Assembly: GCA_028703445.1 (NCBI GenBank)
Contig: JAQVMW010000007.1
Coordinates: 18,935 to 82,934, forward strand
Direction: 5' to 3'
Length of the DNA stretch: 64,000 nt
Source of the DNA: Candidatus Peribacteraceae bacterium
GTDB lineage: Bacteria; Patescibacteriota; Gracilibacteria; Peribacterales; Peribacteraceae
The notes beneath the pieces were generated by a model, which searched no databases, was not told the origin of the DNA, and was given only the letters and a program-made list of their open reading frames with translations. Of the stretch, positions 1 through 64,000 are shown piece by piece (the first letter of the stretch is position 1; each line of letters starts with the position of its first letter). A program made the translations under genes and the position numbers.

Positions 1-156
1 AACTTCGAGCTGGCCATCGCAGTAGCGGTTGCAGTCTTTGGAATTGGATCCGGTGCAGCCTTCGCTGCTGTCATCGGACCGCTCGTTGAAGTGCCCGTTC
101 TCATTGGTTTGGTGAACGTTGCACTCATGTTTAAGCAGAAATACTCGTGGCAGTGA
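1..156 (+). CDS. acr3: ACR3-type arsenite efflux permease, C-terminal fragment
   Basis: The window opens inside a reading frame that runs from base 1 to a TGA at 154-156. The 51 visible residues include the stretch [17 protein letters not shown], which matches the last transmembrane helix of the ACR3 family of arsenite/H+ antiporters. The family exports As(III) across the inner membrane. Only the last helix and the short basic tail (KQKYSWQ) are present, so the start, the catalytic cysteine helix and any ars operon lie to the left. The next gene is on the opposite strand, so transcription of this unit ends here; no clear terminator is seen before the 135-bp repeat. Confidence 0.75.
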
Positions 157-223
157 ATCGTCGAAGTACGTCGTACCACTCAACCATCCCTTCAATAACC
201 GAGTTTTCGATCCGCATGCCTCG

Positions 224-358
224 GGCTGCCACTACGCGCACGTGACCGTGCTGCCTATACGCTACAAATCCCTCATCGTATCCAGGTTCGACTTGTCCGA
301 CATAGCCCGAGGGCGAAGTCGGGTTCCCTGTTGGGCTGACCTACTGTCCGTGGTGCTC
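224..358. repeat. 135-bp direct repeat, copy 1
   Basis: This stretch recurs at 7579-7713 in the same orientation with only about five mismatches over 135 bp. It begins GGCTGCCACTACGCGCACGT and ends near GTGGTGCTC. The two copies bracket a block of seven minus-strand genes. No transposase lies beside either copy. It could be a remnant of a mobile element, an attachment-like target, or a recombination duplication. Confidence 0.8.
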
Positions 359-380
359 GGCAGCAAAAATCGATATGAAT

Positions 381-926
381 TCAAGAATTGGATGAGGAAG
401 TGTCTTGAGGGAAGCTTCTTACGAACATCTCCATATCTTCGAATACTTCGGGAATCATCCTATCGGCTTCTGTTATTGGTAAGTTTTGGAGGGATGTGAT
501 GATGGAAGACCAAGATCGGCCCACCAGATACAGACGCATCTTATGGCGCAGCGAATGGGTATAGGCGAGGCACCAGGCTGTGAAGACTTCCGCCATCGTT
601 CCGAGTGAACCTTCCTGTGCCACGATCAACTCGCTGTCCGCGATCAATTCCCGCATACGATCGAAGAGATCCGGCTGTTTTCGTTCTTCCGTGATGTGGC
701 GGTTGGCGGCCTTGGGGTCGAAGGTGGCATTCGTGATCCCCAGTACCCGCCCGCTTACGTCTCTCACCCCTTCGGCAACCGCTTCCATGAGACCGTAGTA
801 CCCGCCGCACTTCACGGTGTAGCCGCGTTCGGCGAGGAATCTTCCCAAGCGTACGCCGTCACGGTACTGCTCCGTATTAGGAGCGTAGCCGGAACCGCCG
901 AAGGTCGTGGCGAATTTTTCGTTCAT
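381..926 (-). CDS. LOG-family (TIGR00730-like) Rossmann-fold nucleotide-processing protein
   Basis: This 181-aa protein has the Rossmann layout of the LOG/lysine-decarboxylase-like family, whose studied members remove ribose-5-phosphate from nucleoside monophosphates. Visible marks are FGGSGY near residue 10, the CGGYYGLMEAVAEG glycine-rich motif near residue 40, and EGSLGTMAE near residue 105. The last is a variant of the family PGGxGTxxE signature in which PGG is replaced by EGS, so activity on the usual substrate is uncertain. The C-terminus is polar and serine-rich. It is the last gene of the minus-strand cassette, 37 bp after the upstream glycosyltransferase. It is likely cytoplasmic. 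Confidence 0.7.
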   Translation of the reverse strand: MNEKFATTFGGSGYAPNTEQYRDGVRLGRFLAERGYTVKCGGYYGLMEAVAEGVRDVSGRVLGITNATFDPKAANRHITEERKQPDLFDRMRELIADSELIVAQEGSLGTMAEVFTAWCLAYTHSLRHKMRLYLVGRSWSSIITSLQNLPITEADRMIPEVFEDMEMFVRSFPQDTSSSNS

Positions 927-963
927 GGGAGGATAACGGGGAAGGTACGGTACACCACTGATG

Positions 964-2235
964 TCATGAGTCGAGGCCGATAACGTCTTTCATGGCTGCG
1001 GAGAACTCACGCACAAAACCGGCAGTGGTGAAGAGTCCGGATGGGAGCGATATGCTCCCGGATGTGTACAACTGTTCTGCAATCCCTGCCGCAAAGGCTT
1101 CGGGCTCGGGAACTCCATAGGGAAGCTGATATTCGTAACCCGGGAGTAAGCGTGTATTGTCATTAAATCCGTAGGGTTTGTACGTACGGAATTTCGTGGT
1201 TGGAACGAGCTTCGCATACGGCCGGAAGACATCATTGAAATTCAAGTCACAGGCTACAACGCGGCTGCCCATGAGCAGGGCATCCATGGGAATGCGCGGT
1301 GTGTAGTCGGTTCCGCTCGGAAAAGCGAGCACATCCATATGCGTGAGAAGAGCGAGAAGATCCACATAGGGAATCTGCCTCTCAAGCAGACGGATGCCCT
1401 TCGCATCTTGGACAATCGAGCGGATTTCATCCGACTGCGTTCCTGTTCCCATCATCACAAGACGCGCGGATGGAACCAGCTTTTCCACCAACGGCCAAAT
1501 TTCCTGTGCCAGAAGAACCGCATTCTTTTCGGGGTCGATGCGCCCGAAGCATCCGACTACATGCTCTCCTTCTCCCACAAATTCAGCGATCCCCAGTTCG
1601 TTGAGTATATTCGGCGCTCTCTTCCGCGCCTCGGAGAGAAATTCGTGGTCGACGAATTTGTGCACCACATGAATTTTATCTTCGGCCTGAGGATAACGCC
1701 GCCTGATGAGCCTCGCGTCATTTTCCTGCAAAGCGATGATGCCGTCCGCCTCTTCAAGTGAACGATCATAGTCGCGATGATAGCCGGAAAAGATGTTCCT
1801 CTGATCCCCAGACACAAGCGCCATCTTCGCAAGAAGCAGAGTTTTCGCACGAGTTTGTCCGACTGCCTCAATGAGTTTCGCACCGCACAACGGATGGTAG
1901 GTGAGATATAAAACGTCCATTCCGAATTCCTCCATCAGTTTGTGAATGCGCCCCAATCGTATGTCATATCCATCGATGGCATCTTGCACATTGGCAACTG
2001 GAATGTGCGGATACGGAAGAGGATGCAAAATGTTCTCCGCATGGTATGCAACCAGACCTTCATCGAGCATTTGAACGGGGGGACGTTCCGTCGATGCGGT
2101 GACTCCAACGACATTTCGGAACTGCATTTGTTGGAGTGCACGCACCGTAAAGGCTGCCTCAATGATGTGTGCACTGTGCTCGGGAGGAAAACCCGCGAAG
2201 ACGCCGATGGTTGCATCACGCCGTTCCATCGTCAA
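964..2235 (-). CDS. GT-B glycosyltransferase (GT4-like)
   Basis: This 423-aa protein has the two-domain GT-B pattern. The C-terminal half shows the group-1 glycosyltransferase core: GCFGRIDPEKNAVLLAQ near residue 230, ARLVMMGTGTQ near residue 260, and a donor-binding stretch around YTPRIPMDALLMGSRVVACD near residues 315-335. Members transfer sugars from nucleotide donors to lipid or protein acceptors at the cytoplasmic membrane face. No transmembrane segment is evident. Its start overlaps the stop of the upstream kinase-like gene by 4 nt, implying translational coupling. Donor and acceptor cannot be read from sequence. Confidence 0.72.
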   Translation of the reverse strand: MTMERRDATIGVFAGFPPEHSAHIIEAAFTVRALQQMQFRNVVGVTASTERPPVQMLDEGLVAYHAENILHPLPYPHIPVANVQDAIDGYDIRLGRIHKLMEEFGMDVLYLTYHPLCGAKLIEAVGQTRAKTLLLAKMALVSGDQRNIFSGYHRDYDRSLEEADGIIALQENDARLIRRRYPQAEDKIHVVHKFVDHEFLSEARKRAPNILNELGIAEFVGEGEHVVGCFGRIDPEKNAVLLAQEIWPLVEKLVPSARLVMMGTGTQSDEIRSIVQDAKGIRLLERQIPYVDLLALLTHMDVLAFPSGTDYTPRIPMDALLMGSRVVACDLNFNDVFRPYAKLVPTTKFRTYKPYGFNDNTRLLPGYEYQLPYGVPEPEAFAAGIAEQLYTSGSISLPSGLFTTAGFVREFSAAMKDVIGLDS

Positions 2236-3155
2236 TCGAGGTGCTGTTGGGCGAAGGAGAGAGCTGCCGAGTAGTGCTGTAGGAGAGCCTCGAGATCGAC
2301 GGATGTTCGCCCGGCAATCCAGAGGAACCCATGGATATCCTCTTCGCAGAATCGGGCAATCGCCGCCAGGAATTGCTGCCGTGACAACTTCTGCATTTCC
2401 CCCAGGGGAGAATGCTCAACGTACATCTCCAGGTGTTCTGCGGACTGCTGCGGATCGCAGCAGGCATGGTTGAACGTTGTATGAGCCCATTCCTGCTGCA
2501 CCGTGCCGATGCCGAGCGCATCGAAGTCGAGAATGGCAGTGAGGGCATCCCCACAGAACAGCAAATTCTGCCGTTCGAAATCGCGATGGACGAGCGAAGT
2601 CTGCGGTGCAGCCGGCGCTGCCACTCCTTGGTAGCACTCCCTGCATCGCGCGATCAGGGACTGGATGGTTCTCCCCGGAGGAATTTCCGTTTCTTCCTCC
2701 GCGCTCCCCGTTTGAAACGGGCGGATGTCCGCTCCTTCTGCAACGATCCGTGAGAGCTCCCGGTGGAGTGTGTCGAACCCACGGATCACCTCACGATGCT
2801 GCCGCTCGGACATCGGGTCTTTCTGATGGTGCTGCCAGCCGACGAGTGACCTTCCCTCGACCCATGGAGTCAACCACGCCGGACGGCCGTTCATGTCGAT
2901 CACACGATGACCGCTCCTGGAAAGGAGAGGCTGTGCAACAGGCACCGCGCACACCTGCCCGACGACCTCTGCACGCGCTGCGGCTTCTCTCGCAGTCCTC
3001 TGTTGAAATTCCGTCAGTGCGAAGACTCCCCGGTCAGTCTCGATGCGGTAGGTCGTGTTCACGAAGCCGTGCGGATGCCGTTCGCAGTGACGGATGTTTC
3101 CGATGTCATACTGCGATGCGGCGGTTTCCCCTGCGAGCAGGTGTTCAGCGGGCAT
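2232..3155 (-). CDS. APH/ThrB-II-like phosphotransferase
   Basis: This 307-aa protein belongs to the aminoglycoside phosphotransferase/homoserine kinase II superfamily, an ATP-dependent small-molecule kinase fold. The catalytic loop LVHRDFERQNLLF (near residue 190) supplies the Brenner HxDxxxxN pattern, and AILDFDALG (near residue 210) is the metal-binding segment. The N-terminal lobe begins with a VNTTYRIETDRG strand pair typical of the family. Placed between an aminotransferase and a glycosyltransferase, it more likely phosphorylates a sugar or amino alcohol for glycan synthesis than confers antibiotic resistance; that is inference. Its 3' end overlaps the downstream GT by 4 nt and its start overlaps the upstream gene by 11 nt. 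Confidence 0.7.
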   Translation of the reverse strand: MPAEHLLAGETAASQYDIGNIRHCERHPHGFVNTTYRIETDRGVFALTEFQQRTAREAAARAEVVGQVCAVPVAQPLLSRSGHRVIDMNGRPAWLTPWVEGRSLVGWQHHQKDPMSERQHREVIRGFDTLHRELSRIVAEGADIRPFQTGSAEEETEIPPGRTIQSLIARCRECYQGVAAPAAPQTSLVHRDFERQNLLFCGDALTAILDFDALGIGTVQQEWAHTTFNHACCDPQQSAEHLEMYVEHSPLGEMQKLSRQQFLAAIARFCEEDIHGFLWIAGRTSVDLEALLQHYSAALSFAQQHLD

Positions 3156-4455
3156 GGTGGCGGAGAACGGATATCAGAGAGTCCAGCGTTGCCTCGACGC
3201 AGTACTGAATCTCCTGGGAGGTCGAGACGTAGGGTGGTACGAGGATGATCGTGTTGCCGATGGACCCGGCGAGGATGTTTGACTGCTTGAGTTTTTGGCA
3301 TGTCTCCGCGGCGATCGCGGGTGCGTGTTCCCCCATCTCAGGCGAGAACACCTCGATGCCCGCCATCAACCCGCGCTGGCGCACGTGGACGCGGGGATCC
3401 TCACCGGAAGCGGCGCGTAGCGATGTTTCAAACGCGGACTGCAAAGTTCGGATCTGCGTTTGCATTTGTTGCGTTGAGAGAACGTCGATGTTTTTGAGGG
3501 CTGCGGCGCAAGCGAGTGGATTACCCGAGAAAGTGTGTCCGTGCATGAGAGGATCGCAACCGTGGGAACGGGCGTACATGTCCCCCACCTTCGGGTGGAT
3601 CAACACGGAAGCAAAAGGTATGTATCCTGCGCTGATTCCTTTGCCAAGGAGCAGCATATCGGGTTTGAGGCCGAGGTCCTGGTAGTGAAAGCGACTCCCT
3701 GCCCGGTGAAATCCCGTTGCCACTTCATCAACGATGAGCAGACATCCGGTTTGATCGCAGATCTGCTGGATTGCAGCCAACTCTTCCGGCGGGACAGGCA
3801 CGATGCCGCCCGCTCCATGGAGCGACTCGACGATGATGGCCGCAATATCGTCCGTGCCCTTCCCCGTGGCTTCCGCAAGGGAAGGGTGGCTGGTTCGGCG
3901 GAGGTGCTTCTCGCGTTCGGTGACCGCTTCCGATGCCACGAGTTCGGTCCGGTACGGTCGCATCTGCCGGAAATCCTCGTATTCGTCGCCCCCATTCACG
4001 CTCATGGCCCCGATCGTTTCGCCGTGGTAGGAATTCTGCAGGGTGATGATGCGCTTCCGTTTGTCTTCCCCCACCCGATGCCAGTAGTCCAGCGTGAGTT
4101 TCAGCGATGCATCGACTGCTTCGGAGCCGGAGTTGCAGAAGAAGGAATAGTACCCGTCGAGGCCGGCAAAACGGGGGAGACGCTCCGCGAGCTCGATGGC
4201 TCGTCCGTGCGCCTGGCCGTGAAGGGAGGTATGCGCGATGCTGTCGAGCTGCGCATGGAGAACTTCGGTGATGTCCGGGTGACGGTGCCCCAAATTCGCC
4301 ACCCAGAGGGAAGAGGTTCCGTCGTAGAACTTCCTCCCGTTGGTCGTGTGGAGGTAGGGCCCCTCGCCATGGTCGACGATGACCGGATTCTGCATGTCCT
4401 CCGCTCCCGTGAAAGGGAGGAGGAGCCGATCGGGAATGAAGGAGAATGCTGCCAT
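3145..4455 (-). CDS. bioA: Class III PLP aminotransferase, BioA/BioK-like
   Basis: This 436-aa protein closely resembles adenosylmethionine (or lysine)-8-amino-7-oxononanoate aminotransferase. Visible marks are SSLWVANLGHRHP (residues ~48-60), FFCNSGSEAVDASLK near 110, YHGETIGAMSV near 145, IIVDEVATGFHRAG near 245, the PLP lysine in LLLGKGISAGYIP near 280, and GHTFSGNPLACAAAL near 315. In biotin synthesis this enzyme makes 7,8-diaminopelargonate. No other bio gene lies in the window, and its neighbours are glycosyltransferases and a radical SAM enzyme, so it may aminate another keto substrate here. The fold is certain; the substrate is not. Confidence 0.75.
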   Translation of the reverse strand: MAAFSFIPDRLLLPFTGAEDMQNPVIVDHGEGPYLHTTNGRKFYDGTSSLWVANLGHRHPDITEVLHAQLDSIAHTSLHGQAHGRAIELAERLPRFAGLDGYYSFFCNSGSEAVDASLKLTLDYWHRVGEDKRKRIITLQNSYHGETIGAMSVNGGDEYEDFRQMRPYRTELVASEAVTEREKHLRRTSHPSLAEATGKGTDDIAAIIVESLHGAGGIVPVPPEELAAIQQICDQTGCLLIVDEVATGFHRAGSRFHYQDLGLKPDMLLLGKGISAGYIPFASVLIHPKVGDMYARSHGCDPLMHGHTFSGNPLACAAALKNIDVLSTQQMQTQIRTLQSAFETSLRAASGEDPRVHVRQRGLMAGIEVFSPEMGEHAPAIAAETCQKLKQSNILAGSIGNTIILVPPYVSTSQEIQYCVEATLDSLISVLRHHAR

Positions 4456-4458
4456 ACG

Positions 4459-5529
4459 TCATCCTAAAGGAGTGTTCCCGATGGAGCTGTAGGGATAGAA
4501 ACCGCAACGATGACAGAGATTTGTCCGTTCGAAGAGGTCATGGATGAATCGCCTGCAGAAATCGATGACGCGCTCGCTCTCCCAAATCTGTTGCAGCGTC
4601 TGCTCTCTCGTGTCTCCGAGGATGTGTTCTCCGTTGTAGTCCGCATTGCAGGGGACAACCCGGCCATCCGAAAGGATAGTGAGCGACGTGAGAGGGATGC
4701 GGCAATCATGCTGAAACACGGTGTCGCCCTCGGTAACCAGATCATGGGGGACATCGGGGTACGGAAAGAACGGCTTGATATGGACATGGACTCCCGGCAC
4801 CGCTCCCCAATCCTGCACGAACGAAACTTCGGGGGCGTTCGCCATCTGTATCAGCTGTACATCGAGTTTCGTCTCCGTCCCCAGGACGGACTTGGCTTCC
4901 ACGATGTCATGCATGCGCTGGATCATGGTGTCGAACGAATGGACGCGCACGCCCCTCACCCGCTCGAAATCTTCCGCCGTCGTGCCGTCGAGGCAGACGA
5001 TGAGCCTGTCCAGTTGCAAGCGGAACAATTCCCGCGCGGTATCGAGCTGCATGTTGACGATCGTGTCGGAGAACTGGACGGGGAACGACGCGTGTTCTTT
5101 GATGTAGCCGACGCGCTCGAGCAGCTTCGGATCGAGGGTCGGACTGCCGAAGTGATGCAACCGGAGTCCCGTCACGTCGTACGCGCTCCCGGGCCACACG
5201 AGGGAGGGCGGCGGGTCCCGGAGGAATGTTGCACGGCCTTCGTCCCGTGCGTCCTTCTCCCTCTCTGTGTCTGCGATCTGATCGACGAGGGAATGGAAGA
5301 GCTCCGTCCCCATCGCCTGGACCTTCCGCGTCATCAAGTTCGGTTTGCCTCTCGGGCACATCACGCACTTCATGTTGCAGGCATTCGTCGTCTCGATCTG
5401 ATCGATGGAAGCGAGGGGGGAGCGGTTCTCCATGACCATGTTGAACACCTCATCGGGCTTCCTGCTACCGTCGAACATCGTCCGGATCCCGTCCTCTTCC
5501 GTCTTCCGGTAGAAGGCATGATCGATCAT
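4459..5529 (-). CDS. Radical SAM/SPASM enzyme
   Basis: This 356-aa protein carries the radical SAM cluster motif CNMKCVMC (CxxxCxxC) at residues ~51-58. A C-terminal SPASM-like region has cysteines in HDCRIP, VVPCNADY and NLCHRCGF (residues ~270-345). Such enzymes use a 5'-deoxyadenosyl radical to modify peptides, sugars or other small molecules; the SPASM part binds auxiliary Fe-S clusters. The gene sits 3 nt upstream of the BioA-like gene and overlaps the upstream glycosyltransferase by 4 nt, so it belongs to the cassette operon. A role in modifying a glycan or peptide precursor fits the context but is not shown. Confidence 0.75.
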   Translation of the reverse strand: MIDHAFYRKTEEDGIRTMFDGSRKPDEVFNMVMENRSPLASIDQIETTNACNMKCVMCPRGKPNLMTRKVQAMGTELFHSLVDQIADTEREKDARDEGRATFLRDPPPSLVWPGSAYDVTGLRLHHFGSPTLDPKLLERVGYIKEHASFPVQFSDTIVNMQLDTARELFRLQLDRLIVCLDGTTAEDFERVRGVRVHSFDTMIQRMHDIVEAKSVLGTETKLDVQLIQMANAPEVSFVQDWGAVPGVHVHIKPFFPYPDVPHDLVTEGDTVFQHDCRIPLTSLTILSDGRVVPCNADYNGEHILGDTREQTLQQIWESERVIDFCRRFIHDLFERTNLCHRCGFYPYSSIGNTPLG

Positions 5530-6716
5530 GTCAGGAAGGGGGAGAGATGCCCCAGCATTTCCCGCGCCATGGCGGGCGCATCGTACCGGCGGACATTGGC
5601 CTTGTACGTCTCGGGGTCGGCCTGTCCGTTCCGGTCGAGTGTCGCGGAGATCTTCTCCGGCAGATCGGATCCGTCCTCCGCGAACAGTAATTCCGGCGTG
5701 TGGGGAACCAGCTCGGGGAATGCGCCGACATTGGGACAGAGCACGGGGTTCCCCGTTGCGAGGATGTCCGCAACCGCCATGCTCCAGAGCGCCGACGGCT
5801 TCACGGGGGCGATGCCGAGATCGACGCGGGAGAGGAGTGCGTGGTACTGCTGCCGCGTGGAGCAGTGGATGCGATCGACGAACGGAAGGTTGCCGAGATC
5901 TTCGCGAAATTGCCGCACACCAGGATCCAGCCGGTTCCGCTCCAGAGAACGTTCGCCCGTGGGGTCCGTCACGACGAAGTGGATGTCCCTCGTGGATGCC
6001 ACCTGACGGACGGCATCGATGACCTGCTGCGTTCCGTAGTGCTTGTAGAGTCTCTGGTTGTAGAGGATATGTGGCATGCCGTTCTTCCTCTTCGGTTGCG
6101 TGAAGAGCTCGGATTCGATGGGAGGCGAGAACACTTCGAGCTGCGGATCGAGAGCGGCTCGGTACCGCTCCCTGTAGGCGCGCAGGAGGATGTCTCTCCC
6201 GAAAGCGCTCCCGATGAATGCCTTGTCTGACAATTCCAGCGCCTCGAGGTTCCTCCCCAAGATGGGAACAGCCGAGAACCCGTGCAGGTTCTGGCTCGGA
6301 TCCAATACCATCCCCTGCGCATCGTAGTGGAACGGGAGGTAGTGGTAGTACGAGACCGCGGGAATTTCCTTTCCGTACATGGAGGATAGCAGCGTCTTGA
6401 AATTCAACGTGCTCTCCGGCTGGTTATTGTAGAGGAGGTCGACTTGCGGCAGGTGCTGGAACCGATCCTTCAAAGCATGCCAATCGAAGTGCAGCCGCGT
6501 GGAGAATTTGTCGAACTTGGTATGGAACGGAATCATGGAGATATTCGGATGCCACTGCTCCGTGTTCAGACGGTGTCCGAGGAACAGCACACGAAGGTTG
6601 CGGCGCATCTCGCAGAGGTGCGTCCACAGGAGCTTCTGGAAGATGTAGCCGCTGTCCGCTTCGAAGTTCGAATCGTTGCTGACGTTGAGATTGACGAGGA
6701 CGGTTTTTTCAAGCAT
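5526..6716 (-). CDS. Glycosyltransferase-like protein (probable GT-B fold)
   Basis: This 396-aa protein has a divergent GT-B appearance. The second half contains PHILYNQRLYKHYGTQQVIDA (near residue 215), a short VVTDPTG strand, and a donor-domain stretch VDLGIAPVKPSALWSMAVAD followed by ATGNPVLCPNVGAFPELV near residues 305-340, typical of group-1 glycosyltransferases. The first half, with LYNNQPESTLNF, would be the acceptor domain. No transmembrane segment is seen. It overlaps the radical SAM gene by 4 nt and follows the HAD phosphatase after 72 bp, which contain no clear promoter. Confidence 0.6.
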   Translation of the reverse strand: MLEKTVLVNLNVSNDSNFEADSGYIFQKLLWTHLCEMRRNLRVLFLGHRLNTEQWHPNISMIPFHTKFDKFSTRLHFDWHALKDRFQHLPQVDLLYNNQPESTLNFKTLLSSMYGKEIPAVSYYHYLPFHYDAQGMVLDPSQNLHGFSAVPILGRNLEALELSDKAFIGSAFGRDILLRAYRERYRAALDPQLEVFSPPIESELFTQPKRKNGMPHILYNQRLYKHYGTQQVIDAVRQVASTRDIHFVVTDPTGERSLERNRLDPGVRQFREDLGNLPFVDRIHCSTRQQYHALLSRVDLGIAPVKPSALWSMAVADILATGNPVLCPNVGAFPELVPHTPELLFAEDGSDLPEKISATLDRNGQADPETYKANVRRYDAPAMAREMLGHLSPFLT

Positions 6717-6788
6717 AAAGGCATTAACTTTAGCACCAGATACCGTTCATGCAAGCTTCGTTTTTTGTGTTCTACTAGCGCAAATTTG

Positions 6789-7472
6789 CTATTCTCTCTC
6801 CTGAGAACGCGCGAGAATGCCAGGAAGATCCCCGATGGATGCCACGATGCGACATCGTGGATCGAACGTGAAGTGCCGCGAGTAGTCGGTGGGGATGATG
6901 ATGACAGGTATTCCCGCCCGGAGCGCGTTCTGATCGGTGGGCGTGTCGCCGACATGGAGACATTCCTGCGGTGAAACGCCGTAGTGCCTCATGATCGTGC
7001 GGAAGTACTCGGGATTGCTCTTCCTGCCCTTCACCAGTGCCCCATGTCCGATGAACGAGAAGTACTCGGCAATGGAGAAATTGTGGAGGTATCGTTCGAG
7101 TTGCTCCTTCGTCTCCCCGGAACCGATGGCGAGCGAGAAGGATGGGGAGAGCGTCTTCAGCGTCTCCAGCACGCCCGGTTTCATGCGGACGCGGGGGAGG
7201 ATGTCGTCCGTGTAGTAGCATTCTCGTACCATGCGAAGGATCACTTCCCTCTGCTCCGGAGGGATATCCAGTGCGTCGAGACAATCGTCGTAGCCGTTCC
7301 TCGCGTAGAACACTTCGTCGATCGCAATGCCCGAGGGCGCCAGCGCCCGTTGCAGCTCGCGAAACATCAGTTCATCGGTGTTGAATAGAACACCATCGAC
7401 ATCGAAGATGATGACTTTTGGCGTCAGCACGTTGCTGTCGGGTTTTCTGAGCATGGGATTGCAATGATACAT
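6789..7472 (-). CDS. HAD-superfamily phosphatase (beta-phosphoglucomutase/Gph-like)
   Basis: This 227-aa HAD hydrolase shows motif I IIFDVDGVLFNTDEL (residues ~20-34), motif II AIGSGETKEQ near 117, a lysine in LVKGRKSNPEYF near 150, and motif IV HVGDTPTDQNALRAG near 175. The helical cap between motifs I and II is typical of sugar-phosphate phosphatases and mutases. It is the first gene of the minus-strand cassette. Two starts are possible: ATG at 7472, five bases after a CATACT box, or ATG at 7454, nine bases after TATCAT. Either would give a nearly leaderless message. A sugar-phosphate substrate fits the neighbouring glycosyltransferases but is inference. Confidence 0.75.
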   Translation of the reverse strand: MYHCNPMLRKPDSNVLTPKVIIFDVDGVLFNTDELMFRELQRALAPSGIAIDEVFYARNGYDDCLDALDIPPEQREVILRMVRECYYTDDILPRVRMKPGVLETLKTLSPSFSLAIGSGETKEQLERYLHNFSIAEYFSFIGHGALVKGRKSNPEYFRTIMRHYGVSPQECLHVGDTPTDQNALRAGIPVIIIPTDYSRHFTFDPRCRIVASIGDLPGILARSQERE

Positions 7473-7578
7473 GATTGAGTATGAGAATTATGGGGTAGGA
7501 CCAGCCACCACGGGTACCCGACCGTTTGGCTATGTATGTACAACCCCAAGGTTCCTCGAACGGTTCGATTCCTTTCGT

Positions 7579-7713
7579 GGCTGCCACTACGCGCACGTGA
7601 CCGTGCTGCCTATACGCTACAAATCCCTCATCGTATCCAGGTTCGACTTGTCCGGCATAGCCCGAGGGCGAAGTCGGGTTCCCCGTTGGGTTGACCTACT
7701 GTCCCTGGTGCTC
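7579..7713. repeat. 135-bp direct repeat, copy 2
   Basis: This is the second copy of the element at 224-358, in the same orientation. It is preceded by a T-arm-like string, GGTTCGATTCC at 7562-7572, which may be a tRNA fragment or chance. The intergenic stretch 7473-7775 otherwise holds the divergent promoters for the HAD gene and the Fic gene. Confidence 0.8.
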
Positions 7714-7775
7714 TGAAATATTAACTTTATAAGTTCTTGTAAAGATGCTAAACTTTATATAGTTCTAAAGTACCC

Positions 7776-8699
7776 ATGACCATTCCTCAAAAACTGCAGG
7801 CAATTCAGCGGCTCTCCGGCGAAAGCCAAACAGTGATTGCGGCGAAACTCGGCGTCACCTTCGTGGCATTCAACCGGTGGATGAATGGCAAGGCCGTACC
7901 ACGAAAGAAAGCACAAGAACGCATTGATGCTCTGTATCGAGAGTACACGGGTCTCACCGTGATTCCTGAGAAAGAACTGCAGGCAAAGAAGGGTATTGTT
8001 CTCCTCAAAGCGAAAGAAGTGGAGAATGTTCTGCATACCATTCTCGTGAATCCGGATATTCGCGACCAATTCATTCTCACTCTGACGTATACCAGCAATT
8101 CCATCGAAGGGAGCACGCTCACAAAAGCGGAGACGGCAGTGATTCTTTTTCAGAACGCGGCACTGGCGGATAAGACTCTGACGGAGCAGCTGGAAGCAAA
8201 AAATCATCAGACGGCTCTCCTCTATCTCTTCGATCATCTTCATGGACACAAGGCTGTTGATGAGCATCTCTTGCTCAAGCTGCACGGGATGCTGATGAAC
8301 GGCATTCGTCCTGATGCCGGTTCCTATCGTCATCACGGCGTGCGTATTGTCGGTGCCGATCTTCCGACGGCGAATTATTTGAAGGTGCCTTCTCTGATGG
8401 AGAAGCTTGCTCAAGACTTCATGATTTCCCGCGGGGATATCATCGCGGATACCGCGGATATTCATGCTCGCTTCGAAAAGATTCATCCTTTTTCGGATGG
8501 AAACGGCAGAATCGGACGACTTCTACTACACGCCATGTTGCTCGGGAAGAATCTTCCGCCAGCCGTGATCCGACCGGAGCGCAAACGTCTGTACTATTCC
8601 TTCCTCAACATCGCTCAGAAAAAAGGCGATACGAGCCTGCTCCAAGATTTCTTTTGTGATGCCGTCCTTGATGGATGGGATATCGTCGACAGGAGGTGA
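7776..8699 (+). CDS. Fic-family AMPylase with N-terminal helix-turn-helix
   Basis: This 307-aa protein joins an N-terminal XRE-like helix-turn-helix (residues ~5-50, QTVIAAKLGVTFVAFNRWM) to a Fic domain. The Fic active-site loop HPFSDGNGRIGR lies near residue 235 and matches HxFx(D/E)GNGRxxR completely. The autoinhibitory (S/T)xxxE(G/N) motif appears as SNSIEG near residue 110, ahead of the Fic core as in class II Fic proteins. Such proteins transfer AMP from ATP to hydroxyls of target proteins; many are toxins or regulators. No small antitoxin gene is adjacent, consistent with built-in inhibition. The HTH suggests DNA binding, possibly autoregulation. Confidence 0.85.
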   Translation: MTIPQKLQAIQRLSGESQTVIAAKLGVTFVAFNRWMNGKAVPRKKAQERIDALYREYTGLTVIPEKELQAKKGIVLLKAKEVENVLHTILVNPDIRDQFILTLTYTSNSIEGSTLTKAETAVILFQNAALADKTLTEQLEAKNHQTALLYLFDHLHGHKAVDEHLLLKLHGMLMNGIRPDAGSYRHHGVRIVGADLPTANYLKVPSLMEKLAQDFMISRGDIIADTADIHARFEKIHPFSDGNGRIGRLLLHAMLLGKNLPPAVIRPERKRLYYSFLNIAQKKGDTSLLQDFFCDAVLDGWDIVDRR

Positions 8700-8769
8700 G
8701 GACGCAGACGTGGTTCGACCGCACTGTTCTGCCACCCTTTCATTTTCCCTGTGTGGTACACTTTCCCTC

Positions 8770-8934
8770 ATGGAAAAAATCCGCATCGAACAACACAGCT
8801 TTACGGGCGGTCTGTGGCTTGCCCTCTGGCTCTTCACCATCGGCTTTTTGCATCTCAGTTTCTGGAAAGGGGTCCTCGCTGTGATTATCTGGCCGTACTA
8901 CATCGGGATCGCCGTGAGCGGGCTTCTGGGATAA
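8770..8934 (+). CDS. Small two-helix membrane protein
   Basis: This 54-aa protein starts at an internal ATG of the longer track ORF. That ATG lies seven bases after a TACACT -10 box, and the codons upstream of it look non-coding. Two hydrophobic segments, GGLWLALWLFTIGFLHL and KGVLAVIIWPYYIGIAVSG, are separated by a short SFWKG turn. It precedes the PH-domain membrane protein by 38 bp and has its own promoter. The function is unknown. Confidence 0.7.
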   Translation: MEKIRIEQHSFTGGLWLALWLFTIGFLHLSFWKGVLAVIIWPYYIGIAVSGLLG

Positions 8935-8950
8935 TCGTTCGGTTCCTGCT

Positions 8951-8972
8951 CTGTGGGGGCTATACTGTGTCC
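8951..8972 (+). promoter_or_regulatory. Leaderless-type promoter for the PH-domain gene
   Basis: A TATACT box at 8961-8966 lies six bases before the ATG at 8973. With the usual 6-7 nt spacing, transcription would begin at or next to the start codon. No convincing -35 box and no Shine-Dalgarno sequence are seen. Confidence 0.5.
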
Positions 8973-9530
8973 ATGCGCATCTTCGCCCTCGAAACGGATA
9001 CGGAAAAGCTCAAGAAGCGATTTCTTTCAGAAGGGGAGCAGGAGGTCATGATGACGTACTACCATGGCCTTTCTTTCTTTTTCGCGAGCCTGCGCGAAAT
9101 GATCCTGACGATTATTCTCGTTGCGATCGGGATTGCTGCGACGGCATGGGGAGTTCCGCTCGGATGGACGGTGGGTATCCTCTTTCTACTGTGGTTCGTA
9201 TTCGTGTTCTTCAATCTTCTCCGTGCGTACATCGACTGGGCGTACGACTTCATCCTCGTCACGACCGACAAGATCATTTTCGTGGATCAAACCTCTATTT
9301 TCCGGCAGGAGATCAAGCCACTCAATCTCGAGAATGTGGGCGGCGTGAGCACACAGACGCAGTACTGGAATATTTTCCCGTTCGGAATTGTGAGTGTGCT
9401 CCTCAAGGAGGGATTGGGCGGAGATCGTATCGTCAAGAAGTTCGTGCCGCGTGCGCAGGAAGTGGCGGCCAAGATCAGCGAGGTCGTGACCAAGTACCAG
9501 CGGTTCGATCATTTGCCCGAGAAGCAGTGA
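8973..9530 (+). CDS. Membrane protein with bacterial PH (bPH2-like) domain
   Basis: The start at 8973 is chosen because the track ORF's N-terminal 74 residues look non-coding and a TATACT box sits six bases upstream of this ATG. The 185-aa product has a cytoplasmic N-terminus, two transmembrane segments (residues ~40-62 and ~68-90), and a C-terminal domain beginning YDFILVTTDKIIFVDQTSIF, typical of the DUF304/bPH2 fold. Members act as membrane-associated scaffolds of largely unknown function. The C-terminus is amphipathic and charged. Confidence 0.65.
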   Translation: MRIFALETDTEKLKKRFLSEGEQEVMMTYYHGLSFFFASLREMILTIILVAIGIAATAWGVPLGWTVGILFLLWFVFVFFNLLRAYIDWAYDFILVTTDKIIFVDQTSIFRQEIKPLNLENVGGVSTQTQYWNIFPFGIVSVLLKEGLGGDRIVKKFVPRAQEVAAKISEVVTKYQRFDHLPEKQ

Positions 9531-9593
9531 GCCTCTCTTCCCCTCTCCCGCGGGGAGAGGGAATATGTTTGTGTCCACGATTTACTACGAAAA

Positions 9594-9616
9594 ATCCGCG
9601 AGGGACACTCGCGGAC
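9594..9616 (-). terminator. Intrinsic terminator of the CARDB gene
   Basis: Read on the minus strand, a hairpin with arms CCGCGAG and CTCGCGG is followed by ATTTTTCG. It lies about 35 bp beyond the stop of the 1126-aa gene. A separate GC-rich hairpin (CCCCTCTCCCGCGGGGAGAG) lies at 9539-9560, between the convergent genes. Confidence 0.6.
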
Positions 9617-9648
9617 TTGTTGTTCATTCGAAAGGATGGACGTGATCG

Positions 9649-12600
9649 TTAACGGACGATGTCCGCCTCCAGCATGTTGTTCCCCTCATTGCTCTCCTGG
9701 GTCTGGTTCGTCTGATCGACCGTCGCGCGGATCCTTTGAGCCTGCATAGGAATCAATCCCGAGGAGATCGTCAGGATGCGCGGATAGGCGGTGTCTGCAG
9801 GATCCAGAGCGCTGTTGCCGGTGGATCCGAACAGCAAATGTGCGCTGCCCGCAGCGTCGATCCACTCGAAGCGCATCTCTGCCTTGTTCGATGGAACGAT
9901 GACAGTGCCGATATTGGCGAGGGTGTAGCTGAAGTGCGTGCTGTCGGGCATGGAGAATTGTTTCAGCCAGAGATCGGGGAGTCCTGCAGCAGCGCTTGAA
10001 CTTTGGCTCGACGCCTGACGGGACACAGACGAAGAAGACGATGCCGCGCGTGAGGAAGAGCTTAAGGATCGGGAGGAGGCAGAGGATGTTGCGCGCGAAG
10101 AGCTGGAGGATGCGCGGGGCATATCTACGCCTGTTGCAGAGTAAGAAGCCGAAGTGGAGGCCGCAGAGCGGGGATCCACAAGGAGGTACATCCATCCGCA
10201 ATTGTCGTTGTAATTGCTTTCGGGGGCGATATGATGGTCATTGACGCAGGCCGTCACGCGGTGCGCACCGGGAAAGACGTTTTGCGGCAGATCGTCCGTC
10301 GCATAGCGCGTGCTCCAGCTGAACGAGAACTGTCTGTTGGGGTTCAGCGGAGGAATCACGCGTTCCAGCGAGGAGGTGAAGATACGGGTGCTGTCATTGA
10401 ATTCGTAGAATTGCAGGCGGACGAGCGCTTCGGCGGAGCGCACGCGACCGATATTCTTCACTTTCCCCATCGCTCCCCACTGATTTCCCTCTGTGATCGT
10501 CGTCGGTGAGGTGACGAAATCGACGATCGTGAGGTTGGCTGCATTGGTCGAGGTGCTTGCGGTACTTGCTGTAGAAGAGCGTGCCGAAGAAACTGCAGAA
10601 GACGACCGTGCAGAAGACCTGCTGGACGAGACGGCGGAAGAAGATCTCGATGACGAGGAAGACGATCGTGAAGAAGAGGAGAATGACGAGCTCGATCGGG
10701 AGGTCGATGCCGGAATCGTTACCATCACGTACTGTGATGCGTTGTTGCGCTCATTACTTTCTGTGACGTCGTGCGCAAGGTCCGCGTAGGACCGGAATTG
10801 CCAATCTCCTGCGTCGAACGGCCTGTCGGTCGAATATTGTCCAGCGTTCGTCCATGTCACTTCTCTTGTCTCATCCGCTCGCAAGCCGGAAATTGGCTGT
10901 CCAACTCCGAGGAAGTTGCCGACGCCGTTGCGCCGGGCATCGAGGGAAACTTCGAGCGTCGTGGTGGAGGTCGCTCCAATATTCTGAACAATTGCACGAG
11001 CATTCACTCTTCCGTTCCCCGACGGGGTGACAGTCAGAGAGGTGACGACGTAGTCGGAAAGGGAAACCTGAGAGGATGTGGAGGATGACGAACTCAATCG
11101 GGAGGTCGTGGAGGACCGCGCTGACGATCGGGCAGACGATACTGCAGAAGATCTACGAGAGGAGATGGCAGACGATCGTTCGGAAGATCGTGCAGAGGAA
11201 ACAGAAGACCGTGCTGACGACCTTGAAGAAGCAGCGCTCGAAACGAACGATCTCACACTCGATGAGCGGGAGGCAGCCGAAGTGGTGGTTCCGTACTGAG
11301 GAATGATCACCGTCATGGGCGGGTAACAGTTATTACCCTCGTTCGTTTCGCGGAGACTTTCCCATACGTCCGCACAGATGTGGAATTCGTAGGTACCGGG
11401 AGTGTAGGGCAGACCGGAGTAGTCTGCGAAGTTCGTCCAATTCATCTCTTCCTCTGCCTCGGGGCGAAGTGCCGAGACGTAGCGTGCCTGCATGATCCGC
11501 GTCCACGCTGTCACGCCCTGTCGGCGGTACTCCAACGCGGCATAGGAGTAGTTCTGGGAATTTCCGTTGCCACTGTTGCGCACCACAGCCCAGGCGTTGA
11601 TCCGGCCGTCGGTGCCGCTGGGCGCGACATTCATAGAGGAGATCACGTGATCCGGGAGGCCGGAAGTAAGCGCGCTGGACACGGATGATCTCTGGCTGGA
11701 GGCCACGCTCGAACGGGCGGTGGAAGCAGCGGAAGAGGCGCCAGCCGCAGTACCCTGTGCGGTGAAGGTGATCGATTTGCAGTCGTTTGCGGCATTGCTG
11801 TCCGCCGGACTGTCATTTTCATTGTCGATGCAGGCAGTCGCGCGATGCGTGCCAGTGGTTAACGTCCAGCCGTTCCGCGGCGCGAGCACCGAGCTGCTCC
11901 ACACGGCGGTGTCCGTCGCGTTCGTCGAGAGCGGCTTGATGCCGTAGGTCATCACATCCCTGACGTTGTCGATATCCAGACGCGCGTGTGCCCACTCGTT
12001 TGTGGATGCTCCAGTATTCTTCACGACAACCGTCATGGCATAACCCGTTGTGTCCTGATAGAAGCGAAGATCCTGTAGCGAGAAATCGGGAACGGCGACG
12101 CCCGCCTGCGGGCCTTTCATCGCGAAGGTGATTTGTTTGCAATTATTCGCCGCGTTGCTGTCCGCCGGATCCCCATTCTCGTTGTCGATACAGGCGATGG
12201 CCGTGTGGTATCCCTCCGTCCCGACCCAGCCGTTCTTGGGTGGCAGAGAGGCGCTGCTCCACACGGCGGTGTCCGTCGCATTCGTCGAGAGCGGCTTGAT
12301 GCCGTAGATCATCACCCCGCGGACACCATCGATATCCAACCGCACCTGCGCCCATTTTGAGGTGGAAGCGCCGTTATTCTTCACGGCCACGGTGATGGCG
12401 TACGCCGTGGCATCCTGGAAGAAGCGCAGATCCTGCAGCGAGAAATCGGGGGTCGCACTCACGGAGCTGGCCCGCGAAGAAGTGGCGCGGGAGCTCGCAG
12501 CGGAAGAGGATGATCCTCCGACGGGTACTGTCCGGAATACCAACGTGGAGCAGTCATTGGAGGCATTGGCATCGTATCTGTACGCCTCCACGTCTGTGCT

Positions 12601-13029
12601 CGACGGAAGATGGAGACACACCTTCATGGCATGGGTGCCGGCAATCCGCGACCACCTGATAGGAGGAGTGGCACCCGATGTTCCCCATTGGACAATGTTG
12701 GTGGCACCTACGGACAATGCTCCGACGATGTTGAGTGTGGAGGTGTAATCCCAGGTGCCATTGTTCCCCTCATCGATTTGCAATTGGACGAAATCACGAT
12801 GCGTCCCTCGCGTCTGTCCCACGTTCCTCACCCGGCCGTGGAAAGAAACTTCCTCGCCGGCTTCCGGGAGAGCGGGGGAGACAAACAGATTTTCCACGGC
12901 GTAGTCGGGGAGAACGCTGCTCGTCTGTGCCTGGAGAGGGGTGCGCCCATTGAAGAGCACGGTTCCGGCGAAGACCGCCGCGAGAGAAAGGTAGACAGAC
13001 AGGAGTGTCTGCATGCGCGATGGGACCAT
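9649..13029 (-). CDS. Giant secreted CARDB-repeat surface protein with poly-serine linkers
   Basis: This 1126-aa protein has an N-terminal signal segment (residues ~8-35, ending near LQAQTSS). Seven CARDB-like Ig modules follow, each opening with a PDY/PDF/PDL-type strand, at roughly residues 40-165, 196-310, 316-430, 458-578, 658-775, 833-955 and 1033-1126. Between modules are linkers of S, A and R (SSSSSRSSS type) up to about 75 residues long. CARDB domains mediate adhesion in other bacteria. Modules 2 and 3 are nearly identical at protein and DNA level, indicating recent tandem duplication. No LPXTG, SLH or C-terminal anchor is seen, so the attachment mode is unknown. The gene is monocistronic. 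Confidence 0.75.
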   Translation of the reverse strand: MVPSRMQTLLSVYLSLAAVFAGTVLFNGRTPLQAQTSSVLPDYAVENLFVSPALPEAGEEVSFHGRVRNVGQTRGTHRDFVQLQIDEGNNGTWDYTSTLNIVGALSVGATNIVQWGTSGATPPIRWSRIAGTHAMKVCLHLPSSTDVEAYRYDANASNDCSTLVFRTVPVGGSSSSAASSRATSSRASSVSATPDFSLQDLRFFQDATAYAITVAVKNNGASTSKWAQVRLDIDGVRGVMIYGIKPLSTNATDTAVWSSASLPPKNGWVGTEGYHTAIACIDNENGDPADSNAANNCKQITFAMKGPQAGVAVPDFSLQDLRFYQDTTGYAMTVVVKNTGASTNEWAHARLDIDNVRDVMTYGIKPLSTNATDTAVWSSSVLAPRNGWTLTTGTHRATACIDNENDSPADSNAANDCKSITFTAQGTAAGASSAASTARSSVASSQRSSVSSALTSGLPDHVISSMNVAPSGTDGRINAWAVVRNSGNGNSQNYSYAALEYRRQGVTAWTRIMQARYVSALRPEAEEEMNWTNFADYSGLPYTPGTYEFHICADVWESLRETNEGNNCYPPMTVIIPQYGTTTSAASRSSSVRSFVSSAASSRSSARSSVSSARSSERSSAISSRRSSAVSSARSSARSSTTSRLSSSSSTSSQVSLSDYVVTSLTVTPSGNGRVNARAIVQNIGATSTTTLEVSLDARRNGVGNFLGVGQPISGLRADETREVTWTNAGQYSTDRPFDAGDWQFRSYADLAHDVTESNERNNASQYVMVTIPASTSRSSSSFSSSSRSSSSSSRSSSAVSSSRSSARSSSAVSSARSSTASTASTSTNAANLTIVDFVTSPTTITEGNQWGAMGKVKNIGRVRSAEALVRLQFYEFNDSTRIFTSSLERVIPPLNPNRQFSFSWSTRYATDDLPQNVFPGAHRVTACVNDHHIAPESNYNDNCGWMYLLVDPRSAASTSASYSATGVDMPRASSSSSRATSSASSRSLSSSSRAASSSSSVSRQASSQSSSAAAGLPDLWLKQFSMPDSTHFSYTLANIGTVIVPSNKAEMRFEWIDAAGSAHLLFGSTGNSALDPADTAYPRILTISSGLIPMQAQRIRATVDQTNQTQESNEGNNMLEADIVR

Positions 13030-13114
13030 AGGAAGGTGGGGAAGTGTGTTTTATGTATATTATAGAACGATTGCCTCATTTATACCAGATCCCCTTTTGC
13101 TCTCGGCAGAGAGG

Positions 13115-15532
13115 TTAAACGGCTTCCCGTAGTGCCCGTATTTGTGACGCCGAGAGGATGTGTGCCAGTTCCTCGTCCTTTATCTCCTTCAGGGCTTCGA
13201 GTGAACCGAAGCGTTTCAGGAGCTTCACCTTAGTCTGCGGCCCGATGCCGGGAATGGAGTCCAATACAGAAAAAACGGCGCGTTTCTTCGCCCGTGTTTC
13301 GCGGTGCGCGTTGGCGAAGCGGTGTGCTTCATCACGCAGGCGCATGAGGAGGAAGCGCGCGGGCGAATCTTTTGCAAAAGTGACGGGGTTTGGATTCCCC
13401 GGGACGAAGATTTCCTCTTCCTTCTTTGCGAGTCCGATGACGGGAATCGGCTGATGCAGTTCCTCCAGGATTTCCAAGACCGCGCTCAGCTGGCCCTTGC
13501 CGCCGTCGATCAAGAGGAGGTCGGGCAGAGCGGAGAGCGAAGAATCGGCTACATGTTTGGCCACTTCGAACATCATGAGAACACAGGACGTATTCTTCCC
13601 GAAGCGCTTCTGGCAGCGCCTCATTTTTTGCAGTACGGGCGCAGGCGCCGTCTGAATCACGCGGAAGCCGAGCTCGGCGTAGTACGCTTCGAGCGGGGGA
13701 TCGGTGACCAGGTACACCTTGCCCCGCTTCACGGACTTGAGGAGCTTATGGATGATGAGGCGGCCGAGGGAGTGTCCGCGTTCGTGCCGGTCGACGAAGA
13801 GCGAAGCGAGCTCCACAGTATTGTCTTTGTGGCGGTGCAGCCGGCCGAAAGCGATGATTGTCCCCGCGCGTTCCGCCACCAGAAATTCTTTGAATGTGAT
13901 GCTGGCACAGTCGAGTCCCGCGGAAGGATGACGCATCATCTTCTCGATGGTCTTCTGGTCCGCCGTGCGCGCTCTGCGGATCGTGATGCCAGTGTTCTTG
14001 AACATTTGTTCTTCGCGCCTGGGGTCCTGCATCAGGTGGAGTAAGCGCCTCTTGATCACTTCTTTAAGCGCGCGGTAGTCATCGATTTCTCCTTCGCGGA
14101 TGGTTTTGAGGGTGAACGATCGGTACTGATCGTTTTTTGGCTTGCCATCAACGAAAACGGACATGCTCCCGACCGTTTCGGTGCCACTTAAATGCGAAAT
14201 ATCGTACCCCTCAATGCGCTTGGGGGCGGTCGGCAGGCCGAGTGTCGTCTTCAGTTCCTTCAGAGCGTCCGACACGTTGCGCGCGGCGGCCTCCCAGCTG
14301 GTTTCGAAGTGCTGCACTTTCTCGCACGCGTTCTCTTCGGCGAGGCGCAGGAGCGCGGGAAGCTTCCCACGCTCCGGGATACGCATCGTCACCTTCGATC
14401 CCCGGCGCTCCGAGAGCCACTCTGTGAGGAGTTTGGGATCCTCGATATTCTCGGCGAGGATCAGGAGCGGCGGCACGTCCGGAGCATCCACGTAGTACTG
14501 CGGCAAAAATTGCGTGAGGGCATCGGCTGCATTTTCCGCATGACCAAGCAGCGTAAACGATGACTCGTCGATCACTTTTCCGTTCCGTTCTTTCAGCAGC
14601 ACGACGTGCACGCGGTTTCCCTCCACGGCGACGCCGAACACATCGGCATCCTCGCCCGAAGTATCCGAGACGATCTGCTTCTCCGAGAGGCGCTGGATCG
14701 TCTGCAGCGCGTCACGAAGTTTTGCCGCCTGCTCAAACTTGCGTTCACGCGCAACGGCTTTCATCCGCGCCGAGAGGAGGGCGAGAGCATCCTCAGTTTT
14801 CCCTTTTAGAAAATCGATCACACCTTCAATCGCCATCGAGCCGTAGGCATCGGGCGTCACGCAGCCGATGCAGGGGCCGCAACACTGTTTGATGTGGTAA
14901 TCGAGGCAGGGCGTGGGGCGGTCGCGATGGGTGACCCTCACCCCTACCCCCTCTCCCTCGGTCCCTCCCCCGCGGGGGGAGGGAAGTTTGCCTGTCACAG
15001 GCTCAATTCCCATCTTGCACGTGCGGTACGGAAAGACGCGCCTAAGCAGCGTGAGGGTGTCGCGGATTTCGAATGCGCTGACGTACGGACCGAAGTATTT
15101 GGCCTTGCCTGCCCGGCGAAGCCCGAAGGGCGACGTCGGGTCTTCCGTCGGCTTGCGCACGAGGTCGATGCGCGGAAATGGCTCCTGTAGCGATATTCGC
15201 ACGTACACGTAGTTCTTGTCGTCCTTCATCAGCACGTTGTATTTGGGCTTCTTCTGCTTGATGAGATTCGTTTCGAGAATGAGCGCCTCAAGCTCCGAGT
15301 GGGTGACGGTTACCGAGATGTCGGCTGCTTTTTCCATCAGTGACTGCTTCCAGGGTCCGAGTTGTGCCTCCTTAGTGAGGTAGCTCGTCACGCGCTTACG
15401 CAGGTTCAGGGCTTTGCCGACGTAGAGCACGGTGCCTTTGGCATCGAGCCAGCGGTAGACGCCGGGTTTCGTCGGCAGTTTCGCAACGCGCTTCTTCAGC
15501 TCCGATTCCTTTGGATTCTTCTTCTTGGGCAC
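13115..15532 (-). CDS. uvrC: UvrC excinuclease subunit with inserted GNAT domain
   Basis: The GTG start at 15532 (VPKKKNPKESEL) is preferred over the track start because the extra 45 residues come from a simple tandem repeat. The 805-aa product has an N-terminal GIY-YIG nuclease (KPGVYRWL...YVGKALNLRKRV), the CLDYHIKQCCGPC region, a UVR motif, the RNase H-like nuclease (EGYDISHLSGTETVGSM) and a C-terminal double HhH (IPGIGPQTKVKLLKRFGS). UvrC makes both incisions in nucleotide excision repair. It is about 200 residues longer than usual. About 160 of these form a GNAT-like domain (13545-14025) placed before LPDLLLIDGGKGQ. Two shorter in-frame repeat-derived inserts, PTSPFGLRRAGK and PSPRGGGTEGEGVGV, lie in the N-terminal half. 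All hallmark UvrC motifs remain. Confidence 0.9.
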   Translation of the reverse strand: MPKKKNPKESELKKRVAKLPTKPGVYRWLDAKGTVLYVGKALNLRKRVTSYLTKEAQLGPWKQSLMEKAADISVTVTHSELEALILETNLIKQKKPKYNVLMKDDKNYVYVRISLQEPFPRIDLVRKPTEDPTSPFGLRRAGKAKYFGPYVSAFEIRDTLTLLRRVFPYRTCKMGIEPVTGKLPSPRGGGTEGEGVGVRVTHRDRPTPCLDYHIKQCCGPCIGCVTPDAYGSMAIEGVIDFLKGKTEDALALLSARMKAVARERKFEQAAKLRDALQTIQRLSEKQIVSDTSGEDADVFGVAVEGNRVHVVLLKERNGKVIDESSFTLLGHAENAADALTQFLPQYYVDAPDVPPLLILAENIEDPKLLTEWLSERRGSKVTMRIPERGKLPALLRLAEENACEKVQHFETSWEAAARNVSDALKELKTTLGLPTAPKRIEGYDISHLSGTETVGSMSVFVDGKPKNDQYRSFTLKTIREGEIDDYRALKEVIKRRLLHLMQDPRREEQMFKNTGITIRRARTADQKTIEKMMRHPSAGLDCASITFKEFLVAERAGTIIAFGRLHRHKDNTVELASLFVDRHERGHSLGRLIIHKLLKSVKRGKVYLVTDPPLEAYYAELGFRVIQTAPAPVLQKMRRCQKRFGKNTSCVLMMFEVAKHVADSSLSALPDLLLIDGGKGQLSAVLEILEELHQPIPVIGLAKKEEEIFVPGNPNPVTFAKDSPARFLLMRLRDEAHRFANAHRETRAKKRAVFSVLDSIPGIGPQTKVKLLKRFGSLEALKEIKDEELAHILSASQIRALREAV

Positions 15533-15562
15533 GGGACTATCATGCCATGAAACGAGGAAATA

Positions 15563-15623
15563 GAGGATTGAAAGGAAATAGAAGAAATAGAGGATTGAAA
15601 GGAAATAGAAGAAATAGAGGATT
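15563..15623. repeat. 27-bp tandem repeat upstream of uvrC
   Basis: Two full copies and a 7-bp partial copy of a 27-bp unit beginning GAGGATTGAAAGGAAATAGA are arranged head to tail. Translated in the uvrC frame they give an aromatic FYFLSILYF string that is probably not part of the protein. The repeat lies between uvrC and the divergent GT2 gene and may affect either promoter. Confidence 0.8.
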
Positions 15624-15729
15624 TTCTCTTCATGCCTCTTAGCAGCCGATCTTTTATTTCCTTTCATTCTTTTATTTCCTTTATTTCTTTTCTCTACGCC
15701 ATCATTACTTTTCGGTCTACGATATCTCC

Positions 15730-16533
15730 GTGTCTGCGCAGCCGCTTGTCTCGGCCATCATCGTCACCACCTGGTCAGCGCAGGATGCAGTGAAGTGCGT
15801 GCGGGCGCTTCTGCAGCAGACCGTTGCGAGCGACATTGAAATTCTGGTCATCGACAACCATTCCGAGGATGACAGCATCGGCACGCTGCGGGCGCATTTT
15901 GGCCATCATCCGCATGTCCGGCTGCTCGAATCCAACCGCAATCGCGGATACGGTGCGGGCAACAACTACGCGGCGAGATTTGCCAGCGGCGAGTATTTGT
16001 TGATCATCAATCCCGATAACGAGCTGGAGCCGACGGGTGTGGAGCGCATGGTGCAGATGTTCCGGGCGGATCCTTCCATCGGCATTCTCGCGCCGAAATT
16101 GGCGTATCCCGATGGACGGGTGCGCGAGTCCGCGCGGGCGTTCCCCACGCTCTTCGATGTCCTGATCAAGCGGACATTCCTGCAGCATATTTTCCGCCAG
16201 AGGCTTCGGCACTACCTGCAGACGGATGTGCCGGATGCTCCCGTCCGCGACACAGATTGGGTGGTGGGGGCGTGCCTCTTTTTCCGCAAGGATTTCTTCG
16301 ATCAGCTTCAGGGGTTCGATGAGCGGTTCTTCCTCTTTTTCGAAGATATGGACTTGTGCCGACGCACGCATCTTAAGGGCAAGCGGGTGGTTTTTGCTTC
16401 CTCTATCGTGGCGCGGGATCGCAGGCAGCGCCTGAGCGGAGGGGGCTTCTTCTCCCTTCTCCTGCGCAGGACGGGGCGCATTCACATCGCAAGCGCACTG
16501 AAGTACTTCTGGAAATGGAGGTCGGAGGCTTGA
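15730..16533 (+). CDS. GT2-family glycosyltransferase (rhamnosyltransferase-like)
   Basis: This 267-aa GT-A protein begins at a GTG six bases after a TACGAT box. VSAIIVTTWSAQDAVKCVRAL and IEILVIDNHSEDDS form the nucleotide-binding start. The metal-binding DxD-like motif is INPDNELEP near residue 97. TDWVVGACLFFRKDFFDQLQGFDE and FFLFFEDMDLCRRTHLKG follow, the ED catalytic region shared with rhamnosyltransferases. A basic C-terminal amphipathic segment could associate with the membrane. It probably extends a surface polysaccharide from a nucleotide-sugar donor. It is divergent from uvrC and not obviously in an operon with rplY. Confidence 0.8.
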   Translation: MSAQPLVSAIIVTTWSAQDAVKCVRALLQQTVASDIEILVIDNHSEDDSIGTLRAHFGHHPHVRLLESNRNRGYGAGNNYAARFASGEYLLIINPDNELEPTGVERMVQMFRADPSIGILAPKLAYPDGRVRESARAFPTLFDVLIKRTFLQHIFRQRLRHYLQTDVPDAPVRDTDWVVGACLFFRKDFFDQLQGFDERFFLFFEDMDLCRRTHLKGKRVVFASSIVARDRRQRLSGGGFFSLLLRRTGRIHIASALKYFWKWRSEA

Positions 16534-16612
16534 GAGGTTGAACCTATCTGGCTTCCCTAACCTTTCAAACTTCTCCAACCCCAATAGAATCCCCAAAAAG
16601 TCCTTGGTACAG

Positions 16613-16641
16613 TTGACCATATCTCCCTCCTCCCGTACCCT
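16613..16641 (+). promoter_or_regulatory. rplY promoter
   Basis: TTGACC at 16613-16618 and TACCCT at 16636-16641 are separated by 17 bp and lie 11 bp upstream of the rplY ATG. The leader is short and has no Shine-Dalgarno sequence. Confidence 0.55.
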
Positions 16642-16652
16642 TTTCGGGCTTT

Positions 16653-17354
16653 ATGGAGATGGTTGTGCTTAAAGCAACGGCCCGGGGGGAGCAGTCCCCC
16701 AAAGAGCTTCGGCGTGCGAACGGTGTTCCGTGCGTGTTGTATGGCAATGAGGTAAAGAATACCCAGGTGCAGTGCGTCTCGATCGAGCTCACCAAGGCCT
16801 TTACCAAGGCAGGTGAGAACACACTGGTGGATCTGGATATCGACGGCAAGAAAGTTCCGGTGCTCTTCCACGAGCTCCAGTACGATCCCATCACGGGGCA
16901 CATCACTCATGTGGATTTCTACGCGGTGAACCTCAAGAAAGAAATCGAGGCTCCGGTGCCGATCCGCTTCACGGGCGAGGCCCTGGCGGTGAAGGAATTC
17001 GCCGCAGTCATCGTGACGGTGCAGAACCACGTGACGGTGCGCTGTCTGCCGATGCTCCTGCCGCACGATATCGAGGTGACGCTGAGCAAGCTCGCTCAGG
17101 TTCACGCTGTTATTAAGGTGTCGGATCTCATTGTCCCGGCGGGAGTGACCATTTTGGATAGCCTTGAGACGGTGCTCGTCACCGCGCAGGAGCAGCGGAA
17201 GGAGGAAGAAGTCGTGGCAGCTCCGGCGGCCACGGTCGAAGGAGTACCGGCCGAAGGAGTGGTTGCCGGTGCGGAAGGCGCTCCGGCAGCGGAAGGCGCT
17301 CCGGCAGCTTCGGCAGCTCCGGCCAAGAAAGAGAAAAAGGGGAAGGACGAGTAA
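16653..17354 (+). CDS. rplY: 50S ribosomal protein L25 (general stress protein CTC type)
   Basis: This 233-aa protein matches the long TL5/CTC form of L25, which binds 5S rRNA. The N-terminal L25 domain runs from LKATARGEQSPKELRRANGVP to about residue 90 and includes VLFHELQYDPITGHITHVDFYAV. The C-terminal beta domain covers roughly residues 95-185. The tail is low-complexity, rich in Ala and Glu (GAEGAPAAEGAPAA), and ends in lysines, beyond the usual family end. A second in-frame ATG two codons downstream could also serve as the start. DUF3048 follows after 19 bp. Confidence 0.9.
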   Translation: MEMVVLKATARGEQSPKELRRANGVPCVLYGNEVKNTQVQCVSIELTKAFTKAGENTLVDLDIDGKKVPVLFHELQYDPITGHITHVDFYAVNLKKEIEAPVPIRFTGEALAVKEFAAVIVTVQNHVTVRCLPMLLPHDIEVTLSKLAQVHAVIKVSDLIVPAGVTILDSLETVLVTAQEQRKEEEVVAAPAATVEGVPAEGVVAGAEGAPAAEGAPAASAAPAKKEKKGKDE

Positions 17355-17373
17355 GCAATTCATTCTTGTTTCG

Positions 17374-18408
17374 ATGCACAAACGTCTTCTTACCAAAGCG
17401 CAAATTCGTTCACTGGGTGTCGCGGTCGGTATTGTCTTTGCGGTATTCTTCGCGAGCGCTTTTCTCGTGCGGCTCATCGTACCGGGATCATCCGCTTCTC
17501 TGTCCGGTTGGGAGCCTGCACGACATCGACAGTCGGGGAGTGCTTTCAGTGACGCGACGATTCTTTCTAAACTGCGGATTCCCAGCGACGTGCCGCGCAA
17601 GCGCCTGCTCGCGGTGATGATCGAGAACCACGAGAGCGCACGTCCGCACCAGGAGGGCATCGATGATGCGCTCATGGTGTGGGAGTTCCCCGTGGAAGGG
17701 TTCATCTCGCGTTTCGCCGTTGTATTTGACGCGGATAATCTGCCCAAGCGCATCGGGCCGGTGAGGTCGCTTCGGCCGTACTTCATCGATGCCCTGCAGC
17801 CGCTCGTCTCGACAGTCATTCATGCCGGTGCGAGTCCCGAGGCGTACGCAAAGGCGCGTCGCGGCGACATTGCAGCCATCGATCTCCTCTCGCATTACGG
17901 CAGCGCGGAGCGCGACGAAACGATTCCCGAGCCGCACAATCTCTTCATCCAGAGTTCCGAAATCATGAAATTCCCCGGTGAACCGATTACAGAAACCCCT
18001 TGGCCGCCCTATGCAATCGGCGGCGGAGTCAGCGTGCCGGAAGCACTCACGGTGAAGCTCAATTTTCACAATCCCGACCACGACGTCGTCTACCATTACT
18101 CCCGGATCAGGGATGCCTACGTGCGCTCCAGCGGTTCCGTTGATGATCAGGGTCATCCGCGCAATGTCCTCGTGCTCGAGATGCCTGTGACGGGGGTCGG
18201 CGAGGTGGGACGTCTGACGATTCCGGTGACAGGCAAAGGCCGTGCACTCCTCTTCAGCGGGGGAAAAGTGCAGGAAGGATTGTGGCGCAAGAAAGGTCTG
18301 ATGAGTTCCTTCGTCTTCGAGACAGAGGATGGTTCGCCGCTCCTCTTCGCTCCCGGACAGACGTGGGTGACGTCGCTTCCCGGTTTTGATCGGGTGAAGT
18401 GGGAATGA
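17374..18408 (+). CDS. DUF3048 membrane-anchored extracytoplasmic protein (YerB-like)
   Basis: The start at 17374 gives a 344-aa protein with a single N-terminal transmembrane anchor (residues ~14-36) and a long extracytoplasmic part. The DUF3048 signature appears as RLLAVMIENHESARPHQEGIDDA and RIGPVRSLRPYFIDAL. A C-terminal segment with VYHYSRIRDAYVRSSG and VTSLPGFDRVKWE completes the two-domain family. YerB-type proteins are cell-envelope proteins of unknown biochemical role. It lies 19 bp after rplY and is followed directly by a double-hairpin repeat that probably terminates the unit. Confidence 0.75.
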   Translation: MHKRLLTKAQIRSLGVAVGIVFAVFFASAFLVRLIVPGSSASLSGWEPARHRQSGSAFSDATILSKLRIPSDVPRKRLLAVMIENHESARPHQEGIDDALMVWEFPVEGFISRFAVVFDADNLPKRIGPVRSLRPYFIDALQPLVSTVIHAGASPEAYAKARRGDIAAIDLLSHYGSAERDETIPEPHNLFIQSSEIMKFPGEPITETPWPPYAIGGGVSVPEALTVKLNFHNPDHDVVYHYSRIRDAYVRSSGSVDDQGHPRNVLVLEMPVTGVGEVGRLTIPVTGKGRALLFSGGKVQEGLWRKKGLMSSFVFETEDGSPLLFAPGQTWVTSLPGFDRVKWE

Positions 18409-18531
18409 AAATTTCGTGGAAGGGCAACCCTTGGTTTCCCTCCCACGAACCCACCCTTCCTTTAGAGGTTTGTCCTCCAGCGCTGGGGCCCGGCGCAGCC
18501 ACCCAGCGCTTCGGACAGCTTGTTTTATTGA
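18409..18531 (+). repeat. Double-hairpin dispersed repeat, copy 1
   Basis: It begins at the DUF3048 stop. The first hairpin has arms TTCGTGG/CCACGAA. The second stem is built from CCAGCGCTGGG and ACCCAGCGCTT. It is the most diverged of six copies in the window, and its trailing T-run is weak (TTGTTTTATTG). It probably acts as a transcription terminator. Confidence 0.6.
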
Positions 18532-18535
18532 CGAG

Positions 18536-18659
18536 TCCCTTCCGGTTTCACTTTTCTGCCCGCATCTTTGCTTTGCCGATCTTCATCTCTTTGTAGCGCT
18601 TCACCCGGCTTCGTCCGTCGAGACTACGCCGAGGTTTTGCTGTGTTCTCTGCATACGAA
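18536..18659 (-). other. Intergenic stretch with a fragment resembling the raiA 3' end
   Basis: Read on the minus strand it encodes VKRYKEMKIGKAKMRAEK followed by a stop. This resembles the raiA C-terminus LKRYKEKRLAKTKARKAE. It has no start codon or preceding open frame, so it looks like a decayed partial duplication of the raiA tail or of a paralogue. Confidence 0.35.
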
Positions 18660-18995
18660 CTACTCCGCTTTTCGGGCCTTTGTTTTGGCGAGCCGCTTCT
18701 CTTTGTACCGCTTCAGTTGCGGTTCCAGTTTTTCGATGCAGCGGTCGAGTGCCTCGATCATATCGGGCTTGCGCGATTCCGCACGCAGCACTTTTTCGGG
18801 CAGCTCCACGGTGACGATGACCATGATCTGATCGCGTTCTTTTCTCGTTTTCTGCCGTTCCACCTCGAGGCGGATGGCCGACGCGGCATCCTTCACGCGC
18901 TTGCAGTAGGTGGCGATCTTGCCGATTTTGCGCGCCACGGTGGGCAGTTCCCTGCCCGTGAAGCTGAAGTTCTTCTCGAAGTGCTGGATGTTCAT
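18660..18995 (-). CDS. raiA: Ribosome hibernation factor, HPF/RaiA family (short)
   Basis: This 111-aa protein has the beta-alpha-beta-beta-beta-alpha plan of the S30AE/HPF family: MNIQHFEKNFSFTGRELPTVARKIGKI, a middle strand region IRLEVERQKTRKERDQIMVIVTVEL, and a helix MIEALDRCIEKLEPQLKRYKEK. Members bind the 30S decoding region and suppress translation in stationary phase. The C-terminus is very basic. It lacks the C-terminal dimerization domain of long HPF. The start codon is immediately preceded by a telomere-like CCCTAA repeat on the coding strand. Confidence 0.75.
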   Translation of the reverse strand: MNIQHFEKNFSFTGRELPTVARKIGKIATYCKRVKDAASAIRLEVERQKTRKERDQIMVIVTVELPEKVLRAESRKPDMIEALDRCIEKLEPQLKRYKEKRLAKTKARKAE

Positions 18996-18999
18996 GATA

Positions 19000-19020
19000 G
19001 GGTTAGGGTTAGGGTTAGGG
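19000..19020 (+). repeat. Telomere-like (GGGTTA)3GGG tract
   Basis: Four GGG runs separated by TTA lie on the plus strand directly upstream of the raiA start. This equals the human telomeric G-quadruplex core. On the raiA template strand it could fold and influence transcription initiation. A similar degenerate tract lies inside the nuclease gene near 27192-27222. Confidence 0.7.
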
Positions 19021-19176
19021 AGTACCCCTCTTCGCTCCTAGCGGAGCTTCGTGGGGCAGGGGAGGTAGGAAATGTGGTCTTTGCACTCTAGCAGATACCG
19101 CCATTCTGTGCGCGTTTGGAGGTTGAGGGAAATGGGGTTTTTGTGGTAGAATAGTAGTAAATTCCCCAAAACAAAC

Positions 19177-20364
19177 ATGACTGGATTAGAGAACAATCTG
19201 TCCGCTCGATCTCCTGATGCTGAGCCAAATAAAACGGAGGCTTCGAAGGGAGATAAAGTAGGAGAGAATGCCGTTCCTCGCGAACGGCCTGAACAGAAAA
19301 TCCAACAGAAAGAGAGTGTGGTTGGGATGACAAAAGACAGACTGGAGGCCACAAAAATTGAAGTTGGTGGTTTTGCTACCCCTCAGAAGACGGAGACACA
19401 ACCAGTGGTACCAACAACCCCTGAGGAGGAAGACTTGGGCACGAGCAAAGGTGCGATGGACAAGATCAGCGACGGGATGCAAAAGGTGTTCGAACTGATT
19501 CAGAGATTCATGAAGCAGATCCAGGCGATGGGTTCCTCCACCCTGCGCGGCATGGCCAAGACGCTCGGCATGCTCGGATTCAAGCCGGCGGCGGAATGGC
19601 TCAACGAGATGGCGGGCGCCGACTACGCGGAACTGATGTCCGCCCTGAAGAAGGGCAATTTGACGCTTTCTCCGCTCAACCTGGAAGATCCGAATGCGAA
19701 GGCGCAGACGGAGCTCTCGGAAGGCGCGCAGATGCTCATGGCCGAACAGTACAAAGCACTCGCGCAGACGCGCGGCCCGGCATTCACCCGCGAGGTGTTC
19801 TACAGCGAGACCGTGACTGCGTGGAAGAAGCAGGGAGGCAACGGCAGCAAGACGCAGATCACCGTGGAGGATCTGCAGGCCATGGCCGCTGCCAGCAAGG
19901 AATTGCTTCCCACTCTTCCCGGTCAGGTGGCGCAGGCACAACAAATATTCGCTTTGGCGTTGGAGAATCTGCCACCCACTTCTCTGCTCAGTAATCAGCC
20001 GACGAATGTCGATGTGGATGGGCAGGTCATCGGAGTTCGCGTTGTCCAGGATGGCACTGTGATGATTCATAAAGGAGCGGATGTAACCCGTTACCGGTTG
20101 GTACCGGCAGTTGAACGTTTCGGTATCACTGACATGAAGGTAGGCACTGCTGCCAATCTGTCGGTTAGTCGTGCACTTTGGACTCCTCAGGGAATGCTGG
20201 TTGATGCTGTGGTGACGTATCAAAAAACTGATGGAAATTCCGGCATTCTTCCCAGTCAAACGAAAACTCTGCAGATGCAGGATATGAAGAATTTTCTTGC
20301 AGCGGTTGCCACGAATGCTCCTCTGCCCGTCACAGTGGCTGAATTGAAGTTCGAGAAGGCGTAG
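19177..20364 (+). CDS. Hypothetical protein, first gene of the giant-protein operon
   Basis: This 395-aa protein has no family I recognise. The first ~85 residues are polar and low-complexity. Residues ~92-145 form amphipathic helices (MDKISDGMQKVFELIQRFMKQIQ). The centre is helical, and the last ~120 residues are beta-rich (VDVDGQVIGVRVVQDGTVMIHKG). No signal peptide is seen. A TAGAAT box 24 bp upstream with a TTGAGG -35 box at 18-bp spacing is a plausible operon promoter. The next gene follows after 32 bp. The C-terminal pattern loosely resembles that of the next protein. Confidence 0.7.
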   Translation: MTGLENNLSARSPDAEPNKTEASKGDKVGENAVPRERPEQKIQQKESVVGMTKDRLEATKIEVGGFATPQKTETQPVVPTTPEEEDLGTSKGAMDKISDGMQKVFELIQRFMKQIQAMGSSTLRGMAKTLGMLGFKPAAEWLNEMAGADYAELMSALKKGNLTLSPLNLEDPNAKAQTELSEGAQMLMAEQYKALAQTRGPAFTREVFYSETVTAWKKQGGNGSKTQITVEDLQAMAAASKELLPTLPGQVAQAQQIFALALENLPPTSLLSNQPTNVDVDGQVIGVRVVQDGTVMIHKGADVTRYRLVPAVERFGITDMKVGTAANLSVSRALWTPQGMLVDAVVTYQKTDGNSGILPSQTKTLQMQDMKNFLAAVATNAPLPVTVAELKFEKA

Positions 20365-20396
20365 AGCTTTGAAATCTTTTTTACACAAATATTTCC

Positions 20397-21743
20397 ATGG
20401 CAACAGAAACACCAGCAGAGGCAGTCAAGACGTCACCGGAGACTTCCCGTGATGTCACTCAGCAGGTGAATGATTTCCTGAATAAGCTCAAGACAGATGT
20501 GGAGCAGAAGACCACTCCGGCAGATAAAAAGGAGATTGTTAGGTTGGGTGTTGGTCAGTTGAGCACGGAGCAACGCGAAGAGCTGAGCAAACGCATGGAA
20601 GAGCACAAGGAAGGAATCCCGCGTGAACTTCTGGAGGATCTGATCGGCGTTCTGGATGTGACCGATGAGCGCAAAGCGGCACTCAAGGCGGATATTGAAT
20701 CCGGTTCAGACAAGAAAAAGCCCGAAGGCTGGATGGTGTGGGCGGGGGATCAGATGAAGAGCGGAACGGAAAAGGTGGGCCAGTGGACAGATTGGCTTAT
20801 GGGCAAGACAAAATCAGGTGTGGGTTTTGGGTGGGATAAGACCGTCGAGGGACTGAAGACTGCCGGCGAATGGATGATGAGTATCTGGAGCAAAATCGAA
20901 GGTTCAATCGGGAAAGTGCGGGCGGGAATTGCCATCGCACTGGGCGGGGTGGTCGCCAAGATGGAGAAGTTCCTTCCGGTATGGCTGAAGGATGGTTTCA
21001 ATATGATTGTGGGGAATTACGGTGTCTTCTATGCCACGATCAATCGTCTGGGCGTGAAGATCAAAGAAGGGGCAACGCAGGTTGCTCAGGGTGCCCAGGA
21101 ACAGGTGCAGGCATCCGTCGATACATTCTCGAAGATTTATGACCAGGCGAAGGCATGGGGCAATACGGCGCTGGATTTCCCCAGCTTCATTCTAGAAGTG
21201 GCCAATCGCCTCAAGGTTCAAAAGACATCACTTGAATTCACCATGGCCGAGATGGTCGCTATGGCGGGCATCGTCGCCGGTGAAAAGCAGGTCATACCTG
21301 CAGCGCCTGTGGTTGCTCCGGGTGTGGCTCCCAGTGCGGCTATTGCCGGTGTGGCTGCGGCTCCGGGAATCGCTCCCGCTGCCGTTCCTGAGCAGTTGGC
21401 ACGGAAGGAAGTACAGTCCCTCACGGTCAATGGCGTTGACATCTCGCAGGTGGAAGAAAAAGGCGAAAAGCTTCTGAAGATGGGTGAAAAGAACTATCGC
21501 GTCAATGCGGGTGTTCCTGTCTCTGTTACAAAGATCGAAGAACTGAGTGACGGCAGCGTTGCTTTTACCGGGACAGTGGCTGAATTTTTGCCCGACACGA
21601 TCAGTGTCACCAAGAAGCAACTTGAGAGCGTTGTGGACGAACTGAAACGCACAATAGGCAGCAAGAAAATCGAAGTGACCTATAGGAATTCCAAGAATGA
21701 GGAAATCAAAAAGAAAATAACGTTCGAAGTTATTGTTTCATAA
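20397..21743 (+). CDS. Hypothetical protein with amphipathic core and Ala/Pro linker
   Basis: This 448-aa protein is unrecognised. Residues 1-110 are charged helices. Residues ~112-215 are rich in Trp, Gly and Lys with repeated WM/WL amphipathic stretches and one hydrophobic segment (GIAIALGGVVAKMEKFLPVWL). An Ala/Pro/Val linker occupies roughly residues 300-325. The C-terminal ~110 residues are beta-rich (LTVNGVDISQVEEKGEKLLKMGEKNYR). The start follows TTTTACACAAATATTTCC and has no Shine-Dalgarno sequence. It is co-directional with the giant gene and probably part of one envelope-associated complex. Confidence 0.7.
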   Translation: MATETPAEAVKTSPETSRDVTQQVNDFLNKLKTDVEQKTTPADKKEIVRLGVGQLSTEQREELSKRMEEHKEGIPRELLEDLIGVLDVTDERKAALKADIESGSDKKKPEGWMVWAGDQMKSGTEKVGQWTDWLMGKTKSGVGFGWDKTVEGLKTAGEWMMSIWSKIEGSIGKVRAGIAIALGGVVAKMEKFLPVWLKDGFNMIVGNYGVFYATINRLGVKIKEGATQVAQGAQEQVQASVDTFSKIYDQAKAWGNTALDFPSFILEVANRLKVQKTSLEFTMAEMVAMAGIVAGEKQVIPAAPVVAPGVAPSAAIAGVAAAPGIAPAAVPEQLARKEVQSLTVNGVDISQVEEKGEKLLKMGEKNYRVNAGVPVSVTKIEELSDGSVAFTGTVAEFLPDTISVTKKQLESVVDELKRTIGSKKIEVTYRNSKNEEIKKKITFEVIVS

Positions 21744-21764
21744 TTATTCATTTCTTCTTCTCCC

Positions 21765-21962
21765 ATGCCCGCAAAGAAACTCGAACACAGTCTCTCTCCC
21801 GATGCCTCGCCCGTCGAACGGATGCAGCACTGGATTCACGGGAAGTATGACCGCGTCATCAATCCTCTCGTGGTCGGCGGGGCCGCCGCGACCGGAAGAG
21901 GCCTCAATACCGCAGTGCGTGGCACTGCAGAATTCCTGCGCTCGGTTTTTTCCCGTTCCTAA
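21765..21962 (+). CDS. Small hypothetical protein
   Basis: This 65-aa protein sits between two larger genes of the operon, 21 bp after one and 9 bp before the other. It is basic at the N-terminus, has a short Gly/Ala-rich weakly hydrophobic segment (NPLVVGGAAATGRGLNTAV), and ends in FLRSVFSRS. The start is preceded by a pyrimidine tract (TTCATTTCTTCTTCTCCC). The function is unknown. Confidence 0.55.
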   Translation: MPAKKLEHSLSPDASPVERMQHWIHGKYDRVINPLVVGGAAATGRGLNTAVRGTAEFLRSVFSRS

Positions 21963-21971
21963 AGGTATTTC

Positions 21972-24900
21972 ATGATTTCTCATGCTCATTTCGGTTGGCA
22001 ATCCGAATCCCTGTGCGAGAAGAGGCTCCTCTCCCGAAATGTGGAGGTTCTTCCCGATCAGGTTCTCGAAACATTTTTGCAGCCCAATCAGAATGTCGAA
22101 CAGATGGAGCAGGCCGTAGGAAAGCTGGACGAACAATCTCCTGTGTATCAGGCCATGGTGGAGCGCAGCAAGGCACTTTCCGAAGACCAGCGGAAGGTGA
22201 TCGATTCCAACTGCGAACGACTTCGGAAAGAGACACAGATGAAGACTGAGACACTGCAGAAGATCAGTCTTCTGCAGCGCGACATCAAAGCTTCCCGCCA
22301 AACAGCTTCCGCTGCTCCTGTGGCTGCAGCCGAGCCAAATGCTCTTGAGCGAACGTGGGACTGGACGAAAAACAAAGCTCAGGCCGGATGGGAGTGGACG
22401 AAGGATAAGGCGAACGCTGGATGGGAACGGACAAGGGAATTTGCAAAAGAGCATCCGACCCTGACGATTGCTGTCGGGTCCACACTCGGAGTGGCATTGA
22501 TCTATAAGCTCTGGAAGTGGTGGAAAGGCGAAAAAAAAGGGGAAGAGGATACGGGGAAGAATAAGGAGAAATCGACAAAGAAGGAAAGCACCTTCTGGAA
22601 GATTGTGAAGTGGATTCCGGGTGTGGGACTGGTGGCGTTGCTTGCGGCTGGAGCGGGGTATGGAATCTATGAAGGCGTCCAATGGATGAAAAAGAATCTT
22701 AGCTCGTTGGATCAGGCGAAGGCATTGCTCGCGAATGCAGAAAATCGTCTAAAGTCTATGGTGGGATTGGGAAACAAGGCCGAACAGTATGGGTTGAGCG
22801 AAGAGAATTATCACAAAGCCGTACGGGCATACAGGGAGGTCTATCAGGAAAATCCCGAAAAAGGCGCAGAGATCATTCGGTCAATTTCTGGTCTGAAAGA
22901 CGGGGAGACAAGCCCTGATTACCAGAAATTTATGGAGGATATGGGAAGAAAATTCGAGAGAAAATCCGAAAATGGCATTCAGTATGCTCACATTGATGTA
23001 GTCATTGAGAACTACGAACAGCATTTTGAAACAGCGCTGAAACATCTTGAACAATGGATTGTGGGGCATCGCTACGAGGCTCTGTTCGCGGCGTACATTG
23101 CGAATAGGTTCGGGTTGCTTCTGCCGATCATCAGGGGCGGAGGTTCTGCGGCGGTACGGGCCGTGAAAATTTCAAAGGAAATGCTGACATGGGGCATCAG
23201 ACATCCGATTATTTCCCTCTTTGCCGCAGGCGGCGCCATTTTGGGAATGCGCGCAGCAGTGAAGGCGGGCAAAGAACTGTGGATGCCCGAAAATTTTAAG
23301 CAATTGGGAAAAGCGTTCAGTGAGAACAGGCGCATTCTGCTGCCCGCAGAGGAAAGTGCGATTGTGGAAAAGGCAGAGGAACTTAAAGATCATGTTATTG
23401 AATTTGCCCGGTCGGGCGAGGACTTCGGTCCATGGGTCATGAGAAAACTTGGCCAGTATGTCAAAGAGCTGGATGAAAATGTCCCGAAATTGCTCGGTGC
23501 TTCGCGCGAGAAGATCGTATTTGAAAACAACAGTGCGGGGCTGGGGAATTTGCAGCGTTGGCTCGAGGAGAGAAAAGAGAACGCTCCAACTTCTACAGAG
23601 GATATCCAGTCGAAGATCGGGGAGAAGTGTGACAATGCCTTGGCGCAACTGGCAGTTTTTCAAACGGTATTTCTTGCCGATCGGTGTGGTGCACAGGTGG
23701 TGAGCGGTAACCGGCTGCAACAGGCGCAGGAATCGCTTCGTCAGTCTCTTAAAGCTTTGCAGATCACACTCGTGACCGGTGCAGATGGAATTTTGCGTTG
23801 GAAACAGCAGAGTGGAAATGTGATCGATCTCTGCGTCGATCCTGCAGTCACGAGCAAGGATGAAATTTTCCGGATTTCCAGCCGCATGCGATTTGCAGAA
23901 GAGTCTGGTCTCTCTCATTTTTGTTCGAGGATTGTGCAGCATAGTCGGCTGCTTCTGGGAGAGAGCACTGAGGTAGGAAAAAAACTCCCGTTTGCGGGGC
24001 GCAGCGATGTCGTGGCGATGGTGATCGGTCCATTCCTCTACGTCGCGGATCTGCGCCATATTCGGGATTTCGTCATCTTCAAAGTTCCCCGTGATGTGGT
24101 CGGTGGGCTATGGAACGAACCCACGAAGTGGGACAAAGCCGCGACTGTGGCAACGGGTATGACGGAAACAGGTCTCTTTTCATTAAGCGCCAGCGTGCTT
24201 GGTACCACCATCAAGCGATTTGCCGTAGGCGGTGGGCCGATCTTTCGGTTTAATGCAGGGGAAATCATTCAGGGGAGTATTCCGGGTTGGGCACAATGGA
24301 AGATGCTCAGAGATACCTATCGTGGCAGCAAAGATGTGAGCCTGATGAAAAATTTTATTTCCGAATACCAGTTGGGCTCCGGCCTCCTGAACAGGTTTTC
24401 CGGTTATCGACGTGCCTGGTATATCAGCACGGTATTAGGGAAGGCTGGTGTTAAAAATATTGCATGGATTGGCATCGTTGAACATAGCCAGGATCTCAAT
24501 GAGTTGAACACCATTGCGGGTAAGTTGGGATTGAGACATCTCATCACGCCCGGACTGACGCCCGATGATGCACGAATTATTCTGAAAAAAAGCATCATTG
24601 ACAACATGAAGAAGGTGAAGATGCGTGAGTTGTCGTTGAAAAACTGGGGGTCGCGTCTCGCTGTATCCGGGCCCGTTCGTGACTATCAGGCCATATGGAA
24701 TGATGTGTTGACCTGGTACAACGCAAAGGCGGGTCTTCCACCGCCTTTGCCCATAGCGCCACCACCTGTTTCTGGTGGGGCCGCCGTTCCGCCGCCGCCT
24801 GCTCGTCCATCGGGCGTGCCTCCGCCACTTCCCAAGGCGAAGGCCACTCCGCCTCCACTCCCTGGTTCGAAGACTGCAGCTGCGACTGCTCCGACACCCC

Positions 24901-26996
24901 CGACCAAACCTGTTGTATCTCCTCCTCCGCTTCCGAAGAAGACCGGTAGCCAACCTCCACCACTTCCCCAGTCTCCCTCTGCGCCCGTTTCCTCTCCGGT
25001 TCAACCGTCAACCAAGCCCGCATCATCTCCACTTTCACCTCCCGAATCGAAACCCGTTCCCTCAACGGCTACAGCCACGGAAACTCCTCCATCGAAACTC
25101 ACTCCGGCCGATCGCGGCGTACGTCCGAACGTGCCGGATGGCGAAGGGGCGAGCGCGCTCGATGGGCAGCCCGAGGGTGTGAAGCAGGTGGCACGGCAGG
25201 GGGCGGCTGCGGAAATGGCAGAACGATCCGTTGAGACGCTCGATGATCTCAAGAAACAAGTGCGCTCGGCGCAGCAGGCAGGAAATCATGCGGAAGTCGC
25301 GCGTCTTCTCCATGAGAACAGGGCTGCTCTCAAAGCAGCGGAGGGAACCGACGAAGAGGCGAAGACGCTCGTGCGCGCGCTCGAGGGAGCCGAAAAAGTT
25401 CAGGCCAAGTGGGCAAGATTTGTGGGTCGGGGATTGGCGGGTCTGGGCGTGCTCGTGGACGTATTACTCGTTTCTCTGAATGAGTGGGAAATCTCTCGCG
25501 CCCGGCAACAGGGCAACGCCGGTCTTGCGGAAGCACTGCGCAAGAAGCGCCAGTCGCTCGTGGGAGCGGGGGCGGGGGGACTCGTGTGGGGGACAGGGGA
25601 ATATGCGCTGACGGCTGCCGTCGGTGCGGAGGCTGCAAACGCATCCATTCCGTTTCTCTCCGTCGGGTCCGTCGCCGCGTCGGGATGGCTTGCGGGCGGC
25701 GTGCTCGCCATTCCCGTCGCCTGGGCCGGCATCCACAGCGAAGCGATCTTCGACGCCGTGAAGGAGTGGAACAAGGATGAGCAAGCGTATTTGCAGGAAG
25801 ATGGAGCCGCGCTCCTCAGCGAAATTCAAAGGAAAGAGACGGAGCGGACGGTTGGTCAGGGTGCTGCCTATGGGGATACCACGTTCCAGTGGCTGTGGAA
25901 GAAACTTTCACCGACGTGGTCAAAGAAGGAATACGAGGACTACTACCGGAAGATGTACGAAAACTCGGAGCACATCAACCGGAACATGCGTGAGAAGATG
26001 TTCTCGGCCTACTTCTTGCAGTACACGCAGCCTCTCCTGGCGGCCGGTGACCTCGCGCTCGCACAGGAACGCACGCGCACGCTCATCCAATCACAGGGAA
26101 TCGACGATGTGCAGAAGCAGAAAGAGCTCTTCCAGCAAACTCTCGCGGCTATCGCCAAGCCGCGGTTGCAGGAAGCCGTGGTCGCCAAGCGGCACTTCCT
26201 CCAGAGCGTGCTGATATGTGATTTCTGGACCGTTCCGCCACTGGAGCTGGCCAAAGCGGACGCGTATGCGGAGCTTGTGCAACTGCGCCAGCAGCTTCAG
26301 AAGCAAGGGAAACCGCTCGCCTTCCGGTACAGGACGGCGAACGGCGAGGAGCGCATGCTTGATCTCGCGGAGTTCGGCAAGAGTGGAGACCTTCTTCCGG
26401 AAGTGCGCAGGTCCATCCAGGATGTCGTTCTGAAGTATCACGAGGAAACGCAGGTGACAGATTTGTTCAGGAAACATTTCCAGAAGGGTGCCCTTATCGA
26501 TGCCGCCGACGGGTCGCAGAAGGAAGTTGCACAGTCGGCGTTCCGACACGAGGTTCGTGCGGATGTGCTCCATCGCATTCGTCATTCCATTTTGCGCGCG
26601 GAACAGAGAATTCGGGATTCCGCTCTTTCTGCGGAGAAAAAAGATGTCGTTCGCCTGCAGCTCAAGCATGAGTTCGAGGAGAAATTCAGCACGTTCATGA
26701 CTCTCCTCTCCAATCCGGCATGCAGCTTTGAGGACTACCGTCATACATTGCATGGACTGGAATTGATCTGGGAGGATGCGAACAGGCCGGAAAATGTCTA
26801 TCAGAGGAATCAGTCGGCTCTCAAGGAAGCCATCGAACGGCCTGCCGCTCCGGTGGCCATTCCCTTTGGCATCGTCGATACCAGTTTCCCTGCAATTCAA
26901 GCGGCCAAGAGGCAAATCCCGTCACAAGACTTGGCAGGTTTCGAACATTTGCTCGATGAGGTGGATACACCTTCGCAGGAGGGACAGGGAAGTTGA
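21972..26996 (+). CDS. Giant multi-segment membrane-associated protein (1674 aa), unknown
   Basis: The longest protein of the window. Residues ~129-160 hold a Trp-containing tandem motif (WDWTKNKAQAGWEWTKDKA). Hydrophobic segments occur near residues 163-183, 213-233, 366-386 and 409-429, with further ones near 1149-1169 and 1196-1256. Residues ~919-1042 are proline-rich with PPPLP motifs that could bind SH3-like or WW-like partners. The C-terminal ~400 residues are charged and helical. No catalytic motif was recognised. AAAGG lies 8 bases before the start, a rare Shine-Dalgarno-like signal here. It may scaffold an envelope structure with the three upstream genes. Confidence 0.75.
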   Translation: MISHAHFGWQSESLCEKRLLSRNVEVLPDQVLETFLQPNQNVEQMEQAVGKLDEQSPVYQAMVERSKALSEDQRKVIDSNCERLRKETQMKTETLQKISLLQRDIKASRQTASAAPVAAAEPNALERTWDWTKNKAQAGWEWTKDKANAGWERTREFAKEHPTLTIAVGSTLGVALIYKLWKWWKGEKKGEEDTGKNKEKSTKKESTFWKIVKWIPGVGLVALLAAGAGYGIYEGVQWMKKNLSSLDQAKALLANAENRLKSMVGLGNKAEQYGLSEENYHKAVRAYREVYQENPEKGAEIIRSISGLKDGETSPDYQKFMEDMGRKFERKSENGIQYAHIDVVIENYEQHFETALKHLEQWIVGHRYEALFAAYIANRFGLLLPIIRGGGSAAVRAVKISKEMLTWGIRHPIISLFAAGGAILGMRAAVKAGKELWMPENFKQLGKAFSENRRILLPAEESAIVEKAEELKDHVIEFARSGEDFGPWVMRKLGQYVKELDENVPKLLGASREKIVFENNSAGLGNLQRWLEERKENAPTSTEDIQSKIGEKCDNALAQLAVFQTVFLADRCGAQVVSGNRLQQAQESLRQSLKALQITLVTGADGILRWKQQSGNVIDLCVDPAVTSKDEIFRISSRMRFAEESGLSHFCSRIVQHSRLLLGESTEVGKKLPFAGRSDVVAMVIGPFLYVADLRHIRDFVIFKVPRDVVGGLWNEPTKWDKAATVATGMTETGLFSLSASVLGTTIKRFAVGGGPIFRFNAGEIIQGSIPGWAQWKMLRDTYRGSKDVSLMKNFISEYQLGSGLLNRFSGYRRAWYISTVLGKAGVKNIAWIGIVEHSQDLNELNTIAGKLGLRHLITPGLTPDDARIILKKSIIDNMKKVKMRELSLKNWGSRLAVSGPVRDYQAIWNDVLTWYNAKAGLPPPLPIAPPPVSGGAAVPPPPARPSGVPPPLPKAKATPPPLPGSKTAAATAPTPPTKPVVSPPPLPKKTGSQPPPLPQSPSAPVSSPVQPSTKPASSPLSPPESKPVPSTATATETPPSKLTPADRGVRPNVPDGEGASALDGQPEGVKQVARQGAAAEMAERSVETLDDLKKQVRSAQQAGNHAEVARLLHENRAALKAAEGTDEEAKTLVRALEGAEKVQAKWARFVGRGLAGLGVLVDVLLVSLNEWEISRARQQGNAGLAEALRKKRQSLVGAGAGGLVWGTGEYALTAAVGAEAANASIPFLSVGSVAASGWLAGGVLAIPVAWAGIHSEAIFDAVKEWNKDEQAYLQEDGAALLSEIQRKETERTVGQGAAYGDTTFQWLWKKLSPTWSKKEYEDYYRKMYENSEHINRNMREKMFSAYFLQYTQPLLAAGDLALAQERTRTLIQSQGIDDVQKQKELFQQTLAAIAKPRLQEAVVAKRHFLQSVLICDFWTVPPLELAKADAYAELVQLRQQLQKQGKPLAFRYRTANGEERMLDLAEFGKSGDLLPEVRRSIQDVVLKYHEETQVTDLFRKHFQKGALIDAADGSQKEVAQSAFRHEVRADVLHRIRHSILRAEQRIRDSALSAEKKDVVRLQLKHEFEEKFSTFMTLLSNPACSFEDYRHTLHGLELIWEDANRPENVYQRNQSALKEAIERPAAPVAIPFGIVDTSFPAIQAAKRQIPSQDLAGFEHLLDEVDTPSQEGQGS

Positions 26997-27041
26997 CGGC
27001 GGCACGGGTCACTCTGTCCATTTTCGGCTATTCTGTTCAGC

Positions 27042-27875
27042 GTGTCCCTCTCGTATTCCCAACTCAGGAGGTACAGGACCTGTCCCCGCCAGTACGAGTT
27101 TTCGAACATCAAAAAAATTCCGTGGGGAATTTCCGAAGGGGAGAGTTTCGGGGCGAGCGTGCACAATGCGCTGAAGAGGTGGGGGGAGGCTGAGTTAGGG
27201 TTAGGAGTAGGGTTAGGGGGTAGGAAGAAGAAAGACGGGACGAGGGAGGATCAGTTGGGTCTCTTCATTCCGGAGGAACGACCGCAAACCGGACTTCTCA
27301 CGGAGGAGAAACTTCTCGAAATCTGGCACCAGTCCTTCGTGTTCAATACGTTCCCCACGCAATTCGAGGCGGATTTCGCGCGCAGGCGCGGAGAGGGGCT
27401 GATGCGGCAATTCTTTCTCTGGTGGTCTCAGGCTCCGCATTCGGTTCTGGCGGTGGAGAAGAGCTTCACACTGGAGATCGACGGAATGCACATCGCGGGA
27501 CGGCTGGATCGTGTCGAGCGGACGGAGCAGGGAGTACGCATCGTGGATTACAAGACCACCGCACCTTGCACGCAGGAGGAGGCCGATGCGGATTTGCAAC
27601 TCTCGCTGTATGCGCTGGCGGCAGAGCAACTCTTTGAGAAGCCCTTCGACTCCGCTCAGGGTAAACCTTGCACGGAGCTGCTTCTCCTCTTTCTTTCGGA
27701 TGAAGGCGTAGTGGAACGCTCTACAATGCGGTCAGTTTCCCAGCTCAAGGACGCACGCACACAGCTCAAACTCATTCGCGAGCGCATTTGGGCGAAAGAC
27801 TTCCGGCCGACGCCGAGTGTGCATGCGTGTAAGCGATGCCCGTACAGAGGAGTGTGTGATGTGGCGGCTGTTTGA
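27042..27875 (+). CDS. PD-(D/E)XK nuclease with Fe-S cysteines (RecB/Cas4-like)
   Basis: This 277-aa protein begins at a GTG seven bases after a TATTCT box. It carries LSYSQLRRYRTCPRQYEF at the N-terminus, GASVHNAL, the catalytic strand pair AGRLDRVE and RIVDYKTT (residues ~150-175), a QLSLYALAAEQL helix and the C-terminal CKRCPYRGVC. The N-terminal Cys plus the C-terminal Cys triad matches the 4Fe-4S clamp of AddB and Cas4. No cas genes are nearby, so a role in recombination or repair is likelier. Two repeat-derived in-frame inserts are visible: a glycine-rich LGLGVGLGG near residue 52 and KPFDSAQGKP near residue 203. Confidence 0.8.
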   Translation: MSLSYSQLRRYRTCPRQYEFSNIKKIPWGISEGESFGASVHNALKRWGEAELGLGVGLGGRKKKDGTREDQLGLFIPEERPQTGLLTEEKLLEIWHQSFVFNTFPTQFEADFARRRGEGLMRQFFLWWSQAPHSVLAVEKSFTLEIDGMHIAGRLDRVERTEQGVRIVDYKTTAPCTQEEADADLQLSLYALAAEQLFEKPFDSAQGKPCTELLLLFLSDEGVVERSTMRSVSQLKDARTQLKLIRERIWAKDFRPTPSVHACKRCPYRGVCDVAAV

Positions 27876-27998
27876 TTCATGAAAGGAAAACCTAGCGGTT
27901 TTCCTCTCATGAGCTCTCTTTTCCCTTTAATGGTGTGCCTCCAGCGGTGGGTCCCGTCTAAGCCACCCACCGCTTCGGCACAAATTATTTCATTGGCT
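27876..27998 (+). repeat. Double-hairpin dispersed repeat, copy 2
   Basis: It starts at the nuclease stop codon. Hairpin one has arms GGAAAACC/GGTTTTCC. After CTCTCTTTTCCCTT comes hairpin two, with arms AGCGGTGGGT and ACCCACCGCT. The T-run is imperfect (AAATTATTTCATT). Confidence 0.65.
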
Positions 27999-28068
27999 CT
28001 CAGATCGTTTTTCTCTCCATAGTTGTCACGATGCACTATCGGATCGATTTCCTTTATACTCCTAGCAT

Positions 28069-28491
28069 ATGACTCCTCTCTCCGACACGCTCCGTACCTA
28101 CCTCTTCCTCATCCCGCTGGTCGTACTCGTGCTCTCGGAAATCGTGAAGTACGTTGTGGAAGAAATGAAATCCGGTGCCGGGCATCGCCACCTCTTCCAG
28201 CAGGGCGGCATGCCCAGCAGCCACTCGGCTTTCGTGATGTCGCTTCTCATCATTGTCGGCCACAAAATGGGCACGGATTCCGTCGAGTTTGCCATTGCCA
28301 CGGTCTTCGCCTGTATCGTCTGGTACGACGCCATCGGGGTCAGGGCGGTTCTGGGGGAACAGGCGCGGGTCCTCAACGTGCTCCAGCACTTCCACCGGCT
28401 TAAGGAGACTTTGGGGCATTCCTTCACCGAGGTGTTCGCGGGGATCGCCTTTGGGGCTGTGGTGACGATGATTGGCATAGCGGTGAGTTAG
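28069..28491 (+). CDS. Divergent PAP2 family (DUF212) membrane protein
   Basis: This 140-aa integral membrane protein contains GGMPSSHSAFVMSLLIIVGH (residues ~46-65), the phosphatase-like SH motif typical of the divergent PAP2/DUF212 family. LGHSFTEVFAGIAFGAVV at the C-terminus carries the second histidine region. There are about four transmembrane segments. Members are presumed lipid-phosphate phosphatases. A TATACT box ends 8 bases before the ATG, suggesting a leaderless message. Confidence 0.8.
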   Translation: MTPLSDTLRTYLFLIPLVVLVLSEIVKYVVEEMKSGAGHRHLFQQGGMPSSHSAFVMSLLIIVGHKMGTDSVEFAIATVFACIVWYDAIGVRAVLGEQARVLNVLQHFHRLKETLGHSFTEVFAGIAFGAVVTMIGIAVS

Positions 28492-28690
28492 TTCATGAGA
28501 GAAAAACCGTAGGTTTGTCTCTCACCCCTCGACTTCGCTCGGGGTGACCAATTGATAATGCTTCTTTGATGAATTGAGGTGACCCTGAGCTTGTCGAACG
28601 GGTCATGAGCTCTCTTTTCCCTTCAGTGGTGCGGCTCCAGCGGTGGGGCCCGTCTTAAGCCACCCCGCTTCGCCGCGGTTTTTTTGATTA
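28492..28690 (+). repeat. Double-hairpin dispersed repeat, copy 3, with extra palindromes
   Basis: The GAGAGAAAAACC first hairpin is followed by an extra CCCCTCGACTTCGCTCGGGG palindrome and a GACCCTGAGCTTGTCGAACG half-palindrome. The standard CTCTCTTTTCCCTT tract and the AGCGGTGGGG second hairpin then follow, ending in CCGCGGTTTTTTTG. The end is a good intrinsic terminator. Confidence 0.65.
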
Positions 28691-28744
28691 TGGCCATCGC
28701 TTGTGTTTTTTCTGGTGTAGGATGTGTTCATCCCGTTTCCTTTC

Positions 28745-30022
28745 ATGCTGCTTTCGAAACTCTTCACCAAGACCTCCAAAGATGCCGCGGCCGATGCGCA
28801 GAGCATCAATGCCGAGCTTCTCACGCGCGCAGGGTTCATCCACAAGAGCATGGCGGGCGTGTACTCCTTCCTGCCGCTGGGACTTCGGGTTCTGCGCCGG
28901 ATCGAGCAGATCGTCCGCGAAGAGATGAATGCCATCGGCGGTCAGGAAATTCTCATGTCGGCGCTTGCTCCGCGCGAATACTGGGAGAAGACGGGCCGGT
29001 GGGACAAGAAAGTCTTCGAGCCGCTCTTCCATGTTCCGGCTTTTGGCGAGCAGGAGTACGCCCTCAATCCCACGCACGAGGAGGTGGTGGTGCCGCTGGT
29101 GCAGCGGTACGTGCACTCGTACCGGGATCTCCCCTTCGGCTGCTACCAGATCCAGACGAAGTTTAGAAACGAACTCCGGGCCAAGTCGGGCATCCTCCGG
29201 GGGCGCGAATTCCTCATGAAAGATCTCTACTCGTTCCATGCCGACAGTGCCTCTCTGGATCAATACTATGAGCAGGTGCAGGGTGCCTATGACAGGATTT
29301 TCGAGCGACTGGGTCTCGCGAATCGCACCTACCTGACCTACGCCTCCGGCGGTTCCTTCTCGCCGTATTCCCACGAATATCAGGTCCTCCTGCCGCAGGG
29401 AGAGGATGCCATTTTCGTCAGCGTCGAAGCGGAAAAGCAGGGAAAGCGCATCGCGGTGAACCGCGAAATTTTCGACGCCAAGAAGACGACCTGCCCCGTT
29501 ACCGGCGGCCGGGAATTCCGCGAGGAGCGCGCCAGCGAAGCGGCCAACATCTTCAAACTCGGCCAAAAGTTCTCCGATCCGTTCTCTCTCACCTTCACCG
29601 ACGAGGGCGGCGCAACTCATCCCATCATCATGGGCTGTTATGGAATCGGCATTTCCAGGCTCATGGGTATCATCGCGGAGGCATTTGCGGACAAGGCCGG
29701 TCTCGTGTGGCCTCTGTCCGTCGCCCCCGCGCAGGTGCTGATCGTGCCGCTGGCGAAGGACGATCAGGAGGAGCCGTACACCGTGGCACAGGACCTCTAC
29801 CGTTTGCTTTCGAAGAAGGGGATTGCCTGCCTGCTCGATGACCGGCTGAAGGATTCGGTCGGCTCCCGGCTCAACGATGCGGATCTTCTGGGCATTCCCA
29901 CGCGCATCGTCGTTTCCTTAAAGAGCCTGAAGGCGGGAGGAGTGGAGGTGAAGGACCGCGCGTCCGGAAAGGTGGAAGTGATTGCGAAGGGGAACGTGAT
30001 CGAGTCTCTCTCTGTCCACTGA
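28745..30022 (+). CDS. proS: Prolyl-tRNA synthetase, short form without editing domain
   Basis: The start at 28745 gives 425 aa. Class II motifs are clear: motif 1 TRAGFIHKSMAGVYSFLPLG, motif 2 TKFRNELRAKSGILRGREF and motif 3 HPIIMGCYGIGISRLMG. The C-terminal anticodon-binding domain includes SVAPAQVLIVPL and VGSRLNDADLLGIPTRIVV. It charges tRNA-Pro. Standard bacterial ProRS is about 570 aa because of an INS editing domain between motifs 2 and 3. Here that region is short, so misacylated Ala-tRNA-Pro would need another editor or go uncorrected. Alternative upstream starts add only a few residues. Confidence 0.92.
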   Translation: MLLSKLFTKTSKDAAADAQSINAELLTRAGFIHKSMAGVYSFLPLGLRVLRRIEQIVREEMNAIGGQEILMSALAPREYWEKTGRWDKKVFEPLFHVPAFGEQEYALNPTHEEVVVPLVQRYVHSYRDLPFGCYQIQTKFRNELRAKSGILRGREFLMKDLYSFHADSASLDQYYEQVQGAYDRIFERLGLANRTYLTYASGGSFSPYSHEYQVLLPQGEDAIFVSVEAEKQGKRIAVNREIFDAKKTTCPVTGGREFREERASEAANIFKLGQKFSDPFSLTFTDEGGATHPIIMGCYGIGISRLMGIIAEAFADKAGLVWPLSVAPAQVLIVPLAKDDQEEPYTVAQDLYRLLSKKGIACLLDDRLKDSVGSRLNDADLLGIPTRIVVSLKSLKAGGVEVKDRASGKVEVIAKGNVIESLSVH

Positions 30023-30124
30023 TTGCCTGACATCCGCTTCCCGGGCTGCTTCTCCGGACTCCAAGCTGCCGGCTATCAACTTCTTCGTATCGGGGTTATA
30101 CTTCCTGCCGTTTCCCCTTTCTCA

Positions 30125-30535
30125 ATGAAAAAACTCTCTCTTCTCATCGGCACGCTCGGCGGAGCGATGGCGGGGTACCTCTTCAGCAATCAGAAGCTGC
30201 GCAAAGATCTTGCAGGGGCCAAAGATGCCGAAACCGCCGCGCGCCTGCTCGGCAAGCACCTGCAGCAGGATGGCAAGAAGCTGGCTGCCCAGGCGCAGGA
30301 GTTCGTCGAGAGCGATGAAGTGCAGAAGAATTGGAAGAAAGCGAAGACGTATGCGCAGGAGTCATTCGATGTGGCGCGCAAAGAACTCACAAAGCTCGTG
30401 AGCCGTGCCGAAGAGGCGACATCCGATGTCGCTGGTGAGGCGGGGGCCACTGCGCGAAAGGTCGCCAAAAAGGCCGTGCGCAAGGCAAAGAGCACGGCGC
30501 GTCGCATGCAGACGAAAGTGCGGAAACTTCTGTGA
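30125..30535 (+). CDS. YtxH-like protein with histone-H1-like basic tail
   Basis: The start at 30125 gives 136 aa. It opens with a short glycine-containing hydrophobic segment (LSLLIGTLGGAMAGYLF) and then NQKLRKDLAG, as in YtxH-type proteins. A long charged helix follows. The last ~30 residues are Lys/Ala/Arg-rich (KKAVRKAKSTARRM), like histone H1 or HC1 tails. The tail could bind DNA or the membrane surface. A TATACT box at 30097-30102 and a pyrimidine-rich leader precede it. Confidence 0.6.
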   Translation: MKKLSLLIGTLGGAMAGYLFSNQKLRKDLAGAKDAETAARLLGKHLQQDGKKLAAQAQEFVESDEVQKNWKKAKTYAQESFDVARKELTKLVSRAEEATSDVAGEAGATARKVAKKAVRKAKSTARRMQTKVRKLL

Positions 30536-30626
30536 TCTGATCCGCCCGATCTCAGGTGAGGAATTGCCAAGTACAAAATTTGTGGCGAATTCATTGGTCT
30601 CTCATTCGATACTGATACTTTTCTGA

Positions 30627-30654
30627 TTGACTTGCCCTGTTCTCACAGTACCCT
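30627..30654 (+). promoter_or_regulatory. Promoter of the secreted protein gene
   Basis: TTGACT at 30627-30632 and TACCCT at 30649-30654 are 16 bp apart and lie 33 bp upstream of the ATG at 30688. The leader is T-rich. Confidence 0.5.
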
Positions 30655-30687
30655 GAGATTACTTTTGCATCTTTTCCATTCGATTCT

Positions 30688-31152
30688 ATGAAGCCCATTA
30701 TTTCACTCTCCGCTGCAGCTTTGCTGCTTGCAGCCGCGGTGCCAGCGTTCGCAATGGTCAATTCCTCCGCCGTGACCAATCGTATGTCCCGCCGTCTTCT
30801 CGAGGATAAGACTCTGTCCGAGCAGCGTGTTCCGGTTGGGGCCGTAGAAACCACAGTTCTTCTGCGCGAGCGCAAGGAGATCGCGCCGAGCACCTCTGGT
30901 TTTTCCAGTCTGAGCCGTTCGCGCATCATGACGCGCATTCACACACTGCGTGGCGCACGCACGCCGGAGTCACGAGGCGATCGTCCGAGTCGCCGCAGCA
31001 TCATCAAGGATGCGGAGTCTATGCTCGTTCTGCCCCCCGCATTGGTGCAGACCGGCGATGCCGAGGCCACGGTCACGATCACACAGAAAGTCACCCGCCG
31101 TACGCTCATCAAAATGACCGAGGATGTCAATCGTGTGCAGGTCGGCCAGTAA
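30688..31152 (+). CDS. Secreted hypothetical protein
   Basis: This 154-aa protein has a clear signal peptide, ISLSAAALLLAAAVPAFA, with an Ala-x-Ala type cleavage site near residue 22. The mature part is rich in Arg and Ser with the segment SLSRSRIMTRIHTLRG and a beta-like TVTITQKVTRRTLIKM near the C-terminus. I do not recognise the family. It has its own promoter and terminator, so it is a monocistronic exported protein. Confidence 0.65.
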   Translation: MKPIISLSAAALLLAAAVPAFAMVNSSAVTNRMSRRLLEDKTLSEQRVPVGAVETTVLLRERKEIAPSTSGFSSLSRSRIMTRIHTLRGARTPESRGDRPSRRSIIKDAESMLVLPPALVQTGDAEATVTITQKVTRRTLIKMTEDVNRVQVGQ

Positions 31153-31173
31153 TCAGTGTTTCACCGGCAACAA

Positions 31174-31204
31174 AGACACCGTTTGAAAAAGCGGTGTTTT
31201 TTAT
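31174..31204 (+). terminator. Intrinsic terminator after the secreted protein gene
   Basis: A hairpin with arms ACACCG and CGGTGT around a TTTGAAAAAG loop is followed by TTTTTTAT. Confidence 0.7.
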
Positions 31205-31218
31205 ATTTTTGAAAGAAG

Positions 31219-33316
<2,098 letters not shown>

Positions 33317-33423
33317 ATTCACTGAAAAGTTACTTGGCTCTGAGCGCCAATACAAATAATATTTCTGCGTAGAATGTGATGTAAAGGAGTATATAGTTTT
33401 GCATATCTTTCTCTCATATTTTC

Positions 33424-34080
33424 ATGGATTCTGTTTCCCCGTCGGCATCCGCCCGTCCCGTCTTCGACCGCAAACTGGTCATCGCGCTCACGCTCTACCT
33501 CACCGCGCTCTTCGCTTCGAATACCGTGGGCATCAAAATCATGCCGTTCATTTTCGGCACGCATCTTTCCACGGCCATCTTCGCCTTTCCGCTCGTCTTC
33601 CTCACGACGGACGTGGTCGGCGAAGTCTACGGCAAGGCCCATGCACGCGCGTTCGTACGCATGGGCTTCTACAGCATGGTCGTCTTTTTGATCTTCAACG
33701 CACTCAGTAACGTCATGCCCACCTCTTCCGAATTCCGCATGCCCGAGGCCTACAACCAGATTTTCAGTCTGTCGCTCCGCTTCACGTTCGCCTCGCTGAT
33801 GGCGTTCATCATCGGGGAGTACCAGGATGTCTTTTCCTTCTTCTTCCTCAAGGCGAAGCTGGGCGGTCGTGCCTTCTGGCTCCGGTCCAACCTCTCGAAC
33901 CTGTGGGGGCAGTTCATTGATTCCTCCATCTGGTTTGCCATCGCGTTCATCGGTGTCTATCCCTTCAGAATAATCGTCCTCATGATGATCCCCTGGTGGC
34001 TCTTCAAATTCGGCATGGGGGTCGTGTATACGCCTTTGAGTTACGTGGGGATCTGGCTCCTCCGGCGACCGGAACGCTAG
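33424..34080 (+). CDS. VUT-family (YhhQ-like) queuosine-precursor transporter
   Basis: This 218-aa protein has six to seven transmembrane segments. Family marks are SNTVGIKI near residue 32, FPLVFLTTDVVGEVYGK near 58, and RSNLSNLWGQFIDSSIW near 158. YhhQ-type members import 7-cyano- or 7-aminomethyl-7-deazaguanine for tRNA queuosine synthesis. No queuosine genes are in the window, which fits salvage but does not prove it. The substrate is assigned by family only. Confidence 0.72.
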   Translation: MDSVSPSASARPVFDRKLVIALTLYLTALFASNTVGIKIMPFIFGTHLSTAIFAFPLVFLTTDVVGEVYGKAHARAFVRMGFYSMVVFLIFNALSNVMPTSSEFRMPEAYNQIFSLSLRFTFASLMAFIIGEYQDVFSFFFLKAKLGGRAFWLRSNLSNLWGQFIDSSIWFAIAFIGVYPFRIIVLMMIPWWLFKFGMGVVYTPLSYVGIWLLRRPER

Positions 34081-34138
34081 GACACAAACGCGCCGTATCA
34101 CTGGAACCGTCCGCGGTTTTGCTGCATACTGCCAGCCG

Positions 34139-35077
34139 ATGAATCTTTCCCAGACAGTCCGCGGGGTCACCTTCTTTAACCCCACTGTTCTCGCATCGGG
34201 CATCTGGGGCATCACCGCATCGAGCTGGCGCCGCGTCGCGGCAAACGGGGCGGGGGGGATCACCACGAAGTCCCTGTGGCTTGCGGAACACAAGGGGCAT
34301 CCCAATCCCACGATCATTTCGACGGAACACTGGACGCTCAATGCCGTCGGTGTGCCGGATGCGGGGATCGAAAAGGCGCGCGAGGAGATCGGTGATTTTA
34401 ACAAAAAGAAACTGGTCCCGCTCATTGCGAACATCATCGCGAACACCGTGGATAACTACGGAAAGACTGCGGTGGAAATTGTGAAGCTCAAGCCGGATTT
34501 CCTTGAAGTGAACATCAGCTGTCCCAATGTGGAAGATGAGTTCGGCAAGCCATTCGCCTGCTCGGTGCGCGATGCTTCCGCGGTCACGAAGGCGGTAAAG
34601 GCGGTCAGTGGCAAGATTCCGGTTTTCATCAAGCTCTCGCCGAACGTCGATGATATCGGCTCCATCGCTTCGGCCTGTGCAGAGGCCGGTGCCGACGGTT
34701 TCACCGTCATCAATACCGTCGGGCCGGGCATGGCGATCGATTTGCGCAGCAGGCGTCCGATCCTCGCCAACAAGGTCGGCGGCATGTCGGGACCGGCCAT
34801 CAAGCCCATCGCGGTTCGCTGCATCGCGGATGTCTACCGGTCCACAAACGGTAAGCTCCCCATCATCGGCACGGGCGGAGTGATGACGGGCGAGGATGCC
34901 ATCGAGTTCCTTCTTGCAGGAGCGTCGCTCATCGGCATCGGCACTGCGATTGCCTACCGGGGCGCCGAGGTCTTCCGCCTGGTCTGCGAAGAGATGACGG
35001 CCTGGTGCGAGACGGAAGGCGTGAAGAAGATTTCCGAGCTCACCGGCGGCATGCACAGGGAACGCGCGTCTCGCTAG
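34139..35077 (+). CDS. pyrD: Dihydroorotate dehydrogenase, class 1B-like catalytic subunit
   Basis: This 312-aa FMN barrel enzyme oxidises dihydroorotate to orotate. Marks are LASGIWGITASSWRRVAANGAGGITTKS, the catalytic-cysteine strand EVNISCPNVEDEFG (residues ~122-135), FIKLSPNVDDI, and the FMN phosphate site IIGTGGVMTGEDAIEFLLAGAS near the C-terminus. The Cys catalytic base marks class 1. Presence of PyrK about 600 bp downstream supports the NAD-linked 1B heterotetramer. A CATACT box eight bases before the start suggests a leaderless message. Confidence 0.9.
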   Translation: MNLSQTVRGVTFFNPTVLASGIWGITASSWRRVAANGAGGITTKSLWLAEHKGHPNPTIISTEHWTLNAVGVPDAGIEKAREEIGDFNKKKLVPLIANIIANTVDNYGKTAVEIVKLKPDFLEVNISCPNVEDEFGKPFACSVRDASAVTKAVKAVSGKIPVFIKLSPNVDDIGSIASACAEAGADGFTVINTVGPGMAIDLRSRRPILANKVGGMSGPAIKPIAVRCIADVYRSTNGKLPIIGTGGVMTGEDAIEFLLAGASLIGIGTAIAYRGAEVFRLVCEEMTAWCETEGVKKISELTGGMHRERASR

Positions 35078-35117
35078 GAGAATGGCCACCGTGCTAGAGT
35101 GGAGTTCTGCTTTGCCT

Positions 35118-35582
35118 ATGCGTGAGCATCTTGATCGGTGGTGGCTTGGTTTCTCCTTCCTGATCATTCTTGTCATACCGGGAATGGCGAGTGCCCATGA
35201 CTATTTTCCGGGTCTCCTCACGCTCTCCCATTGGCAACTGGTGATTGTAGATTTCTTCATCGAAACCGTGGTTCTCGCGGTTTTCCTCCGGCTTTCCGTG
35301 GTGCGGGCATTTGCCATTTCGATGTTCATGAACGTCGTTTCAGTGATTCTTGCCGAGTTGATTCTCTGGGGAACGCTGGATTTCCTCTATTCCATCAGGG
35401 GATTTCTTTCTTTTGAGGAGGTACTCCTGCTGGCCGCAATCATCATCATTGTTCTCGTGGAGTGGGTGATCGTGAAGGGAGTGCAGCATCTGCGGTGGGG
35501 GAAGGCATTATCCACACTGCTGATCGCGAATGCATTATCGGTCATCGTGGGTGCCGGTTTGCTGAGGGTACTGGGGTCTTAG
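35118..35582 (+). CDS. Integral membrane protein, unknown
   Basis: The start at 35118 (MREHLDRWW) is preferred because a TAGAGT box lies about 22 bases upstream. The product is 154 aa. It has a signal-like first helix ending PGMASAHDYFPG and three further transmembrane helices. It lies between pyrD and pyrK but has no recognisable link to pyrimidine synthesis. Confidence 0.6.
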   Translation: MREHLDRWWLGFSFLIILVIPGMASAHDYFPGLLTLSHWQLVIVDFFIETVVLAVFLRLSVVRAFAISMFMNVVSVILAELILWGTLDFLYSIRGFLSFEEVLLLAAIIIIVLVEWVIVKGVQHLRWGKALSTLLIANALSVIVGAGLLRVLGS

Positions 35583-35650
35583 CGTCATTATTCCATTCCT
35601 CTGCCGGCGGAATGGTCTCTTTTATATTTGTGTCTTATACTGCTCTTGCC

Positions 35651-36490
35651 ATGACAGAGATCTTGCGCCGCTGTAGCCGTTCCTCTGCGCAGAAAAATCT
35701 TCCGAGGACATATCCCGTTGCCGGTATCAGGAAGGAAACAACACATGTTCACACATTCACGTTCAACGTTTCGCTCGGTGCCAAGCCCGGCCAGTTCGTG
35801 ATGGTGTGGCTGCCGGGAGTGGATGAAGTGCCCATGAGTGTTGCCAACGATGACGGCAAGAAGCTGCAGATTACGTTCTTCGCGGTCGGTGATACGACGA
35901 AGAAGCTGGCAACGCTTAAAAAAGGGGATCTGGTGGGTTTGCGCGGCCCCTTCGGGACGCACTACGAGTGGAAACCCAAACAACATTTGGCGCTTGTGGC
36001 GGGTGGCTATGGCGCGGCGCCGATGTTCTTTGCCGCTTCCGAGGCTGCGAAGGACGGCTGTACGCTCACGGCGATCGTCGGTGCCAGAGCCAAGGAGCAC
36101 CTGCTCTATCTGGACGCCTTCAAGCGCTTACCCCGCACCACACTTTCCGTGGCGACGGACGACGGTTCGCAGGGTCACAAGGGCTACAACGTCGAGCTGC
36201 TCGCTGAACTCCTCAAATCGAAGAAGAAGCCTGACCAAGTCTTCGCCTGCGGGCCGGAGCGCATGCTCGTTAAAGTTTCCGATCTCTGCTTTCAGCACGC
36301 TGTTCCCTGCCAGCTCTCACTGGAACGGTACATGAAGTGCGGGTACGGGCTCTGCGGGAATTGCGTGGTGGATCCGTTGGGCATCCGCCTGTGCACCGAT
36401 GGCCCGGTTGTGAAGAATGATCTCGCCCGCAGTATTACGGAATTCGGTAAATACCACCGCGATCATCTGGGAAAGAAGCATTCTCTCTAG
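35651..36490 (+). CDS. pyrK: Dihydroorotate dehydrogenase electron-transfer subunit (PyrK-like)
   Basis: The start at 35651 gives 279 aa. The FAD-binding barrel carries GQFVMVWLPGVDEVPMSVA. The NAD-binding domain carries LALVAGGYGAAPMFFAA. The C-terminal 2Fe-2S site is CGYGLCGNC with a last Cys in GIRLC. It passes electrons from PyrD to NAD. The N-terminus has about 15 extra residues relative to typical PyrK. A TATACT box lies nine bases upstream. Confidence 0.85.
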   Translation: MTEILRRCSRSSAQKNLPRTYPVAGIRKETTHVHTFTFNVSLGAKPGQFVMVWLPGVDEVPMSVANDDGKKLQITFFAVGDTTKKLATLKKGDLVGLRGPFGTHYEWKPKQHLALVAGGYGAAPMFFAASEAAKDGCTLTAIVGARAKEHLLYLDAFKRLPRTTLSVATDDGSQGHKGYNVELLAELLKSKKKPDQVFACGPERMLVKVSDLCFQHAVPCQLSLERYMKCGYGLCGNCVVDPLGIRLCTDGPVVKNDLARSITEFGKYHRDHLGKKHSL

Positions 36491-36551
36491 AGTATTGGCA
36501 GAGAAAAGGGGAGAACGCGAAGCCCATGCTCTAGGGAAAAATCAAGCGAAA

Positions 36552-36578
36552 TTGGCACTCATGTATTGAGAGTGCCAG
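36552..36578 (+). promoter_or_regulatory. CIRCE operator (HrcA site)
   Basis: The inverted repeat TTGGCACTC-N9-GAGTGCCAG matches the CIRCE consensus TTAGCACTC-N9-GAGTGCTAA with symmetric changes in each arm. It overlaps a promoter: TTGAGA at 36566-36571, 17 bp, TATGAT at 36589-36594. The next start codon belongs to the Cys-rich mini-peptide. Confidence 0.85.
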
Positions 36579-36624
36579 TCTGTTCTGTTATGATTGGTGT
36601 CTTCTACTTCTTCCCCCCTTTTCT

Positions 36625-36672
36625 ATGGTTGGCGGTGGTAAAGGAGGTTGCTGCGGTTGCGGGTCCTGCTAG
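36625..36672 (+). CDS. CIRCE-controlled Cys/Gly-rich mini-peptide
   Basis: This 15-codon ORF encodes MVGGGKGGCCGCGSC. It is the first ATG after a CIRCE-overlapped promoter and is followed 28 bp later by a strong terminator, so the transcript (~130 nt) seems to exist only for it. Four of the last seven residues are Cys, arranged CCGCGSC, which could bind metal or react with oxidants. There is no Shine-Dalgarno; the leader is a pyrimidine tract (CTTCTACTTCTTCCCCCC). It is too short for the track. The alternative is a non-coding heat-shock RNA. The heat-shock link rests on CIRCE only. Confidence 0.6.
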   Translation: MVGGGKGGCCGCGSC

Positions 36673-36699
36673 GCACGACCTTCGCACATTCTCCCGGGA

Positions 36700-36732
36700 A
36701 GAGGCGGATCTCCTTTTGGGGCCGCCTTTTTC
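36700..36732 (+). terminator. Terminator of the mini-peptide transcript
   Basis: AGGCGG and CCGCCT arms are separated by a 14-nt loop and followed by TTTTTC. Confidence 0.75.
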
Positions 36733-36937
36733 AAATTCATGAGAGGCAAACCTGCCCTTCGGCTCCGCTCAGGGCCTTCGGCGGTTTTTCTCTCACCCCT
36801 CGACTACGCTCGGGGTGACAACGTTGGAAATTCTTTCTTGTGACGATTGGGTGACCCAGAGCTTGTCGAAAGGGTCATGGGCTCTCTTTTCCCTCAAAGG
36901 TGCGGGGCACCCACCGCTTCGCCGCAATTATTTCGAT
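36733..36937 (+). repeat. Double-hairpin dispersed repeat, copy 5, with extra palindromes
   Basis: It starts with GAGAGGCAAACC and contains a CGGCTCCGCTCAGGGC insertion, the CCCCTCGACTACGCTCGGGG palindrome, a CCAGAGCTTGTCGAAAGG half and the CTCTCTTTTCCCTC tract. The second hairpin is shortened (GGGGCACCCACCGCTTCGCC). Its extra palindromes resemble those of copy 3. Confidence 0.55.
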
Positions 36938-37185
36938 TTTTGACAAAACTGAATAAGTTTTTCTTTCTCCGTCTTTGTCCACGTTTTCACCTGCGCTTCA
37001 CGTCTGCGGGCATCGCCCAGCGTGGCAAACTGTTCGTGGTAAACGAATCGTACGGGACGATGCGCACGCGTGTACTTGGCGCCCTTTCCCTCGTTGTGCA
37101 ATTGTTCGCGTTTCTTCAAATCAATGCACGAACCTGCATACAGCGATCCGTCACAGCAGCGGGCGAGATAGAAATAATGGGGCAT
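36928..37185 (-). CDS. GIY-YIG nuclease family protein (YhbQ-like)
   Basis: This 85-aa single-domain GIY-YIG protein reads HYFYLARCCDGSLYAGSCIDLKKRE at the N-terminus. The family GIY and YIG elements appear as FYLARC and LYAGSC, and the catalytic Arg lies in KKRE. HNEGKGAKYTRAHRPVRFVYHE and EAQVKTWTKTEKEKLI complete the domain. Such stand-alone proteins are abundant in CPR genomes and their targets are mostly unknown. The stop lies at the edge of the dispersed repeat, so the convergent transcripts may share it. Confidence 0.8.
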   Translation of the reverse strand: MPHYFYLARCCDGSLYAGSCIDLKKREQLHNEGKGAKYTRAHRPVRFVYHEQFATLGDARRREAQVKTWTKTEKEKLIQFCQKSK

Positions 37186-37281
37186 GCGCCGGGGAAGTAT
37201 AGAGGATTTACTATCGTCTCAAATTCGCAGATATATGAGAAATACTGACTAGAATCGGATATTCGAGTAGAATTTCGTTAA

Positions 37282-37310
37282 TTGTACATACTCTTAATAT
37301 GGTTTATAAT
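37282..37310 (+). promoter_or_regulatory. Promoter of the SLH/CARDB surface gene
   Basis: TTGTAC at 37282-37287 and a perfect TATAAT at 37305-37310 are 17 bp apart. The ATG lies 21 bp downstream. Confidence 0.65.
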
Positions 37311-37331
37311 AGTCATTAAGCCCACACACCT

Positions 37332-39398
37332 ATGAAACACCAATCATTCCTGCAGTGTCTCCCACTGGTAACTGTCACCGGATGTTTCACGATGTTTTTC
37401 ATCTTTCTCGCTCTGTCGTGGCAATCCGCTCCGTCCCTGCCGGCGTATGTGAACGGTGGCACGATCACCAACAGTCCTTTCAACGATGCGATCCCCGATT
37501 GGGCCGCAGAGTCCATCCTCTCCCTGCACAAGCAGGGAATCATCCGGGGATATGACGACGGACGGTACGGAGCGGGCGACCCCGTCACGCGCGGTCAGGT
37601 GGCAACGCTTCTTTTTCGCATCCTGCAGGCCAGAGGTCTCCTGGTATCCGATATATCCGGCTGCAATCAGGAATTCGATGACGTCGATGAAACACACTTC
37701 GCCTTCAGCGCGCTCTGCATACTCAGACTGAACGACCTTGCAAAATCAGCCAGGCACTTTGCACCGGATAGTCCCGCGCCGCGCGCCGTGACCGCAGCCA
37801 TCATGGTCCACACGCTCGGCCCGACACTCCTCCAGTCTCTGAACGAATCGCTTGATGATGTTCTGGCCAGGGGACAGATATTCCCGGATGTCTCTCACTA
37901 TTCCCCGTATTATGAAGACATCGCGGTCGTGAATGAGACAAACATCATGACGGGATATCCGAACGGAACATTCGGCCCCCATGATTCCCTGAATCGTGCG
38001 GAGGCCGCAGTGATCATGCACCGTCTCGTCCAGTGGATCGATACGGATCACATTTCGACCATCGTTCCCGACAATCAGCAGAGTTCCGCTTCGGTCCATA
38101 CGAACGGGCAATGCCCCGGTGCGGATCTGCAGACGGACCCGGAAAACTGCGGTTGGTGCGGAAACGTCTGCGCTTTCGATCACGCACAGGCCACCTGTAT
38201 CGACGGAGGATGCTCCATCGCTTCCTGCGATTTCGGCTGGTCGAATGCAAATTATGCCCCGGAAGACGGTTGTGAAGAGAAGTGGGATGGCATTACTCCC
38301 CCCGTTTCCGCAGCGTCTTCCTCGGTGCGGACTTCCAGCAGATCTTCTGTCGCGGCTCGTTCCTCATCGAGCACGACAAGCCGGTCAGCGAGTCATTCCA
38401 GCGCAAGTCCGCTTCCGGATTACACCGTCGAGAACATTACCGCCGGGCCTTCGGGGGCCCCGGGCGGTGTCATCTATCAGGTGACGGTCGGGAACCGCGG
38501 CAGTGTGAACGGCACGCAAACCACGCAGACATCCCTCGAAATCTGGTTCAACGATGACAGCCACGATGTCGACGAATTGGGAGTGCTCTCTACCTCGCCT
38601 GTCGGGACCATGAGTTCCCGGGCACTCTTCTGGACCGGGCACTCGATCGTGCTCCCCGGAAGGCACCGGATCATGGCCTGTGCGAACGTTTTCAGCGCTG
38701 CCGGTTCCGTCATGCCGGAATCAGACCGGCAGAATAACTGTGCGGCGATCTACGTCACGGCGAGCGGCGCAGGCGCCGGCTCCAGTTCCGCGGTGTCCGC
38801 AGGAGGATCAAAATCGGTCATGCCGACGCACTCGGCCTCGTCCTCGGTATCATCGGGCCTCCCCAGCTTCATTCAGTCTTCGAGCAGCTCTGCCGGCGCG
38901 GCGAAATCGGTCATGCCGACGGGTTCCTCTTCTTCGAGTTACCAGAGCAGTGCCCAATCGTCATCCGGCGGTGCCTACTCCGCTCCCACGCAGTACCAAA
39001 ATTCATCCTCCCCCATGGTTCAGATGCTGCCGAACCTCATCGCACGGGATATGACCATGCACCAAGGATCACAGCTGTCGTTCATGCCTGACCTCTCCGT
39101 AACGGTGGGAAATACGGGGCATTCAGCGACAGGGCCGTTGAAGGTACGTCTGTATTTGGACAAGGAAGATGATGGTTCCTTCGATACCTGGGCGACGACA
39201 TCGATCATGAATATCGGCCCGGGTACCGAGCAACAGGTGTACTGGACCAACGGTTTGAGCGAAGCGGATTTCGTGTGGGTTCCCGGATCGCAGAAAGCAT
39301 ACTTCCGCGTCTGCGCCGACGCCGACCGTATGGTTCTGGAGTCCAACGAACGGGATAACTGCACGGAGCTTGTGTACGATCCGAGCGATATCCAGTAA
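37332..39398 (+). CDS. SLH-domain surface protein with Cys-rich and CARDB modules
   Basis: This 688-aa protein has a signal/anchor helix (residues ~12-35). Three SLH-type repeats follow at roughly 48-108, 110-170 and 185-240 (IIRGYDDGRYGAGDPVTRGQ; IMTGYPNGTFGPHDSLNRAE). A disulfide-type Cys-rich module lies at ~257-310 (CPGADLQTDPENCGWCGNVC). Ser-rich linkers separate two CARDB modules at ~363-475 and ~575-688. SLH domains bind secondary cell-wall polymer or an S-layer. The linkers and CARDB modules resemble those of the 1126-aa protein, so both probably belong to one surface system. Confidence 0.78.
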   Translation: MKHQSFLQCLPLVTVTGCFTMFFIFLALSWQSAPSLPAYVNGGTITNSPFNDAIPDWAAESILSLHKQGIIRGYDDGRYGAGDPVTRGQVATLLFRILQARGLLVSDISGCNQEFDDVDETHFAFSALCILRLNDLAKSARHFAPDSPAPRAVTAAIMVHTLGPTLLQSLNESLDDVLARGQIFPDVSHYSPYYEDIAVVNETNIMTGYPNGTFGPHDSLNRAEAAVIMHRLVQWIDTDHISTIVPDNQQSSASVHTNGQCPGADLQTDPENCGWCGNVCAFDHAQATCIDGGCSIASCDFGWSNANYAPEDGCEEKWDGITPPVSAASSSVRTSSRSSVAARSSSSTTSRSASHSSASPLPDYTVENITAGPSGAPGGVIYQVTVGNRGSVNGTQTTQTSLEIWFNDDSHDVDELGVLSTSPVGTMSSRALFWTGHSIVLPGRHRIMACANVFSAAGSVMPESDRQNNCAAIYVTASGAGAGSSSAVSAGGSKSVMPTHSASSSVSSGLPSFIQSSSSSAGAAKSVMPTGSSSSSYQSSAQSSSGGAYSAPTQYQNSSSPMVQMLPNLIARDMTMHQGSQLSFMPDLSVTVGNTGHSATGPLKVRLYLDKEDDGSFDTWATTSIMNIGPGTEQQVYWTNGLSEADFVWVPGSQKAYFRVCADADRMVLESNERDNCTELVYDPSDIQ

Positions 39399-39419
39399 AT
39401 GATGACAAATCGGGTTAAG

Positions 39420-39494
39420 TGGCAGCCTCACGGGGAATCGAACCCCGATTCCAGGAATGAAAATCCTGTGTCCTAACCGTTAGACGATGAGGCC
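39420..39494 (-). tRNA. tRNA-Glu (TTC)
   Basis: The minus strand folds as a full cloverleaf. The acceptor stem pairs GGCCTCA with TGAGGCT, with one terminal G-U. The anticodon arm is CAGGA-TTTTCAT-TCCTG, giving anticodon TTC. The T-arm holds GGTTCGATTCC, and CCA is encoded. No intron is seen. Confidence 0.95.
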
Positions 39495-39608
39495 AGAGAG
39501 AAAGAAAGAGCGAGGAAAGGGTATGGCAGAGCGCGGAGGAGCGCCAGAGGGTAGTGGCTGAAACATGCAGAAAATGCTATAATAGCGGTGAGAATACCAA
39601 CAGCCCCA

Positions 39609-39986
39609 ATGGTCCTCCGAACGCTTCGTACCTCCTTCATCCTGGCCGGCCTCACGATTCTCGTCTCCACGGCAGGGAATGTTCACACTATCATGCGCGC
39701 GAACCTGACGGAGCAGGGATCCACGCTCACCAATTTGAAGATCGAACAGATGTCCACTGCGGAAATTCGTCAGCACCTGAGTGCGCCGGAACGGGCAAAG
39801 CGCAGCGTCTCGGCCGAGATCGCCCTCGGGAGCATGCTGCTGCTGCTCGGGCTTGGATTGCATGCGTACATCAAGCGCAGACTTCCGGATGAGCGTGCCG
39901 TAAAGGTCCACGCCGCTCCGGCTGCATTTGGGCGTGACAAGCGAAAAATGGACCGGTGGTTTCTGTGGATGACGGTGCGGATGTAA
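39609..39986 (+). CDS. Small membrane protein, unknown
   Basis: The ATG at 39609 gives 125 aa. One hydrophobic helix lies near the N-terminus (SFILAGLTILVSTAGNV) and one near residue 80 (IALGSMLLLLGLGLHAYI), with a charged segment between them. A TATAAT box with a TGC extension lies at 39578-39583. A GTG at 39588 is an alternative start. Its stop directly abuts the stop of the convergent rlmI gene. Confidence 0.5.
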   Translation: MVLRTLRTSFILAGLTILVSTAGNVHTIMRANLTEQGSTLTNLKIEQMSTAEIRQHLSAPERAKRSVSAEIALGSMLLLLGLGLHAYIKRRLPDERAVKVHAAPAAFGRDKRKMDRWFLWMTVRM

Positions 39987-41168
39987 TCATTCCACCCACA
40001 GGAGCAAACTCTTCAAATAATCGCCTTCGGGGTGGTACAGATTGACCGGATGATCCATGGCTTGGCGGTGGCGGCTCAAGATTTTCACCGAGCGCTTGGC
40101 TTGCCTAGCGGCATGGAAGACGAGTGTTTGAAAAAGTTCCGGGTTCACCTGGTAACTGCAGGAGCAGGTGAGCAGGATGCCGCCGGGGGGCAGTGCCTGC
40201 AGCGCCATGCGGTTTAAGTCGGTGTAGGCCTTCTTTGCTGGCTCAAGATCAGAACTTCGTTTGGCGAAGGCGGGGGGATCCAGAATGATGTAGTCGTAGG
40301 CGTGCGGCAGTGACTTTCGCCGCAGGAAATTGAACACATCTTCGCTGAAGATCTGCAGCCGATCCGCCGGGATGCTGTTGATCGCGGCGTGCTCCCGCGC
40401 GCGTGCCAGAGCAGCGCTGTCGTAATCCACCGCGTCCGAAGCGAGCGCGCCGCCGACGAGCGCGTTCACCGAAAAGCCTCCCACGTAGCTGCAGCAGTCC
40501 AGGACAGTGTGTCCATTGGCCGTCTGGCGCACGAGGAAGCGCATTTCGCGCTGGTCTAAGAAGAGGCCGGTCTTCTGACTTCCTTCCAGTGTGATCAGGT
40601 ACTTGATGCCGCGTTCTTTCACTTCGATCGCCTGGTCGGTTTTGCCGAGTATCCAGCCTTCCTTCTCTTCCAGCCCTTCTTTCTTGCGCGCGGACCCCGT
40701 GGATTTTTCAAAAATCGCTTTTGGCTTCACGATATCCATCAGTTGGTCTTTGACCCAGTCGCGCATGCGGTCGAAACCCAGCGTCGTCATTTGAATCACA
40801 AGCACCTCACCGTACTGGTCCACGATGAGGCCCGGCAGCGCGTCGCCTTCGGCATTGATGAGGCGGAAGCAGGTGGTTTCTTCCTTCCTGAAGAGCGCCT
40901 TGCGCAGCCGTACTGCCTGCTCCATGAGGGTCCGAACATGCGTCAGAGGATCGCCTTTCTCGAAAGCGATGGCGCGGCCGCAGATGTAGGCTTTTTGGTT
41001 CCAGTGGGCGAAACAGAGGAAGTCCCCTTTGCTACTTTTCACTTCCACGATGTCGCCGTCCTCTGCCTGCGGCAGGCGATCGACGGCACTGCGGAAGATC
41101 GCGTGGTGATGGTTTCGCAGATGCACTTCGGCGTCGGGTTTGAGCGTGAGGACGGGGTAGGATGGCAT
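39987..41168 (-). CDS. rlmI: Class I SAM-dependent 23S rRNA methyltransferase (RlmI-like)
   Basis: This 393-aa protein has an N-terminal PUA domain (residues ~1-75), a central RFM-type region (AEGDALPGLIVDQYGEVLVIQ) and a Rossmann methyltransferase. SAM motif I is VLDCCSYVGGFSVNAL. The active-site strand is YIILDPPAFAKR and the following motif is LLTCSCSYQVNPELF. The RlmI/YccW family makes 5-methylcytosine in 23S rRNA. The LDPPAF motif and the Cys in TCSCS fit the m5C mechanism. It is monocistronic, on the minus strand. Confidence 0.85.
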   Translation of the reverse strand: MPSYPVLTLKPDAEVHLRNHHHAIFRSAVDRLPQAEDGDIVEVKSSKGDFLCFAHWNQKAYICGRAIAFEKGDPLTHVRTLMEQAVRLRKALFRKEETTCFRLINAEGDALPGLIVDQYGEVLVIQMTTLGFDRMRDWVKDQLMDIVKPKAIFEKSTGSARKKEGLEEKEGWILGKTDQAIEVKERGIKYLITLEGSQKTGLFLDQREMRFLVRQTANGHTVLDCCSYVGGFSVNALVGGALASDAVDYDSAALARAREHAAINSIPADRLQIFSEDVFNFLRRKSLPHAYDYIILDPPAFAKRSSDLEPAKKAYTDLNRMALQALPPGGILLTCSCSYQVNPELFQTLVFHAARQAKRSVKILSRHRQAMDHPVNLYHPEGDYLKSLLLWVE

Positions 41169-41230
41169 TGCAATGAGTTGTGATGATCAAAAACCCAAAT
41201 GAGTCCGCAGTATACCTAAAATGTCATATA

Positions 41231-41259
41231 TTGACAATATATAAAAATATGTTTACAAT
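41231..41259 (+). promoter_or_regulatory. Consensus leaderless promoter
   Basis: TTGACA at 41231-41236 and TACAAT at 41254-41259 are exactly 17 bp apart. The ATG at 41266 begins seven bases after the -10 box, so transcription should start at the initiation codon. Confidence 0.75.
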
Positions 41260-41265
41260 ATAACT

Positions 41266-42186
41266 ATGTCCACCAATTCATCTCCGATACCCGAGAGCCA
41301 GCATACTGCGGGCGGGGATCAGGCAGGTAATCCGGGCAATAAGGATCCATCATTCTTTCAAATGCTTCACGATGTGAATGCTCAAATTTCCCATTTGACG
41401 GAGCAACATTTGAATGTCACTCGTCGCAGAGAGTTCATTCAATTGTGTGAAGCGCGGGATGCGTTCGGGCGGGGGGAGATTTCCTCTGATGTATTGAAAG
41501 TGAGAATGAAGGAAATATCACAAGAGATTCAGAAGAGCCTTGCTCGTTCGCGGGCGATTGCTTTTCGGCAGGTGGAACAATATGAGGAAGGGCAGGCGGT
41601 GATCCACACAAGGCTTGGAGAGGAGAAGTTCGCTGTTGTCATCGGAGTGCGGTACGTACGGAAAGAGTCACCGCGTGTGGATATTGAGTACCTCGACGGG
41701 GCAAAAGCGAAAGCGCGTCATCAGGAACTGAGATTGCGCTCCCCCGATGATGTTCCCTCCGATCATGACCGTCAACGCGAACACGTTGGTGCGTACTGCA
41801 GAAAGCTGCTCGAAGATGCGCCTTTTGCGGCGCTGGTGCAGAAATGGGGACAATCACCTGATACGTTGGCTGTTGCCCAAGGTTTCGCGGAGGAGCTTTT
41901 GCGTGATTATCCGGATCACAGAGAGAGACAGGACGCCCGTTCGATTGGTTTGCAGATCATTGCGCTGGCGGAACGAAAAATGACGAGTAACAGAGTGTTT
42001 CGCAAGCATGTGATTCATGGATTTGGTGGGAATATTCGTGAGGAAGTATATGCACTTCCTGCCGGATTCACCGATGAGCAGGCCGATTACGCTGCAATGG
42101 CGCCACTATCCCGGAACGCGATGCAGTTTTTGCGTGATGCGAAGAGGGATTTGTGGATGCAGTGGAGGGCTCCTCATCGAAAGTGA
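41266..42186 (+). CDS. Hypothetical cytoplasmic protein
   Basis: This 306-aa protein has no signal or transmembrane segment. The first ~30 residues are polar and disordered. A helical region (residues ~35-100) is followed by a small beta barrel-like stretch (GQAVIHTRLGEEKFAVVIGVRYV) and a helical C-terminal half. I do not recognise the family. It is expressed from the clearest -35/-10 pair in the window, so it is likely a real and well transcribed gene. Confidence 0.7.
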   Translation: MSTNSSPIPESQHTAGGDQAGNPGNKDPSFFQMLHDVNAQISHLTEQHLNVTRRREFIQLCEARDAFGRGEISSDVLKVRMKEISQEIQKSLARSRAIAFRQVEQYEEGQAVIHTRLGEEKFAVVIGVRYVRKESPRVDIEYLDGAKAKARHQELRLRSPDDVPSDHDRQREHVGAYCRKLLEDAPFAALVQKWGQSPDTLAVAQGFAEELLRDYPDHRERQDARSIGLQIIALAERKMTSNRVFRKHVIHGFGGNIREEVYALPAGFTDEQADYAAMAPLSRNAMQFLRDAKRDLWMQWRAPHRK

Positions 42187-42229
42187 GTCTGCTGTGAATC
42201 TTGTAGCAGGATAGAAGAGAGGTGATTTT

Positions 42230-43945
42230 TTATGGCTTCGAAAGTTCCAGGCCAAGTTCAAGATGGATCTGCGCTTCATCGGTTCTGCCGGTCTTCGCCA
42301 ACACGGGGGCGATGCCGCGGTGGGCTTCCATGGAATTGGGGTTCCACGCGAGTGCAGAGCGGAAGGCCTGTTCCGCTCCGGCCAGGTCGCCATTGGCGGC
42401 AAGGATTCGCCCGATGCCGACGAGCGCGGGAACATCCGAGGGATCCAGCTGTGCGGCTGTGCGGTAGTTTGCCAGTGCCGACTCGGCGCTTCCGGTTTGT
42501 TCCTCAATCGAGGCGATCGAGAAAAATGCGTCGGCGTTCGTCGGATCCATCTGTTTCACCTTGTTGAATTGTTCCAGTGCGTCAGGCACCTGACCGACAC
42601 GGGCGTAAATGGTTCCAGCCATCAAGTGCAGGCGTGCATCGTCTCCCTGCTTCAGTCCTTCCTTTAAGATCGCGAAGGCTTCTTCGGGCAGGTCGGTATC
42701 AAGCTTGGTCTGCGCGAGGGCGGTGCGTGCGGCGACGGAGCGCGGCGAGACACTCAGGGCATGCGTGAAGAGCGCGTCAGCCGAGTTCCAGTATTTCGTC
42801 TGTTGGATGGAGAGCAGGCAGAGAAGTGCGATCAAAAAGCCACTGGTTCCCGCGATCACGGGTTTCGGCGGTGTCCACCGTTCGCCGATTCCTTTCAGCA
42901 GCAGCACGAGCAGAAGCAGCAGTCCGAGGCTCGGCAGGTAGATGTAGCGGTCGGAGGCGAGGAAGACCGTTCCCGCTTTGCGGAAGGTGAGAAAGGCGGG
43001 AGAAAACAGGATGAAGAAGATCCAGAACGAAACGAAGGCTCCATTCCATCGGCGACGGAAGAACCAGAGGAAGCCGACAATACCGAGAGAACCGACGAGT
43101 GATGCGCTGATGATGGGATTGGTGAGAGCGATCGGATCCGTCATCTCATAGAGAGGGCTGAAATTTTGCGGGATGAAGGATTTTCCGACCAGGAACACCA
43201 TGCTCCACGGTGCCAGCAGGAGCGTTTCCATTCCTCTGGATGTCTGAACGATTCGCTCCTTTCCAAACAGCGCGAGGAGAACAAAGGCGATGGAGAGCAG
43301 AAGGAAAGGAACAATGGAAAAGAGAGTATTCCTGCTCCATTTTTTCCTTTGGAATGAAAGGAGGAGCGGGAACACGATGGGAAGTGGGGCGACCGAGACT
43401 TTGGCGAGGAGGGCAAAGAGGAAGAGCGCGATACTCAGGAGCACGCTGTAGCGTGTCTGCTTCAGAAATGCGAGGGTGGAAGCGACCGCGAAGAACGTGG
43501 AGAGCAGATCCTTGCGCGCAGTGATCCAGATGACGGCTTCCGCATGGATCGGATGCACGGCGAAGAGCGCGGCCGCGAAGAGCGCAGCACGCGGTGCACC
43601 GGTGATTTTTTTCAGGATCAGGAAGAGCAGTGCGGCGTTCATGCCGTGCAGCAGTATATTCACGAGGTGGTAGCTCCAAGGACTCAGACCGGAAACCAGA
43701 TAGTTCAATTGAAAGCTCACGAGCGTTGCCGGAATGTAGAGTTCGGGATCGAACGTCGTGAAAGCGGTTTTCAGATGCTCCCATGTCGGCCCGCGGGTCG
43801 CGAGATTCTTCACGACGACGAAGAGGTCATCAATCGGGGCGTAGCCCTGCAGGAGCGATTGGCCGAAAGCGAAGAAGGGGATAAAGATCAGGAGGGCGAT
43901 CGCCCCTCTCTGCCACCATGCGGCGCGATTGGCTGTGATCATCAT
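42230..43945 (-). CDS. Polytopic GT-C-like membrane protein with C-terminal TPR repeats
   Basis: The start at 43945 (MMITANRAAWW) lies six bases after TATACT; the 81 residues upstream in the track look non-coding. The 571-aa product has a first luminal loop with an acidic pair (GYAPIDDLFVV) and about ten more transmembrane helices. At least three TPR units fill the last ~190 residues. The layout resembles TMTC or PMT-like O-glycosyltransferases, which move sugars from polyprenyl donors to proteins. It could glycosylate the Ser-rich surface proteins; that is inference. Confidence 0.7.
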   Translation of the reverse strand: MMITANRAAWWQRGAIALLIFIPFFAFGQSLLQGYAPIDDLFVVVKNLATRGPTWEHLKTAFTTFDPELYIPATLVSFQLNYLVSGLSPWSYHLVNILLHGMNAALLFLILKKITGAPRAALFAAALFAVHPIHAEAVIWITARKDLLSTFFAVASTLAFLKQTRYSVLLSIALFLFALLAKVSVAPLPIVFPLLLSFQRKKWSRNTLFSIVPFLLLSIAFVLLALFGKERIVQTSRGMETLLLAPWSMVFLVGKSFIPQNFSPLYEMTDPIALTNPIISASLVGSLGIVGFLWFFRRRWNGAFVSFWIFFILFSPAFLTFRKAGTVFLASDRYIYLPSLGLLLLLVLLLKGIGERWTPPKPVIAGTSGFLIALLCLLSIQQTKYWNSADALFTHALSVSPRSVAARTALAQTKLDTDLPEEAFAILKEGLKQGDDARLHLMAGTIYARVGQVPDALEQFNKVKQMDPTNADAFFSIASIEEQTGSAESALANYRTAAQLDPSDVPALVGIGRILAANGDLAGAEQAFRSALAWNPNSMEAHRGIAPVLAKTGRTDEAQIHLELGLELSKP

Positions 43946-44019
43946 GGTGCCAGTATATCTGCAAAACGCGTGCCACACCTTAGGCGTTCCGTGTGACACG
44001 CGTTTGCGTAGAGGCCTCT

Positions 44020-44466
44020 CTATTCCTCCTCGACTTGAAGAGTCTTTTTCGCTGCCTCCTCTTTCTTGGGGATCATAATCGTCAGCACGCCGTTTTTGAC
44101 CTTGCAGTTGGCCTTGGATCCGTCGGCATAGTCCGGCAGGCGCACCTGCCGCGTGAACTCGCCGTACGCAGATTCGCGGCAGATCCATTCCTGATCGTTC
44201 TTCTCTTCAGTTTCCTGCGCATGACCCGAGATGGTGAGCACGTTATTGTGCACGTCCACCGTCACGTCTTTCGCTTCGAATCCCGGAACATTCACGCTGA
44301 CCGTGAGCTCCTTTGCCGTTTCGGCGATGTTCATCGCGGGGAACGATCGGCGTGGGACGAACGGGGAGCCGAAGAGTCCGAACGGATCCCAGAGTGCGTC
44401 GTCGAAGAGGGCAGAGAAGGGGGTGATGCCCCTCGTTGGGCCGTTATCGCGTTTGATCATCTGCAT
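44020..44466 (-). CDS. hsp20: Small heat-shock protein Hsp20
   Basis: This 148-aa alpha-crystallin protein has an N-terminal region with DPFGLFGSPF, a core domain of about 95 residues (ELTVSVNVPGFEAKDVTVDVHNNVLTISG), and the C-terminal GVLTIMIPKKE with an IxI-like element. It holds unfolding proteins as an ATP-independent chaperone. Its promoter contains a CIRCE element, so it is probably repressed by HrcA. The leader is pyrimidine-rich with no Shine-Dalgarno. Confidence 0.93.
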   Translation of the reverse strand: MQMIKRDNGPTRGITPFSALFDDALWDPFGLFGSPFVPRRSFPAMNIAETAKELTVSVNVPGFEAKDVTVDVHNNVLTISGHAQETEEKNDQEWICRESAYGEFTRQVRLPDYADGSKANCKVKNGVLTIMIPKKEEAAKKTLQVEEE

Positions 44467-44497
44467 AGATGAGGGGGGAAAGGATAGAAAAGTGCGA

Positions 44498-44524
44498 TTA
44501 GCACTCTCTAGTATAGAGTGCCAG
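44498..44524 (-). promoter_or_regulatory. CIRCE operator of hsp20
   Basis: TTAGCACTC-N9-GAGTGCCAG differs from consensus by one base per arm or less. On the minus strand a TATACT -10 box (44510-44515) lies within it, and TTGACT (44534-44539) lies 18 bp upstream, so HrcA binding would block the polymerase. Confidence 0.9.
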
Positions 44525-44622
44525 CATGGAGCCAGTCAAGGCATCAAGACCACTCTATTTGGTGTTTTGATTTTTCCGAAGCGGAAGAAAAGATCTAGTC
44601 ATACTCTGAAAATACTGTTGCC

Positions 44623-44763
44623 ATGAACATCAAAGATATTTTTCCGGCTCTGTGGGTGATTCAAGTTTTGTTTTGCCGTCGTGGTCGTGAATGCTCCGTC
44701 ACTGCAAGACGACTGACCGCCGAAATTTTTCCTCATGTATGTTTACTTGCGCTCGTCGGATGA
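44623..44763 (+). CDS. Possible 46-aa leaderless protein
   Basis: An ORF beginning MNIKDIFPALWVIQVLF starts six bases after an AATACT box. It has a short hydrophobic first half and a Cys/Arg-rich middle (CRRGRECSVTARR). It lies in the 318-bp gap between hsp20 and the ATP-grasp gene, whose remainder shows nothing else clear. It is too short for the track and may be spurious. Confidence 0.3.
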   Translation: MNIKDIFPALWVIQVLFCRRGRECSVTARRLTAEIFPHVCLLALVG

Positions 44764-44784
44764 CGCGCATAGTCTTCGCACGTC

Positions 44785-46071
44785 ATGACTGATGTGGCGA
44801 AGAAATTTCTTTTCGTTTCCTATGACGGCACCACCACCGATCTCGCTTGGACGGTGGCGCGCGAGGGTCATCAGGTTCGTCTCTGTCTCGAGGCTTCCGG
44901 TTTCCAGGATGTGGGCAAAGGATTTGTGGATGTGATCACCGACTGGAAGAAGAGCGTGGACTGGGCGGATATCGTCGTCTTCGACCACATTGGCAAGGCT
45001 GAGGAAGCGCAGGCAATACGCAAAAAGGGCAAACTCTGCATCGGCGGCACGCCCTACACGGATCGGCTGGAAAATGACCGCACGTTCGGACAGGAGGAGC
45101 TGAAGCGCAACAAGGTGCGCATCATTCCGTACCAGGAGTTCCGCTCCTTCGATGAAGGCATCAAGTATGTGCAGGAAAATCCCAGCCGGTACGTCATCAA
45201 GCCTTCCGGCGATGCGCAGAATTTGAAGCAGCTCCTCTTCGTCGGCAACGAAGACGACGGCAGCGATGTCATCCGCGTGCTCGGCGCTTACCGCGAGACA
45301 TGGAGCGACACGATCAGCGTGTTCCAGCTCCAGCGCCGTGTGACAGGGGTGGAGGTGGCGGCCGGCGCGTTCTTCAACGGGAAGAAATTCATGGAGCCCG
45401 TCTGCGTCAACTTCGAGCACAAGAAGCTCTTCCCCGGCGAGCTCGGGGTCTCGACCGGCGAGATGGGGACCAGTATGTTCTGGACGCAGCGCAGTCCCAT
45501 TTTCGAATCCGTCCTCCGTCCATTCGAGTCTAAGCTCGCGGAGGAGGGATACATCGGGTATATCGACATCAACTGCATCGTGAACAGTAACGGCATCTAC
45601 CCGCTCGAGTTCACCTGTCGCTTCGGGTACCCGTTCATCTGTCTGCAGGAGGAGGGCATCACCGAGCCCATGGGGGAACTGCTCCTCCGGATGGCTACTG
45701 GCGAGGGAAATGGGATCAAGGTGAAGCGCGGGTACCAGGTGTGTGCGCTCATCGTGGTTCCGCCGTTTCCGTTCAACGACCCCAAGACGTTCGAGTCCTT
45801 CTCCGAAGACGCGGTCGTGGTCTTCAAGAAGAAAATGCCCGACGGCATCCACATCGGGGACTTGAAGCAGGAGAACGAGGAGTGGCTCATCACGGGGCAG
45901 GAGGGAGTGGCGCTCGTGGTGTCGGGTTCCGGCACGACCATGCGCGACGCACAGAAGCAGATGTACACGCGCATCCAGAACATCTTGATCTCGAACATGT
46001 ACTACCGCACCGATATCGGGGACCGGTGGGTGGATGACTCGGATAAGTTGCGGTCGTGGGAGTATTTGTGA
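44785..46071 (+). CDS. PurD-like ATP-grasp protein
   Basis: This 428-aa protein resembles phosphoribosylamine-glycine ligase. Its N-terminal domain (FLFVSYDGTTTDLAWTVAREGHQV) and the RYVIKPSGDAQN strand fit the ATP-grasp fold. GVEVAAGAFFNGKKF and YPLEFTCRFGYPF follow, corresponding to the PurD metal/ATP region with Glu and Asn/Arg ligands. Canonical PurD has ExNxRxGDPE; here EFTCRFGYPF lacks the Asp-Pro-Glu end, so the substrate may differ. No other purine gene is present. It ends at a double-hairpin repeat. Confidence 0.65.
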   Translation: MTDVAKKFLFVSYDGTTTDLAWTVAREGHQVRLCLEASGFQDVGKGFVDVITDWKKSVDWADIVVFDHIGKAEEAQAIRKKGKLCIGGTPYTDRLENDRTFGQEELKRNKVRIIPYQEFRSFDEGIKYVQENPSRYVIKPSGDAQNLKQLLFVGNEDDGSDVIRVLGAYRETWSDTISVFQLQRRVTGVEVAAGAFFNGKKFMEPVCVNFEHKKLFPGELGVSTGEMGTSMFWTQRSPIFESVLRPFESKLAEEGYIGYIDINCIVNSNGIYPLEFTCRFGYPFICLQEEGITEPMGELLLRMATGEGNGIKVKRGYQVCALIVVPPFPFNDPKTFESFSEDAVVVFKKKMPDGIHIGDLKQENEEWLITGQEGVALVVSGSGTTMRDAQKQMYTRIQNILISNMYYRTDIGDRWVDDSDKLRSWEYL

Positions 46072-46186
46072 TTCGTGAAAGGAAAACCTGCGGTTTTCCT
46101 CTCACGGGCTCTCTTTTCCCTTCAGTGGTGTCGCTCCAGCGGTGGGTCCCGGCGGAGCCACCCACCGCTTCGCGATGGTTTTTTGA
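46070..46186 (+). repeat. Double-hairpin dispersed repeat, copy 6
   Basis: It starts at the stop of the ATP-grasp gene. Hairpin one has arms GGAAAACC/GGTTTTCC. After CTCTCTTTTCCCTT, hairpin two is built from AGCGGTGGGT and ACCCACCGCT, ending GGTTTTTTGA. The last ~75 bp of the convergent comEC gene lie inside it. Confidence 0.7.
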
Positions 46187-47661
46187 TACCAAATCGTAAC
46201 GAAAGCGATAGCAATGTAATACATCACGATGATCGCAATGTTCGCGCGCTCGAAGTGGAGCGCTGCGAAGGGAATGCGTGCGCATGATTCCGCGACCAGA
46301 ATGATCCACTGCAAGCTTACCCAGCCGGCGAATGCGAGCAGTTGCCCCAGAGGGAATGCGATGTAGCTTGCAAGTCCGGCGAGTGCACACAGGAGCATGG
46401 CAATCGGGATAGCCGGTGCCACGAGAATATTGGCGAAGGGAGAGATGAGCGAGAGATTGCCGAAGAGCAGGATCCCCAGCGGCATGGCTGAGAGTTGGGC
46501 GGCGATTGTCGCCTCCAGTGCCTCGCGCATGCCTAGCACGTTCGGCAAACGTGAGAGATAGGGCTTGATGAGCGGCGAGAGTTCCGAGAGACCGATGACT
46601 GCCGCAAAGGAGAGCTGGAAGCTGCCGTCGTACCACAGGTGCTTGGGATTGATCATGAGCATGAAGAACGCCGTCCACAGAATCGCGAGCCGCACATCGG
46701 ACCGGCGCCCCGCCGTGAGGGCGAAGAGGCCGAGGATGCCCATGATCGCGGCGCGCACCACCGAGGCGCTGGCCCCCACGAACACCGTGAAAGCAATGAT
46801 CGCCGCCGCGGCGGGGACGAGGCGCCACTTGAGCGGCAGCCAGAACAGCGCACCCAGCACGATGGAGATGACGATGGTGATGTTGAAACCCGAAATCGCC
46901 ACGATGTGCGTCAGGCCGCTCCGCATGAAGCTCTCGCTCAGGTGCTTTGGAATACCGCGACGCGATCCCGTGAGCAGCCCTGCGGCGAGCGAGGCGTGCG
47001 GCTCGGGGAAGAGTTGGTTTAGCCGTTCCTCGAAGTGTTGCTTGAGCCAGAAGAGCGTACCAAACAGGATATTCCCACTGTTTTCCCCTGTACTTTCGAT
47101 GTGGGCACGCATCATGACGGCGGTGATGCCGGAGATGCTCAGGTAGCGGTCGTAGCGGAATTCATTGATGGTTCCGGGCAGGGTCAGCTGGCCTCGCGCG
47201 GTCACTTCGTCGCCGTAGGATCGTTCGGGCCATCCCGTCGGGTCGGTAACCAGCACACGGCCGCTCACGGGTTTCGGGACGGTACTTCCGCTCTGCGTGA
47301 GTGATCGGACATCCAGCGTGTAGCGGACGGCGGGCGGACGGCGGTCCGGTTCATCGGCAATCGTGCCCAAGAGGGTGACCGTCTGCCCGCGTGCGAACCA
47401 GGTCACCGTGGATGGCGAGGGCCGGTGTGTCGTCCGCGTGACGGCGGCAAACGAGAGTGAGATGCCCAGAAGGATCGCGCAGAAGTAGGCGCACATGGTT
47501 TGCGTTTCATCCGTCACCAATCCCACGATGGCAATCGAGCCGAGGAGAACGAGAATGATCCAAAGCTCGAAAGGATACGCGGCACGCTGCCACCACTGCA
47601 GCAGGAATGTCGTAGTGAGGAAACAGCCGAGAAACGTCGATGCGAGACGGGAGGGTCTCAT
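46102..47661 (-). CDS. comEC: ComEC/Rec2-type DNA-uptake channel, without beta-lactamase domain
   Basis: The ATG at 47661 overlaps the rsmA stop as ATGA, so it is preferred over the upstream track start. The 519-aa product has N-terminal helices, a DUF4131-like soluble domain (residues ~80-190) and the competence domain with ASLAAGLLTGSRRGIP and GLTHIVAISGFNITIV. It forms the inner-membrane pore for single-stranded DNA import. It ends after the channel helices and lacks the metallo-beta-lactamase domain of long ComEC. Its last ~22 residues (PPGPTAGATPLKGKESP) are encoded by the dispersed repeat. Confidence 0.85.
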   Translation of the reverse strand: MRPSRLASTFLGCFLTTTFLLQWWQRAAYPFELWIILVLLGSIAIVGLVTDETQTMCAYFCAILLGISLSFAAVTRTTHRPSPSTVTWFARGQTVTLLGTIADEPDRRPPAVRYTLDVRSLTQSGSTVPKPVSGRVLVTDPTGWPERSYGDEVTARGQLTLPGTINEFRYDRYLSISGITAVMMRAHIESTGENSGNILFGTLFWLKQHFEERLNQLFPEPHASLAAGLLTGSRRGIPKHLSESFMRSGLTHIVAISGFNITIVISIVLGALFWLPLKWRLVPAAAAIIAFTVFVGASASVVRAAIMGILGLFALTAGRRSDVRLAILWTAFFMLMINPKHLWYDGSFQLSFAAVIGLSELSPLIKPYLSRLPNVLGMREALEATIAAQLSAMPLGILLFGNLSLISPFANILVAPAIPIAMLLCALAGLASYIAFPLGQLLAFAGWVSLQWIILVAESCARIPFAALHFERANIAIIVMYYIAIAFVTIWYQKTIAKRWVAPPGPTAGATPLKGKESP

Positions 47662-48572
47662 GCATCCAAATCTTCCGGCCATACCCTGGCGAGTGCGATC
47701 CACTCTTCGACAGAAAGTGTCTGGGGACGCCTCGTCGGCTCTATGTGAAGCCCTGCAAGGCGTTCTAGTCCCCCATGGAACGCCCCCAGGGTATTCCTCA
47801 GCATTTTGCGCTTCTGTCCGAAGGCGATTTTCGTGAGTTTAAAGAGCTGTTCGACGGTTGCGGCATCCGCCAGCGGGCGCTCAAAACATTCGATGTGCAA
47901 TACGGCGGAGTCCACCTTGGGCGGCGGCAGGAAGGCATCGGGCGGGACGCGGGCGACGATTTTTGGTTTGCCGAAGAGTCCCACGAGGATCGTGAGCATG
48001 CCGGCGTTTCCTTTTACACCTTTCGACTCCTCCTCGTCTCGCCTTGCTCGCTCAGGGTCGCTCAGGGTCTTCGCTGGCGCCTGACAAATTCTCTCAGCCA
48101 CTTCCCGCTGGATCAGGAGCGTGAGACTCGCAGGCGTTTTTTTGGATTCGAGGAAGAGATGCCTGAGGAGTGGAGAGGTGATGTGGTAGGGAATATTCGC
48201 GACGACTTTGTACGGGGTTTCCGGCATGCCGGTGTGGAGAGCATTCGCATTGATGACGGTGAGTTCCCCCACCCCCGGCCCCTCCCCCTTCGGGGGAGGG
48301 GGGTTCCTCCGGACAAATTCACGTAAGGGCGGAATCATCCGCTCATCCAGTTCGATGGCGATCACGGAGCCGGCACGCTCCAGGAGTTTTCTCGTGAGCA
48401 CGCCGATGCCCGGACCGATTTCCACGATGGTGTCCGTCTTTGCGATCTCCGCCGTTTCGACGATGCGATCCAGAATGGAAGCATCCAGCAGGAAGTGCTG
48501 CCCCAGATCCGTATTGAGCTTGAGGCCGTGATTCCTGCAGAACTGCCGGATCTCATCGGGGAGCGAAACCAT
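47658..48572 (-). CDS. rsmA: 16S rRNA dimethyladenosine transferase
   Basis: This 304-aa KsgA/RsmA protein dimethylates two adenosines near the 3' end of 16S rRNA. Marks are NTDLGQHFLLDASILDRIV, SAM motif I IVEIGPGIGVLTRKLLE, KVVANIPYHITSPLLRHLF (catalytic NIPY) and VPPDAFLPPPKVDSAV. Two in-frame repeat-derived inserts interrupt it: PPPPKGEGPGVGE near residue 95 and a charged ARRDEEESKGVKG stretch near residue 180. Both fall in loops. Its stop overlaps the comEC start by ATGA. Confidence 0.92.
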   Translation of the reverse strand: MVSLPDEIRQFCRNHGLKLNTDLGQHFLLDASILDRIVETAEIAKTDTIVEIGPGIGVLTRKLLERAGSVIAIELDERMIPPLREFVRRNPPPPKGEGPGVGELTVINANALHTGMPETPYKVVANIPYHITSPLLRHLFLESKKTPASLTLLIQREVAERICQAPAKTLSDPERARRDEEESKGVKGNAGMLTILVGLFGKPKIVARVPPDAFLPPPKVDSAVLHIECFERPLADAATVEQLFKLTKIAFGQKRKMLRNTLGAFHGGLERLAGLHIEPTRRPQTLSVEEWIALARVWPEDLDA

Positions 48573-48584
48573 GCGTGGCTGACA

Positions 48585-48612
48585 TTGACAGGAACATGAA
48601 TCGAAGTAAAGT
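48585..48612 (+). promoter_or_regulatory. Promoter of leader module A
   Basis: TTGACA at 48585-48590 and TAAAGT at 48607-48612 are 16 bp apart. The mini-ORF ATG follows 10 bp later. Confidence 0.6.
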
Positions 48613-48622
48613 GTGCCTGTAC

Positions 48623-48700
48623 ATGTCCATGCAGACGTTTGTATTCGGCTTCTTCGCTTTCCCGTTTAGCGCGGGGCAGGAGCCGATGTGTCTGAACTAA
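48623..48700 (+). CDS. Aromatic-rich leader peptide A
   Basis: This 25-aa ORF contains FVFGFFAFPFSAGQEP, with six Phe. Its codons form the left arm of a hairpin (CGGCTTCTTCGCTTTCCCG against CGGGGCAGGAGCCG, 48646-48685). The right arm can instead pair with CCTTCCCC downstream, while CCTTCC can pair with GGAGGGC further on. This is the 1:2, 2:3, 3:4 logic of a ribosome-controlled attenuator. It is homologous to leader B. It is too short for the track. Confidence 0.55.
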   Translation: MSMQTFVFGFFAFPFSAGQEPMCLN

Positions 48701-48718
48701 ATTCACTCAGACGTTCGG

Positions 48719-48771
48719 AGCCTTCCCCAAGCAGCGCCACGCCTTTCGCGAAAGGCGTGGCAAGGAGGGCT
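48719..48771 (+). terminator. Terminator-like hairpin with 26-bp palindrome, module A
   Basis: An outer stem AGCCTTCC/GGAGGGCT encloses a perfect 26-bp palindrome (48736-48761) with TTTCGCGAAA at its centre. The T-run after it is weak (TTATTT). It ends 24 bp before the next start codon. Confidence 0.55.
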
Positions 48772-48794
48772 TATTTCCTGATTTCCCTTTTTCT

Positions 48795-49091
48795 ATGATC
48801 GCTCCGTCACTGCCAGATCACACTACTCGCGATGTGCGCTCCACCGAGCCGTTCGATGCAGGACTCTCTCTGCTCTATCGGGACGGCGGAACACTCACAA
48901 TCGACCGGCAACTCTATCCGGATTTCCATTCCGCGATGGTTGCCGTGCTCGTGCTGGATGATGCCCGGCTTCCCGCCATTGCTCAGCAGATTTCTGACGG
49001 CTTGCGTCAACGTGTCCGTGTCACCTGCGAACTCGATCGCGGACTGTGGAATTGGATGTGCTCCGATAACGGAAACGGTCACACGCATTGA
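48795..49091 (+). CDS. Small orphan protein downstream of leader A
   Basis: This 98-aa protein is unrecognised. It has alternating beta/alpha character (GLSLLYRDGGTLTIDRQLYPDF; MVAVLVLDDARLPAIAQQISDGL) and ends in a His/Asn-rich tail (CSDNGNGHTH). The start is preceded by a pyrimidine tract with no Shine-Dalgarno. Its likely control by leader A suggests expression rises when charged aromatic tRNA is scarce. Confidence 0.55.
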   Translation: MIAPSLPDHTTRDVRSTEPFDAGLSLLYRDGGTLTIDRQLYPDFHSAMVAVLVLDDARLPAIAQQISDGLRQRVRVTCELDRGLWNWMCSDNGNGHTH

Positions 49092-49115
49092 CTTTTGCGG
49101 CTCCTGCTCTACAAT
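49088..49115 (+). promoter_or_regulatory. Promoter of leader module B
   Basis: TTGACT at 49088-49093 and TACAAT at 49110-49115 are 16 bp apart; the leader ATG follows 11 bp later. Confidence 0.6.
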
Positions 49116-49126
49116 TCACACATCTC

Positions 49127-49207
49127 ATGGCGCAGCGCCGATCCTATTTCTACGGCTTCTTCTTTACCCCCTATCTTGCGGGGAAGGAGCCGTATGATCT
49201 GAAGTGA
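49127..49207 (+). CDS. Aromatic-rich leader peptide B
   Basis: This 26-aa ORF contains YFYGFFFTPYLAGKEP and aligns with leader A across the aromatic block and the AGxEP motif. Its hairpin (49153-49192) keeps the lower stem CGGCT/AGCCG. The upper stem is CCCC/GGGG where A has CCCG/CGGG, a compensatory change. GGGGAAGG in its right arm is fully complementary to CCTTCCCC at 49237-49244, giving an antiterminator that competes with the terminator. Confidence 0.6.
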   Translation: MAQRRSYFYGFFFTPYLAGKEPYDLK

Positions 49208-49234
49208 TCTTCGTCGACATTCAGATGCATTCGA

Positions 49235-49289
49235 GCCTTCCCCCAGCGAAGGCCCGTCGTTCGCGAACGACGGGCCGGAGGCGTTTTTT
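49235..49289 (+). terminator. Intrinsic terminator with 26-bp palindrome, module B
   Basis: GCCTTCC/GGAGGC forms the outer stem around a perfect 26-bp palindrome (49251-49276) centred on GTTCGCGAAC. Six T residues follow. It ends 22 bp before the start codon of the next gene, as expected of an attenuator. Confidence 0.7.
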
Positions 49290-49311
49290 ACTTTGATTTC
49301 CACACTCTTCC

Positions 49312-49629
49312 ATGAGTATCGCTGTCCTCTCTCATCCGCCCGGCGTATCCGAATCTTGTGCCCCTCCAGAAGAAAATATTCCTCCGGATCAACTGGGGAA
49401 ATACTCCGTTCGCCATCAAAATTTCATCCGATGCGCGGCGCATGATCTTATGGAACGCTGTGAACGGCATCATGTCGCTCTTCCGGATTCCGTCGTTTCC
49501 GCGCTTCAACTTGCGGAGGGCGCGCGGGATGAAGACGGGATGTTCAGGGCGCTGCTTCACATTGAAGATCTTGCAGAGCGCAGGCGAGCAGTCTGTCAGA
49601 TGGTCCATGCAATCGTTCGTCTGAAATGA
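49312..49629 (+). CDS. Small orphan protein downstream of leader B
   Basis: This 105-aa protein is unrecognised. The first ~30 residues are Pro-rich. The rest is predicted helical (FIRCAAHDLMERCERHHVAL; MFRALLHIEDLAERRRAVCQM). There is no transmembrane segment. It is followed after 28 bp by another helical small protein, with which it may form a pair. Confidence 0.55.
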   Translation: MSIAVLSHPPGVSESCAPPEENIPPDQLGKYSVRHQNFIRCAAHDLMERCERHHVALPDSVVSALQLAEGARDEDGMFRALLHIEDLAERRRAVCQMVHAIVRLK

Positions 49630-49657
49630 TTTATTTCTTTCTATTCCCCCTTTTTAT

Positions 49658-49909
49658 ATGACGATAGTCTCAGAGTCCGTTCCCACGGCATCAGAGTCCG
49701 AAAAGTCTCATTGGCAGGAGATGTCCGAAAGATTCGCCAGGCGATGCGTAAATGGCAATGCAGCCCTCTCACGACATATTACGAAGGAGCTTGCCGTTGA
49801 TGATCCGACCGATGCGGAACAGGTGCACCATGCGCTGACGGCCATTGAGGATCAGCAACGCAACCGGGTCATGAGTATCCTCATGAATGCGGTCCAGTAC
49901 GGCGTATAA
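49658..49909 (+). CDS. Small helical orphan protein
   Basis: This 83-aa protein follows the 105-aa gene after 28 bp. It is charged and helical (HWQEMSERFARRCVNGNAALSRHI; HHALTAIEDQQRNRVMSILMNA). The start has a pyrimidine tract upstream (TTTCTATTCCCCCTTTTT) and no Shine-Dalgarno. The family is unknown. Confidence 0.5.
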   Translation: MTIVSESVPTASESEKSHWQEMSERFARRCVNGNAALSRHITKELAVDDPTDAEQVHHALTAIEDQQRNRVMSILMNAVQYGV

Positions 49910-49995
49910 CCCCGTATCTCTGCCCGATGGAATTGGAGAATTTTCTGGCGCTCGTCCGCTTCGCGCGCTACAGTAGCCTCACTTTGATTCCTCGA

Positions 49996-50055
49996 GTGAT
50001 TATCCCCGGCAGCAACTTCACTCCGCCGCGTGCGGGGGAGGTGCTGCCTGCGTAA
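49996..50055 (+). CDS. Possible leader peptide C
   Basis: A GTG-started 19-codon ORF ends NFTPPRAGEVLPA, echoing FTPYLAGKEP of leader B. A longer version could start at ATG 49927. Its codons form a hairpin with arms GGCAGCA/TGCTGCC and an inner CTCCGC/GCGGGG stem (50008-50048), the same shape as in A and B. No strong -35 box is seen, so this copy is the weakest. Confidence 0.35.
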   Translation: MIIPGSNFTPPRAGEVLPA

Positions 50056-50098
50056 ACTTTTCTGAAGTTTGCGGGGGCATCTGCCCCCAAGCCGCGAT

Positions 50099-50120
50099 CC
50101 GGGTTTCCCCCGGGTTTTTT
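50099..50120 (+). terminator. Terminator in module C leader
   Basis: CCGGG/CCCGG arms are followed by TTTTTT. It lies 25 bp before the start of the next gene and is preceded by a GGGGGCA/TGCCCCC hairpin. Confidence 0.55.
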
Positions 50121-50145
50121 GTATTTCATTCTTCCCTTTCATACC

Positions 50146-50451
50146 ATGGAAACCATTCAATCAAGTAACGAAACATTTCAGACCTCCGAAGCGTCGCGGC
50201 GCGATCCCATTGAAGAATTTCAACGGGACATTCGTGCTCTTCTCGGGACAATCGGATTCCAGGACATAAAGTCTCTCGGTTCCTCGCGCCTTTCGCGTGA
50301 TGGATTTGAATCCCAGGCCTGCACAGATGCCGAGTCGACAGCGGCACATCTGCTTACGATTTATACTCAGGCAAAGCGCCGTAGAGGGAAAATCCGCCAT
50401 GTCGTCTGCAATGCCATCGCAGGCAAGTATAAGAAATCGTTCCATCGTTGA
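50146..50451 (+). CDS. Small orphan protein downstream of leader C
   Basis: The ATG at 50146 gives a 101-aa protein. It is mostly helical with a basic C-terminus (TQAKRRRGKIRHVVCNAIAGKYKKSFHR), which could bind nucleic acid. A pyrimidine tract (TTTCATTCTTCCCTTTC) precedes the start. The family is unknown. Confidence 0.5.
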   Translation: METIQSSNETFQTSEASRRDPIEEFQRDIRALLGTIGFQDIKSLGSSRLSRDGFESQACTDAESTAAHLLTIYTQAKRRRGKIRHVVCNAIAGKYKKSFHR

Positions 50452-50611
50452 AGAAGATGATATGAGCCAGTTTCTTTTGTGGGGGTTTAAGGAACCTTGT
50501 TCGCCTGCCTGTCGGCAGGAAGGGTTCTCTCAGTCCCCAAAGCCCTATACTCTCTTCATTCAGGAGTAACGGAATCTGTGCTAGAGTGTCTGCTCTTTCC
50601 CTCCTCCCTTC

Positions 50612-52360
50612 ATGCGCCGCATCTTCGGACTTCTTCTCCTCGCACTGCCGCTCGTCGCGCTTGCCGCGTACGACACCGCGAGCTTACCGTATTCCGATGC
50701 TCCGCAGGATCGCGTGACGGCGGTGGCAACCAGCTTCCTCACGCAAGAGGGGATAGTGCAGGGGTATCCGGATGGCACGTTCCGGCCGGACCAGCCCGTG
50801 AACCGGGCGGAATTCCTGAAAATGGCCATGAGTGCAAACACGGCAGAAGTACTTCCTTCGGCGGATACCGCCTGTTTTCCCGATATTGATCCTGCCGCCT
50901 GGTATGCGCCGTTCGTCTGCGCGGCCAAGCGCGATGGCATGATTTCCGGCGATGCACTGGAGGGGATAGACGCGTCCCAGTGGCGGTTTCATCCAACGCG
51001 CACGGTGAACTACGCGGAAGCCGCGAAGATGCTCGTCCTTGCATTTGATCTCACCGTACCTCCGATAAAAGCGAATGTGTGGTATGCGCCCTATCTTTCC
51101 GCTGTGGAACTGGAGGGCATGTCTCTTCCGGGCATCGCGCCTGATCATATGCTCACGCGCGGCGAAGTGGCGCAATTCGTTGCCTCGTTCCTCGCCTTTG
51201 CTCGCGGGGAGCTTCCGGAGCTTCGGTCTGCTCAGGAGGGACGGGCATTCTCCTGCGAGCCCTACGTCTGTCCCGATGGAACCGTCATCCAATCATGCAC
51301 CGCTGACGGCCATCCCATCGAGTATTTCGCCGATCCCTGCCTCACGCATCAGGCCAGTTCCTCTTCGGCCTCCTCAATATTGTCGGTTTCCTCGGTATCT
51401 TCGGCTTCCTCTGCGTCTTCCGTCTCCTCCTTCGTCACTGATCCCGGACCGGATTTTTCGCAGAAAGCCTCTTTCCTGCGTCTCGGAACCACATCACCCA
51501 TCCTCGGTGCGGCGAAGATCTTCAATAACTCCGAACCGTTCACTGTGGAGGATATCACCGTCACATTCACCGGAACGGTTCCCTCCATCGATCAGGTGCG
51601 ACTCTACGCGACTGCCGACAGTCGCTACCTGGGCGGTGCCTCGCGCGATTCCAGTGATCCTTCCTCGTTCACGCTCCACTCATCGTCCGGGCTCGTCTCT
51701 ATGGCGCGCCGGGTGGAGACGTCCGTCTACGCGCGGGCAATCACGCGCGGTTTTGATCAGGGCGGCGAGAGCGGCGAGGATATTCAGATCGATCACTTTT
51801 TTATCGAAGGCCGCGGAGACTGGAGTACCCGCCGCTACAACCAGTCCACCACCGATACCTACCTGACCTTCGAGACGTCGCGTTCCACGTTCGCAACGAT
51901 CACCAATGCCGGTCCGAGCGAAGATACATTGGTGAGCGGCATCGGCCGCACCATCGGACAGTGGAGGCTTAATGGTGTACGCGGCGACGGTCGGGCAGAT
52001 CTGAAGGTGACCGATGCGACGTTTGCGCTCGGAGTCAGCGGCGGCGTCATCCTTGCCAATGTCACGCTCGGCGCAGATGGATCCACCGATCGCACCACCT
52101 GTTCCGTAGCAGGAGATGCCATTACGTGCGCGGCTATTCCCGAGAGTATCGGCACCGTTTCGGGCGGTACGCGCATCCTGACGCTGCGCGGCGATATCAC
52201 CGTTCCATCCACTTCGCAGAGTGCGGGGCTGCAGGTCTCGATCACTCCGGCGGGCTCCGTCTCTTCCGCAGGGGCGCTGACGTGGACCGACGGAACGACC
52301 AGCTTTTCGTGGCTAGCGTTCGATGAATCACAGCTCCGGGGGACGTTCTACCGGTTCTAG
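50612..52360 (+). CDS. SLH-domain surface protein with Ser-rich linker
   Basis: This 582-aa protein has a signal peptide (FGLLLLALPLVALA). Three SLH-type repeats occupy about residues 25-205 (GIVQGYPDGTFRPDQPVNRAEFLKMA is the clearest). A short Cys region (SCEPYVCPDGTVIQSC) precedes a linker of Ser, Ala and Val near residues 250-275. A ~300-residue beta-sandwich region completes the protein. It is probably tethered to the cell wall or S-layer through the SLH part. A TAGAGT box and a pyrimidine-rich leader precede it. Confidence 0.78.
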   Translation: MRRIFGLLLLALPLVALAAYDTASLPYSDAPQDRVTAVATSFLTQEGIVQGYPDGTFRPDQPVNRAEFLKMAMSANTAEVLPSADTACFPDIDPAAWYAPFVCAAKRDGMISGDALEGIDASQWRFHPTRTVNYAEAAKMLVLAFDLTVPPIKANVWYAPYLSAVELEGMSLPGIAPDHMLTRGEVAQFVASFLAFARGELPELRSAQEGRAFSCEPYVCPDGTVIQSCTADGHPIEYFADPCLTHQASSSSASSILSVSSVSSASSASSVSSFVTDPGPDFSQKASFLRLGTTSPILGAAKIFNNSEPFTVEDITVTFTGTVPSIDQVRLYATADSRYLGGASRDSSDPSSFTLHSSSGLVSMARRVETSVYARAITRGFDQGGESGEDIQIDHFFIEGRGDWSTRRYNQSTTDTYLTFETSRSTFATITNAGPSEDTLVSGIGRTIGQWRLNGVRGDGRADLKVTDATFALGVSGGVILANVTLGADGSTDRTTCSVAGDAITCAAIPESIGTVSGGTRILTLRGDITVPSTSQSAGLQVSITPAGSVSSAGALTWTDGTTSFSWLAFDESQLRGTFYRF

Positions 52361-52521
52361 ATCCTTTCTTTCTGTGCATAACCTCCATCCCCCCAGCCCC
52401 TTCCTCCCGAGGAGGAAGGGGAGAACAATTACAAACATGAACATTCCCCCTCTCCGCGGGAGAGGGGGCTAGGGGGAGAGGTTAATTGAGATATGAAAGG
52501 GGGTAAGGGGGAGAGGGATGA
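52361..52521. repeat. Intergenic GAGGG/CCCTC palindromes between convergent genes
   Basis: Two strong hairpins (CCCCTTCCTCCC/GAGGAAGGGG and CCCCCTCTCC/GGGAGAGGGGG) lie between the SLH gene and the helicase gene. They can terminate both transcripts. They belong to the same palindrome family that is spliced into uvrC and rsmA. Confidence 0.6.
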
Positions 52522-54810
52522 CTACAAAATCTTCAGCGGCGCGATACTGAGTGCAAAGCTCTTGCGTACGCCCGAGTCGAACGCGATATCCGCTACTCCG
52601 CCGCGCACTGCAGCTACCGTTCCCTGGCCGAATTTGGGATGCTCGACGCGCGCGCCTTCTACCATGGGTTCCTGCGAGGCGTCATCCATGATCACATCCT
52701 GATTGAATGAAACGCGCAGGTTTTTTTCCTGATTGTACGGTTCGATGTGTCCTCCGGTGAGCGCTTCCTCAAGTCCGCGTTCCGCTGCCCAGGCGAAGGT
52801 GCTTAAGACCGAATCGCTTCGGCGCTCGATGACGCCGTCCGGCAGGTCATCCAGAAATCGACTGGGGGAATTTGCCTTGGTCTCGCCCCACAGCATGCGT
52901 GATCGGGTGAAGAGGAGCGTGAGATTCGTCTTGGCTCGTGTCATGCCGACGTACATCAACCGGCGTTCCTCCTCCAACTGCTCGCGGTCATAGACGCTGC
53001 TTGCGTGCGGGAAAATGCCCTCCTCGCATCCCGCAATCGTCACGTGTTCGAATTCCAGTCCCTTGCACAAGTGCACGGTCATGAGGGTGACGGCGTCATC
53101 CTTCAATTCCGCGAGGCGATCCACCTCCGAAACCAGGGCAACTTCTTCGAGCAGGCTTAAGAGCGACAGTTGCGGCTCCAGACGGTCGTATTTCCGCATG
53201 ACCGAGAGCAGTTCCTCCACGTTCTGCCACCGTTCCTCCCCCTCCTCGGTGTCATCTTTGAGCCATTTCTCCAGACCGATCTTCTGCAGCAGCCGCACGG
53301 TGAGGTCCGCCACGGCGAGGTGACGCAGGTCGCCCTGTAGATCCGTGATGATCTTCACGAATTCCCGGATGCGGTTCTTCGTGCCCTCATTCAGGTCCGC
53401 GATCTCATCCGCCCGAACCAGCGATGACCAGAGCGATGCATCGTTGACGCTGCTCCAGACGCGGATGCGTTCCAGCGTCGTCTCGCCGATCTTGCGTGCC
53501 GGCACGTTGATGATGCGAAGTAACGAAACAACGTCCGCGGGATTCAGGATCACATGCAGGTAGGCGAGCACGTCCTTCACCTCTCTGCGCGCGTAGAACT
53601 TCACGCCGCCCACGATGCGGTAGGGGATGCCCTGATGCATGCAGGCCTCCTCGAAGAGGCGGGATTGCGCGTTGGTGCGGTAGAGGATGACTTGGTCATT
53701 CAGCGGAATGCCTTCCGCTTTGAATTGCATGATGCGCTTGAGCGCCTCCTCAGCTTCTTTGCGCTCGCTCTCCACCTCGTTCACGAGCACTTTCGGGCCT
53801 TCCTTCCGCTCGGACCACATTTTCTTCTTCGGGCGGTTGGGATTTTGGGCAATCACGGCATCCGCTGCCGAGAGGATCAATTGTGTGGAGCGATAGTTCT
53901 GCTCCAGCTTGATCTCGGTCGCATCCTTGTACTCCCGCTGGAATTCCAGAATATTTCGGATATCCGCGCCGCGGAACGCGTAGATGGACTGGTCCGGGTC
54001 GCCGATGACGCAGAGGTTCCTGTACTTCTGCGCAAGCAGGGTCGTGAAGAGGTACTGCGCGTGATTCGTATCCTGGTACTCGTCCACATTGATGTACCGC
54101 CAGGTCTCCTGGTAGCGGTCGAGGACTTCGGGCACTTCGTGGAAGAGGCGCACGACCTCGAGCATCAGGTCATCGAAATCCAGAGCATTGGCCGTGCGCA
54201 GCGCTTTCTCGTAGGCGGCGAAAGCCAGGCAGATCGTTTCCATCCGCGGGGAAGTCGCGTCTTTCAGGGCATCTTTGGGCGAGAGCGCTTCACACTTGAA
54301 GCGCCCGATGGAGGAAAGCACGGCACGCGGCTTCAATTCCGCTTCTTCCACCTTCATCTCTCTGAGGACTTGTTTTGTAAGCCGCTCCTGGTCGTCCTTA
54401 TCGTAGATGACGAAGGAGCGGTCGCGCCCCAGCTTTTCGATGTCCTTTCGGAGAATCCTCGCGCAGATACTGTGAAATGTTCCCATGACGGGCAGGCGGG
54501 CGCTCTTCGATCCCCATGCGGAAGGATCTTCGCCTTCCGTCAGGTGCAACAGATTCTCGATGCGCGATTTCATTTCCTTCGCCGCTTTGTTGGTGAAGGT
54601 GACCGCGAGGATCTGCCACGGAGGAACACCCTGCGCGATCAGGGCGGCGATGCGGTGGGTGAGTGCGCGTGTCTTGCCGCTCCCTGCTCCCGCCAGAATG
54701 AGGAGCGGCCCTGAGGTGTGTTCCACGGCTTTGCGCTGCGGCTCATTGAGTGTGCCGAGGATGAGTTCGGATTTTTTTGCCGCATGCGACGCGGTGTCCG
54801 TTGCCTTCAC
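52522..54810 (-). CDS. pcrA: UvrD/PcrA-type superfamily 1 DNA helicase
   Basis: This 762-aa protein begins at a GTG that overlaps the upstream stop (GTGA). It shows all SF1A motifs: NEPQRKAVEH (Q), ILAGAGSGKTRAL (Walker A), FTNKAAKEM (Ia), VDEYQDTN (II), GDPDQSIYAFRGAD (III), LEQNYRST (IV), VTLMTVHLCKGLEFEHV (V) and YVGMTRAK (VI). It unwinds DNA 3' to 5' in repair, including release of UvrC. The C-terminal VEHPKFGQGTV is the PcrA/UvrD Tudor-like end. Confidence 0.93.
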   Translation of the reverse strand: MKATDTASHAAKKSELILGTLNEPQRKAVEHTSGPLLILAGAGSGKTRALTHRIAALIAQGVPPWQILAVTFTNKAAKEMKSRIENLLHLTEGEDPSAWGSKSARLPVMGTFHSICARILRKDIEKLGRDRSFVIYDKDDQERLTKQVLREMKVEEAELKPRAVLSSIGRFKCEALSPKDALKDATSPRMETICLAFAAYEKALRTANALDFDDLMLEVVRLFHEVPEVLDRYQETWRYINVDEYQDTNHAQYLFTTLLAQKYRNLCVIGDPDQSIYAFRGADIRNILEFQREYKDATEIKLEQNYRSTQLILSAADAVIAQNPNRPKKKMWSERKEGPKVLVNEVESERKEAEEALKRIMQFKAEGIPLNDQVILYRTNAQSRLFEEACMHQGIPYRIVGGVKFYARREVKDVLAYLHVILNPADVVSLLRIINVPARKIGETTLERIRVWSSVNDASLWSSLVRADEIADLNEGTKNRIREFVKIITDLQGDLRHLAVADLTVRLLQKIGLEKWLKDDTEEGEERWQNVEELLSVMRKYDRLEPQLSLLSLLEEVALVSEVDRLAELKDDAVTLMTVHLCKGLEFEHVTIAGCEEGIFPHASSVYDREQLEEERRLMYVGMTRAKTNLTLLFTRSRMLWGETKANSPSRFLDDLPDGVIERRSDSVLSTFAWAAERGLEEALTGGHIEPYNQEKNLRVSFNQDVIMDDASQEPMVEGARVEHPKFGQGTVAAVRGGVADIAFDSGVRKSFALSIAPLKIL

Positions 54811-55073
54811 TGAGGCATGGTATCAGAGGCCGTCGTATGCGCAGAGACATTTCTCCGGATACTGAGCGAAAGTTTTCCGATCTCCGCAAGAATGCGGCGC
54901 AGAACAGCTTCATTGGTTTCGCCGTTCTGCGGAATGTCACGGACGACGATCTGTTCTTTTGTATCGTGTACGTAGACTGTGGGGTCGCCGTTTAACGGGA
55001 ACCACCAGACAATTTCTTCTTGTTGGCCGCTAGGGTCGCGATGCGGCACAACTTCTTCCGTTATTCTTTCCAT
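54807..55073 (-). CDS. Small orphan protein translationally coupled to the helicase
   Basis: The ATG at 55073 gives 88 aa. The N-terminal half is beta-like (EEIVWWFPLNGDPTVYVHDTKEQIVVRD) and the C-terminal half helical (EAVLRRILAEIGKLSLSIRR). Its stop overlaps the helicase GTG start, implying coupling. Upstream lies leader D with a terminator, so helicase expression may also be under attenuation control. Confidence 0.55.
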   Translation of the reverse strand: MERITEEVVPHRDPSGQQEEIVWWFPLNGDPTVYVHDTKEQIVVRDIPQNGETNEAVLRRILAEIGKLSLSIRRNVSAHTTASDTMPQ

Positions 55074-55096
55074 GATATGGAGAGGGAAAGAGAGAT

Positions 55097-55126
55097 AAAA
55101 AAATCCCCGCTTCTTTTGGTGCGGGG
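55097..55126 (-). terminator. Terminator of leader module D
   Basis: On the minus strand CCCCGC and GCGGGG arms flank ACCAAAAGAA and are followed by ATTTTTTT. The left arm can alternatively pair with GCGGGTGTGC just after the leader stop. Confidence 0.7.
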
Positions 55127-55153
55127 TGCAAATTATGAACATCAGCACACCCG

Positions 55154-55210
55154 CTACCTCTTCGGGGTATTGAGGACCTGCTTCATGGTGTAAGCAGAGG
55201 AGTGCGACAT
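55154..55210 (-). CDS. Leader peptide D
   Basis: An 18-aa ORF encodes MSHSSAYTMKQVLNTPKR. It lies between a TTGACA-N16-TACTCT promoter (55248-55221) and the terminator at 55097-55126. The end of the ORF (ACCCCG) can pair with CGGGT, CGGGTGTGC with GCACCCCG, and CCCCGC with GCGGGG, again a three-way switch. No single amino acid dominates, so the sensed signal is unclear. Confidence 0.45.
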   Translation of the reverse strand: MSHSSAYTMKQVLNTPKR

Positions 55211-55220
55211 GACAGTGCGA

Positions 55221-55248
55221 AGAGTACCCGTTCATTTTCCTATGTCAA
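55221..55248 (-). promoter_or_regulatory. Promoter of leader module D
   Basis: On the minus strand TTGACA (55248-55243), 16 bp, TACTCT (55226-55221), then 10 bp to the leader ATG. Confidence 0.6.
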
Positions 55249-55309
55249 ACACCACGATTTATTGGCTTCCACTGGGCATTTCTGATGTGTACGAAGACAT
55301 CGTATTCGC

Positions 55310-55579
55310 CTAGAGAAGGCCCAACTCTCTGCGGAGTGCATTCTCAGCCTGCAACCGGTTCATAGGAATGCGTCGGTTCCCTTCGATGAAACGGAAAATC
55401 GCCGTGCGGATGGTTCCGCGCTCCCGATCAACGATCTCGGCCGAGAGCGATTCGAGACCGCGTCCGTTTTCGTGCGTACGGAAGATCGTCCACGATCCGC
55501 CGTAATTGGGTTCCGCGAAGCAGAATTTGCCGTTCGCATCTTCTTCATTGATGCGTATGCCCTGGAGTTCGATTGCCAT
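55310..55579 (-). CDS. Small orphan protein downstream of leader E
   Basis: The ATG at 55579 gives 89 aa. The N-terminal half reads like a small beta sheet (MAIELQGIRINEEDANGKFCF; GSWTIFRTHENGRGLESL) and the C-terminal part is helical (MNRLQAENALRRELGLL). The family is unknown. A hairpin terminator with a 26-bp palindrome lies 18 bp upstream in its 5' leader. Confidence 0.55.
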   Translation of the reverse strand: MAIELQGIRINEEDANGKFCFAEPNYGGSWTIFRTHENGRGLESLSAEIVDRERGTIRTAIFRFIEGNRRIPMNRLQAENALRRELGLL

Positions 55580-55597
55580 GGGTGGAGGGGGAAATAC

Positions 55598-55647
55598 AAA
55601 AAACCCCGCTTGGCACGTCGGTCGCGACCGACGTGCCTTGCGCGAGG
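55598..55647 (-). terminator. Terminator with inserted 26-bp palindrome, module E
   Basis: The outer stem CCTCGC/GCGGGG and T-run equal those of the terminator at 55698-55718, but its loop holds a perfect 26-bp palindrome (55612-55637) centred on GGTCGCGACC. A TTGACT (55678-55673) promoter lies just upstream. Confidence 0.65.
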
Positions 55648-55697
55648 TGGATTTATGCCGAGGATACGGAGGAGTCAATGGTGCTCATATAACTAAC

Positions 55698-55718
55698 AAA
55701 AACCCCGCTTGCGCGAGG
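55698..55718 (-). terminator. Terminator of leader E
   Basis: On the minus strand CCTCGC-GCAA-GCGGGG is followed by TTTTTG. The left arm is also complementary to GCGCGGGCGTG just downstream of the leader stop, giving an antiterminator alternative. Confidence 0.7.
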
Positions 55719-55744
55719 TGGTGATCTCTATCAGCACGCCCGCG

Positions 55745-55801
55745 CTATCCCTGGGGGACGACGACGAGGACGAGGCTGACGACGATCTGATGCTGTTGCA
55801 T
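55745..55801 (-). CDS. Branched-chain-rich leader peptide E
   Basis: This 18-aa ORF encodes MQQHQIVVSLVLVVVPQG: nine of its residues 6-15 are Val, Leu or Ile. It resembles the control region of enterobacterial ilv leader peptides. It has a TTGACG-N16-TACCAT promoter (55838-55811) at the rmuC 3' end, nine bases before the ATG. The terminator at 55698-55718 follows. It is too short for the track. Confidence 0.6.
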   Translation of the reverse strand: MQQHQIVVSLVLVVVPQG

Positions 55802-55808
55802 CTGAGGA

Positions 55809-56936
55809 CTATGGTAGGACGTTCTTTACCCGCGTCAATGATTCCTTCTTCGTGGCTTTCTCGAAAGCCTGTTCGATCTCTGGGACATGAATTCCGCGCT
55901 CCAGCCGCAATTCTTCGATCTTGGTGAGCTGGCGGTCCAGTTGGCGCTCCCGCGTTCCCGTCAGTTCCTCGTATCCTTTGTGGACGAGTTCGAAGCGCTC
56001 CTTCACGGTTCCCATCTGCTCCTTGAATTTTTCCCATTGCTGCCGGAATGCACCGAAGATCGTGAGCATCTCCTGCGACTTGCCCTCCACGCTGAAATTG
56101 TCGATGGATTGCCGGATCACCGCGAGTACGGCGTACAACGTCATGGGTGAGCAGAGAATCGTCTTGGCTTTGAGTGCATCATCGATGAGCGTGCGGTCGA
56201 TCTCGTTGATAAAGGTGTAGATCTGCTCGTTCGGGATGAAGAGGAGCACGTAGTCGGCGGTAGAGTCCTCCGGATTGATGTAATCGCGCGTCTGCACCTC
56301 TTTGATACGATTTTTCACGTCCTTGATGAAGGCCTTCTTGTGCTCCTCGCGCTCGCGTTCGGTCTTCGCCTCGGCGTAGAGCTGGTAATTGTTGAAGGGG
56401 AATTTCACATCCATGTTCAGCTTCATGTTCTTCGGCAGCAAAAAAGTGAAATCCGGCTTGGATCCCGCGTTCCCGAGCTTCGTCTGTTTGATGTAGTTGA
56501 TCCCCTCAATCAGCCCCGACAGCCGCAGCACGTCCTCCGCCATGCGTTCCCCCCACTGCCCGCGCTCGGAATTGCCGGCGAGAGCTGTTTTGAGATTTCC
56601 GGTTGTTTCCGTCAGCTCCTTGATGACCTTGGCGGCGTTCTCGAGCCGTGTATCCATCTTCGCATTGCCGCTGCCGATTTCACGCATGAGGGTTTCGACC
56701 CGGTCCAAATCTTTCTGCACCGCCTTCAGCGACACGTCGATCACATCTTTCTTGCCCGAGAGTTTACTTTCGGCGAGCTCAAGGATCTGCGTCGCCTGCC
56801 GCGCCATCACCTTGGCCGACAGAGTCTCGGCGGTGGATTCCGCATCTTTCGCAGACTTTCGCAGGAAGAAAGAAACAAAGACGCCACCGATCACAAGACC
56901 GATGGTGAGGCCGAGAGAGAAGGAGAGGGCATCCAT
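55809..56936 (-). CDS. rmuC: RmuC-family DNA recombination-limiting protein
   Basis: The start at 56936 (MDALSFSLG) lies seven bases after TAGGAT. The 375-aa product has an N-terminal membrane anchor (GLTIGLVIGGVFVSFFL), a coiled-coil region, and the RmuC nuclease-like core. Core motifs are RGQWGERMAEDVLRLSGL, KPDFTFLLPKNMKLNMDVKFPF and DYVLLFIPNEQIYTF. The D and K in LNMDVKFPF are the endonuclease-fold residues. RmuC limits inversions at repeats, of interest in this repeat-rich genome. Confidence 0.88.
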   Translation of the reverse strand: MDALSFSLGLTIGLVIGGVFVSFFLRKSAKDAESTAETLSAKVMARQATQILELAESKLSGKKDVIDVSLKAVQKDLDRVETLMREIGSGNAKMDTRLENAAKVIKELTETTGNLKTALAGNSERGQWGERMAEDVLRLSGLIEGINYIKQTKLGNAGSKPDFTFLLPKNMKLNMDVKFPFNNYQLYAEAKTEREREEHKKAFIKDVKNRIKEVQTRDYINPEDSTADYVLLFIPNEQIYTFINEIDRTLIDDALKAKTILCSPMTLYAVLAVIRQSIDNFSVEGKSQEMLTIFGAFRQQWEKFKEQMGTVKERFELVHKGYEELTGTRERQLDRQLTKIEELRLERGIHVPEIEQAFEKATKKESLTRVKNVLP

Positions 56937-56999
56937 GTGCGGCATCCTAGCACAGGGTGAACGTATGTCCACTCCCTCTTTGATTTCGCTCATCTGCAC

Positions 57000-57172
57000 T
57001 GCGTAAATGGGAAGTGGCTAAATACCTTGCATTCCTCAAAATTCCGCTTAGAATTGGCTCCTGTCCGCGCTTCCCCGTTTGAGCGAATTGTCGCCCGGGC
57101 GGCACGGCTCGTCATCTTTTTTTCGCACGCCATGTCGCACACGTACGACGTGACACGTTCCCACTCCTTCCC
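57000..57172 (+). promoter_or_regulatory. rpsO leader region with overlapping mini-ORF
   Basis: A TTAGAAT box lies near 57049, giving a leader of about 115 nt. It contains a GCCCGGGC hairpin followed by CGTCATCTTTTTTT, and a 14-codon ORF (57132-57176, MSHTYDVTRSHSFP) whose TGA overlaps the rpsO ATG. Autoregulation of S15 is common in bacteria; here the mechanism is only suggested. Confidence 0.35.
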
Positions 57173-57442
57173 ATGACACTCAAGCGCGTCTCCAAGAAAC
57201 GTCTTATCACCAAGTTCCGCACGCACGATACCGACACCGGGTCCGCCCCCGTGCAGGTTGCGATTCTCACCAAAGAGATCGACCTACTCAGCAAGCATCT
57301 GGCCGAGCACAAGAAGGATTTCTCCGCACGGCGCGGGTTACTCGGCAAGGTCGCGCAGCGCCGCAAACTCCTCAACTACCTCAAGATGAACAAGCCCGAG
57401 GAGTATCAGGCGGTGCTGGAGGCGCATGAGCTCAAGAAATAG
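57173..57442 (+). CDS. rpsO: 30S ribosomal protein S15
   Basis: This 89-aa protein matches S15 along its length: THDTDTGSAPVQVAILTKEIDLLSKHLAEHKKDFSARRGL and VAQRRKLLNYLK are the diagnostic stretches. It binds the central domain of 16S rRNA early in 30S assembly. pnp, its frequent partner, is not adjacent. Confidence 0.95.
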   Translation: MTLKRVSKKRLITKFRTHDTDTGSAPVQVAILTKEIDLLSKHLAEHKKDFSARRGLLGKVAQRRKLLNYLKMNKPEEYQAVLEAHELKK

Positions 57443-57457
57443 GAGTACTCTTTTGGC

Positions 57458-58120
57458 ATGGCGACAGCAGGAAAAAGTCTTTTCATTGGGGATGTCGAGG
57501 GAAACATTGAGCAGTTTGACGGGCAGATGACAGATCAATACGTCGCAATAGATCGGTTCATGCGTACTGCCCGGTATGAATTCCCTTCCGGTTTATTCGG
57601 TTACCTGCGTGAACCGGTGGAGATTCCAATTTCTCACCGAAATATTCTGTCTGCTCTGGGCTATACGTGTGCCGCTCTCCTCAGTACCAGTTATTGTTTC
57701 GAGATGGTGACGGGGAGTGATCGAATCCTTCATACGCTGGAAGGTGAATTTCGCGCAATGCTCCAACGCATTGTCGAGAATCGCTCTCGCTCCGCACGCG
57801 TCATCGTTGTGAATGGGCATGCGGGGAAGTTCCAGCAATTGGCGGAGGAATATCCGAAAGCCCTGAAGGTTGTTCCGGCGACGAGCAAGCGTCCCGTCTC
57901 ACATTTCTTCACTTCTGATTTTGCCACGGCCCGTGATGAAGCTGTGCATCCTCCGCTGACGGATGATATGGATTCGAATGTTCTTTCTGCAGAGTACTTT
58001 CCCAATTGTTGTGCAAGAGTGAAAGTATTACGAATGCTCTTCGCTGCGGAATGGAAGCAGGTGACGGGAGAGAGCGAGCCGGAGCCGCCGCGACGCCGTT
58101 GGTGGTCGTTCGGGAAGTAG
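57458..58120 (+). CDS. Hypothetical protein
   Basis: This 220-aa protein starts six bases after a TACTCT box, so it is probably leaderless. It opens SLFIGDVEGNIEQFD, which hints at a Rossmann or phosphatase-like strand, but no metal-binding set follows. A central RVIVVNGHAGKFQQLAEEYP could be a second strand-helix unit. The C-terminus is Pro/Arg/Trp-rich (EPPRRRWWSFGK). I do not recognise the family. Confidence 0.6.
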   Translation: MATAGKSLFIGDVEGNIEQFDGQMTDQYVAIDRFMRTARYEFPSGLFGYLREPVEIPISHRNILSALGYTCAALLSTSYCFEMVTGSDRILHTLEGEFRAMLQRIVENRSRSARVIVVNGHAGKFQQLAEEYPKALKVVPATSKRPVSHFFTSDFATARDEAVHPPLTDDMDSNVLSAEYFPNCCARVKVLRMLFAAEWKQVTGESEPEPPRRRWWSFGK

Positions 58121-58161
58121 AGGACGAGGGAATAGGATTTCTATCTTTCATGAAATTCCCT

Positions 58162-58923
58162 TCAAGATTCTTTCCGCGCGATTTTTCCTGTTGTGGTTTG
58201 CGCTGTAGGGACAATAACAATCTGCTGGATATTGACATGTTTGGGACGGCTCAATGCGTACCAGATCGCTTCGGCGACGTCTTCGGCATGGAGCGGCTCG
58301 TAGCCCTGGTAGACCTTCTTCGCTTTCTCGGTATCGCCGTGATAACGCACCACACTGAATTCCGTATCCACGTTGCCCGGATTGATTTCAGTCACCCGGA
58401 TGCCCGAACCCAGCAGGTCGATACGGGCTCCTTGATTGATGGCGTGCACGAAGTGCTTTGTACCACAGTAGGTGGCTCCGTTCTCATAGATCTCCAGGCC
58501 CGCAATGCTCCCGATATTGACCAAATGACCCTGCGTTTTTTTCAGATGAGGAATGCTGAGCAGCACGACCCGCAGGAACGCGGAAATATTCAGATCGATC
58601 ATTCCCTGCAAATCCTCATCAGAGGCTTTATCCAGAGGATCACGGCCAAGCGCCTTGCCTGCATTATTGATGACTGCTTCTAGAGGGAACTCCTTTAATT
58701 CATTGAACATTTTTTCGAGAGCCTTGCGATCAAGCAGATCGAGAGGTCTGAGTACAACTTTCACTCCCTCCGGCTTTAATTCCTTTTCGAGAGCGCTGAG
58801 TTTTTCCTGCCGTCGTGCAACGAGGATGAGATTCTTCTTCTCCTTCGCCAAACGGACTGCTGTTGCCCTGCCGATACCGCTGCTCGCACCTGTGATGAGA
58901 ACATATGACTCCATCGGTTCCAT
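58162..58923 (-). CDS. Short-chain dehydrogenase/reductase
   Basis: This 253-aa classical SDR has the cofactor motif TGASSGIGRAT (residues ~10-20), VARRQEK suggesting NADP(H), NNAG near residue 88, the catalytic Ser in NIGSIAG and the YCGTK tetrad segment near 153. It resembles YdfG-type 3-hydroxy acid dehydrogenases. It is divergent from the TrpR-like gene with 40 bp between, so the two may share control. The substrate is unknown. Confidence 0.82.
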   Translation of the reverse strand: MEPMESYVLITGASSGIGRATAVRLAKEKKNLILVARRQEKLSALEKELKPEGVKVVLRPLDLLDRKALEKMFNELKEFPLEAVINNAGKALGRDPLDKASDEDLQGMIDLNISAFLRVVLLSIPHLKKTQGHLVNIGSIAGLEIYENGATYCGTKHFVHAINQGARIDLLGSGIRVTEINPGNVDTEFSVVRYHGDTEKAKKVYQGYEPLHAEDVAEAIWYALSRPKHVNIQQIVIVPTAQTTTGKIARKES

Positions 58924-58963
58924 TGTAGTACGTTGGCAGAGAAAGGGTATACTTTCTTGAGAT

Positions 58964-59257
58964 ATGGCGATTCCCCAAAAACATCTCCGGGATCTCTACG
59001 CGCTTTTTTCCTCTGTACGAAGCCAAGTGGAGGCGGAGAAGCTTCTTGCCGACATCCTCACGCCGCAGGAGCTCGCGTCGGTCGCGGAACGCTGGCAGCT
59101 GATTCAGGAGCTCAACAAGGGAACGCCCCAGCGGGATATCGCGAAGAGGCTCAATCTCAGTATCAGCAAGATCACGCGGGGATCGAGGATGCTGCAGTAC
59201 GGAAGCGGGGGATTTGGTCTTTTTCTGAAGAAATTGAAGAAGGCGAATCAGAAATAA
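58964..59257 (+). CDS. TrpR/YerC-family transcriptional repressor
   Basis: This 97-aa helical protein matches the Trp repressor superfamily as represented by YerC/YecD. LADILTPQELASVAERWQLIQELNKGTPQRDIAKRLNLSISKITRGSRML contains the helix-turn-helix (QRDIAKRLNLSISKITRGS). The DNA-binding helix agrees with TrpR-type ISKITRGS. It could sense tryptophan or a related ligand. A palindrome resembling the trp operator lies about 300 bp downstream, ahead of a chorismate-pathway gene. A TATACT box lies ten bases upstream of the ATG. Confidence 0.8.
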   Translation: MAIPQKHLRDLYALFSSVRSQVEAEKLLADILTPQELASVAERWQLIQELNKGTPQRDIAKRLNLSISKITRGSRMLQYGSGGFGLFLKKLKKANQK

Positions 59258-59552
59258 TTCGAAGACTCCTTCTTTCCATCTTTGTCCGGCGACAAAAGAG
59301 GGTGTGTGTGGTCTTCTCGTTGAGAGTTGTTTGAGTCTGTTTCTTTTGTCAGAGGAGGAGGGAACCTTGTCCGGTTCCCTACCCCCTCCGACACCTCTCT
59401 TACCCTCCTGACGGCCAAGCTTAGGTGGGAAACCTGCGGGTTTCCCCCCACTTCCGTTCCCCCCTTCCAACCGGTTTTGTCCGTTGTTTTTGTGTTCTGT
59501 GAGCTGTTTTGTTCTTTTCTTTGAAAAGGGATTGATCAGGGAAGAGGGGTGG
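59258..59552 (+). other. Structured intergenic region upstream of the aromatic cluster
   Basis: Two strong hairpins are visible: GGAGGGAACC/GGTTCCCTACCCCCTCC near 59355-59390, and GTGGGAAACC/GGTTTCCCCCCAC near 59423-59448. No convincing ORF with coding character lies here. The hairpins may end the TrpR-like transcript or belong to the palindromic repeat family. Confidence 0.4.
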
Positions 59553-59572
59553 TGTACCGTTGTAACGGTACA
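59553..59572 (+). promoter_or_regulatory. trp-operator-like palindrome
   Basis: TGTACCGTTGTAACGGTACA is a perfect 9-2-9 inverted repeat. It overlaps a TACAAA -10 candidate (59569-59574) eight bases before the ATG at 59583. E. coli TrpR sites are likewise about 18-20 bp palindromes with GTAC-containing ends, so the TrpR-like protein encoded just upstream is the natural candidate to bind it. Confidence 0.6.
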
Positions 59573-59582
59573 AAGGTATTTC

Positions 59583-59870
59583 ATGCCCATCATTCGTTTC
59601 TCCTCATCGGCAGGTGAGTTCGCCACCGGAGTTCCGGATGTCGCAGCTTCCTACATGCGCCATCCAGAGCAATTCGGCTATCGATTTAATCCCGCGCTCA
59701 CCGCACAATTGAACGGAGAAACGGTTTCCACACTCCTTGAGCGTATCCGGCTTGCGGCGGAGTACATTGATGGACAACGCGTGGAGATTGCCACAAGTAT
59801 CCAAGGACTTTTTGTCTGTATTGAGCCGACATTCGGAGGAGGAAGCACGCCGTGGCGCGGGCATGCGTGA
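59583..59870 (+). CDS. Small orphan protein, first gene after the operator
   Basis: The ATG at 59583 (MPIIRFSSSAGEF) gives 95 aa; the track's upstream extension would run through the operator. It has a mixed alpha/beta look (TVSTLLERIRLAAEYIDGQRVEIATSIQGLFVCIEP) and a Gly-rich end (FGGGSTPWRGHA). The family is unknown. It lies 96 bp ahead of the PhzE-like gene. Confidence 0.55.
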   Translation: MPIIRFSSSAGEFATGVPDVAASYMRHPEQFGYRFNPALTAQLNGETVSTLLERIRLAAEYIDGQRVEIATSIQGLFVCIEPTFGGGSTPWRGHA

Positions 59871-59966
59871 GTTCGCAGTACCTTTGAATGACTGATGTTC
59901 AGTCAGGTGTGCGTCTCACGTCATTGGAGCGTATTTTTTTGTATTTCGCATTTTCCTTTCATTCCC

Positions 59967-61853
59967 ATGAAATCTTCTTCTCTCTCATCATCGGCCCCAA
60001 TCGAAGACATACTCCACGGCACCGATCCCTTCGTCATGATACGGCGAGGGGCTGAAGAGGAGGTGCAGGTGCTCTCGGGGACGCAGCGGCTTTGCCACTC
60101 TCTTGCGGATATACAGCGGAGCGTCGGAATGCCGTATTCCGATTCCATCGTTGATACCGTCTGTGCGATTCCTTTCTCCCAGATACGCGAGCGGGGGTAC
60201 GAGGCGCATTCGGAGCATGAGCCGATACGTTGCATCGATATTGTTCAACAGACGAGAGTTAACTTGGAGGAGCTGCTCACTTCCATTCCTTCAGATCAGG
60301 TAGCACTCAAAAACGGTATTCAGTTTGATATGACTCCGGAAGAGTATGCAGAGGTCATCCGGAACATCATTCGCGATGAAATCGGTCAGGGAGAGGGGGC
60401 GAATTTCGTCGTCGCGAACACGGGGAGGGGAACGATCGTCGAGATGAACCGGGCGAAGGCGTTGAGCATCTATCGGTCGCTTCTGCTCTCAGAGCACGGG
60501 AGCTACATGACATTCATATTCTTCGACGGGCAGAAGTACCTCATCGGGGCTTCGCCCGAGAAGCATCTCACTGTTCAGAACAGAGAGGTGACGATGAATC
60601 CGATCAGCGGGACCTTACGGAAGAAGCCGGATCAGCCCGTTACGAAGGAGGAGCTTCTGGAATTTCTCCGCGATGACAAAGAGATCCTCGAGCTTTTCAT
60701 GGTGCTCGACGAGGAGCTCAAGATGATGTCGCAGATGTGCGCGCGCGGCGGGACGGTCGAGGGTCCGCTCCTCAAGAATATGTCGCGGCTCATCCATACC
60801 GAATACCTGCTGCGCGGTCGCAGTGATCTGCCGGCCATTGATCTGCTGCGTACATCCATGTTCGCACCCACGGTCACGGGCAGCCCCATGGGCAACGCGT
60901 GCAGAGTATTGAAGGAGTACGAACCCGGTTCCCGCGGGTATTATGCCTCTGCACTCGCTCTGTTTGGACGGGATGCGCAGGGCGGGGAGAACCTTGATAG
61001 TGCCATTACGATTCGCACGGCGGAGATTGATGCCGACGGCACGCTTGCTGTCCGTGCGGGCGCCACTCTGGTCCGTGATTCGAATCCGGAGAGCGAGGTC
61101 AAAGAGACGCAGGCGAAGCTCAGTGCTCTTCTGGGGAGCATCCTGGATCCGGCTCAGAAAAGATCCGTTCCTTCGGATACAGCTCTCCTTTCTGATGTGA
61201 AGATTCTTCAAGTGCTCGAAGAGAGGAATCTCGATCTCTCCCGCTATTTCCTCGAGGATCAGGAGAGGGTGAACAATTCGCTCGAAGCCGTTCGGAGAAA
61301 GAAGATCACCATCATCGACAATGAAGACAACTTCTGCCAGACGCTCAAGCACATGATGACGAGCATGGGCGCGCGCGTTCGTGTCGTGAGTTACAAGGAG
61401 TACGACTGTGCATCGGATAACGCCGATCTTGTCGTCGTGGGGCCCGGGCCCGGTGATCCCAATGATGAAAAAAATCAGAAGATGCAGAAGCTCCATCATG
61501 TTGTGCATGAGCTTCGCGCATCAGGAAAGAAGTTTCTTGCCGTCTGTCTTGGCCATCAGATCTTAAGCAGGGAGCTGGGTATGAAGGTGTTGCCTCAGGA
61601 GACACCGTCGCAGGGAGTCCGAAAGCAGATCGATCTGTTTGGCGAGCAGCAGCTCGTCGGTTTCTACAATACGTTTTCCGCACGACATGAGAAGGAGATT
61701 CCCGGGGTCCGGATGTCCTACGACGGGGATTCTCGGTGTGTCCATGCGCTCCAGGGCGACCGGTTCGCCAGTTTTCAGTTCCACCCGGAATCCGTACTGA
61801 CGAAGAACGGGTTTCGGATTCTTGGTGAGTCGCTCACGCGGCTGCTTTCATAA
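59967..61853 (+). CDS. PhzE-like chorismate-utilising synthase fused to glutamine amidotransferase
   Basis: The ATG at 59967 gives 628 aa, the usual PhzE size. The chorismate-binding domain has YLIGASPEKHLTVQNREVTMNPISGT, HTEYLLRGRSDLPAIDLLRTSMFAPTVTGSP and RTAEIDADGTLAVRAGATLVRDSNPESEVKET. The C-terminal class I GATase has GPGPGDP, the nucleophile in AVCLGHQILS and FQFHPESV. PhzE makes 2-amino-2-deoxyisochorismate for phenazines; TrpEG fusions make anthranilate. The domain order and spacing favour PhzE, but activity cannot be fixed by eye. The partner is the radical SAM gene 17 bp downstream. Confidence 0.8.
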   Translation: MKSSSLSSSAPIEDILHGTDPFVMIRRGAEEEVQVLSGTQRLCHSLADIQRSVGMPYSDSIVDTVCAIPFSQIRERGYEAHSEHEPIRCIDIVQQTRVNLEELLTSIPSDQVALKNGIQFDMTPEEYAEVIRNIIRDEIGQGEGANFVVANTGRGTIVEMNRAKALSIYRSLLLSEHGSYMTFIFFDGQKYLIGASPEKHLTVQNREVTMNPISGTLRKKPDQPVTKEELLEFLRDDKEILELFMVLDEELKMMSQMCARGGTVEGPLLKNMSRLIHTEYLLRGRSDLPAIDLLRTSMFAPTVTGSPMGNACRVLKEYEPGSRGYYASALALFGRDAQGGENLDSAITIRTAEIDADGTLAVRAGATLVRDSNPESEVKETQAKLSALLGSILDPAQKRSVPSDTALLSDVKILQVLEERNLDLSRYFLEDQERVNNSLEAVRRKKITIIDNEDNFCQTLKHMMTSMGARVRVVSYKEYDCASDNADLVVVGPGPGDPNDEKNQKMQKLHHVVHELRASGKKFLAVCLGHQILSRELGMKVLPQETPSQGVRKQIDLFGEQQLVGFYNTFSARHEKEIPGVRMSYDGDSRCVHALQGDRFASFQFHPESVLTKNGFRILGESLTRLLS

Positions 61854-61870
61854 TTTTCCTCATTATTCCC

Positions 61871-63850
61871 ATGGAACAATATTTCCCTTCTCCGGCCAGA
61901 TCCTTCTATCTCGACGTCAGAGGCGGCAGAGACGATGTACAGAGGAGACTGAACGCCTCGGTTCAAAGGATGCGGCTGGTCGCGACAGGACAAGAGAAAA
62001 TTCCACCGAAGCGCGATGCTGCACGTCTGTTCACTCCTGCTTCCGATCGGCTCAAACATGCCAAACTTGCCGAGCTCACGGAAGGCGGAGGCGTATACCG
62101 CATCGCCTCTTTCGCATCGGATTACGAGAGCAGAGATTCCGTTCCTGTCGTTCGGAACATCCTCCCTCGCCTTGGAGGAACAATCTATGAGGATCCGCAA
62201 GGTTACGGCGTATTCACACTGCCGGAGGAACCACCAATGGAATTCGATCCATCGGGACGTATCCGGAAAGCAAACAATGTTCTGTTGCATGGTGCTGACC
62301 TCCTCCATTACGTGGCATGTCATATACGGCAGGATCTGGCTGCCGTGTTGGTCAAGAGTGATGCGATGCGGTACATGGCTGACATTTCCGTGTTCGAGAA
62401 AACACCGAAAGACGCGCAGGGGAGGAACACGTTCATCGGGAAGGATCTCCTCGACTTTCATGCCAAAGCGCCAAATTTCGGTCCGGTCCTCCGTGAATTC
62501 TTCCCATTGCTGATGCAACTCTTCAGAAAAGATCTCTTGGATGTGTTGACGGTTGATTTGAACGGGCAGCAGCGCTATTCCCATGGTGAAGGAGGGGACG
62601 TGTGCCGCTTTGAGCGCGATCGGTTCATCCCGCTGCGGAGAGCGGATGCATCATTCATGGGCATTCTCGGGGTGGCGGATGCGTTCTTCCAGCACGAAGG
62701 GGAGCACAGCCCCTATGAGGGCGGGAACTTTGTGCGAGGGATCGAGATGCAATCTGACCTCGGGAGAAAGGAGGGAAAGACGAAGGAAATATTGAGGATC
62801 AACAAAACCCCGTATGCGGATATGTTGAGGAGGAATGCCATTCCGCACAGCGAAAGAATGCAGATTCTCCAGAGGCTCCTTTCTCAGAAGGAACGCTATT
62901 TCGACGCAGTCGTTGAGAGCGCTTCCCGCGTCAATCGTCTCGTGTTTGGAGATAAGCTAAAACTCTACGGTATCAGTTACATCTCTGACGAGTGCGTGAA
63001 TGATTGTCTGTACTGCGGCCATCGGGCGTCTTCCGTTCATCAGCGATCCGCGTTGACTCCGGAGCAGATGGCGGAAGATTTTTCCGCAGTGGTGCGGCAT
63101 CGGCCGGAGGAATTCTGCATTCTCGCGGGGGATCACCCACGTGCGGTGCAACGGTGCTGCGATGCCCTTCGTGTGTTGCGTTCGGTGAACGAGAAGTACA
63201 GATCTCCCCTGCAATGCGTCACGCTGAACATCGCGCCACAGACCCCGGAGGATTTTGAAAAGATCGTGGCGGCGGCGGATCCGGTAGTGCGCCTGCAGTA
63301 CCGCATCTTCCAGGAAACGTACGACCCTGCGCTCTACGAACAGTATCACGTCGCCGGTCCGAAGAGCGCATTCCATGACAGGATGACTGCGCAGGAGCGC
63401 GCACTGCAGGCAGGTTTTTCCGATGTTGGCATCGGGGCGCTCATGGGCCTCAATACTGCAGGGCATGATTTTGAGATTATTTCTCTCGTGCAGCATGCGG
63501 ATCGTATCAAGCAGATGTTTGGCAGATATCCCAAAAGTCTTTCCATACCGCGTCATCAACGTGTTGAAGGTTCCGATTTTACCACGCCCAATCCGCTCGA
63601 TGATCGGTCATATATTTACTACCACGCACTTCTGAGAATATTTCTGCCAGAGACGGAATTGATGATCACAAGCAGGGAAACTCCAGAGCTGATTCAAGCT
63701 CTTGAATCACTGGTGAATGTGAGAGACCTTGCTCCCCGTCCCGGCGTAGGCGGAAACATTTGTCCAAGCGTACATTTTCAAAATGAGCTTGGGGATTGTC
63801 GATCCGCAGAGGAAATTCTGGAGGATTTATCACATCGTGGAAAGAGGTGA
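61871..63850 (+). CDS. Two-part protein with C-terminal ThiH/HydG/NosL-type radical SAM domain
   Basis: This 659-aa protein has a ~365-residue N-terminal part that I do not recognise (motifs such as KDLLDFHAKAPNFGPVLREF). The C-terminal radical SAM domain begins with CVNDCLYC (CxxxCxxC) in the context ISYISDECVNDCLYCGHR. VGIGALMGLNTAGHDFEIIS and SIPRHQRVEGSDF, plus RIFLPETELMITSRETPEL, follow the pattern of aromatic amino acid lyases (ThiH, HydG, NosL). Those cleave tyrosine or tryptophan. With a PhzE-like neighbour it suggests tailoring of an aromatic metabolite. A terminator follows. Confidence 0.75.
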   Translation: MEQYFPSPARSFYLDVRGGRDDVQRRLNASVQRMRLVATGQEKIPPKRDAARLFTPASDRLKHAKLAELTEGGGVYRIASFASDYESRDSVPVVRNILPRLGGTIYEDPQGYGVFTLPEEPPMEFDPSGRIRKANNVLLHGADLLHYVACHIRQDLAAVLVKSDAMRYMADISVFEKTPKDAQGRNTFIGKDLLDFHAKAPNFGPVLREFFPLLMQLFRKDLLDVLTVDLNGQQRYSHGEGGDVCRFERDRFIPLRRADASFMGILGVADAFFQHEGEHSPYEGGNFVRGIEMQSDLGRKEGKTKEILRINKTPYADMLRRNAIPHSERMQILQRLLSQKERYFDAVVESASRVNRLVFGDKLKLYGISYISDECVNDCLYCGHRASSVHQRSALTPEQMAEDFSAVVRHRPEEFCILAGDHPRAVQRCCDALRVLRSVNEKYRSPLQCVTLNIAPQTPEDFEKIVAAADPVVRLQYRIFQETYDPALYEQYHVAGPKSAFHDRMTAQERALQAGFSDVGIGALMGLNTAGHDFEIISLVQHADRIKQMFGRYPKSLSIPRHQRVEGSDFTTPNPLDDRSYIYYHALLRIFLPETELMITSRETPELIQALESLVNVRDLAPRPGVGGNICPSVHFQNELGDCRSAEEILEDLSHRGKR

Positions 63851-63889
63851 CTTCGGTATGAATTCAAATGAAAGTTGAATTTGCAACCT

Positions 63890-63926
63890 CTGCCCCCTGG
63901 TTCGTCGGTTCCAGGGGGCATTTTCA
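63890..63926 (+). terminator. Intrinsic terminator of the aromatic cluster
   Basis: TGCCCCCTGG and CCAGGGGGCA arms with a 10-nt loop are followed by TTTTC. Confidence 0.75.
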
Positions 63927-63940
63927 ATGCAGAATATTCT

Positions 63941-63968
63941 TTTGCACTGGCACTTTGGCGGGTACAAT
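63941..63968 (+). promoter_or_regulatory. Promoter at the right edge
   Basis: TTTGCA/TTGCAC near 63941-63947 and TACAAT at 63963-63968 are about 15-16 bp apart. The gene they serve begins beyond the window. Confidence 0.4.
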
Positions 63969-64000
63969 AGCCCTGCTCTTTCCTTCCGCAGGTCCTCTTC

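Follow-up and report, generated by a model that had tools for sequence, protein, structure and literature searches.

A predicted TrpR-type operator upstream of an orphan PhzE-like gene in apparently tryptophan-auxotrophic Peribacteria

The window, i.e., the whole analyzed stretch of 64,000 nucleotides from a Candidatus Peribacteraceae bacterium (host genome of 1.37 Mb, completeness 98.75%), carries at 59553-59572 the exact palindrome TGTACCGTT-GT-AACGGTACA, preceded by a gene encoding a TrpR-like protein and followed by a leader ORF, a gene encoding a PhzE-like fusion enzyme and a radical-SAM gene (Table 1). A preliminary description of this DNA had presented the palindrome as perfect over 9 + 9 bp, which is indeed the case, the arms being separated by a 2-nt centre. 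It had also located the palindrome between the TrpR-like gene and a chorismate-using enzyme. Both genes flank it, although the 95-aa leader ORF stands between the motif and the enzyme. The spacer separating trpR from the operator (59258-59530 in the window) holds strong inverted repeats and may include the trpR terminator. Its length is 250-300 bp in genomes G000, G002, G003 and G004, and 36-70 bp in most other relatives.

Table 1. Coordinates of the features at the trpR-operator locus of the window.
Feature	Position	Strand	Basis and details
trpR-like gene, 97 aa, class A, HTH ...QRDIAKRLNLSISKITRGSR...	58964..59257	+	PF01371; TIGR01321 score; conserved trpR-operator order in relatives
-35 element TTGATC	59532..59537	+	TTG position conserved in related loci
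Primary TrpR operator (predicted), TGTACCGTTGTAACGGTACA	59553..59572	+	Sequence; conservation in relatives
-10 element TACCGT (putative), in operator left arm, 17 nt past -35	59555..59560	+	Sequence; conserved spacing
Second operator-like site, overlapping, 8-bp offset, TGTAACGGTACAAAGGTATT	59561..59580	+	Shift test over 25 loci
Leader ORF, 95 aa, resembling the G020 leader ORF	59583..59870	+	Sequence; Trp codon 59853-59855, 5 codons before stop
Possible attenuator	59865..59940	+	Potential pairing of GCGTGAG (59865-59871) with CTCACGT (59915-59921)
PhzE-like fusion, chorismate-binding + glutamine amidotransferase, 627 aa	59970..61853	+	Pfam PF00425 + PF00117; PDB match
ThiH/HydG-like radical-SAM enzyme	61871..63850	+	Same order in G001

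The 627-aa enzyme is described as PhzE-like on account of its fused chorismate-binding and class-I amidotransferase domains and of its full-length similarity. Its best PDB match was PhzE (3r74, E-value of 1.6e-134 over 614 residues), the next match having an E-value of 1.9e-24. An alternative in-frame ATG is possible at 59895. Like the phenazine ADIC synthase PhzE, the window enzyme combines the chorismate-binding and amidotransferase parts in a single chain; unlike in the phenazine pathway, it is followed by a ThiH/HydG-like radical-SAM gene, whose product carries an N-terminal extension of about 280 aa belonging to no known family. The two genes, which are probably co-transcribed, also form a pair in G001, while the radical-SAM gene is absent after phzE in G003 and G020.

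The TrpR-like protein contains a Trp_repressor domain (PF01371, 2.5e-20, 72.8 bits for a cut-off of 27). Two classes could be distinguished among the TrpR-family proteins of the relatives: class A (...SISKITRGS...), which includes the window protein and is nearer to the TrpR model, and class B, whose members pass the YerC model. With 52.5 bits the window protein remained below the cut-off of the TrpR equivalog model TIGR01321 (67.25 bits), the other class-A proteins tested scoring 45.6-60.5 bits, and it is therefore designated TrpR-like rather than filed as a TrpR equivalog. The yerC model TIGR02531 gave 33.2 bits for a cut-off of 42.2, whereas class-B paralogues reached 62-89 bits. Hence, of the TrpR/YerC homology initially put forward, the TrpR side of the family holds and the YerC/HisR identity is ruled out by the profile scores. 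A second TrpR-family gene of the same genome (G000:C3:31442-31681, L099) falls into the YerC/HisR class. The tryptophan-contact residues T44, R54, R84 and G85 of TrpR are retained in the window protein, and S88, a tryptophan contact in E. coli TrpR, is replaced by Met. The DNA-contact positions R69, I79, T83 and R84 of TrpR (PMC9413887) are also retained, and the recognition helix carries two substitutions, A80 to Ser and T81 to Lys.

Inverted repeats with 9-bp arms are not rare in the window, where 36 were counted for spacers of 0-8 nt, including 6 with a spacer of 2 nt. Chance statistics alone were consequently rejected as a measure of significance, and it is conservation, rather than the palindrome itself, that carries the evidence. 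The 20-mer TGTACCGTTGTAACGGTACA is present in a single copy in the host genome, even with up to 3 mismatches allowed, and a repeat element was discarded on this basis. In Peribacteria the 20-bp consensus is TGTAC(C/T)GTTGTA(A/C/G)C(G/A)GTACA, with an unpaired centre, TTGTA, conserved as strongly as the arms. The motif lies beside class-A trpR in dozens of Peribacteria, often letter for letter: it is identical in G002, G004, G010 and G016, differs by one end base in G020, and occurs as variants in G001, G003, G014, G026, G028, G033 and others. A class-wide scan retrieved it in 49 of 353 genomes, and reversing the pattern as a control gave a single match. For 42 of the 58 class-wide sites scored, a TrpR or trp/aro gene is found no more than 700 bp away; the 16 others have no TrpR or trp gene nearby, and part of them are probably chance matches or sites within coding sequence. 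As this set was partly collected because of its TrpR genes, a scan of genomes from about 85,000 species constitutes a cleaner test. It yielded 25 exact places, 12 of them directly beside a TrpR gene, in eleven of the twelve Peribacteria and in one Magasanikbacterium with trp genes downstream. Eight others, SAR11-type matches located inside an open frame of about 300 aa, were taken as coincidence. In two distant genomes (L152 and L166), the exact variant TGTACTGATGTACCGGTACA overlaps the end of an ORF resembling tyrosyl-tRNA synthetase, so named from its N-terminus; this is probably a coding coincidence. The proposal that the palindrome be searched for in relatives was thus answered positively, the motif being conserved beside trpR and before chorismate/tryptophan genes across Peribacteria.

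The label of trp-operator-like, given to the palindrome at the outset, proved appropriate. The motif is very similar to the TrpR consensus TGTAcTnGTnnACnAgTACA from the literature (PMC9413887), with agreement at 14 of the 16 defined positions when the C/T and G/A variation is counted. The two inner half-site positions that differ from the gammaproteobacterial motif may accompany the changes at residues 80 and 81 (A80S/T81K), a correspondence that is suggestive only. Conversely, the published HisR motif cacTTTAnnnnnnTAAAgtg is not matched at 59553-59572; YerC/HisR, whose ligand is histidine, shares with the present system the Pfam family and 20-bp palindromic sites while differing in subfamily and motif (PMC9413887).

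The geometry of the promoter was addressed by comparing 25 trpR-operator loci, in which the operator columns average 1.61 bits, versus 0.29 and 0.20 in the flanks. A TTGATT-like -35 element was found at a fixed 17-nt spacing from a -10 hexamer (TACCGT or TACTGT) located in the left arm of the operator; its TTG begins 21 nt before the operator in 20 of these loci and at -20 to -22 in all of them. TACCGT is a weak sigma-70 match, and scanning 58900-60100 for generic sigma-70 promoters and terminators returned nothing above threshold. The overlap with a promoter, claimed in the preliminary description, is therefore borne out by comparison and not by the generic scan. In many loci the right end of the operator merges into the start codon (...GGTACATG), which implies a 5' UTR that is very short or absent there; the ATG of the window comes 10 bp later. 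In addition, shifting the motif by +8 bp retains a mean of 7.1 of the 10 outer positions over the 25 loci (background 2.4, maximum 3.3), a test that is not fully independent, the left half of the second site being inside the first operator. The shifted frame reads as a TGTA-N10-GTA-like site, and this second overlapping site would account for the conserved asymmetric centre of the operator. As expected for overlapping TrpR dimers, the predicted offset is 8 bp: E. coli TrpR binds in tandem to overlapping sites with this offset. The predicted operator of Peribacteria and that of E. coli have in common a length of 20 bp, TGTAC arms, an overlap with the -10 region and 8-bp-offset overlapping sites.

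Downstream of the operator, the leader ORF gave no match in a Pfam search. It is followed by a hairpin (59910-59933) and a T-run (59934-59940), together forming a terminator-like fold (dG of -14.4). Among the relatives, a Trp codon stands 4-6 codons before the stop in 7 of 15 leader-ORF groups, compared with 4.8% in the background (binomial probability of about 3e-6, with groups assigned by eye and the other predicted proteins of these loci as background), and several of the ORFs concerned are unrelated. This resembles E. coli trpL, where Trp codons are found 5 and 4 codons before the stop. In contrast to the gammaproteobacterial TrpR systems, the leaders of Peribacteria are long ORFs in many genomes, with a start codon in or just past the operator. 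The hairpin after the leader is conserved, 4 of its 10 pairs showing compensatory changes. In G020, G004 and G026, chains of three alternative hairpins outperformed shuffled sequences (0-1 of 100 shuffles), whereas the best chain of the window did no better than shuffles (59/100); an Rfam search produced sub-threshold matches only. Attenuation of transcription is hence likely in some relatives, judging from these sequence patterns. It is weakly supported for the window genome, where an attenuator as such was rejected and kept solely as a family-level inference.

The genes found behind the motif, assigned by Pfam and gene order, vary among relatives. It heads trpE-trpG-trpD-trpCF in G201 and, in G027, trpE, a trpG::DAHP synthase fusion, aroB and further aro genes. 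It precedes trpR-trpE and more trp genes in G314, a trpB-like gene in G199, a trpG-trpE fusion in G202 and G204, and PhzE-like enzymes in G000, G001, G003 and G020. A fusion of a TrpG-type amidotransferase with DAHP synthase was noted at L163:4581-6104 (minus strand), in an operator-headed trp/aro operon. The loci with a trpG-trpE fusion, a PhzE-like gene or small ORFs only are commonly located between rpsO and pnp; the contig of the window assembly ends with the window, so that pnp is outside the view. Where the genome has no chorismate enzyme, a family of small proteins with HP(V/F)(S/T/C)G ... HW.(F/Y)(D/N)P and several Trp recurs 3' of the operator (L067, L080, L087, L134, L138). An Asp/Glu racemase family gene adjoins TrpGE-like or unknown genes in the rpsO-pnp locus (L069, L070, L153, L161).

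Genomes with the rpsO/trpR/operator type of locus appear to have lost the genes for chorismate and tryptophan synthesis. None of the 25 carries chorismate synthase, and indole-glycerol-phosphate synthase (IGPS) is missing in 24, G020 showing one weak fragment. By comparison, ten further genomes with trp genes have chorismate synthase in all ten cases and IGPS in nine; G018 has neither. TrpA was absent from the six genomes tested, those nearest to the window. On gene content, the genomes of this locus type are likely tryptophan auxotrophs, and the window organism seems auxotrophic for both tryptophan and chorismate. The PhzE-like enzyme would thus be an orphan chorismate-using enzyme under tryptophan control in a likely auxotroph. 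A local aromatic-sensing circuit had been proposed for this locus, which the conserved association of motif, trpR and trp/aro genes supports; however, since the genome appears auxotrophic, this circuit would govern no tryptophan pathway.

Altogether, we consider it very likely that the palindrome serves as operator for the TrpR-type repressor encoded next to it, which, once loaded with tryptophan, would repress the unit formed by the leader, the PhzE-like gene and the radical-SAM gene. TrpR binding, tryptophan as ligand and repression are inferred here from the protein family and the conserved wiring. According to this scheme, a tryptophan-loaded TrpR dimer would bind TGTACCGTTGTAACGGTACA, a second dimer probably occupying the 8-bp-offset site, and would cover the -10 region and the start site, thereby blocking RNA polymerase. 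When tryptophan becomes scarce, TrpR would be released, allowing transcription of the leader ORF, of the PhzE-like gene and probably of the radical-SAM gene, to which the late Trp codon of the leader may add attenuation. The operator would work like that of the E. coli type, for a repressor that is TrpR-like by family and fails the curated equivalog cut-off.

Among the other explanations, a genuine operator serving another regulator, or a TrpR sensing another aromatic compound (anthranilate, chorismate or another amino acid), is improbable. TrpR-family members do switch ligand, as illustrated by YerC/HisR and histidine (PMC9413887), S88 is not retained, and there appears to be no tryptophan pathway left in this genome to control; however, protein and motif are of the TrpR and not of the HisR type, the same motif precedes full trp operons in relatives, and Trp codons near the stop of leader ORFs are commoner than in the background. 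Still less probable is a decaying relic, the operator and repressor of a lost trp operon without present function. The missing chorismate synthase (25/25) and IGPS (24/25), together with genomes in which only small ORFs follow the operator, would suit such a decay, yet the motif is base-perfect across different genera whose flanks have diverged, the TrpR ORFs are intact, and relatives share a full-length PhzE-like protein with 77-83% identity. Finally, a terminator hairpin of trpR or another RNA element instead of a protein site was rejected as highly improbable, for although the palindrome is downstream of trpR, is perfect and belongs to a kind of repeat common in the window, no T-run follows this single-copy element, its unpaired centre is conserved like the arms, its distance from the -35 is fixed, its right end runs into the start codon in many loci, and relatives carry it ahead of trp operons and of trpR itself.

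Compared with the E. coli TrpR regulon (trpR, trpEDCBA and aroH; PMC9413887), the TrpR-operator system of Peribacteria relies on the same kind of small PF01371 HTH repressor, and differs from gammaproteobacterial TrpR by its predicted target, here an orphan PhzE-like enzyme whose genome lacks trpC, trpA and chorismate synthase. It is also reminiscent of Chlamydia trpRBA, where TrpR is retained in a reduced, host-dependent genome after the loss of most of the trp pathway; in Chlamydia, however, the last steps (trpBA) have survived, whereas only an enzyme of the first-step type is retained here (PMC6504234; PMC7755916). For CPR/Patescibacteria, the open-access papers searched contained nothing relevant on TrpR, anthranilate synthase or a trp operon, and no such transcription-factor regulon for Candidate Phyla Radiation bacteria. 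The present analysis describes a putative CPR regulon with a precise predicted operator, a promoter geometry and a target list, and a classic biosynthetic regulator retained by bacteria apparently devoid of its pathway. As a guess, the PhzE-like enzyme would form anthranilate or ADIC from scavenged chorismate at low tryptophan. It is conceivable, though rather unlikely, that Peribacteria of this locus type, as tryptophan auxotrophs, keep a two-layer switch (TrpR operator and Trp-codon attenuator) controlling an orphan enzyme that forms anthranilate or ADIC from the chorismate of another organism; under tryptophan shortage, an aromatic compound would be made and exported or used as a signal, the leader ORFs also being real small proteins. 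If true, anthranilate could for example be passed to a partner that returns tryptophan. The orphan chorismate-using enzyme is a candidate for what these bacteria still switch with tryptophan, and the hypothesis of an exchange with the host becomes testable.
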